A stretch of 64,000 nucleotides of DNA, from NCBI GenBank assembly GCA_949130485.1, contig OX422191.1, positions 3,113,840-3,177,839 of the forward strand, read 5' to 3'. The position numbers and the translations under genes were made by a program. Shown one piece after another: positions 1 through 64,000 of the stretch; the stretch's first letter is position 1, and the number at the start of each line of letters is the position of its first letter. This stretch comes from Agelas oroides. Its lineage: Eukaryota > Porifera > Demospongiae > Agelasida > Agelasidae. A model generated the notes under the pieces. The model was not told the origin of the DNA, searched no databases, and worked only from the letters and a program-made list of their open reading frames with translations.

Positions 1-853
1 GTTGACATTTATGGGACAATCATACATGAATAACTAACTTAGCCTCAGCTCCTCCCATTTTTTGTTGTTGTTGTTGTTTATCTGTTTTCGTTCGGTATAT
101 TATACAGAAGTGGAAGAGAAGCATTCTTCAGCTTCCGTGTACTATACTGCTGCTCTCCCACTTTCTGTATTATGTTTTTTTGAGTTCTTTAGCTTGGCAT
201 GTATACAAAAAAGGGACAACAATGCAGGACGTTTCGGTCTGTGGACCTTCGTCAGCTGAATGAGGAGAGAGTGTGCGCAAACAAGACTGATATGGACTGA
301 TATAGACAGGGATTGAAACGTACTGCATTGTTTTTGTTGTTTTTATGCTATGTCAAGCTATAATCTACCATAGTGATGAGCCTCTATGACACAATTTCTG
401 TATTATACTGAATGCAAATTGAAGAAGAAAAAGAAGAAGAAGAACAACAACAACAACATGAGAGGCCTGGTATCATTGCTATGAATAACTGGCTTTAGCC
501 CCAATATTTCAAGGAACATCATATATTCATCATCCAGATTGTTGGAGACGTAATATGAGTTACAGCATAAATTAGCATACCAGAATTTTTGTAATTTATT
601 GGTATGGGTTCATGTACGTAACTTGACTGTAGTTATCATGTGTATGATGTATAGTGATGCTATCACTATTAGTATGGGTTTATGTAGCCTATGTAGTATA
701 TGTGTTGCAGAAAATAACTCATCTGTGTGCACACTAGCACTGCCTCTAGAGTGCATTTCTCTTACTATGTACTGAATGCCAGAGTTTCTTGACTGTAGTT
801 ATCATGTGTATCATGTGTAATGATGTCTAACTGTCGTTATCACTATCCTGCAG
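1..853 (+). other. Intron of copy A, with a 261-bp insertion
   Basis: This stretch aligns with copy B intron 12 from about 19262 onward, both carrying the GTTGTTGTTG run and an ACTATACTG motif. Copy A alone has an extra 261 bp at about 150–410, bounded by the direct repeat TATACTG (143–149 and 404–410). That insertion carries a hammerhead-like motif on the minus strand. No exon is visible before 854. Confidence 0.6.
198..245 (-). ncRNA. Hammerhead ribozyme-like motif
   Basis: On the minus strand the order CTGACGA, a short stem (GGTC/GACC) closed by a CACA loop, then GAAACG fits the catalytic core and stem II of a hammerhead ribozyme. Such motifs are known in Penelope-like retroelements and retrozymes. 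Stems I and III and the cleavage triplet were not resolved, so activity is unknown. It sits inside the insertion specific to copy A. Confidence 0.5.
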
Positions 854-2529
854 GTGGTACAGACAGCATACTACTCACGTGTTAGTCTAATGTCTGAGGG
901 ATACTTTGACTCGCCAGATCTTGATCAGATCAGTAACGATAACCCACATGGCAGGGCATTCTACTACTTCAACTATGCTGCTGCTGTATCAGAGGTAGAA
1001 GTTGACAGTCTGACTGGAGAATTCACAATCCTTCGCAGTGATATTGTCTATGATGCTGGGCACAGTTTAAACCCCGCTATTGACACTGGACAGGTATCTG
1101 TGTGTATGTGTAGCTTAATTCATTGCCCAATATTACACCTCGAATAAAAGGAATTGCCAGGCCAGACGAAGCAAGGGACGCCCAATCTGAATGCATATTG
1201 CTTTGGTAGTTATTCTCTTATTATGGGTACTGATTAATGTCTTCTCTCTGCTTAGATTGAGGGCGGGTTTGTGATGGGGATTGGTAATGTAACCACAGAG
1301 CAGCTGGTGTATGATGAGAAAGGAAGACTGCTGAATGATGGCACGTGGGAGTACAAACCACCCTGCTCCAAGACCATACCTCAGGTAACACTGCACTGCA
1401 CAGTGAAGCATTAATCATCTGTAAGGATTCACCTACTTGCATGACATTTGTAATGCAATTGTGTAGTGACTCCCTCGCTGACACATTTGACCATATTTAT
1501 GGTTGATCTGGGCCAGCCTTCTGCAGGTTATTACATGCAATCAGCCTCTAATGCATTTTTACGCACTAGTAGTATGTCAACTGATGGTACGATACTGAGC
1601 TATAGAGCTAGCAGTACAAGTACTACTTATTTCAGGCTTTGCCTACTGCTAAGGCTTTTCTTCTTAGCAAAGACAATTAGCTAAACAATAACATATTGCC
1701 TCAATCAGATGCCACCTTGAATATAGTCACCACCAGTTGTTATTGGACTAGATGCTGCCCATGAATAGACACTACCCTCAAATAGTAGCTGCAAAAAAAT
1801 GAATTGCAAAATAAATGGTAACCACTGCATCTGATCGAGAAACTAGGGTAGCTATATGCTGTCATGCTTTCAGTTTCACTCCTATAGGACTTGAGGGTCA
1901 CCATTTACCCTGGTGCAAAACATAAGGAACACTCACGCCCACTTGATCGCATAGACCACCTCACCAGTGAAACTGACAATCCAGTGGAGATTGGTATGTC
2001 AATGTCTCAGTGATGTATAATTACAAGCATGTGTCCTGTATATGTACTAGCTAGAGACAGATGGACAAAACCAATTGCTTAACTCTGTTTTGTGCATATA
2101 TGCATGAAGAGAATATTTTGGGGTCTCGTCAATTGAAGCCACACAGGAGTTAGATATCCAGGTAGCACTGGCCACATTCGAATGCTTCCATGTGTTGACA
2201 AAAGACCAGACTGATTTTCCATAGTGGTTAGACACAATACTTAAAACAAAGCTATATACTGAAATGGAGAATGGGAACTGGACTTTGGCAGTAGAACTTC
2301 CATTAAATTCATGCTGATCCCTGCAGATCCTCATGGTATCCAGTCCTCCAAGACAACTGGAGAGCCTCCGTTAGTGTTAGCAAACTCCGTCTTCTTTGCT
2401 ATCAAACAAGCAGTGACTGAGGCTCGAAAAGAAGTGGGATTGACCGGTTCCTTCACATTTGATTCCCCTGCTACTGTGCAGAGGATCCAGCAGGCTTGTG
2501 CTATAAAAATGGCAAAGGCTGCACCCTGA
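854..2529 (+). CDS. Xanthine dehydrogenase-type molybdo-flavoenzyme, copy A (3' exons only)
   Basis: This is the C-terminal end of a molybdenum hydroxylase that oxidises purines (hypoxanthine to xanthine to urate) in the cytosol. Four exons are seen: 854–1093, 1256–1384, 1888–1993 and 2327–2529, all with GT–AG borders and matching phases. They encode the last part of the molybdopterin domain, including [16 protein letters not shown] and KTTGEPP. The Glu of GEPP is the catalytic base (bovine Glu1261). The protein ends KMAKAAP followed by TGA at 2529, close to where other family members end. The start of the window lies inside the intron before the first visible exon, so the gene is cut by the window edge rather than shown to be truncated. 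It is nearly identical to exons 13–16 of the downstream copy B, and one 106-nt exon matches exactly, so the duplication is recent or conversion is active. Confidence 0.9.
1690..1860. repeat. Remnant of the 'gccctcgaatagtagcc' MITE family
   Basis: The text AATAGTCACC...CTCAAATAGTAGC...GCATCTGATCGAGAAA is a degraded relative of the elements at 31885–32280 and 44908–45287. The same remnant lies at 20885–21035 in copy B, so it was in place before the gene duplicated. Confidence 0.5.
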
Positions 2530-4121
2530 TTTGGAACTTAAATTGTAGTGAGCTGTGCATTTGTACTCTTTAGGCTAAGTAGAATATAACTATAATTTTT
2601 TAGGATGATTGTATTTAGCTAAAGTACGTGTTTGTGAGAGCATTTATGGAATTGACCCTATGTATGTAAACAGTCTATAATAATTATTGATTATTTTCCG
2701 AAGTGATTAGTGAGACGTTTAGGTCACATGCACCCATGGTAGAAGTGGTGTCAAGCCATCTCATTCCTTGACCCCACCCTCTCACGAGGAAATAGATCTA
2801 GTGACATGAGCCCAAATCCTTGGGATCTCTCCAGAAACTGAGAGCGACCAATAAAATTGCAAGGTGGCATTTGTTGGAATAATGCAGAAGCACAAACAAG
2901 ACAATCCTACTGCTCAACTGGAGTGATGTTATGAGATTCCATTCTACAACACAGACTAGTTTTGCACTGCAATTACAAGGCTTCAGCATTTCCATAAGTT
3001 CAAAAAATTTGGGCTTGTGTCCTTTCCTCAGCAGTTCAAGTCTACACTCCTCTTACGGGCAGTGTATTGCTATTTGTGTGCTCTACCCAAACTCCCTCGC
3101 TCAGCAGTTCAGGACTGACTGAAGCCTGGTTTTCCATGAAGGCCTTTCAACAGCTACTGTTCAAGCGCTTAAGGACTTTCTAACCCTAACCCTTTCCCTT
3201 AACCATTTGGCCAATAAGCCACTTCAGATGACCAGCACACTGTACAGTCTAAGGTCTAATGTATTTAACCAACTGTAGTGCAACGGATTGCAAATGAATA
3301 TTTAATAAGATGACGTAACCGCAACATGGATCGAAGTGAACTTAGCCTCTCACCTTAACTATAGGGTCGCGTAAGGTGCGGTGATGGGTGAAAACCACAT
3401 CATCATACGTCATCGTTAATATTGCACTAAATAGGACGGGACCTCCTCTGTCAACATACATGCTCTGTGCCACACCCTTAGCATACTTAGACTTTTGTCA
3501 GTTGTGAGAGCTTGATCAACAAGAAGAAGGAAAGGGACACCATCCCTTAACAACAAAGAACTTCAACTAATAGGCAATACGCTTTCAGTGAACTGAACAC
3601 TGGTGAGCAAGAATGCAAAGCATTTGCCACAATTCTGTTGTCTCCTGCGTGCACTACACAATCTACACAACGATGGTGCACAATATAGTCTGTTCTAGCC
3701 AGCATGATGTTCCAGCAACCTCAAAACTCTCAGACAAAACGGATCCAGCAGGAGTGAACTCAACTTCCACAACAATTTACAATTGAGACCTGACTGCTGT
3801 GCCAGGTATATAGCAGAAAGACCCTGAATTCGTACTAAAATGTCGTCTTTATTTGGTAGGGGGTTGGAGCAAGACATGAGGGCACAAAATTCTCAGCATT
3901 GAATATAATGTGAAGCAACAACGAAGTACCATGAATGTAACAGTGTAACACACAGTAGTGTACCCTGTGTTTGCTGGCAGATTGTTTGACACAGCCTGAC
4001 CTCAGCAGCAATTTAATACTTCAACCCATGGCGTCATAGAAAAGGAAAAGTTGGTGGCTACTAGCAATCGTGTTGACAGCACTGACAGAGCACTAACGGA
4101 GAAACTAAACCAAGTGACATA
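2530..4121. other. Spacer, no gene seen
   Basis: About 2750–3010 is a diverged copy of the inverted-repeat element best preserved at 43472–43786, sharing the internal text GAGCGACCAATRAAATTGCA and TGGAATAATG. The rest, 3020–4121, shows no convincing exon or RNA gene on either strand. Confidence 0.4.
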
Positions 4122-4634
4122 TACCGTATAGCGGGTATTTATCGCGGGGGTATAATTTTCGCGTTTTTCGCGGTCGAGTGGGATCCGCGAAAACCCGCGA
4201 AAATTTATGACTCGTATCCACGCCCGTGTATAGTTCCACAGACAGTTCTGTCCATGAAACACGTCACTGCTACAAATTACAATAGCCAGCTCGTGAAGAC
4301 AGTTACTAAATTCCAAGGGCCCACTCTCTTTCTTGGTTTACCCTGCTGCTGTTCGTGCCAAGTCTCGCGCGGGCCAGCCCACTTCCGCTAGCGATACTAG
4401 TCCGTATGCTGCTAACGAGTGCGTTCATAACCATAATACTGCACAACTTGACAAAGATCTCCGTTGCGAGCATCTCTGGTATAAACTCTAGCTAGCTTAC
4501 TTCGCGCTTGGTGAAAGTCAATAAATGAAAATTCTCTTCTGCGAAAATTTAACCCGCGAAAATTTAACCAGCGAAAATTTTCTGTAATACAATAGACCGT
4601 GCATGGTTCCGCGAAAAATACCCGCTATACGGTA
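4122..4634. mobile_element. Non-autonomous inverted-repeat element (TA-flanked MITE)
   Basis: The left end TACCGTATAGCGGGTATTT is repeated inverted at the right end (AAATACCCGCTATACGGTA), and the interior is rich in CGCGAAAATTT. The TA at each outer edge suits Tc1/mariner-type insertion. Relatives lie at 37843–38036 and 51159–51365, and a left end at 55648. No transposase frame is present. Confidence 0.7.
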
Positions 4635-4664
4635 CTCCATTGCACAATGTGTAAAGAACTATAC

Positions 4665-6001
4665 TAGGGTTGCCATTGTGAAAAATCAACCTCCGGAATT
4701 CGAACAAATTATACCATGCGCATGAAGAGCTCACTGATGCTTCAACAATCGCACACTAAAACTTCTCCTCCAAGCGTATATTTCATGCAAACTGCACCGA
4801 AACTGCTTTACTTGGCTAAGGGGTTAACGTACGGGTGGTATCATCATGATGATGTAATACGGGATTTAGCACGCTGGTTTTGCCAAAACCTTGCTGGAGT
4901 GAAGGAGTTTCAAATTTGCAAATTTGAGTCACAGAGGTTGCTGTGTAGAGGCAGTGGAGCATTTTCTTTCTTGTACACGAGTAAGAAATTGCTGGAACCC
5001 TGAGAATTAGCATTTATTGCAGATAAGCAGTTAGAATGAAGCAATCCCTCCTAGCTCAGTTTTGTGAGGCTTGGTCCAAATAACATATAAAGCAAGTTTG
5101 GTAGTGATTGAAGGTTCTTTGCTATCTGGCTAACACCGTTGAAACTGTGACGTTGGCATGGGTGAGGTTAGTGATAGCTTTTCAGTCTTTGCTATAAGTT
5201 ATAATTCTTGAGTACAGCTAGATTGGTCATTTAATTCTGAATGTAATGGTCTTTGTTTCATCCAAATCGGTGCTGTAGAAGTAGAGATATCATTTTTTCT
5301 TTGTGATCAACAATTTCTGAGAATTATCTAACATAACCTGGTGTAGTCAATTGCAAAAACTCTTCAAAAATAAATATCTCCACTCTTACTACACCGATTT
5401 AGGTGCAACAAAAAACTGTTCTATTCAGAATTAAATGACGAATTTAACTGTACCCAAAACTAGTTACTCATAAACTTTTGAAAAGGTGGTCCTGAATCGC
5501 TTTGCCTCATCCAGACTCATGTCACATTTGCATTTTTAGCCAGATGGCAAAGAACCTTCAATCACTACCAAACCTGTTTTATATATTATTTGGACAAACC
5601 TTACAAAACTGAACCAGGAGGGATTGCTTCATTCTAACTGCTTATCTGCAATAAATGCTAATTCCCAAGGTTCCAGCAATTTCTTACTCATGTGCAAGAA
5701 AGAAAATGCTCCACTGCCTCTGCACAGCAACCTCTGTGACTCAAATTTGCAAATTTGAAACTCCTTCACTCCAGCAAGGTTTTGGCAAAACCAGCGTGCT
5801 AAATCGTATTACATCATCATGATGATATCACCCGTACTTTAACCCCTTAGCCACATAAAGCAGTTTCGGTGCAGTTTGCATGCAATATACGCTAGGAGGA
5901 GAAGTTTTAGTGTGCGATTGTTGAAGCATCAGTGAGCTCTTCGTGCGCATGGTATAACTTGTTCGAATTCCGGAGGTTGATTTTTCACAATGGCAACCCT
6001 A
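4665..6001. mobile_element. Long foldback element, hAT-like (1.34-kb near-palindrome)
   Basis: The two halves, about 4665–5320 and 5340–6001, are inverted copies almost to the centre. Termini are TAGGGTTGCCATTG and CAATGGCAACCCTA, of the CAGGGTTGCCA type seen in hAT elements. The flanking direct repeat ACTATAC (4658–4664 and 6002–6008) marks the insertion. The open frames inside are mirror images of each other and encode nothing recognised. Confidence 0.75.
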
Positions 6002-7331
6002 ACTATACACCAATTGAAATTCAACTCCAAACAGTCTTCTACCCGGGATTCAACAAACGCATCCGTTCAAACACGTATTCTCGGGGAAAAAATCCTACTA
6101 GGGGACAAGTCAGATAACCATGTATTATATCGTCCCTAGCCAAAATTTGTAACTGCTGCAGCATGGTATGGGATCGTATACAAAGCCAATGGAAGGGCAA
6201 GAACTATTGTCTTTCCTTTCCGGAGGAGGCGCAAAAAAGTTATTCGATGTATCTTCGGACGTGATTTTCTATCCCCGCGTACTACAATAGTCGAAAATTA
6301 TCCCAGCGCCTGCAAGTCTTGTTGCTCTGATGATCTGGCACTGTTGTTACCGCGCTTAGATCTTTGAAGTCTGGGATCCGAGAATATATCAGTTCGAGAA
6401 TATATTTTCGACCGCACGCATTTCACAGGTTTCCAACTATCCCTGTGCACTCACCTTCGTCCCACCACCGTGCAAGCCTCTAGCTCCCGACATTTTATCG
6501 GTTGCAAAATAAAACCTGGCGCGAAGCCAGTTTTGAAGCGGGGAAGCGGTTTCTGTACATTGTGAGACTAGGCCATTCCAGTTAAATAAATTAGTTGTTT
6601 ACCGGATTTTCCGACTGTTTTTTTTTTCTTTCTACAATCATGGAAAATAAATTTAATTTTTGTCCCAATACCGCCTTTACAGTTCTTGAAAAGTCAAAGT
6701 TCAAAGTTGAAAGCCTTTTGCGCATGCGTAGGAACGCATACGCTGCATGGTACGAGGTCCCTGACTGGCCCCAAAAAGTTGTTCCATGTCTCCATATTGT
6801 ACTGGTCCCGGTGTTGGCCATTCGAATGGCCAGTAACTGCTGGCTTCCGGCTTTGAACATAGCTGTAGCGCATGGATTGCTGCATATCGTGGGGAAGGTG
6901 CGTGGTTGTTTCGTCCTTATGAAAAAACAGTGCCACATGGATCTGCGCACACTTGCTTTCGCACTTGCATACGTAGCAAAGCCAGTACTGCAGGGCACCC
7001 AGGCGTGCACAATTTAATCAGTGCCAGAAGCACAAAATGAAAGATAAACTGTACACAGAGAAACTCAAAACGACCACGCACCATGCATCCCCATGGTAGC
7101 TACGCAGCAGATCCGTGTTGGCCAGCGCAAAACGACCGCGCCCATTCCCGGTATGCTTCTAGGCAAAGTTTCCGGAGTAATTCGCTAAGAAAATGCGGCA
7201 TAGTATACGGAAATAAATTTACATTTATGTCGACCTACCGACTCTATTAAACAACTAATTATGGCCCGAGTACAGAATTTTGTTGAACAGATGTCGACGA
7301 AAAAGCAAAGAGACAGTGTTGACAGAAAGCG
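6002..7331. other. Upstream region of copy B
   Basis: No conserved exon is visible. Overlapping open frames of about 140 codons occur on both strands at 6591–7017 but resemble nothing known and mirror each other. The run TTGCGCATGCGTA near 6718 resembles an NRF1 site. A short inverted match (AATTAGTTGTTTA near 6588, TAAACAACTAATT near 7247) may mark another element of about 670 bp. Confidence 0.35.
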
Positions 7332-9162
7332 ATGGATGTAAGTATTGACGCGCTATCGCAAACAGTCTCTCAGACCGTGAACCGTGCGCCAGTGAAGTAC
7401 CCCGAGACCAGAAAACTTCGCTTCAGCCTCAATGGAAAGCTAGTGGAAATAGACAACCCCGATCCGCGACAACTGCTGGTGCACTGGTTGCGAGAATCAG
7501 GGCATTCTGGGACCAAGGTAGGCAATGTGTATGATGTTTATGATATTAATTTTCTCGCGCGTACTCGGCGCTCCGAAAACGGGAGCGTCCCACCCCGCAA
7601 TACGTGTACACTAGTGCACCGCCAAAGCATTACTGGACGAAGTATATACAGCTCCCCTGAGTGAGTTGGTCACTAAATGTGCAAGGGGTGGGTCTATCCA
7701 GAGGAGAAAGGCACGCTATTTTGTACAAATGTCTAGCACAAAATGAACAGAAGTGACTTTAAGTTTATATGACTTCCAGTTTCTTTTTCACACCATGCAT
7801 GCGTAGTCCATATTTGAGGCAAAGGTCTGGCTCCTTGCTATAATGGAAAACAGGTCCAAATTTTGGTATATATCCTCCGGGATGCGAATTTTTATCTGTC
7901 ACTGATTGCATAAGACAACTGGAGAGGAAGCTTCCCAGACTACCGTAAAATCGGGATATTAAGTTTCGAAATTAGCAGCCAGAATGGGTTATTTTCGAGA
8001 GGTGCTTATTTTCATGGGGTGCTAATAAACGGATGTAATTTTCTGGTAGCGTGCAGTTGCGTTCATTTTCTGCTAATTTCTGTCCAATGTTTATAGCTTT
8101 TCTACAACCAGAGATGCAGTCAGCAATCGATCGATCGTTGCCAACCCCCGCCCACCGACGTAAAGCGCTTGGAACCAACGAATCCGTGAGAGGTTTTTGC
8201 TAATTTTGTATGGGTGCTTATAAACATGATGTGGTTGTTGTATCATTTTCTATGGGTGCTTATTATCCCGATTTTATGGTATCTTACAACCAGGATCTTG
8301 CAGTTAGTAACCACAGAACATCTGCATGTGAAGGGGTCACACCTGCTTGCATCAAAGAGCATAACCATGACCTTGCAAATATAGTAACCACTAGCTACAT
8401 GAACATCTGTGAGAGAGTCACAAGCTTTGCATCATATTGTGTAGTTGTAGTGATTCCCACACATGTTCTGAGGGTTGTCAGCTGATTTGGGCTCATGCAG
8501 GTTGCTTATGCAATTAGCCTCTAATACCAGCTTGTCTGCAACCAAGGTAGCATCTCAGTGGTTAAAACAACCAATCCTTTATTGCAGTGAGCTAGGAATG
8601 AGGCTAACTGTATTTGTCTTGTAAGACTACTAGATGAACTAGTTGTCATAAGCAAGAGTCCTATAGTCTCACAAACTAGACTCACTTTAAAAAAGAAAAG
8701 GGTTGGATGAATAGTGCATGCAAGTTGTGTCTCACAACACCATGTTATAGTGCAGTCCAATCATGTTGTAGCAGTTCGTCACATGACACATTACATCACC
8801 ATATTTTGCACCCTCATACAAAATTTCCTTAGAATATACGGTACCTCCAAATATACTCCCTAGGAAATATTTTTGAGGGTATACATATAACAAGAACAGT
8901 ATCACCCCATGCACTAGAAGCATGAAGTCAATAATGGTATGACAGAATCTAACCCAAGTTTATTCTAGCCCAGTTGATCACCACAAGCAATTCTTGAGGT
9001 TTTTCATATTTAGGCCTGTGGCTACAGGAGAGGTTATCTATCGTCTACAACCTGATTATCATCTCAGCATTGATAGTGATAACTAAATGGACATTGCCTT
9101 TTTTTCTTGTTTGTTTGTTTGTTTTTTGTTTTTTTTTTGTTTTGTTTTTTGTTTTTGTTTTG

Positions 9163-9227
<65 letters not shown>

Positions 9228-12200
9228 CACAGTTCTCGTGCGGGCAGGGAGGGTGTGGAGCTTGCACAGTGAACATTCGACCATGGCCTAAGTCACCGAC
9301 AGATCCTCCAGCAAAGTTTGTTGCTGCCAATGGCTGCCTCAGGCCTCTAGCAGCAGTGCATGAGATGGATGTAAGTAGACAAAATGCGTGGAAACACCAC
9401 CTCTACTTCGTAATGAAAGTTCCAAATGTACTATATATGAGTAATATAGATATGGGCATTTTTCTTTCAGGTCCTTACAGTGGAGGGCCTGGGCAGCTGC
9501 ACCTCTACCCACAGGAATCTGGATCCCATTCAAGAGAGGATTGTCATGTACAATGGGTCCCAATGTGGGTAAGTTTTGCCACTGGGAAAGAGAAAAAGGA
9601 GGGAGTTTACCTGATTCTACTGCACTGCATTGGTTAAGTTGAAGGATATCTTTCTGTTTCTCTTCCTTCATGTCAGGTGGTGCACTCCTGGATTTGTGAT
9701 GGGAATGAATGCCTACCTTGACAACACACCTGAGGATCAGCGAACACTGATTGACATTGAGAACCTCTTTGATGGCCATTGTAAGTACCCACTCACACAG
9801 GATGATGCAACACAGAGATTGTTGTCTTAAAACCTAAGTAGCTATAAGCATTCAAACCCTCTGGTCATGAAATATAAATAGTGATTACAACAGCTTGCTT
9901 CATGCTGGAAGAGATTTAGGTGTTGTGAGGCAAAATAGAGAAGTGAAAACAATGCCTAAAATACGGGGGTATCACTGCCCAATTGGGCAGTGATAAACAC
10001 AGGTTTGACATTTGACATTTGACTAAGTGCATTGCTGCACTGCAACACTGAAAATTGCAGCAATATTAAGATCATTAAAATTTAAAGTTTACTTGAACTG
10101 CTCATATCATTATGACTGTGTGATGTCACTTCCTGTATTGTTAGTTGTACTATTACAATTCCCAAAACATTGGCAATGTATGACTCCACATATTCTCTTC
10201 CTACTTGAATGAAATGGGCAGTGATAAATTTCAGGCACTGGTGAAAAGCCAGCAGTCACCGGGAATCGAACCCGGCACACCTGGCTAATGCAGCCACTGC
10301 TCTGCCACTGAACCGACAACCGGTCAACCACCAGCCCCCACAATCCTTTATATGTACTGCACAAGTGGTAGTGAATGCACACCAAGCAGCCACTCAACAT
10401 GAACTCTGTTTAAGAGTCGAGCAAATTAAACATCAGGAGTGCTGTACATATAGAGGGGAATGTGAGGCCAAGTGGTTGTCAGGTTGTCGTACATAGCTAA
10501 GTGGAAGAGCACTCCTAATGAGAGTCCTAGGTTAATAGTAGTTGTTATATGTAGCAGCATTGGCTGACAATCTTGTGGATGAGTGTCTGTCTGATGGAGG
10601 TTGTTAATTATTCTTACATGAACGCGTCAGCATTTTTCTTAGAGCTATAAAGTATTGCACACAATGAAGATTTGATCCGGACTGCAAATTTTGTCTGATT
10701 TAACGAGGTATCCACTATAGAGAATGTCCATTGATGGAGGTTGCACTGTACACCCACTTGGACTGAAAATATGTCTGCTCATTGGCTCATTGAACACCTT
10801 TAAAATATTGAAAGGGCAGATGCTTGTTGAGTGTACATCAACTTGTAGAAACTACGTAGCAGCAAACTCACTGACACTAACATCACTGTAAATGCAGAGT
10901 GCATGCAGAGTGAACTTTGAACTCATGTAAAGCAGTGTGTGCATTATGAATGCAGACAGTGACCATAAAGTAGCTATATGTAGTGGCTGCAATGGCCATG
11001 GCTGCCGCACCTTTTATTACAAAAAAAGTTGCATGCGTATTACCTATTGCTGAAAAGGGATGTGGCATGATTTGACCTTAAGAGCTAGCGGTATCACTAT
11101 AAGACAGCAATGTACATAACATCATGAATGAAAACTCTGGTACCAAAACTGAAGCTGATCTCCAGTATGAAGTCGCTAGCGACTTGATCTTACTGCTGGA
11201 GATGCACATTATTACAGACGTGCATATCACATCACACTTGGACGAACGCGGTAAGGATAAAACTGATTGTTGCAGTACAAGCCTAAAGTGGTCTCTCGAT
11301 AATTGCATTCCAAGGTCCCACATTGTTTACACAGATACAACTGGCATCCTGTTTATTGTGCGATAATGCTTTTCTATTTCCAAGAAACTGCCCTATTGCA
11401 TTTTAAGTACCCTGTCTTCTCTATCTGCCATCAGTGTGTCGGTGCACTGGGTATCGTCCTATCTTGTGTGGAATGAAGACTTTTTCCAAGTGTGGGAATG
11501 AAGAAGAACTGAAGCATACTCCTCCTTTAATTTCTGATTCCAGCATGCCACACTCCACGTGAGTGACAGTGTATGTTGGTTGGTACAATTGTCTCTCCGA
11601 ACTATTGTTAACTCCTTACCTCTGGTAGCACCTGTATGCACCCAGAGGAGTAGTCTTGTGCCCAGACCCCAGGAAAACGGTCTGATGACAATTGGGCGCT
11701 TTCTTGGTTGCGCCAAGTCAGCGACAAATGTGTAATTTAGGTAGCATGTGCAAAACAGCTGGACCCAGTGCTGTGCCTGAGTATTTTGAGTTGGGCACTA
11801 TTGAAATATGACATGCTGTTACTACACTCCATGTTGTTTTTTTTCAACAGAGAAAAAACGCAGCATCCAAATGTCCGCGTTATCCACCAGGAAGCAGAGT
11901 CAGAGGAGGTCAATATACCTGATATGCTTGTAACAAGCAATGGCGATGCTACCTGGTATGGTCTGTGTACCATTGACCAGCTCTGGTCCTTGCTGTGGAA
12001 GTTTCGAGGAGACCGTGGTTGCATTCGTATTGTAACAGGCAACACTGCGTATGGTATCCAGCCTGTCCAGCCCATCATAGAGCAGCAGAAGATAATGCTC
12101 TATATTGGCCGCATTGCTCGCCTGCTTGAGCTGATTGCTGATGAGAAGAATATCACTGCTCGCTGTTCGGTTCCGATACAACGCCTCCAAGACCTTGTAA

Positions 12201-15200
12201 AGCAATTGGCTGAAGCACATGAGAAAGAAGATCAGCGTTCTTCATACCCACCGTCCGTGGCTTATGAGCACTGGAGACGGCTTGCTACAACTGAAGTACG
12301 CAATGTTGGTTCTATAGGAGGTAATATCTATCTAGCCAGGGAATGTGGGTTTCCCTCTGACCTCCTTCTTGTACTCGCCACACTTGGAGCCACTGTGAAG
12401 ATTGCAGGTGTAACTGATGAACATCATTCTATTGAAGAGAGGAGCATGTCAATAATGGAATTCTTGCAGGAAGAAGACATTCTTGATGGAACTAACATTA
12501 TCTATGAGGTGAAGATTCCTGTTGCGGTCCAGCAGAACGTCTTTATTCATACATACAAGGTTAGCCATCGACCACAAAATTCTCACCCTGTTGTGAATGC
12601 TGGATTTTCAGCAAAGATTGAGGAAACCGAATTTCATGATGTCTGCATTGTTTTTGGTAACATTGCTAAAAAGATTCACAAAATGTCAACCACTGAGAAA
12701 TGGATGCAAGACAACTGCACTACCATCAACCTAGCTAAGCAGCTATCTAAGCTGTTGCGTGTGCTGGAGAACGAGCTTCAGAGCATCGTTGTTCCAAGAA
12801 CGATTACCAGCCAGCAGTTTCGAGTAGATACAGCCTGCAACTTGTTCTTCAAGTACCTGGTCAAGATGGCATGTGTGTTTCAGCTTCCAGATTGGACTGA
12901 CCTCAGCCAGGTAATGTTGGAGGTTGCTCAAAATCTGTAGCCTCGTTCCCATACAGGTCTCCCCCATTTTTGTTCTTTGGTTTGCATTCAGTGTAATAAA
13001 CGGAAGTGGACACTCTTCCACTTGCATGTGTTATACTGAACACTAACCAAAATTTTAATAGCAAAAAAAGTGGGGGAGGTTTGGGAACGTAGCTACTCAA
13101 TCTGCCAACCTCCAACTACATGTATCATAAAAATTTACTTTTGAGAGAGATGGCTTACTCTAATGTAGGTTGTGATTGTCTAAATAGCTACCGCATGCTT
13201 TGAACACTTTGCAGCTTTTAGTTACTCTTAACAACTTTCTAGCTTCAATAAACTTGGTCATTAATTTTAAAAGTAACAAGCAGTGGCTGTCATTAACTCT
13301 TTTTCCTCCTTCACCTATAGTTGGAATCAGCTCCAAAATCCATCGTCAACGATCGTTTCACTGTCATATCTAGTGGACGCCAGGACTTCTGTGTCTATCG
13401 TGAAGAATTTCCCGTGAGTGAGCCAATTGTCAACCAAAGTGCCTTCTTGCAGGCCACGGGGGAGGCAAAGTACACACAAGACATTGGAAGGCAGGCCCCT
13501 CATCTAAACGGAGTCTACATTTTAAACATGGGAAAGAATGCTCAACCATATGCACAGTTCCAGATAAACACTCCCTCAGACTTGAAGGAGCGGTTTCCAG
13601 AAGTAGTGAGAGTCTTCACTGCTGAGGATTTGAAGGAGCCTACTGGCAAACCAGAAGATGATGTCTATCCCAGGAATAACCTTGGCAGAGGACAGCGTGG
13701 CTTCCCTGGAGACACACTCTTTGCTCAGAAGAAGGTTAGTCATATTCTGGGAGACAAGGTGCTGGGTGCCTGTATTTTTGTAACCACGGTATGTATCAGC
13801 TACCGTTTTTTAGCACATATGCCATACCATTTATGGCTGTGTTTACTGCATGTTTTGCCGGAAAAGAGGCTGAATACTGATAAAAATGCTGGAACTACAC
13901 ATTTCATGTATCATTAGTCATCTTATTTCACTATATACAGGTCTTGTACATTGGTCAACCCGTAGGAATGGTTGTGGCTGAGACAGAAGCAGCAGCACGA
14001 GAGGCAGCCAAGTGGATTCAAGATAACGCCATCACCTACATTGAGCTACCAGCTGTTCTCACACTGAATGACGCTATTGAGAAGAAAAACTTCTTCTATG
14101 ACCACACGACATACTCTAAAGCACCCTACAGGATACTGAAGGTTAAAATAAACAATGTATTCAAAGCTGCTGTAACTTCTTGCTGCTAGTATCTAAAGCC
14201 AGCCTAGTACATTGGTCAACCCGTAGGAATGGTTGTGGCTGAGACAGAAGCAGGCACATAGCATAGGTACAAAGGGCTAGCACTGCAATTTTTAAAAATA
14301 AATCAATTTCAGTTGGGGAGAGCCTGAGTGAGTCCACATTGTAAAAACAGTCAGCTAGGTTGCTTCAAAAATATTTTTAGGTTGTCTCAGTTGCATTAGT
14401 GTGACAAGGAATGTTACCTAATAGGTTTTGTTGAAGTCTATTGAGGAGCTTTTTAGTTAAAAACAGTGTCTTCTTTCAGAAGACCTATTTGGCTACGTTC
14501 CTGGCATTTTTACCATAACCGTGCAACCAAGGAAATCTTACAGGAGGCAGATGTATAATATCAAAGAAACACCAAACCTCACCAGAAATGCTGATTTATA
14601 AGCCTTCTGAAAGGGAGGGGATAAAGGGAGGAGCTTCTCAACTATACAAATTGGCACTTTATCATGCATAACATACACAACAGGCATACTACTGTGTAGC
14701 CTCGTTCCTAACTACTAACTACTAGGCATAGGTTTGATGTTATTTACTGTAAACCACAGTAGGCGCTCATGAATACTGATGTTTTTGCAGAGAGAATGAA
14801 ACATCCGGGATCCAGCTGGGATTTGAACCAGTTCAGTCCAGCTCTGAGAGAGTGAGAATCAGTTGGAATTTGGCTGAGGCCTCTAGGCAATGCTGCTTAT
14901 GTAGCTTGTCTTCCACTCCTCTGCCACGGGTCCAAGTGGCTTAATGGTAAGAGCGTCTGACTAGTATTCAGAAGGTCTTGGGTTCGAATCCCAGCTGGAT
15001 CCCGGATTTTTTTCCGTGGATGTATTTCTCACTCTCTCAGCAAAAACATCAGTAACTACTAGGCATACTACTGAGAGGACCAAACAATGGCTGAAATGTT
15101 GTTACAGTGTGCACACTAGCAGGACTGCATTGCACATGTGTGACTGTACGTATGCTTGATTGTTCACTTGCTTGGACCGCCCACTTACAATAAATTTCAA

Positions 15201-18200
15201 ATGAGCACACAAAATCACAAAGGTTGAATGTCAGTGCAGCTCAACTCAGCTGTGAGAACAAGAGTGAAAGACTAGTACGTACGTAGTGTCAGCGTGAAAG
15301 AGATTGAGAGCAAAGATGACTCAAGTTCAGTGTGTTTGCAGCACACATGACAACCATAATTATAAATTTGGATCTGATGGCTATGTGACAAGGTTGGCTG
15401 CAAGTCACAGATGGCACACTGGCGAAGTTTGCTTCAAGTAAGCATTGTGCATAAACGACAAGCTGGACCACTACCTTTAGTGCAATGCTTAGTCCATGCA
15501 TGTGTAGCCATAGTACATAGGTGCTCTGGGTCAGCATGTGTGGTCACCTACATGTGTACACTATCCTATACTTAAATACAGTAACACATATGTAATTCCT
15601 GCTGCAAGCTAGCTGCTGATGCTGATATGAATGAAAAACTTATCCTATAAAGAAGTTCACAATTAATCAATGACTAGCTAGACATTATCAGCTACACAAT
15701 CATTCATGGAACAAATGGAATGAAGTGTTTCTACGCAATTTTGCACAAGGAAGGGGAACTAATCCCAACAGAAGAGGAATATTGTTATATACCAGGGAGA
15801 TGCTGCATCATCCTTGGGTGTGCCAAAGCAAGTAGCTGATGAAGCAAATCTCACAGCTATAAGGCCCACATTATGGGGTGTTAATTTTTTAACTTAACCA
15901 TATATATACCAATACTATAATATTATAGGTCAGTCGCCCTGAGTCACTGTCTGCTATTGACTGGAGCCCATTTGAGAATGATCCAGACATTGTGGTGGTG
16001 GAAGGCAGTCAGCGTGCAGGGACCCAGTGTCATTTCTACATGGAGACTCAATCAGCCATTGCTTACCCTACTGAGGAGGGAGGAGTCAAATTGTATGCCT
16101 CAACTCAGTCTCCAGATGATGCACAAGGTGTTGTAGCAAACGTCTGCAACCTTCCTGCAAATCAAGTCACAATTGAGGTAAGTCGAGTTTCCATTATTAT
16201 TTCTATTTGTGTTCTATATGCGTACTTAACAACTACTGTTGTTTTCTCGTCATGGTCAGATCACCCGGATTGGTGGTGGCTATGGAGGCAAGGAAGTCCA
16301 GTCCAAGTTTGTAGCAGCCGCTGCAGGTTTCTGTGCTCAGCAACTCCGGCAGCCAGTCCGAGTGGCAACTTTTCGTGTTGAAGATATGCAAATGATAGGG
16401 AAACGCCATACCTACCTTGGAAAATTCAAACTAGCAGCCACTAAAGATGGAAAAATAAAAGCAATGCACATACACTTCTATAGCGATGGTGGCTGTACCT
16501 ATGATGCCACGTTTCCTGTGATGAATCGTGGACTGTTGTGCAGTGACAATGCCTACAATGTCCCAACATTTCTAGCCCAGGGAGACTGTGCTATGACTAA
16601 TAAGGTCACTAGCACTGCCTTTCGCTCATTTGGTGTTATCCAGACCATGTTGATAGTGGAAGCAGCTGTCGAGGCTTTGGCTGATAAGCTTCAAATCCCA
16701 GATGATGTACTGAGAGAGAAGAACTTCTACAAGTTGAATGATTCCACACCGTTTGGCCAACAGCTACACTACTGCAACCTGAGCGGTGTGTGGCAGACCA
16801 TCAAGGAGACCTCAGACTATGAAGCACGCAAGAAAGCAGTCAAGGAATTTAATGAGAACAACCGCTACAAAAAGCGAGGAATTAAGCTGATACCATTGAA
16901 GTTTGGGATCTCAATCATCTACAAGCATATGAATCAAGGTCAGTGTGTACCATGGACTATATAAACTATAAAAGTAATTAGGGCCAGCTTGAAATAAACC
17001 CAACACTCACAAGTTTGTCTGGTGTGTGGGTCAGTTCAGGTTATGCTGTTAAATGCAGTCCCCATGAAAATCAAGGCCACTATAACCAATTCAGAAGTGT
17101 AAAGCCACATGTACTGTGTTAATGCTCTACTTCATAATGCTCACTTATAGCCTCCACCAAGAAAGAACACATGACATCCGATCATGGAATCTGTTCTACA
17201 ATTTGTTCACAGGGTCAGCTGCTATCAGCGTGTACCACCATGATGGTACAGTGTTACTCTCCCATGGAGGAGTGGAAATGGGCCAGGGTCTAAACACTAA
17301 GATGATGCAGATTGCCTCTCAAGAGCTGCACGTCCCAATGGAAATCATAAGGGTGACTCCCAACTCCACAGAGAAGGTATAGCTACAAGTGGAAAATGCT
17401 GAAGTGCAAAACTGAAGTATGGAAGTGAAAAGAAAAGCCTGTCAGTTCAGAATCAGTTTCTAGTGCTTTTCTGACTCACGACTGTGCCTTGTAGCCAAAG
17501 GGTGACTGTCTCCAACGCCGGGTACTGGGTTCCAGTGAGCACTAAACACAGTCATTTAGCATGAGACGGTGACTGTAGTCTTGTCGAGACTACATTGACT
17601 ATTTTCTAGCACTACAATACTTCTGTAACTGATTGAGCCAACACTTATATTTGCATCACTGTCACGACAACATCAAGAGCATAAAGCCCGCATGGTTGGC
17701 CCACTCACTGTTAGTTTGGTTCTGGAAAAACTCACTGTGGCATCATGATAGCGACACTAGCTGCAGTCCGAGTCACAGGATCCGACTCTCACATGGCTGG
17801 GAGACAGTCAACCTTTGGCTACAAGGCCTCGATACGCAAGTCATGAGTCAGTACTAGGCACTGGACAGTGATAGGCGGATTTTCTTCTCACTTCTGTAAT
17901 TCAATTTCCATAAATTCCATACTTCAGTTTCTGTACTTCGGTTTCCACACTTAACTCTTGCTCTATCAGGGCCGGAGCCAGCTATTTTAGACTGGTACGG
18001 CCATTGCGTGAGCTTAAGTTGAATAAGCTAGGGGGGTCTGGGGGCATGCTCCCCCAGGGAAAATTTTTAAAATTAGGCACTCTGAGATTGCTTCTGAGGC
18101 CATGTTTGGGCCAAAATGCTACTAGAATCACCCCACCTGTAGTTTCTGTAGCTAGAGAAGTGATTGAACCGAGCTGCCAGAAATGACCACTACGCACGAC

Positions 18201-21200
18201 ACCCATGTTAGCCCCTCCCCAATTTGCACGCTTGTCTTGCGCTCAAGTATCGCCATAGAAAATTGAGAAGCCTCAATTCTCTCGTCGATACTTTGGATGC
18301 TTGAAGACTTGAAAATGTCCGAAGAAGACCTCTTAGACGCCCCAAGCTACGGCGAACCGCTCGGAGAGGCCATTCTATAACGCATGCGTGAGTTAGAATC
18401 CAAGCGACGCCATTTTTCTCCCTCAAAAACCGGTACGGCCATGGCAGTACCGGCCGTACCATTGCCGCCGGCCCTGTCTATACATGCAAAGCTAAATGAA
18501 GAGTTATTGCCTTAAAAGACTTGTGTTAGAGGCCACATTGCCAAGTGTTCAAGGATACGGACTTCATAGAACTTTAGCTGTGCACTTGTAGACTGACACC
18601 ACCAACATAACTCATGTTTGGAAATACTTGGATAGAATACAAAGTGCATGAAATGCTCAGATGTCCTCATATGCTTAGTTCAGGAGAATTGATAGACCTT
18701 ATGTATAGGAATAGCACAATCTACATAATATGCCTGGAGCATAACACTTGACCACGAACACAGCATAAACTTATCTAAGCACCCACAACTCATAAAGTCG
18801 TCCAAACATATTGTGGAAGACATTTAAACAAGAAACTGTGTGTAGTAAAAATGCAATTTAGTTTTGGTTTTAGGAATAATTATAGTGCTTTGTGTATGCA
18901 ACACATAGGTAATCGAGTAGTCTCGGTCCCAGACCCAAAGCCAATCCCAGTGCGGATTGCTTTCAGTATCGCGTGTGGCATTATACTGGAAGCGATATAC
19001 CCGCTGGATGAGGTCTGGGGACAAGACTAGTAATCGAGATTATCTATTTGTTTACAGATTGCTAATGCAGTAGGTACAGCTGCCTCTACTGGCTCAGACC
19101 TTAATGGAGGGGCTGTAAAGGATGCATGCTCCAAGCTGCGCCAGAGACTTCTTGCACTCCTAAAACAAAAAGGGAAGCCACCATGGTTTGACAAGCCACA
19201 CAAGATGGATCAAGATGGGCTCACCAAATGGCTTGATGTATGTTATGAAGTACAACTACACCCATGTATTTGATGGCTGACATTCGTGGGACAATCATAC
19301 ATGAACAACTAACTTATCCTCAGCTCCTCCCATTTTTTTTGTTGTTGTTGTTCTTTCGTTCGGTACATATTATACAGAAGTGGAAAATAAGCACTCTTCA
19401 GTTTCCGTGTACTATACTGAATGCAAAAGAAGAAGGACAACAACAACACCAAAAAACAGCAGAAGACTGAGGACAAGGCTGTAAATAACTGGCGTTAGCC
19501 AATATATATTAAATATTACAAGGAACATCGTACATTCATCATCCAGATTGATTGTTTTGTTGGAGACGTAATATGAGTCACATATACAGCATATATTAGC
19601 ATACCAGAATTTATTAGTATGGGTTTATGTAACTACGTAGCATATGTGACAGTCCCGTGTAGAAATCGAAGATTATTCCGTCGCATATTTCGATCGGATT
19701 GCTGTGTTTGAAGCGCCGTATCGCTGAACTTCCGTTAAGGGCAGGGCTCATACACGCTTCGTAGATGCATGAATAGCTAACGAAGTGCGTATGAGCCCAG
19801 CCCTTAACGGGATACAGCGCTTTGAACGCCGCAATGCGATCGGAATACGCGACGGAATGATCTTCGGTTTCTACACGGGACTGTCACATATGATAACTCA
19901 TCCGTGTGCACACTAGCAGTGCATTTCTCTTACAGTTCTGAAAGCCAGACTTTCTTTACTGTAGTTATCATGTATATGATGTATAGTGATATTTAACTGT
20001 CGTTGTCACTATCCCGCAGGTGGTACAAACAGCATACTACTCACGTGTTAGTCTAATGTCTGAGGGGTACTTTACCTCACCAGATCTTGATCAGATCAGT
20101 AACGAAAACCCACATGGCAGGGCATTCTACTACTTCAACTATGCTGCTGCTGTATCAGAGGTAGAAGTTGACAGTCTGACCGGAGAATTCATAATCCTTC
20201 GCAGTGATATCGTCTATGATGCTGGCCACAGTTTAAACCCTGCTATTGACACTGGACAGGTATCTGTGTGTATGTGTAGCTTCATTGCCCAATATTATAC
20301 TCCAAGTGAGAAATAAAGGACCAATGTAATTGCCAGGCCAGACAAAGCAAGGGACGTCCAATCTGAATGCATATTGCATTGGTAGTTCTTCTCTAATGGG
20401 TATTGATTAGCGCTGTGTGCTAAGAAATTCTGTCTTCTCTCTGCTTAGATTGAGGGCGGGTTTGTGATGGGGATTGGTAATGTAACCACAGAGGAGCTGG
20501 TCTATGATGAGAAAGGAAGACTGCTGAATGATGGCACGTGGGAGTACAAACCACCCTGCTCCAAGACCATACCTCAGGTAACACTGCACTGCACAGTGAA
20601 GCACTAATCATCTGTAAGGAATCACCTACTTGCATGACATTTGTAATGCAATTGTGTAGTGACTCCCTCGCTGACACATTTGACCATATTTATGGTTGAC
20701 CTGGGCCAGCCTTCTGCAGGTTATTACATGCAATCAGCCTCTAATGCATTTTTACGCACTAGTAGTATGTCAACTGATGGTACGATACTGAGCTATAGAG
20801 CTAGCAGTACAAGTACTACTTATTTCAGGCTTTGCCTACTGCTAAGACAATTAGCTAAACAATAACTATGTATCATATTGCCTCAATCAGATGCCACCTT
20901 GAATAGTCACCACCAGCTGTTGCTGGAATAGATGCTGCCCATGAATAGACACTGCCCTGAAATAGTAGCTGCAAAAAAAAGCAAAATAAATGGCAACCAC
21001 GGCATCTGATCGAGAAAATAGGGTAGTTATACGCTGTCATGCTTCCAGTTTCACTCCTATAGGACTTGAGGGTCACCATTTACCCTGGTGCAAAACATAA
21101 GGAACACTCACGCCCACTTGATCGCATAGACCACCTCACCAGTGAAACTGACAATCCAGTGGAGATTGGTATGTCAATGTTTCAGTGATGCATAATTACA

Positions 21201-24200
21201 AGCATATGTCCTCTAGCTATATCATGGCGTATGGTAGTACGCCATATGTAGGGATGACCCCGAAGAAAATGGCGGCCACATTATAAAGTGCACAAATGAC
21301 ACACTCAAAATGTCTGCGTTAGATTAGTCAAAGGACACACTCAAAATGTCTGCGTTAGATTAGTCAAAGGACACACTCAAAATGTCTGCGTTAGATTAGT
21401 CAAAGGCCTCCATGAGCCATATCAGGCATTATCGAGTGCTTCCATGAGCAACTGGACCGTTAACTTCGCTGGAGAGCATCGCTGAAGTACCAGACCGGCA
21501 AGTCGCTAAAACAGGCAAATCGTCTATCTTCTGACTTCTTCCACCACGATAGCACGATCACGGCTGAAGCTATTACAATGATCCAAACGCAGACAAACAG
21601 CATAAATCACCGGGTATTGCACTCACTACTTATTGTTATCGTAGAACTCGAACTATTCTTCAGTGATTCTCAAGCACTCCGATGTTAATGTTTAGTGCTA
21701 ATACCGTAGACTCTGGTTAATAAGTGCATGCGCTTATAAGTGTAAGTGGTAAGCAAATATGCGCCTAATAGAGGATATGCGCTAAATAAGGAATGCAATG
21801 AAAGCCACACCCTATATAGGCAGCTTGACGACTGTAATATGCAGCGCTATGATGCAGTAGATCGTTAGGCGCGTTCACCTGGCGAGTACCAACGTAAAAT
21901 CAGAAGACTCCATCTTCCTGAAGGAGACCATGATTGTGTATATTCAAGCAGATGCAGGGCTTCACGCGCCTCGTACGGGGCCACGAAGGATGTGGCTTGC
22001 AAGCTTTGTTTGCCAGAAGTAGGAAGAGCCTGTGTATCTTCAGTTGACTTCAGGACGACCATCAATGTGTGCTGCATGTTCTTGATGCAATGGTTTTCAC
22101 TCGATCTCTCGCCACCAGCGTGTACTCTATTTAATGCACATGCGCTTAATAAATGATGCTGTGTACCAGGAAGGAAGCATGCGCCTAATAAATAATATGC
22201 GCCTAATAGCAAGGTGCGCCTAACAACCAGAGTTTACGGTACGCCATTTTGTTAGAATAACATTATTCATAGCAAGTATGCCCCAGGAGCATGTGTTTGT
22301 AGATATACCTACCGTGATAAGATGAAGCCTGCATGCAACAGCCAAGGTCAGGTGGTATAACGCAAAACACAGAGAGGAGATGTGTGCATGTTTCCAGAAG
22401 AAGTGTTATAAGTATGTATTGCTAGAGCTGCTGTAAATGAAAGTGCATGTGAGGACTCCACACACTGAGCACGTGTAGTTTGCAAGTGCAGCAGTTTCTA
22501 CTTCCATCAGCTTAGACTAATAGCTGAAGTCATTCTGTAACTTGATTGGTCAATTGCTAGTCCTATAACTCACCTAGACACTATGTACTTGATAGTTCAC
22601 ATTCAACACCAGTTGGCTATTTAGAACACTAGCTGGCAATTTAGAACACTAGCTGGCAATTTAGAACACTAGCTGGCAATTTAGAACACCAGTTGGCTAT
22701 TTAGAACACTAGCTGGCAACTTAGAACACTAGCCACTGATATTCAGTTTTCCATTTCCAAATTTCAAATTTCACCGTTTCTTGTGTGTTAGGTCATTTAC
22801 AACATAGTACATCTTGCATGTTTACGTAGAGTTGATGGTAGCATTTGACTGGTGTCTTCTTAAGTTCCTCCTTTTGTGTTGTAACTATTGGTTTCACCGA
22901 AAAACTTGCCATAGACTTTGTCCCTACAGAGGTCACATAGTATCCAGTCATAAGACACCATTACAACAACAGTTTGGCTGTGAGTAGCTATACTCTAAAT
23001 CAGTTTGACACCACATGGAACAGCGTCAGGGATCTATGGAATTTATAAGCCCGTGCAAAGCCTCATAAAACCTGTGCGCTTTGCACTTAGGTTTTATGAT
23101 GCTTTGCTTCGGCTTCTAAACCCTGTAGATAAAGAAGTTTGACGTTTGGATTTACAATTCCACTTGGAAGTATTTGAATATTCTTTGTTCTTTGCGAACA
23201 GCAAAGTTCTATACTTTCATACTTTACAGACCATGCATCCTCACCTCGGCTCTTAACATTCCTAAAAAACAAAGCAAAAAACAAAAACAGGAACAAGTCA
23301 CAAAAAGTTTTCTGAATGAAAACAAGCGCATGTAGGGATGGAACCCTCAAAAACCAGCCAAACTAGATGGGAATGACACCACAATACTTTCACAACATCA
23401 CTACATCTTGTGCCATTTTGCAAACTGCACACACCACAAAACCCTCTACATGCTCATTAGCCTATCCACAACCACTAAACAAACACGGCACTCAGCGCTG
23501 CTCACTCAACAGCCTTCCACATAAAAGACAATCCGTATCTGCTATGTTCAGCAACAATAAAATTTCAAAACATAACTTACACTCTAACATGCCATACCGA
23601 CCCAGCATTGCTCATGCACTCCACAGCTTCTGCATACAAGACAGACCATATCTACCATGTTCAGTAGCAACTACATTGCAGCCACCCACAACATAACTCA
23701 CTCTCCGTGCACATCAACATGCACTCCCCACCCAGCACTACCCACCCCACTGCCTCAACCCTCCTATGCACATAACTAACACAAGGCATAGCTAGTTGGC
23801 AAAATGGCACAAGATGTAGTGATGTTGTGAAAGTATTGTGGTGTCATTCCCATCTAGTTTGGCTGGTTTTGAGGGTTCCATCCCTACATGTGCTTGTTTT
23901 CATTCAGAAAACTTTTTTGGGACTTTGTAGCTAGAGATGGACAAAACCGATTGCTTAACTCCGATTGCTTAAGGTTACGATCAACTAGTTCGAAACCTGT
24001 GAAATGCATACAAGGGCCAATTGTTTACGTAAGCAATTATAGTCGACATAGTACACAATAATTATTTATTGGGGAAGCTGCACAAACGCGCATCCCCCAA
24101 CTCACTGGCAATGCTCGAGGCCTTGCCGTATTTTGAAGGCAGAGCGCTTATCCTTGCGCCAAATATAAGGCAAGGAAAGCGTTTCTTCTGTGTTCTGGTG

Positions 24201-25278
24201 TGTTGTACGGGTAGAACAGTGTATTTAGCAGGACGGCACGTAAAGAAATCGGACTTGAATTGAAGATTCTACGCTCCGAAGCGCATTTATCACGCCTAAG
24301 GCAGTTAAATTCCTACAAATATTATACACAAACCGCCAGATATCTTTAAGTGCCGACCTAGCAACTACTGTGTAGTAGTGCAATAAAAACTTTTCAGGAT
24401 TGAACTCTTTACAGTTGCCGAGTAATTTGGCGCAAAGAGTGTTCGAGTGGTGCGGCTAGTTGCTGGTTCGAATGCGTTGAGGCGTTTTTAAACATAAGCT
24501 TTTTTGTCTCTGAATAATACATTTCTTTCATGTGCTGTTGGACTGCAACTTGTTTGAGATAAATATCAGTCACGGTTTTCGAAATATTAAAGCAATAAAT
24601 TTACTATGCCAACAGCCTTCGGCACGGTTGATCGTAACCTTAACTCTGTTTTGTGCATATATGCATGAAGAAAATATTTTGGGGTCTCGTCAATTGAAGC
24701 CACACAGGAGTTAGATATCCAGGTAGCACTGGCCACATTTGAATGCTTCCATGTGTTGACAAAAGACCAGACTGATTTTCCATGGTTATACACGATACTT
24801 AAAACAAAGCCACTGAAATGGAAAATGGGAACTGGACTTTGGCAGTAGAACTGCCATTAAATTCATGCTAATCCCTGCAGATCCTAATGGTATCCAGTCC
24901 TCCAAGACAACTGGAGAGCCTCCGTTAGTGTTAGCAAACTCCGTTTTCTTTGCTATCAAACAAGCAGTGACTGAGGCTCGAAAAGAAGTGGGATTGACCG
25001 GTCCTTTCACATTTGATTCCCCTGCTACTGTGCCGAGGATCCAGCAGGCTTGTGCTGTAAAAATGGCAAACGCTGCATGCATCCAACTAGAGCATAAGGG
25101 GGGATGGAAGAGACTGGAACAGGAACTGGAGACCCAACTAGAACATAAGGGGGGACGGAAGAGACTGGAACAGGAACTGGACACCCAACTAGAGCATAAG
25201 GGGGGACGGAAGAGACTGGAACAGGAACTGGACACCCAACTAGAACTGGACACCCAACTAGAACATAAGGTGCTTTAA
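7332..25278 (+). CDS. Xanthine dehydrogenase-type molybdo-flavoenzyme, copy B (complete, 16 exons)
   Basis: Exons: 7332–7517, 9233–9370, 9471–9568, 9677–9780, 11435–11558, 11851–12910, 13321–13734, 13941–14141, 15929–16177, 16260–16938, 17213–17376, 19058–19237, 20020–20259, 20449–20577, 21063–21168, 24881–25278. All phases agree and give about 1489 aa. An in-frame TGA precedes the start. The 2Fe-2S domain has Cys65, 70, 73 and 97; the second cluster has Cys140, 143, 177 and 179 (CRCTGYRPI). The FAD domain spans about 230–570 ([15 protein letters not shown]). The molybdopterin domain is about 600–1440. Equivalents of bovine Gln767, Glu802, Arg880, Arg912, Phe914 and Glu1261 are Gln808, Glu870, Arg948, Arg980, Phe982 and Glu1370. 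The Glu/Arg pair favours xanthine dehydrogenase over aldehyde oxidase, but bovine Phe1009 is Ile here. The tail after about residue 1423 is a repeat absent from copy A. Confidence 0.9.
7941..8281. mobile_element. TA-flanked MITE in intron 1 of copy B
   Basis: TACCGTAAAATCGGGATA at the left is mirrored by TATCCCGATTTTATGGTA at the right, with GGTGCTTATT motifs inside in both orientations. It is non-coding. Confidence 0.65.
9165..9226 (+). repeat. (TG)n microsatellite abutting the exon 2 acceptor
   Basis: About thirty TG units run straight into TTTCACAG, the acceptor used by exon 2 at 9233, so the dinucleotide run takes the place of the polypyrimidine tract. A T-rich stretch (9098–9164) lies just before it. 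Confidence 0.9.
9781..11434. other. Intron 4 of copy B, containing SINE sequences
   Basis: Apart from the tRNA-like piece at 10240–10325 and a second weaker one near 10460–10530, nothing coding is visible. Confidence 0.4.
10240..10325 (-). repeat. tRNA-derived SINE
   Basis: On the minus strand a box A-like GGTTCAGTGGCAGAGCA and a box B GGGTTCGATTCCC lie about 40 bp apart. The folding is not a clean cloverleaf, and related pieces recur near 25330–25560, 28140–28200 and 51850–51935, so this is a SINE rather than a working tRNA gene. Confidence 0.6.
12939..13096. mobile_element. TAGCCTCGTTCCC-family inverted-repeat element
   Basis: This copy in intron 6 runs from TAGCCTCGTTCCC to GGGAACGTAGCTA with an AT-rich inverted interior. 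The flanks CAAAATCTG and CTCAATCTG are near-identical 9-mers, fitting a 9-bp target duplication. Confidence 0.65.
14206..14253 (+). pseudogene. Stray duplicate of the start of exon 8
   Basis: About 45 nt from GTACATTGGTCAACCCGTAG onward repeat 13947–13991 of exon 8 almost exactly, then diverge. The copy lies in intron 8, about 65 bp past the exon's end, and has no donor, so it is a fragment and not an alternative exon. Confidence 0.75.
14254..15928. other. Intron 8 of copy B
   Basis: Outside the SINE pair the intron shows no conserved coding frame on either strand. Confidence 0.4.
14780..15060. repeat. tRNA-derived SINE pair in inverted orientation
   Basis: The plus-strand unit at 14935–15045 has GGCTTAATGGTAAGAGCG (box A) and GGGTTCGAATCCC (box B), then GGATCCCGG and a T-run. 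An inverted relative (GGGATCCAGCTGGGATTTGAACC) lies at 14805–14930. A third relative lies around 56235–56680. Confidence 0.65.
17967..18476. mobile_element. hAT-like MITE in intron 11 of copy B
   Basis: Ends are CAGGGCCGGAGCC and CCGCCGGCCCTG, with an inner inverted match (GGTACGGCC and GGCCGTACC). The flanks share TCTAT. It encodes no transposase. Confidence 0.65.
18912..19030. mobile_element. Short inverted-repeat element of the TAGTCT...AGACTA type
   Basis: TAGTCTCGGTCCCAGACCC at the left is mirrored by GAGGTCTGGGGACAAGACTA at the right. It ends about 30 bp before exon 12. Confidence 0.55.
19645..19893. mobile_element. Hairpin MITE present in copy B but not copy A
   Basis: GTGACAGTCCCGTGTAGAAA at the left is mirrored by TTTCTACACGGGACTGTCAC at the right, with a second inverted pair (TTAAGGGCAGGGCTCATAC) inside. 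The corresponding intron of copy A (near 700) lacks it, so it inserted after the duplication. A diverged relative lies at 42650–42835. Confidence 0.75.
21295..21410 (+). repeat. Tandem repeat, about 37 bp × 3
   Basis: Three successive units contain CACACTCAAAATGTCTGCGT followed by TAGATTAGTCAAAGG. The array lies in intron 15 of copy B. Confidence 0.85.
21702..22241. mobile_element. TA-flanked MITE in intron 15 of copy B
   Basis: TACCGTAGACTCTGGTTAAT at the left is mirrored by AACCAGAGTTTACGGTA at the right. GCGCCTAATA motifs are scattered inside. It is absent from copy A. Confidence 0.65.
22612..22735 (+). repeat. Tandem repeat, about 21 bp × 6
   Basis: The unit is TTAGAACACTAGCTGGCAA with a variant ending CAGTTGGCTAT. 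Confidence 0.85.
23297..23928. mobile_element. Foldback element with arms of about 130 bp
   Basis: The left arm (23297–23425) starts AGTCACAAAAAGTTTTCTGA and is mirrored by the right arm (23795–23928), with about 370 bp of CA-rich sequence between. It is absent from copy A. Confidence 0.75.
23973..24639. mobile_element. piggyBac-type MITE (TTAA target site)
   Basis: The ends GGTTACGATCAAC and GTTGATCGTAACC are exact inverse copies and are flanked on both sides by TTAA (23969–23972 and 24640–24643), the piggyBac target duplication. Copy A keeps the empty site in the same intron. The 667-bp interior has no transposase. Confidence 0.8.
25074..25275 (+). repeat. In-frame coding minisatellite (51-bp unit) at the end of copy B
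   Basis: The unit encodes [17 protein letters not shown] (17 aa). Roughly three units are followed by two short partial ones, then HKVL and a stop. Copy A instead ends KMAKAAP at the equivalent point, and no homology is seen downstream. The Leu/Glu/Lys pattern suggests a charged helix. Confidence 0.85.
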
Positions 25279-26134
25279 ACATCTTGCCTCTGCTTGAAAT
25301 GTTTGATGTTGTGCATGATCCAAAATAGAGGAAAGTGAAATGCTGGCTGTTGCATGCCAATGCTCTGACTACCGAGTTACGACCACTGGGAGCATTCAGT
25401 ACCAGTTCTGCAGTATCACATAGAGGATTGTGAGGACTGGTGGTTGTCTGGTGGTTGTAACTCAGTGGTAGAGCACTGGCAGCTCAAGGCCCCAAACCAG
25501 TTGTCATGGCCTGGCAACTGCCGGTCTTTCCACTTTCCTCTATTTTGCTGCTTAAGCATAAGGTATTGTCTATTCTCTACTTGCAAATGATGTTCATCCA
25601 TTGTACTTACTTCGGTTACTTTTCCCTCCTAGAGACCGAGACTTGAAAAAGGGGAAGAAAAATAAAGTATCTAATGATGTTAGTTGATGATATTGAGTTT
25701 TGTACTGTTGTTTTACATCACAATCATCCACTTACTGTTCAGAATAACTGAGAATGCTCGCAATTGCATCGCAAGTATCAAGACCCCCTAAAGCAATATT
25801 GGATCACTACAGTAATTATGGTGCACAGGTGCATTTACACATTAGTAGCTCAGGTAAAATTCGAGATCTAGAGTCACTTGACCACTCACATATACATCTG
25901 CCATGTGTATTACTGTGTATTACTGTAATGCTCTGGCAAGCCATTATGCATATGACCTGCATGTTGACGTAACCCCACATAACCATAAGGCCTTATACAA
26001 GCTTTTGGGTATCTTTGATGTTAAAAGTGCTATCCCACTGTATAGCTAGCATGTAGCTCATCATCAACCCATGCAGTCTATTGCCCTACATTCTGCTCAT
26101 GAATTCAACACAAATGACATTACGACATGAGTAA
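25279..26134. other. Tail-to-tail spacer with SINE pieces
   Basis: This separates the copy B stop from the metaxin-2 stop on the other strand. Box A-like TAACTCAGTGGTAGAGCAC near 25455 and its inverted relative near 25340–25400 are tRNA-SINE fragments. No further gene is seen. Confidence 0.5.
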
Positions 26135-29100
26135 CTAGATGTGAGCTTGAGATGATGTCATGCCAGGAACAGTGGTTCTACAGAAGTCTCCTAGGTTCTT
26201 GAACCTCAGTGCAACTGTGGCTAGGTCATTACTGGGAAGATCAGTAGTCATCAGAGCATGCATGTGGCCATATACCATGACATCAAGAGTGGTCGGCCTG
26301 GTGAACAGTAGAAGGTAAATGAATATCAAACAGCTTTGAACTTGTTGGCTCCAGTCTTGTTTCCAAGCCTGAAAGAAGAGGAGAAAGGGAATGGTGGCTA
26401 TATTCCTAGTTTCCATCTCTTTTCTCCTCTCTCTTCACTCGGGCCTGGGAAACAAGTAATAACTAGTAATAAGTAGTCGTGTGTATGATTAGCTAACTGT
26501 AGTCTAACAATGCATAACATACTATAGAGCTGGAAATCAGCTGAAATTCTATTACCTATTTGATGACCAAAAAGGCATTTAAATCCCCAAGATAGTCTCA
26601 TCTCCAGACCAAATTTTTGGCAAGCACCCTGTGGCCCCATCGAAAAGTATGGTCTGGACACATTCACTAGGGGGCTAATTCCTCGGCATTAGTCACACCA
26701 ATCCGATTGTAAATTTAATGATGGCCAGCTCGTAAATTTGTGGTTACCATGCATGGCTTATGCTACTACAGTATTGACCACCGTAATCTCAACTGGTCTA
26801 GGACTAAGACGCCCTAGTCTTGTGCCTAGATCCAGCCCTCTCATGAGGGAAAGGGTCTGGTGACACATGCCCCAATCTTTAGTCTTGTGAAAATCCTGAA
26901 GCCTTGTAACTGCTTACAAATTGGTCACTGTTGAACAATGAATCTCACAACATCACTTCCAGGCGGAGCAGTACAACTGAAGCATTTGTTCTCACTTATG
27001 ACTTATACTGCTCTGAGATTTCATTGGTCGCTCCATGCTTCTGCTCTGAGATTTCATTGGTCGCTCCATGCTTCTGTAGCTACATGTAACCCAAGGACTT
27101 GGTTTTGTGATACCTGACCTAGTCTTGTGCCCCGCCTGCGCGCGCCTCCTGGCGAGAAACGGTCTGGTGAACAAAGTCAAATTTCTTGGGCTTATTTCCC
27201 AAAAGTGGTAAAAACCAATGAGATTGCGAGATCGGTAATTATTACATAGCACTTCCTTTACAACAGTAAAATTTTAAAATCTATTCGAGTATCTGTACCT
27301 TTTTAGAGCAGGTTTGGCGTAAAATGTTTTGAACACTGCTAGGTGACACAGGTGACACCATTGCAAAAGCGTGTGCTAGCCCAAGAAATTCGACTTGGTT
27401 CACCAGACCATTTCTCCTCATGAGAGGGTGGGGTCTGGGGACGAGACTACACCAGACCTCCTGTTCGCACGCGACTTCAAGACATCCTATAACTCCCTCA
27501 CCCGGCGCTGAAGAAGGTCTTGCTTTTGTCCAGTCTCTCAGACAGTGTGCTGCAGGCCTGCTCAAACTCCAGCACTACCTCATCCTGCTGTCTCCTGAAC
27601 ACCTCCCAGTGGTGCCAACAATAGCGGACCTGCTTTATTCGGGGGATCACTGAGCTCAGGGGCCAGGGGAGACCAGAGCCATGTACTGGTGCAGAGTACT
27701 ATATGTGTGACAGAAAAACCAGAAGATTTGTGACTTACGTGTAGGCATGTATCCTCCCCCCCTCCAAGAGAGGTTTCCGAATTGGAAGGGCATCCTAAGG
27801 TTGATACACACCTGACCTCACTGTTTCAAATGTACATTAATGATCACCAGTTGAGGTTTGGTTGAAATTTACTGGTAAATTTTTCACACTTAAAAAAAAC
27901 ATCTATAGTTTAAATGAAATTATTACATCTTGAAGCTTAATGCAAAATTTTGCACCATATGTAAATTTCCCACTGTATGGTATTAAACACAAACATGTGC
28001 ATATAGACAGAATTGGAATTGGTACCTCATTGAAATTCTTTGTGTTCACCCACTGATAGTATTCCTATACAGAAATTTTACACAACAAAATTAATCAAGG
28101 ACATGATCCTTATATAGGTGCTTCGGATGAGAGTGAGTGAAAAACTGGCTCAGCGGTCTAAGAGTACTGGCAGCTCAAGGTATGGGCGACAGTTTGAATG
28201 TCTTTGCTTCCTTCTTATAGACCTCATACTATCGAATGTGTTTATATAGATGGTGTTGTTTGGAGTCACTGGTACATTTCGAGACTTATTGATCAGTTCT
28301 ATACACAAAAATGCACCCATGAGTGGTGTACCTAGTCTCGACCCTCCTAAAAAACAATGCCATGAACCCACTGATGTAGCCACGTTCTCAGACTCTCTCC
28401 TCCTCGGAGGAGGGAGTCTGGGAATGAGGCTACAATTGATGAAAGTGACTACACTCAAATCCATGCCACCTTGCTCCACTATAGCCTGGGTAGGCATAAC
28501 AGTAATAGGTACCACTGATGTAGCCTCATTCCACGACTCTCTCCTCCCTGTTTTTTGAGGAAGGAGCGTGGGAACGAGGCTACAACCAATGAAAGTAACT
28601 ACAACCCCATGTGGATTGGACAAGGAGCAAAAGGCTAGTCAGCCTACAAGGACTGTTCCACTCATTCACACCCACCTTCATGCAGTATTACATAGTGACA
28701 GACTTGAAGCCTCACCTCAGTGGGGATGATCTTTGTCCTGATGAGGGATATGAAGGCTTCCTGATTTGCCTTCTCTTTGGGCTCCAGATCAACAGTTAAG
28801 CCAAGGTGCTATGATACAATGAGGCAAGTACATATGTATACACACAGGGCCACTGTTTGCTGCATACTAGATCCACCAGCACCCAAAAGCCATATTGTAC
28901 ATCACACAATTAGTTTGATGATCTCTAACTAATGTCAGTCCAACTAACTTACATGTCAGTAGTAAATTGTGACATCTGGAAGGTAAACACTCCGACGTTT
29001 TAGGAAAAAAGACAACACACTGTTTTGCAGTTCATGGAATTTAGTGCTTTTTTGTGATCAATGAACATTGCCATAATGGTAGTAGCCACTCGCATGCATT

Positions 29101-32100
29101 AGGGAAAGTCCCTTGTATCTTTTAGGGAAAGTCCCTTGTATCATTTAGGGAAAGTCCCTTGTGAGAACTACAAATAGTGTACTACTTATTTGAAGGCTGA
29201 GAAGCAACTGGATACCCAAAAATGAAGTACCGGGCTAACAAGAGTCAACAAACTTGCATGTTTTGAAATCACTTAGTGAAATATGTTCACTTGTATGTTC
29301 ACTTGTATATATTCATTCATCATATTCCACTCTTGCATGTTTTGAAATCACTTAGTGAAATACAAAAATTGGGGGTGGGCAGTTACACGGAGGAGGTGCT
29401 TGAATGGTTCGACTGTCCCCACGCAAGCGCCCACCCCGGATGCAAAGTTAGCTGCCGGGGTGTACCGAATCGACCTGCATCATGGCTTCGCCAGTACTTC
29501 GTCGAGGCCAGCCTGATGGTAGAGAAAGCTGTATTGTGATAGAAAGCGGACCGACTCGTAGCCTTGTTGCCAAGCTTCCACAGCGTTCATCCCTTGCAGT
29601 ACGCAAATTTCGTGCTGCAAGCGAAGAACGCTGCGAACAATGCTACGGACGGGTGTTTGTGAAACTTTGATGCCGGATGTCGTGGCGCCTGAAGCACATC
29701 AGAACAACCGCAGCTATGTAAGTGAGCTCAGCAGCTACTTTCGATCCACTACGCAAAATTTAGCAGGGTGGTTGGTTACATGGAGGACCTCAAAAAACCA
29801 CAAAACTGTCAAAATTGGGGGGTGGGCACTTGCTCGGGGATGGGCGCTTGCCCGGGACAATACGGTATATATTCATTCATCATATTCCACTCTGGCCATG
29901 CAGTAAGATCTACATGTATGTACATGTACTAGGTGTACGTATTCACAGTGTAGGGCTACATCACAATTACAAAGCCTCGCTCCACTTTGCTGTGCTCGGC
30001 AATTAGTTAATTAACTCAAAAGCGCATAAGAACGGGCGGCTAGAGTAAGAGTGTGTAACTCCAATAGAAGCCTGTAGTCTAGGCAAAATTTTTGAGCCAC
30101 CCTAAAAATAGAACACCCGGTCATGTGCTGTGGCAACAATGGCTTCTGTTACATAGCATGCGGAGTACGTGTTACTATTTTTAGTACTGGCAGTAAATTA
30201 CACCCGGTCTCAAATTTTACGAAATTACACACTCTATACTCTAGGCACCCGTTCTTTATGAGTTCTTGACATGTACATACGTATTAGTCTCATTGTTAGA
30301 CCTTTCCACTGTCCAGTTTATGATCACTTGAACATGCTCCATTTTTGCCTACAGTAAGTGAACAGTGGGAAGACTTAGTGTTGTTCCTAGACCCTCCCAA
30401 AGAGTGAAAAAGAAGGGTCTGGTAAAGGAGCTGAGGTGGAAGTGTACACTGTGGAATGATAGGGATTTCAGTAAGTGCTGTCACCAGTTGAGCCTTTTGC
30501 TAAACCAGATACTTGCAGAAGTGTGTTCATAACTTTCAGCAACGATGCAAAACACAGCTGCTGCAAAGACAGCTCATGTGTGGTTAGCATTTCTAATAAA
30601 TGCTGATCAGAATGCTAATCAAAAGCTAATAGGAAGTTTGCCAGCATACTGAGCGCATTGTAAACTTCCACCCCAACCGCTTACCAGACCATGCCTTCAA
30701 TATCTTGAGGGTCTGGTTCCGAGACTAGGGAAGCCTGGGAATGAGGCTATGTATATATTACACATAGCAGAGGGTCAGGAACAGAGACTATCATGCAAGC
30801 CATAAATAAAGTGGGTGTGGAGTAGGATGAACCTGTGTTTCCAGAAATGAGACCATCTTCTCAAAGTCACTGAAGATCAAGGGCTGGGGACCCATCTTCA
30901 AACACAGGAAGGGGGCAGTCCCTACAGTAAAACAAAGTCACAGAAGATCAAGGGCTGGGGACCCAGCTTCAAACACAGGAAGGGGGCAGTCCCTACAGTA
31001 AAACAAAGTCACTGAAGATCAAGGGCTGGGGACCCGTCTTCAAACACAGGAAGGGGGCAGTCCCTACAGCAAAACAAAGTCACTGAAGATCAAGGGCTGG
31101 GGACCCGTCTTCAAACACAGGAAGGGGGCAGTCCCTACAGCAAAACAAAGTCACTGAAGATCAAGGGCTGGGGACCCAGCTTCAAACACAGGAAGGGGGC
31201 AGTCCCTACAGCAAAACAAAGTCACTGAAGATCAAGGGCTGGGGACCCAGCTTCAAACACAGGAAGGGGGCAGTCCCTACAGCAAAACAAAGTCACTGAA
31301 GATCAAGGGCTGGGGACCCATCTTCAAACACAGGAAGGGGGCAGTCCCTACAGTAAAACAAAGTCACTGAAGATCAAGGGCTGGGGACCCATCTTTAAAC
31401 ACAGGAAGGAGTCCCTACAGCAAAACAAAGTCACTGAAGATCAAGGGCTGGGGACCGTCTTCAAACACAGGAAGGGGGCAGTCCCTACAGTAAAACAAAG
31501 TCGCTGAAGATCAAGGGCTGGGGACCCATCTTCAAACACAGGAAGGGGGCAGTCCCTACAGTAAAACAAAGTCGCTGAAGATCAAGGGCTGGGGACCCAT
31601 CTTCAAACACTGGAAGGGGGCAGTCCCTACAGTAAAACAAAGTCGTTGAAGATCAAGGGCTGGGGACCCAGCTTCAAACACAGGAAGGGGCAGTCCCTAC
31701 AGTAAAACAAAGTCGCTGAAGATCAAGGGCTGGGGACCCAGCTTCAAACACAGGAAGGGGCAGTCCCTACAGTAAAACAAAGTCACCGAAGATCAAGGGC
31801 TGGGGACCCATCTTCAAACACAGGAAGGGGGCAGTCCCTACAGTAAAACAGAGATGAAAATTAAGCTTGTTGGCCTAGCATATGTACCGTATTTCTTCGA
31901 ATAGTCACTGCCCTCGAATAGTAGCCACACAATCAGAAGCTCTAAACAAAATAAATGCCGCCCTCGAATAGTAGCCGTGGCTAGTAAACACGGCACACGC
32001 ACACGTGTGTGAATGATTTCTGACACTGGTCACCACGCTAGCGATAGGACTGTTTGTGTTTTACGAGTTGTTCCAACAGCTGAAAGCACGACTGAAAGGC

Positions 32101-35100
32101 TGAGCATACTACTGACAGCGTCTAGCAATTGTCACTGTCTCACTCGTACGTACCTTATCCAGCCGTCGTTGATGTCTCCGGGCTTTCCAAAGAAATAAAC
32201 GCTGCCCTCGAATAGTAGCCGCACAAAACAAGCAGTGAAATAAATAGTAGCCGCGGCATCTGATTGAAGAAAATATGGTATATTTAAACAGCTTATGCAG
32301 TCCTGGTTGTTTATTTTTCTCCGATTATGCAAATACTCCCGTTTCCAGCTCTTGAACGGACACTACCACAATAGGCCTTGAGATCTTGTAGGCCCCTCCC
32401 TCCCTTTTGTGTACACTTTACTGTAGTACATGCACTTTGTATCAACTAGTTGCTCCTTACAGCCGTTACTGCATTGTTGCTCTTTTATAAACAGTTGCAG
32501 CTGGCGTTCTCAAAAGTGGACACAAGTGCACACACAAAACATTACAGTATTACCTGAAGGAGACATATAGTCAACATTGGGGGCCACTCTGCCGGTGTAT
32601 GGTAGCCCCGCTAACTGCAGGTAGGACTGCAAGAAACGAGATGTGGTGATGTGTGTGGTAATAATTACCTCCTTGTGTGCACACAGTATGGACACTCATG
32701 TGATGGGTATTAACCCTTTCTACTCACAATGCATGGTTAACTCATGTGATGGGTATTAACCCTTTCTACTCACAATGCATGGTTAACTCATGTGACAACG
32801 GTATTAACCCTTTCTACTCACAATGCATGATTAACTCGTGATGGTATTAACCCTTTCTACTCACAATGCATGATTAACTCATGTGATGGTACATGTATTA
32901 ACCCTTTCTACTCACAATGCTCATGTGACGACAGTATTAATCCTTTATACTCACACTGTTACAGTATTGGTACACACACATACAGTCAACTAATTGCCAC
33001 AAGAGTTCACGACATTTCGAATGAATGCTCCAGTTGTCATCAGGGAGAAAGTTAACCTTTCTCTTCATTCATGCAGGAGGCAACTTAGCTTCGTTCCCAT
33101 GTCCCGCCCAGCTTTCTGTCACTTGCAGTATGCGCTGGGAGAGCCTGGGAACGAGGCTAGAGGCAACTGAGAAGCCACTAAAAATGCAAGGCTAATGTAC
33201 AAGAAGGGGTTTTTACCTCAAACACGAATCTTCTTGCCCTGTCTGTCAATAGTTCCCGCTCTGTACATAGGAGAATGACAAGAGTCACAGTATTTGGTGC
33301 TGGGTTGTCAGTAAATGTACTGTGAGGAAGAAGAGGTTCTGACCAAATTTGGTTGAAACACACCAGTAAAGTACCCAGGCCTCTTCCCCCCTAGTCTCGA
33401 ACCCAGACTCTCCTCCATGGAGGAAAGGGGAACTTATCTTCTCTGGAGGGGGGGTCTGGGAACGAGACTACCTCTTCCCAGCATTTGCCATTAATGTCAA
33501 TGGTGGGAAGTGATGGTAAAACTTGTCCCATGCAGCGATGCACCTTAGGTGAACGTCTGGAGGCGTGGCAATTCCTGGTGATGTTAAAAAAACAAATTCA
33601 GGAATGCCCCTTGGTGGGATAGAAATGTATGTTGCTCCCTGGGAAGAGGTCAGTTTGTAGCAGAAACTGAGAAACTCAGAAAGTTGTCTCTGCTAGCCAA
33701 TATACAGCACTATGATACCTTTCCTTGAAGTAATTTTTTTTGAGCCTTCCAACGCAGTGCTCGGCTAGCCTCATTCCCAGGCCTCCCCCATTTTTGTTCT
33801 TCGGTTTGAAGCGGAAGAGCGGCAAAAAAACGGGGAAGGCCTGGGAACACCTATCACGTGAATGACGTCTGGTGGATGCGAGGTGGACGTAGGGGGGGTG
33901 GTGCCCAACTACAAATAACGTACTATACTTCATCATCGAGTGCTCCAACGATAGCCAGGACCCCAGACGTTCACGAGATCGACAGTACTTGACTTCACCG
34001 GTAAGAAACTTGCTCTACCGTATATTGCACACGAGTTTGTAGATGGGCACCACCCTCCCTACGTCCACCTCATGTTCACCAAACGTCATTCACGTGATAG
34101 GTGTTCCCAGGCCTTCCCTGTTTTTCGCCGCTCTTCTGCGTCCGTGTATTATACTGAACGCAAACCGAAGAACAAAAAACAGGACGAGGCTAGTGCTCGG
34201 AAACTACCATAAAAGAGCAGTACACTTCTATCCCATCAACAGACTAGGCCATTACTTATTGTTGTAAATGTAGGCACTCTTTGTGACGAGTTTGTGTGTT
34301 TTGTCCATGCTTAATTACTGAGAGGTGAAGGTCCGTCCTCCTAGTTAAAACTCACCTGGGGGCAGACAATAAAGGAGAGCATCCTCTGGCCACCTGAAAT
34401 TACCTGAGAGATAGGAAAACACAACGGAAGTAATTAGCACAGGGGCAATAGTAATTACCTCTCATCCCCTCCTACAGGTTTACACTAAGCCACACCTCTT
34501 CACTGCAACCAATAAATTAGCCTAGTTCCATCCAACAAAACAAGTTGCATTCCCCACACATTGACTCCGTCTGGGGAACGCATATACTATATATATAAAT
34601 AGAATAGCATTTTATCTCATGGAGTTGGTTGCCAAAAAAAAGGGACTGTAAGTCCCAGTATGACCGGAGCAAGAGACTACGTACTTCATCCTTCCATTAG
34701 AGCTCTGCATTGCTGATAAACACAAGGCCATTTATTATGGACTTGGAGATGCCAGATATTTGGAGCTGACGAGCAGAGTTGTACAATCGACCAGATTTTG
34801 GTTATTTGTAGCTAGTACAAAGAGCCTCCTGAGAACGACGCATTAGAAGCATTATCTTTGAACCAATGTGTATTGGTACTAGCCTCGTTCCCAGGCCGTT
34901 CCCGCCTCCAGTTTTTGATCGCTTGCAGTATAAAAACGGAGGGGAAGGCCTGGGAGAAAGAGTCACGTGCGTGACGTCAGGTAGACGTGAGGGGGGCGGT
35001 GCCCGATCGTTGTAACTCACAAACTTTGCGTTGATCAGACTCGAGTCTACCAAACAACGAGCTGTATTGATGCTGTCTTTCAAACGTTACAGTCTCAAGT

Positions 35101-35651
35101 TCTTGGACAAGATATTACAAGAAGGACCTCGAGATTCTTCGTCGGGCACCGCCCCCCTCACGTCTACCCTCACGTCTACCTGACGTCACGCACGTGACTC
35201 TTTCTCCCAGGCCTTCCCCTCCGTTTTTATACTGCAAGCGATCAAAAACTGGAGGCGGGAACGGCCTGGGAACGAGGCTATATTGGTACCCATCACCCTT
35301 AGTCTCACATGGCTTGGAAGGAGTGGGTCTGGCTAATCTAGATCCTACACTCTGATTCCTAGCCTCATTCCAAGGCTTCTTTGTTTTTATCTGGGGTGCA
35401 GGAGAGAGCCTGGCAAATGATTGCCCAACTACTTCTACTTCCATCCTTCCCTTTCCTCACCGCCTGCCTGCATGCACACACCCACATGCACACACACACA
35501 CACACACACACATACACACACCCACACACTCCCCACACACACACTCCCACACACAAATCTTTCAACATTCGCTTTCATGTTGTTCTAAACACACTAGCTA
35601 ACCAGTGGCTGAAGCTAGTAACTGCTCAGCGTAGGTTTTCTCCGAGGCCAT
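26135..35651 (-). CDS. MTX2: Metaxin-2 (mitochondrial outer-membrane import/assembly protein), complete
   Basis: Metaxin-2 works with metaxin-1 and the SAM complex at the outer mitochondrial membrane. Exons in reading order: 35651–35603, 34403–34356, 33260–33217, 32626–32554, 30921–30833, 28808–28676, 27649–27502, 26297–26135. Every phase agrees; the sum is 747 nt, or 248 aa (human 263). The start reads MASEKTYAEQLLASATG, then WPEDALLY (human WPENATLY), LAGLPYTGRVAPNVDYMSPS (human ends AEYMSPSG), TAPFLCL (human VPFIHV), LEPKEKANQEAFISL, and HHWEVFRRQ (human KQWEV). The GST-C end PTTLDVMVYGHMHALMTTDL matches human [20 protein letters not shown]. Single exons are too short to be noticed alone. 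The exon 5 donor (AG/GTTCAT) is weak. Exon 5 is the last unit of a 71-bp array. Expression is probably driven from a promoter shared with the HP1 gene. Confidence 0.88.
26700..27000. repeat. Diverged inverted-repeat element in metaxin-2 intron 7
   Basis: AGTCTTGTGCCTAGATCCAG, CTCTCATGAGG and a GGCGGAGCAGTACAA interior resemble the 43472–43786 family. Borders are uncertain. Confidence 0.4.
27118..27449. mobile_element. TAGTCTTGTGCCC-type inverted-repeat element
   Basis: TAGTCTTGTGCCCCG at the left is mirrored by GGGGACGAGACTA at the right, with CGGTCTGGTGAAC and GTTCACCAGACC inside. A full relative in reverse orientation lies at 49429–49741. It ends about 50 bp from metaxin-2 exon 7. Confidence 0.7.
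28371..28585. mobile_element. Two adjacent short TAGCC-family hairpins
   Basis: Hairpins at 28376–28435 and 28517–28582 both run from TAGCCWC to GAGGCTAC and are set in a local duplication (CCACTGATGTAGCC...CAATGAAAGT). They lie in metaxin-2 intron 6, close to exon 6. Confidence 0.65.
29098..29162 (+). repeat. Short tandem repeat, about 23 bp × 3
   Basis: TTAGGGAAAGTCCCTTGTAT is repeated three times. GGGAAAGTCCC inside is itself nearly palindromic. Confidence 0.8.
29350..29875. mobile_element. Probable MITE in metaxin-2 intron 5
   Basis: AAAATTGGGGGTGGGCAGTT near 29364 recurs as AAAATTGGGGGGTGGGCACTT near 29810, and the right edge AATACGGTA matches the TACCGTAT ends of other elements here. 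The left border is unclear. Confidence 0.35.
30863..31856 (-). repeat. 71-bp minisatellite made of the metaxin-2 exon 5 splice acceptor and exon body (14 units)
   Basis: Unit starts fall at about 30863, 30934, 31005, 31076, 31147, 31218, 31289, 31360, 31427, 31497, 31568, 31639, 31709 and 31779. On the minus strand each unit holds TTTGTTTTACTGTAG, a 3' splice site, then about 60 nt that read GTAPFLCLKMGPQPLIFSDF. Only the leftmost unit runs on into the unique rest of exon 5 and its donor. Reading through from any other unit meets the TAG of the next acceptor. Some units differ by small deletions. Confidence 0.9.
31885..32280. mobile_element. TA-flanked MITE ('gccctcgaatagtagcc' family)
   Basis: TACCGTATTTCTTCGAATAG is mirrored by TTGAAGAAAATATGGTA, and CCCTCGAATAGTAGCC recurs inside. 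It lies in metaxin-2 intron 4 next to the 71-bp array. Confidence 0.75.
32692..32955 (+). repeat. Tandem repeat, about 47 bp × 5
   Basis: Units read GTATTAACCCTTTCTACTCA followed by CAATGCATGRTTAACTC, with drift in the last copies. It starts about 65 bp upstream of metaxin-2 exon 4 (minus sense). Confidence 0.85.
33086..33166. mobile_element. Short TAGCC-family hairpin
   Basis: TTAGCTTCGTTCCCATG is mirrored by CCTGGGAACGAGGCTAG, about 50 bp from metaxin-2 exon 3. Confidence 0.55.
33390..33474. mobile_element. Short TAGTCTCG hairpin
   Basis: TAGTCTCGAACCCAGAC is mirrored by GTCTGGGAACGAGACTA. Confidence 0.65.
33764..34192. mobile_element. TAGCCTCGTTCCC-family element, long form
   Basis: It runs from TAGCCTCATTCCCAGGCC to GGACGAGGCTA with CACGTGAATGACGTC inverted inside. 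The flanks GTGCTCGGC and GTGCTCGGA fit a 9-bp target duplication with one change. Confidence 0.75.
34880..35280. mobile_element. TAGCCTCGTTCCC-family element with exact 9-bp target duplication
   Basis: The foldback runs from TAGCCTCGTTCCCAGGCC to GGCCTGGGAACGAGGCTA and its arms match over roughly 190 bp. The flanks are TATTGGTAC on both sides. It lies in metaxin-2 intron 1. Confidence 0.85.
35478..35554 (+). repeat. (CA)n-rich microsatellite
   Basis: Interrupted CACACA and CCACACA runs lie about 50 bp downstream of metaxin-2 exon 1 (minus sense). Confidence 0.85.
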
Positions 35652-35956
35652 GGCCTTGAGATCGAAGCAGAAGAAAGTTCAAAGTTCATTGCAAAAATTG
35701 TACGCATGCGCATACTTTTGTCCTTTGGCGGTACACAATTCATTGGAGCAGGGAAAATGGCGGTTAATTGAACTTTTTACACTATCGTACTATCGTGGAC
35801 CTAAGTTTTTCTAAGCAGAAAAACACCAGTAGAACTTTAAACAGTCTAGATAATTGCACGGCGTGTAGCAAGATTTGAGCAGGTGTGAAAAGCACTTGAA
35901 GGTGTTGAAGCGTTGAACTGTTGAACTTGAGATTTGCCTTCGCGCTCGAGGTGAAG
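35652..35956. promoter_or_regulatory. Shared divergent promoter of metaxin-2 and the HP1 gene
   Basis: Only 305 bp separate the two start codons. TACGCATGCGCATAC at about 35700 fits an NRF1 site, and AAAATGGCGG at about 35755 fits a YY1 site. Both are known in TATA-less promoters of mitochondrial and housekeeping genes. No TATA box is visible. Confidence 0.65.
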
Positions 35957-38900
35957 ATGCCGAAGAATAAGGGGAAGAAGAGAAAGAGAGAAAACGCCGC
36001 CGAAGAAGAGATATTCTCAGTAGAAAACATTATAAAGAAGAGAACGGTGAATGGAAAGGTTGAGTATTTACTCAAGTGGCATGGCTATCCACACACCGAG
36101 AACACTTGGGAGCCACAGGAGAACCTGGATTGTCCGGAACTTATCGCCGCGTTTGAGAGCAGAATGAACAAAGAAGCAGCTGATAAGGACAGTAAGGAAA
36201 AGGTGAGTGTGAAAAGGCATTTCTAATTAGTGCGCACCAACATGAAACATGTACAACGTGTTGGCCGTATTGGCTGTGTGGTGCTTGAGTCTGTTCCATC
36301 AGCTGGTATGTGTAGTGCATGAGGATTGCAGAAGAAAAAGGAATGAAATTGTGGTGGGGTATGAAAGTAGTTGGAAACTAGCAATTATTTGCATGTATAT
36401 GACGTATTCAAACAAAGTCAACAGTGAAACCAATTTATAAGGTACGTCTTGTTTTTTTTGTACTAAACTTCCTAGTGAATACTGTGTACAGTGTTATTTT
36501 TGTACTTGGAGAAATTCTGTTGAGTTTGTTAGGTCCGATAGCACCAAAAGAGGTGCAGTTGAGTTTTTTTACATTGATGTTCATAAAGAAATGATACCAT
36601 GTTGCTGGTAGTGGTTTGCTACTTCTCACCCTTTTCTGAGACTGTTGTAATATAGGTACTTAGCGTCGTGACAGGCAGTTGTTGTTTCTTAAGTAACTTA
36701 ATGTTAGTGATCGAATCCCACCCCTTCCTGCCTAACATGACAATCATTGCAAAGAATTGAGCTCTGTTATTGTTGCACATCGTAATACATTTTTCTAATA
36801 CAACGAATTTCACCGTTGCACCAGATGTCATGTTGTACCGTGGAAGTCATGTTGCATACTGAGTGTGTGCTGAAAGATAGCAACAGAGGACAGTAAATTG
36901 GTTCCAAAACGGTGCGGGATTAGCGACTAACCTGGAAATTATAGTACACGTCGGACAACAGGACACAAGTGCCTTCTACCCACTGTTTCGGTGACCGTTC
37001 TTGATGGAATAACTGGTGAAGACATAGTGAATAAAATACGCGAACAGAAGACTTAAACAGTTGCAAGAATACGCTTCTATTTTGAGACTCGGGTGCCTGA
37101 TTTAGTCCACATCGAGTTAGCTCTGTTAATGTATGTGTATACTCTGATGTTGACAACTTAATAGACTTTTGTCTCAGAAGGAGGAGAACACAATCACTGT
37201 CATCCTAATCCAATTCTCACTGCAGGATAAGAAGCCCCCAAAGCCCAAGAAGCTACAGGCTTCTCTCTCATCTAATGCAGCCACCATGACCACTCAGAGC
37301 ACAAGCAGCAGCGGGGGAGACCTTAACGGTAAGAGTTGTACCCTCATTCCCACCGTCTCAAGTGTTCCAGTACGCAAATCAAAGGGGGAATTGTGGGATG
37401 TCATGTAACTAGCGTTATACATAGACAGAAGGTGTAGACGCACAGGAGTGGTGTGCATTGCAAGGTCTTTGTAATGTCTGTCCAAGAACTGGAGGCTGGA
37501 ATGTTTGCCAGGCAGCATTAGCACAGCTCCTTCGGCATGCTGACTGCAAAGTGGCGATGGTAATGAAATGAAGCTAGAGGTCGCATCTTATAGTTCATCA
37601 CAGGGGGAGGGGATTGTGCACAGGGGTGGTATTGGGGCTTACTGTGTGTTCAAGAAGTGTATTTGATGCACTGACCTGAATGATTTATGCCACCAACTAC
37701 GCTTCACATGGACAATGACAAGAACGTGATGAAACACTTGACTCTTCACTTGCTGAAATATTGTTATGTCCATCCCAATTAAACATTACAGCATATGGAA
37801 GCTCGCCAATCACCTTGAACGAAACAGCCACCAATGTGTTTCATACTGTATAGCGGGAAACTCTCGCGAATTTTGAAGTTTTGTGGCTATTTGTGAAAGT
37901 TTTTTCCACGAAATTTGGGGGTGTGGCATCTTTTGGCGGTACCAGCGAGCAATCTGCGAAAGTTTTCTCCGTGAAAATCTTATTTTCCACCAACTCGTGA
38001 AAGTTTTCTCCCACGAAAGTTTCCCATCATACGGTAGTGAGCATAATGGTCTCTGCAGTGTGTGTACCTTTCTGCTATAAATTGTATGTAACAGCCAGAA
38101 TATAGTATAAAATGAGAGTGATGACTTCTCCACGTGCAGGGGAGAACCAGAGCAACAAGGTGGATGTTCCAGAGCCCAGTGAACCCAGTGGGTTTCGAAG
38201 GGGGCTGGTGGCAGAGGAAATCCTGGGAGCTACAGAGATGGACGGACAGATCCTGTTCTTGATCAAATGGTAAGTTCCGATTACAGTGTGGGACATAGAG
38301 CGATAGGTACTGGTACTTTGGGAGTGTATCATGAAAAATCAGTGAATAAAATGTTAGGTCGGCAATAGGCCTGATAGTGAAAGGCTTTGTATCCAGTACT
38401 TTGCACCAGCTTTGCATTGCACTATACTTTGTCATCTCATCCCATGGTGCAAGTGCTGCTTTGTGTGTGGTCACTGCATAACTCTAATTAAAGCACACTC
38501 TGAGTGCATCTCGCTGTTAGACACATTTTCCTGTTAGACACCACCTCCCCACACACACCCCCCTGTGGAGATATAAGTGTATGTGTGAATACAGTAAGTA
38601 CATGAGTACGGGATGGATAGTAGTAGTATGGTAGACTGTGGAATATATCAGTACCATGGCACATGCGGATGGATAGACAGGTGGTGCTACTGCTGCAAAC
38701 GAAAAAAAGCCAATTGATGCAGGTCATAAATCAGATCTAGTCAATTTCCCATGATAATATATGCACTTCACACGTTGATATGTCGTATTCCAATTAATGT
38801 CCTCCCCATCCCTTGCAGGAAAGACCTTAAAGAAGCAGAGTTGGTGTATGCAAGTGAGGCCAATCTTCAGATTCCTCAAATGGTTATAAAATTCTATGAG

Positions 38901-38969
38901 AGCAAGTTGACATGGCACGAATCGACAGATGATAGTGAGTCAGTACAGTCATATATTTCTGGATCCTAG
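35957..38969 (+). CDS. HP1/CBX heterochromatin protein (chromodomain + chromoshadow)
   Basis: HP1 proteins bind histone H3 methylated at Lys9 and dimerise to compact chromatin. Exons are 35957–36202, 37226–37328, 38140–38269 and 38819–38969; phases agree and give 209 aa. The start is the ATG before [10 protein letters not shown]; no earlier ATG is in frame. The N-terminal chromodomain (about 18–70) has aromatic-cage residues Phe20, Trp41 and Tyr44 ([25 protein letters not shown]). A basic, Ser/Thr-rich hinge follows. The chromoshadow domain (about 134–195) reads [15 protein letters not shown] and [10 protein letters not shown]. The acceptor at 37178 could add 16 in-frame hinge residues. A GTGAGT just after the shadow domain (38935) could splice to an acceptor at about 39662 for a different short end. 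It is an HP1a/b/c-type protein rather than Polycomb; the paralogue group was not decided. Confidence 0.92.
37843..38036. mobile_element. TA-flanked MITE in HP1 intron 2
   Basis: TACTGTATAGCGGGAAACT at the left is mirrored by GAAAGTTTCCCATCATACGGTA at the right, with GCGAAAGTTTTC motifs inside. It belongs with the element at 4122–4634. Confidence 0.6.
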
Positions 38970-39019
38970 AGCTTTATAACTTTAGTAACTTGTTTCTCTG
39001 TCTTATGCATGTTGTACCT

Positions 39020-39391
39020 AGCCTCGTTCCCAGGCCTTCCCACCGTCTAATTTTTGATCGCTTCTAGTACAGAGGGGGAAGGTCTGGTCCAATTTATCAC
39101 ATGAATGACGTTTGAGGGGGGAGTCGAAAGAATGCGTGTGTTCTTCGTTTTGAAACAGGAGTGGTACGTTTATCGCTTTGCAAACATTCGAAACTCCAGC
39201 GCTTGGGGCAGCAACTACAAGATAAAGCCTCAAGTTTGTTTTTTTTGATCGGGGACCCCTTCCCCCCTCTGTCTACCTAGGTAGACAAAACATCATTCAC
39301 ATGATAAAATGGACCAGGCCTTCCTCCTCCGTTTTTGCATACTGCAAGTGATCAAAAATTGGATGGTGGGAAGGCCTGGGAACGAGGTATG
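39020..39391. mobile_element. TAGCCTCGTTCCC-family element
   Basis: TAGCCTCGTTCCCAGGCCTT is mirrored by GGCCTGGGAACGAGGTA, with ATGAATGACGTTTG and CAAAACATCATTCA inside. It follows the HP1 stop. Confidence 0.75.
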
Positions 39392-40841
39392 GCTACGTCA
39401 TTCACCTTTTTCATCTTATTCTCTCACCAGCTATGCAAGAGGCTATGAACTAACTCACTGTTATTATCCATCTATCCCTTCTTTGTGTACATGTGCCACT
39501 TCACCTTTTTGTTACTATTATGTAGGCTATCTATTTACTAGTACTGGCATATAGTACATTCTCACTTTTTTCTACATGTATGTACATTTATGAGGTACGT
39601 GTAAGGCCTGCCATTACTGTACAGTAGAGTTCATCTCAAAGCTATGGTAATTTCTCTTTCAGTGATATCATGAGGTGTTATTGTTGTGTTGTGTGCGAAG
39701 AACCTGATGGATGATATGGTTTTAGAGAAGGTGTAGCAAGCAAGGATAACCATGAAAACAGTAGTCTTTGTTTTACGTCCTCTCCTCTTGATCTCACAGC
39801 TGTTAGCCTTACTGTCTTGTCCCCAGGCCCTGCATGATCAGCTCTTTCTATTGTTTGTAGTACGGAAAAAATGAAAGCTAGATGGGACCTGGGAACGAGG
39901 ATTCATCTTTGTTCTGATATTGATAGTCTCTTGTGCCAGACACAGTCCTCTCTCGTGGGGAAATGTAGCCTCGTTCCCAGACAAGGCTAGGGGAGATGGA
40001 TCTGGTGACAAGCCTGGTCTTCCGAAACCATTTAATTGCAAGAATGAATCTTACAACATCACTTGGAGCAGTATGGGATCCAAGTGTCTCGAGATCTCAT
40101 CTTGTCCTTTCAGTGTGAGGGTGGGGTCTGCCCCTCTTCCGAAGACTATGTTGTCTTTTCAGTGTGAGGGTGGGGTCTGCCCCTCTTCCGAAGACTATGT
40201 TGTCTTTTCAGTGTGAGGGTGGGGTCTGCCCCTCTTCCGAAGACTATGTTGTCTTTTCAGTGTGAGGGTGGGGTCTGCCCCTCTTCCGAAGACTATGTTG
40301 TGCATGTTTATAAAGAATTGCTCAGCTCAGACTACTATACAGCCAAGGTTTCATTATGCATGCAGATAGTCTATGCATGTTGGTTACACAAACTACATCC
40401 CAGTCCCTCCCTGTAACATGAGTTTTAGTGCTACAGTTGATCTTTTTGCTTATATAAAGCTTCATCCTACACAGCTCTAGCTTTTGCTGTCAACAGCAGA
40501 GCTTAAACTGTACTCCCCCTCTTAAGAGCTAAAATGCCATCTTGTGTGAGTTGACATCTCCCTGCCTCCTGGGCAAGTGGCAAGCATGTTGAGACAGCAA
40601 TACTTCGTCAAACTTTTCACCAGTGAGATTATTCCGTTTCAAACATATTACAGATCTCTACGGTCTGCCCCTCTTCCGAAGACTATGTTGTGCATGTTTA
40701 TAAAGAATTGCTCAGACTACTACTATACAGCCAAGGTTTCATTATGCAGATAGTCGATGTTACCTGAATGCTACTGTATAACTAAGAGGTCAAAAGAAAA
40801 GGGGAACCGGAAGCAATGGCTAGCTATAGTTTAGTGAAGAG
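39392..40841. other. Spacer between HP1 and the PCBP 3' end
   Basis: It holds repeats at 39966–40000 and 40107–40301. The text TCTGCCCCTCTTCCGAAGAC onward recurs once more at 40660–40750. The PCBP 3' end is expected between here and 44243 but was not identified. Confidence 0.35.
40107..40301 (+). repeat. Tandem repeat, 49 bp × 4
   Basis: Units contain TTTTCAGTGTGAGGGTGGGG followed by TCTGCCCCTCTTCCGAAGAC and are almost identical, so the expansion is young. Confidence 0.85.
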
Positions 40842-41272
40842 TAGGCCTTGGTAGATTATGCTAGCATAATTTTGGGAATAATAGGTGCTCCTGAGCATCA
40901 AGAATTATGCTGGCATAATAGGTATACTTTCCTGATCAGGTGGCCAGCACATTGCAAACTTGCAATCTCTTTCGACCAAGTGCACTGTAGCCTCATTCCC
41001 AGTAACAAGTTTCTTATGTATACAGCAAGGATCTTCTTTAGAGGACTACATCTTTCAGTAATGCAAGAACACATTGTCAACCACTGAGAAAGGTGAGAAT
41101 CCTAATTGTAACCACTTTCAAATTATTGTCATTTTTTATGTGCGTATATGTGTGAAATCCAGTTAGCATAATTGAGAATAATAGGTGCATTGAAAAGAAT
41201 AATAGGTGAAGTTTATGGGAATAAAAGAAGAGAATAATGGGTAGAAATGTGAGCATAATCTACCAAGGCCTA
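40842..41272. mobile_element. hAT-type MITE with 8-bp target duplication
   Basis: TAGGCCTTGGTAGATTATGC is mirrored by GCATAATCTACCAAGGCCTA. The flanks are GTGAAGAG on both sides. AATAATAGGT is repeated inside. Confidence 0.8.
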
Positions 41273-41718
41273 GTGAAGAGTAAAATACATACTGGTAACA
41301 TATAGTGATACTACAGGCTGCCACTGCCTACGTAGTCTTTTGTCTATACCCCAGATCTTGTAAATCATGTTTGCACACCCACTGACGAAACAAACAAAAC
41401 AGTTATGTAAGTCACACGTGCAATAATACTTGTAACAAAACTTGAAATTCCATTTCGTGCAAATGTGTGTAATAACTGTGTTAAAAAAGCCATGATAGTA
41501 TGTATGGCTGTCAGTCATGTTACAGTCACATGATATGCTGGATTGGTCATGTGAGGGAAGTGTGGGTACATGTGAGATTTAATATGTTTAGTGTGTACAC
41601 TAGCATTCAGTTAAATGTTCATTCCGACAGAAATAAAGCTGTTCACTTCAGAATGTATTCTGCAGGTAAGAATGAGAAATGGTTATGGATAAGAACGTGG
41701 CAGTCCTGAATAGAAATC

Positions 41719-42370
41719 TAATATGTGACCCGCTGAGCGAAAACCCGGCACATCGCGCATTTTATGAAAATCGAGATAAGACCGGAAATCGGTATACCAA
41801 TGTGTAATTGTGCGGCAGGAAAAAAATGGAAGCGATCGGTTGCTTGGTTCCCGAGCTACAGAGCGAAATGCGTAGCGGATGCGGAATGCAACTTTACGAG
41901 AAAACACAATATTTTTACGTTGCTATGGTAAATTTTAATGTCTCTGTATACTATCGTGTTACGTAAATTTACCCATGTTCTTGTAAAAAAGCAGCTTGGA
42001 AGTCGGCAAAGACAGTTGAGAAAGACAGCGGTTATAAAAGTGGGGGCTTACATTGTGTCTATGGACAGAAAGACAACTGTATACGGACTGGAAGCTGGTA
42101 AAATTGCGTTTTTGAAAAACGCGTAGAAGCTGTCCATAGCAACGCGTTCCCGTATTTCACTGGCCTGCCTGTGAGTTCGAGCTTATATCGTCTTTATAGT
42201 AGCAGATTCGGGCTTCATAATTTGGTATGTTACAGTCCAAGCCCCCTGTGACACGTTGGTGTAATAATCTGAGTTTAGCTGGGAAACGACCTGTACGGAT
42301 AAAATTGCCTCTAACTCAAATTCAATATTTGCGCGAAGTACCGGATTTTCACTCAGCGGGTCACATATAT
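41719..42370. mobile_element. MITE with GTGACCCGCTGAG termini
   Basis: ATATGTGACCCGCTGAG is mirrored by CTCAGCGGGTCACATAT, and the next 15 bp also pair (GAAAACCCGG and CCGGATTTTC). Confidence 0.75.
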
Positions 42371-42649
42371 CACCATAGTACAAAATGTTGCCGTCTGTAT
42401 TGTTATGAGTGCGCAGCACGAGTAACAATGCCAATGGCAACAAACGAGTGATATTTTTCCTAGTGATAATTATTTTATCATACGAACCTTGGATTTCATT
42501 GATACGGATTCTCACGTGAATTGTAGTGCAAAATACAGCTTTGCTTGCACCTGCAAGGCTTCCCCATTGACTCCCATACATTCACATGAGTTAGATCTAT
42601 GACATTACATATCTCTAGTGCTTCACCAAGCTCAACACACTGTAGCACT

Positions 42650-42835
42650 TAACTTCCACTAAGGGCGGAGCTCACCTGCACTTCATGAATGCGTGAATAT
42701 CATATGCGTCTTGCGTATGAGCCCTGGCCTTAGTGGAAGCTCAGCGTTACAGCGTGTCGAACTTGATGATGCACTTGAAATACATAACAGAATAATGTTA
42801 GATTTCCATCCGGGACTGCCATCTATAATGCTATG
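42650..42835. mobile_element. Diverged relative of the 19645–19893 hairpin MITE
   Basis: Shared features are the inverted pair around ACTTCCACTAAGGGCGGAGC and GCCTTAGTGGAAGC, GCGTATGAGCCC, and a GGGACTG right end. The left end is degraded. Confidence 0.55.
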
Positions 42836-42931
42836 TTAGGCCCCACCACCCTCAAGTTGGCTAATTAGCTTTATCCCCATGTCTCCACCCAGCTGTTGGT
42901 CACTTGCAGTACAGCAAAATGGGAGGGAGGT

Positions 42932-43325
42932 AGCCTCGTTCCCAGGCCTCCCCCATTTTTTGTTCTTCGGTTTCCGTTAGTATAATACATGGAGCGGCAA
43001 AAAACAGGGAAGGCTTGGGAACGTTCATCAAATGAATGATGTGAGGTGGACGGGGCCCAATTGAAAAAACAACGCACTGGATCATCCGTTTGAGTGCTCT
43101 ACCACAGTTCTGGACTCCAGACAGTCTTGACCAGTAAGAAACTCGCTTTCAAGCTTAGTGCGTACATATTTGAATATCGGCCCCTCCCCCCTATGTCCAC
43201 CTTGTGTCCACTCACATGATGATTACCAGGTCTTCCCCGTTTATTTTTCACCACCCTTTCGCTTCTGAGTATTATTGTGAACGCAAATGGAAGGTAAAAC
43301 GGGGGAGGCCTGGCAACAAGGCAGA
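42932..43325. mobile_element. TAGCCTCGTTCCC-family element
   Basis: TAGCCTCGTTCCCAGGCCTC is mirrored by GAGGCCTGGCAACAAGGC, with the usual TGATGTGAGGTGGACG and CGTTTATTTTTCACC interior. Confidence 0.7.
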
Positions 43326-43471
43326 GAGGCTGGTTGCTCATAAGAGTAATGTCAGGGGAAAAGTTTAATTGAATGTGGGTGGATAAGAACAGGAAACAGA
43401 GCAGCAACAGTCATACACATAATTTGTTGAGCGGTTGCTATGTCAACAAAAAGGCGGTAACACGATCCCTA

Positions 43472-43786
43472 CAGTAGTCTCGTGCCCAGACCCCACCCAG
43501 TTCACGCGAGGAGAAGGGGTCTGGTGTCACAAGTCGAAGTCCTTGGGCTTGCTCCAGATACATGGAGCGACCAATGAAATTGCAGAGCGGCGTTTATTGG
43601 AATAATGTGGAAGCATGAACAAGTACCTCAATTGTACCGCTCAAAGTGATATTATGAGATTCATTATGCAACACTGACCAATTTGTAATCCTACACCAAG
43701 GCTTCAACACTTCCGCAAGCCCAAGGATTCAGGCTTGTGACACCAGACCCTTTCCTCGTGAGAGGGTTGGGTCTGGGCACGAGACT
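43472..43786. mobile_element. TAGTCTCGTGCCC inverted-repeat element
   Basis: TAGTCTCGTGCCCAGACCC is mirrored by GGGTCTGGGCACGAGACTA. It is the best-preserved member of the type seen at 2750–3010. Confidence 0.75.
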
Positions 43787-43934
43787 ACCCTACAGTGTCT
43801 AGTGGCGTGAACATGAATATGTAACCAGATCCTTTCCTCTCAGATGGGGTCTGGGAACGAGACTAAAACGGCATATACTGAAAGTAAGACTAGGGTACAG
43901 GAATATTTTATTGCCTGTCTGGACCTAGCTGTTT

Positions 43935-44226
43935 ACAGTAGAACCCCGTCTAACACCCATGATATAATGGACAATTGTGAAAGTCCCGACTGTCCTTCCA
44001 TTCACTTCAATACTTAAGCAACCCCTGAATAGCAGACACCCCTCTACTCTGTATAACAGACAGTTTTAGAAAGTGCTGAAAACGCAGCCACGTTGTGCTC
44101 AACAGCCTGATTACGCATACCACACCTACCAGAAATATACCGGAAGCCCCTGAGTTAGGGACACCTCGCTATAAGGGACAAAATGTTGGTTCCCAATGGT
44201 GTCCGTTATAGAGGGATTCCACTGTA
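43935..44226. mobile_element. TA-flanked MITE at the last seen PCBP exon
   Basis: TACAGTAGAACCCCGTCTAA is mirrored by TATAGAGGGATTCCACTGTA. It ends only about 17 bp past the donor of the PCBP exon at 44244. Confidence 0.7.
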
Positions 44227-44243
44227 TCTCTAGCCGGTCATAC

Positions 44244-61648
<17,405 letters not shown>

Positions 61649-61736
61649 CTACGTATGGAAGATGAAGCAAATACATATTACCACGAAACTGTAACAATAG
61701 TCACTAGGCTAGCTGGGCTTGCTTACATCATAGCAC

Positions 61737-61805
61737 AGCCTCGTTCCCAGGCCTTCCCACTATCCATGTTTTGTTTGGTCACAGGAAGGCCTAGGAATGA
61801 GGCTA
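61737..61805. mobile_element. Short TAGCC-family hairpin
   Basis: AGCCTCGTTCCCAGGCCTTCC is mirrored by GGAAGGCCTAGGAATGAGGCTA. Confidence 0.65.
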
Positions 61806-62692
61806 GTGTCCCAAACATGATCTAAACATTTGAGTGTTTTAATTAGCTTTTGAAAGAAGGACATGGAGAAAATTCTGAACTGCTAATTCAACTTTATCGG
61901 TTAATTAACAGAGGTTGAGGGATGTAGAACATTCTGAGAGTAGCGCACCAACTTCTCACTCTAATACCAGATCTAATGGCAGGTGAGTTCTAGATGGACA
62001 GCTATGGAATTTTTTGCTACACAGAATCATGGGGTGTTCGCAAGGAAGCACCAAAATGCTTCACAAATAAGAACTATAGCTGCCCATGTAGAACTTAGCG
62101 GGCAGTATTAAGTTTCGTTCAAATTATAAAACAATGGTCATCAAGTCTATCTTTCAATTATTGGCTATTATATATACCACAGCCTCATACCCAGGCTCTA
62201 CGAGGAATATACCATTCAAGTAGCACTGAAAGCTACCTTACACGTGCTTCCAACCTCCTCTTCTGAAGAGCTATGCACAAAATTATGTTGTAGTTGTGTG
62301 ATGCAGCATGTGCAAGAACAATAAAGTCGCCTACAAGCAAGGGGCGGCAATTAAGAAAACTATGTGCGTAAAGAGGGGGGCCATTAGAGTTCGTCAAGGA
62401 TGATTGGCAGGAGACAAACAACGGCTGTTGGTAGAATTAGCATTCATTAGATCGAGCTTCAGAGGAATCAGATCTGACACAATTAACCTTTTGTTGCTAA
62501 TTACACTAGCCTCATACGCTTGACTGTGCCTGGGTACTCGGCTGTAATTATGCGTGTCCCAATGACATTCCAAGGGCAAGAGTCATAAATAAATTTAATA
62601 AAACTACACAAAATGCACCACAAACAAGATCATAACTGGACTCGCTATATATATATGTGTCTAGTGAGTAGGTCACACTTTGTATCATTGCA
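61806..62692. other. PCBP upstream intron, no exon seen
   Basis: The exon for the first half of KH1 (GxxG loop) was sought here on the minus strand and not found. Confidence 0.35.
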
Positions 62693-62724
62693 CTGATGAT
62701 GATCCACGGATCAAAACGTTTGCA
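62690..62724 (+). ncRNA. Degenerate hammerhead-like motif
   Basis: Plus-strand CTGATGA, a short stem (GATCC/GGATC) and AAACG follow the hammerhead order but not the full consensus. Confidence 0.35.
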
Positions 62725-62851
62725 ATACTTATTGTGAATTTGGTATGGCTTATTAGCTCAAAGAATCTCTACCTAGTCTGATTGCGACATAGCAGTTAAT
62801 CGCCTAGATCCCTACGGATCTATACTCGATTAAGATCATAACCGGTCCTGG

Positions 62852-62992
62852 GTAGCCTCGTTCCCAGGCCTCCCCCGTTTTTGTTCTTCGGTTTGCGTTC
62901 AGTATAATACACGGAACGTGTTCTTCCACTTCCGTGTGTTATACTAAACGCAAACCGAAGAACAAAAACGGGGGAGGCCTGGGAATGAGGCT
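62852..62992. mobile_element. TAGCCTCGTTCCC hairpin, near-perfect, with 9-bp target duplication
   Basis: The 141-bp element runs from TAGCCTCGTTCCCAGGCC to GGCCTGGGAATGAGGCTA with almost fully paired arms. The flanks are GGTCCTGGG on both sides. Confidence 0.85.
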
Positions 62993-63505
62993 AGGTCCTG
63001 GGAGTGCTCAAGCTGTTTAGCCATCAGTATTGCTCATTAAAGACTCAACTTGCCTATTGCTATTTCATGCCTCATGAGAGGCCATTTTAAACTTGTTGAT
63101 GAGCCACCTGAGTATGAAATACAGAGCGGTGTTAACCTTGCTACAAAGGCCAGATCCATTTTTCTCCTCAGTTACTTTGACCCATGTATTATCAATGCAA
63201 ACTGAAGAACTAGAGATGCACCTGTGCTTACCCCACTTGTATTCTTGAAGCAGCACTCTGCAAAGAACGTAGAAGTACTACACGTGTGCGTGTTATCGGT
63301 GTGACCGAGCTAGTCTCATACTCAGATGGAAATTTTGCCATTTCAGTACAGGGACAACCCAGTGACTCGTGAAACTGCTTCAACTACACGAAACAGAGCC
63401 ATGTGACATAGTGTCTCATTCTGATCAGTGTAGAAGAGAAGACTATAGAAAAAATGCCTCCAAGTCGAACTTAAGTTTTGCTGGTTTGTGAATCCAGAGT
63501 ATCTT

Positions 63506-63934
63506 CTATTTCCTTGGATCATGAGAGCCTCCACTAGGTTTGTCTTGGGAGTCACCCTGATCGATAGTGACCTCACCAGGTGTGTTGCTGACCATCTTAG
63601 CTGGAGGTGAGGCCGTCTGCACTGAGCCTCCAGTTGGCTCCTCAGGTTTGTCTTGGGAGTCACTCTCAGGTGGTGTGGCTTGATGTTGGTCCACGGTGGC
63701 ATCTTCCAGCATGCAATCTTCGGTGGCTGGAAGGACAACACTGGATTTCAGCCATTGCTTAGGTTGGTCGGTGGGCGGAGGTCTGCTTGACTGTGTTAGG
63801 ATGAGGACAGGGTTTGGAGGGGTATGTTTGTACCGAATGTCACAGTACGAAGCACCAAATATCTTTAACCTAACAGCACAATGCCTGTATGCTCTGTTAC
63901 ACTTGCCAAACTTTGGCAACTCCCTGGAAATAGG
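63506..63934 (-). CDS. Unassigned open frame, Pro/Ser/Asp-rich
   Basis: The frame is open for about 140 codons with no good ATG. It starts near LPKFGKCNRAYRH and ends in a polar tail in which DSQDKP occurs twice through a local repeat (GGTTTGTCTTGGGAGTCAC at 63538 and 63646). No domain was recognised. It could be an exon entering from the right edge, a transposon remnant or chance. It lies upstream of the PCBP exons on the same strand, but no link to that gene is evident. Confidence 0.25.
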   Translation of the reverse strand, partial: PISRELPKFGKCNRAYRHCAVRLKIFGASYCDIRYKHTPPNPVLILTQSSRPPPTDQPKQWLKSSVVLPATEDCMLEDATVDQHQATPPESDSQDKPEEPTGGSVQTASPPAKMVSNTPGEVTIDQGDSQDKPSGGSHDPRK

Positions 63935-64000
63935 CTAAGTAGTCCGTGACAGTGGCATCCTTTGCACCTAGAGCTGCCTCAGTGCCTCTTGAGGTTTTTT

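Follow-up and report, generated by a model that had tools for sequence, protein, structure and literature searches.

Minisatellites that span the intron-exon boundaries of amphioxus genes were described as "mirages" in Adh3, BflGb6, BflGb9 and TnC (PMC3087553, PMC3902484), and similar imperfect repeats were reported for lancelet PGBD5 (PMC3902484). Mirages are found on the acceptor or on the donor side, and many, but not all, of their copies carry splice signals. In BflGb6, the 3′ end of an intron and the 5′ part of an exon are duplicated, the two haplotypes having 6 and 3 units, and the authors take their RT-PCR data to suggest that regular splicing is undisturbed (PMC3087553). The Adh and TnC mirages are reported to give no aberrant mRNAs (PMC3902484). 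The repeated splice signals could act as cryptic sites and lead to alternative or aberrant transcripts, and the exonic part of a mirage unit was proposed to turn into a real exon (PMC3087553).

A boundary array of this kind is located in a metaxin-2-like gene within the window, i.e., the analyzed stretch of 64 kb on a 9.56-Mb contig (assembly of 259 Mb in 141 contigs). The original prediction had described a metaxin-2 exon and its splice acceptor amplified into a 14-unit minisatellite, each unit comprising on the minus strand the end of intron 4 and about 60 nt of exon 5. TRF bore this out, reporting 14.0 copies of a 71-bp period (95% matches, score 1775 at a threshold of 50) at 30862-31850. 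The features of the gene and of the array are:

35603..35651, minus strand, exon 1, coding part from the ATG (nine-exon join)
34356..34403, minus strand, exon 2 (nine-exon join)
33217..33260, minus strand, exon 3 (nine-exon join)
32554..32626, minus strand, exon 4 (nine-exon join)
30862..31850, minus strand (gene strand), minisatellite of 14 x 71 bp across the boundary of intron 4 and exon 5 (TRF)
31787..31837, minus strand, possible in-frame cassette exon of 51 nt in unit 1 (prediction only)
30933..31848, minus strand, 13 decoy units, the acceptor AG being intact in all
30922..30932, minus strand, acceptor of unit 14, TTTTACTGTAG, the sole one of the 14 with an intact frame by read-through
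30833..30921, minus strand, exon 5, 89 nt, phase 1 in and phase 0 out, starting inside unit 14, donor CAG|GTTCAT
28716..28808, minus strand, exon 6 (nine-exon join)
28026..28064, minus strand, exon 7 (nine-exon join)
27502..27698, minus strand, exon 8 (nine-exon join)
26135..26297, minus strand, exon 9, up to the stop codon (nine-exon join)

The units were delimited by splitting the array at TTTT[AG]CTGTAG on the minus strand. Each contains 11 nt from the end of intron 4, followed by the initial 60 nt of exon 5, or fewer where bases are deleted. Ten units are 71 bp long (unit 14 being cut at 71), three 70 bp (units 2, 3 and 6) and one 67 bp (unit 7). Unit 14 continues with the final 29 nt of exon 5, which are unique. 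The AG is intact in all 14 units, so that 13 decoy acceptors lie upstream of the true one, as had been predicted. Tandem repeats span the intron-exon boundary of a protein-coding gene, as in the mirages, and the presumed authentic boundary, placed by the frame being open via unit 14 alone, is located at the edge of the array and adjoins the unique part of the exon. The claim that all acceptors have the same sequence holds for the last 11 intron bases, which are identical except for an A/G change in units 7 and 9-12, and fails for unit 1, whose upstream tract differs. A genome search with a 401-base query from the exon side of the array, which gives lower bounds for repeats, returned seven matches. 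Six are in the array, and the seventh, of about 40 bases, is on C4 and corresponds to intron-5 sequence in the query; the array was found at one place only. It is known from one assembly and one allele.

The metaxin-2 array is a large new instance of the described mirage class in a different gene, and perhaps in a different animal group. It shares with the mirages the duplication of a boundary at minisatellite size, the copied splice signals and the authentic site beside the unique exon. Its anatomy is that of BflGb6, and a unit size of 71 bp is covered by the range reported for Adh3 (10-72 bp). The array has 14 units and resides in another gene, whereas BflGb6 has 6 and 3 units, each measuring 150-160 bp; RT-PCR, haplotype and somatic instability data belong to the amphioxus work. 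Two other systems are similar in part. IFI6 (6-16, G1P3) also contains a transcribed minisatellite repeating a splice signal, but there the donor side is repeated and units are used as donors in the mRNA (PMC4526556). Intron gain by tandem genomic duplication likewise copies splice signals within a coding gene, but makes a new intron (PMC4974935), whereas the metaxin-2 array offers weak donors only, the best of them in unit 1. "Mirage" in the reniform nematode is an unrelated transposon name (PMC7960049). The original prediction knew of no described case of such a minisatellite in this gene; the class as such is known from amphioxus, whereas a literature search among open-licence papers found none that pairs metaxin with a minisatellite. 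A boundary array in another animal may already be in print.

Joining the nine minus-strand exons gives a protein of 264 aa without internal stop, and all eight introns have GT and AG ends. The metaxin-2 frame passes through 30833-30921, as it should if exon 5 is located there. The protein matches Tom37 (1.4e-19), GST_N_4 (9.3e-14) and GST_C_6 (8.9e-13) above the curated Pfam cut-offs, the set of domains that characterizes metaxins. Compared with provisional human sequences, it is nearer to metaxin-2 (139 bits, 82/254 identical) than to metaxin-1 (86 bits). The single other GST_C_6 locus found, on C23, looks more like metaxin-1, its exons matching the provisional human queries with 44, 39 and 31 bits (metaxin-1) vs. 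41, 26 and 25 bits (metaxin-2), and no spare metaxin-2 was therefore seen. Among solved structures, there was no match to the metaxin protein at E 0.001; the ten weaker ones (E 0.12-0.97) include SAM37 at 0.41-0.53, with immunoglobulin chains ranked above it.

Over the 14 units, 26 change events from the consensus were counted, an average of 1.9 per unit. Units 8 and 14 equal the consensus, unit 9 is identical to unit 10 and unit 11 to unit 12. Neighboring units differ less than in random order (2.38 vs. 3.02 differences, p = 0.017, 20,000 permutations), which fits local duplication. Regarding the edges, unit 1 is one change off the consensus and unit 14 none, differences too few to judge homogenization. 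Frame-breaking deletions are present in four of the 13 decoys (units 2, 3, 6 and 7) and further decoys have amino-acid changes relative to unit 14, as expected of DNA that is not read as protein. The deletions also rule out the units as tandem coding exons. Unit 13, which precedes the acceptor of unit 14, is the only one with TTCTG instead of TTCAG, a change that removes the AG upstream of this acceptor. Because units 1 and 3 lost the same AG through other changes, this is at best suggestive.

When exon 4 is connected to each acceptor in turn and translation continued as far as the exon-5 donor, the frame is open only from unit 14, in line with the prediction that only the unit adjoining the unique 3′ part yields a full exon. 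From each of the 13 decoys a stop is encountered, so the expected truncation on read-through was found throughout. The in-frame TAG supplied by the next acceptor, which had been named as its cause, is responsible in nine of the 13 (units 1, 4, 5 and 8-13); in units 2, 3, 6 and 7, which carry the deletions, other codons stop the frame earlier. Skipping of exon 5 breaks the frame, with a stop after 77 aa. That any decoy use truncates the protein is correct for plain read-through only, since predicted 51-nt cassettes would keep the frame in nine of the 13 decoys (units 1, 4, 5 and 8-13) with GTGACT or GCGACT as donor. Seven of these have a GT donor, and units 4 and 5 are in frame only with a GC donor. 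The motif GTGACT itself occurs in nine decoys (units 1 and 6-13), 51 nt past the acceptor (50 in unit 6, 47 in unit 7). Unit 1 is the only one with a G before the GT (TCG|GTGACT), and its predicted cassette (51 nt, phase 1 to phase 1) would add 17 aa, giving 281 aa with the full frame kept. The original alternative of splicing either to the last unit or from unit to unit stands for the first option in that unit 14 is in frame. Splicing between adjacent units would need an intron of 20 nt, presumably too short, so unit-to-unit splicing would have to skip at least one unit.

Splice sites were scored with generic matrices built from approximate frequencies. On this scale, the acceptor of unit 1, with its different upstream tract, reaches 10.6 and the other 13 array acceptors 7.5-8.1 (unit 14: 8.1), compared with 6.2 to 11.6 for the seven other acceptors of the gene; a score of at least 8.1 is found for 2% of the AGs in the window. 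The eight real donors score 1.9 to 12.5, the exon-5 donor being the weakest (1.9) and that of exon 1 reaching 4.9. The donor of unit 1 scores 4.6, the best of the weak donors in the array. As 8% of the 8,141 GTs on both strands of the window score at least 4.6, this value alone proves nothing. With the top-scoring array acceptor in unit 1, which is also transcribed first, and no donor in the gene weaker than that of exon 5, it is not certain that unit 14 is used cleanly. Units 1 and 6-14 contain TGAC, noted by eye as a possible branch point, about 17 nt before the following AG. A 528-nt stretch of array plus exon 5 is predicted to fold no more strongly than shuffled sequences (z = -0.13, 100 shuffles), which gives no support to an RNA structure hiding the decoys.

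The array is most probably a mirage that is tolerated because the exon-proximal acceptor is used often enough. A 71-bp segment, comprising the very end of intron 4 and 60 nt of the adjoining exon 5, would have been duplicated in tandem and enlarged to 14 units through local duplications. The unit that continues into the unique exon-5 end would have retained the functional exon, leaving the other 13 to drift as non-coding intron 4. Enough functional mRNA could be made through the acceptor at the shortest distance from the exon-5 donor, namely that of unit 14. Exon definition would favor this choice, as the exon measures 89 nt from unit 14 and 160 to 1005 nt from the decoys. The mRNAs resulting from decoy use would mostly contain stops and would be degraded. 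Tolerance rather than a function of the array is what this reading suggests.

The alternatives were weighed against the same evidence. Unit 1, and sometimes other units, might be spliced as a 51-nt cassette between exons 4 and 5, i.e., a nascent exon born from the mirage, which is considered unlikely. Such a cassette would combine the top acceptor of the array (10.6) with the sole G before GT at a donor (4.6) close to that of exon 1 (4.9) and above that of exon 5 (1.9), would keep the frame at a predicted 281 aa and would follow a published model of intron gain, in which the exonic part of a mirage unit is recruited (PMC3087553). However, donors of this score make up 8% of the GTs in the window, a length that is a multiple of three has a prior of one in three, and the 17-aa insert would sit within the Tom37 and GST_N_4 matches. 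The underlying event, one base change beside a pre-existing GTGACT giving unit 1 a usable donor while the remaining units form a new intron, is given the same low probability. If true, the locus would represent a present-day intermediate of the intron/exon-gain model put forward for the amphioxus globins, in an animal whose genome contains boundary-spanning arrays more than once. Less probable still is a regulatory element whose length sets the fraction of decoy-spliced, degraded transcripts and tunes the output of metaxin-2, a role of array length that is a guess. With the AG kept and a read-through stop in 13 of 13 decoys, such decoy use would lower the output. The kept AGs show no selection, though, as less than one loss is expected by chance (26 x 2/71 = 0.7), and the amphioxus mirages are reported as not disturbing splicing (PMC3087553, PMC3902484).

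A damaged allele, in which the first acceptor is used, the metaxin-2 mRNA is truncated and the function comes from another, shorter allele, would agree with the acceptor of unit 1 being the strongest and the first transcribed. It is very unlikely in view of nine exons that are all intact, introns with GT and AG ends and no spare metaxin-2 being seen, given the more metaxin-1-like appearance of the GST_C_6 locus on C23. Tandem arrays are generally error-prone in assemblies, and the copy number might be inflated or invented. Against such an error, several units are told apart by private changes, and the array measures about 1 kb on a 9.56-Mb contig, so long reads presumably span it; this explanation is regarded as extremely unlikely.

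Fourteen near-identical acceptors before one donor amount to a natural experiment on spliceosome choice, first-come vs. nearest-to-donor. The array is not an isolated case, since the genome is rich in arrays and contains a second one that spans a boundary. Base rates were determined in 264 kb, comprising the window and 200 kb of the same contig (L010-L029). In total, 69 TRF arrays with a period of at least 20 were found after merging of overlapping rows, 14 in the window and 55 in the 200-kb block, covering 4.7% and 5.2% of the sequence, respectively. With random placement, about 0.75 of the 16 splice sites in the gene would be expected to be covered by an array. The second boundary array (44 bp, 2.7 copies; L023:6376-6495, C9:2636376-2636495) spans the end and the donor of a TTC21B/IFT139-like exon. 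Its donor reads CAACAG|GTACCAG, and a complete decoy donor follows 44 bp further on, use of which would read into a stop after GQQVPAV. Joined to the next exon, the exon aligns without gaps to the TTC21B chain 8fgw D of the PDB (41/42 residues, E = 4.9e-12), which supports the first donor as authentic, and a neighboring exon also matches TTC21B (E 4.6e-21). Boundary arrays thus number at least 2 of 69, with edge ORFs judged by eye and the window chosen because of one of them. An automatic screen for acceptor-side arrays gave 5 doubtful matches and was discarded, as its donor filter was too strict and it missed the metaxin array. If boundary arrays are as frequent in this genome as 2 per 264 kb, a figure from a very small and biased sample, the animal would lend itself to following splice-site duplication, its tolerance and the possible birth of exons or introns.

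Several other repeats were noted in the same sequences. Pyrimidine-rich minisatellites at L023:2719-2994 and L021:1160-1358 (minus strand) reach or approach the acceptors of exons that are TTC21B-like (L023) and, by eye, WD40-like (L021); these arrays may themselves serve as polypyrimidine tract. In the window, a 49-bp array of 4.1 copies at 40102-40301 has a unit with TTGTCTTTTCAG, which on the plus strand resembles an acceptor; a portion of this unit, together with its flank, is found again near 40660. It was rejected as a boundary array, no coding exon being shown beside it. A 51-bp array of 3.2 copies at 25083-25246 is open on the plus strand with 17 codons per unit, and ends an ORF that resembles the C-terminus of xanthine dehydrogenase by eye and has no Pfam match. 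Further ORFs similar to xanthine dehydrogenase/aldehyde oxidase (FAD_binding_5, CO_deh_flav_C, MoCoBD_1) are located at 11741-16961 on the plus strand, opposite to the metaxin gene. Finally, the dispersed motif CCTCGTTCCCAG, which occurs 15 times in the window and 30 times in the 200 kb (L010-L029) when both strands are counted, looks like part of a mobile element.
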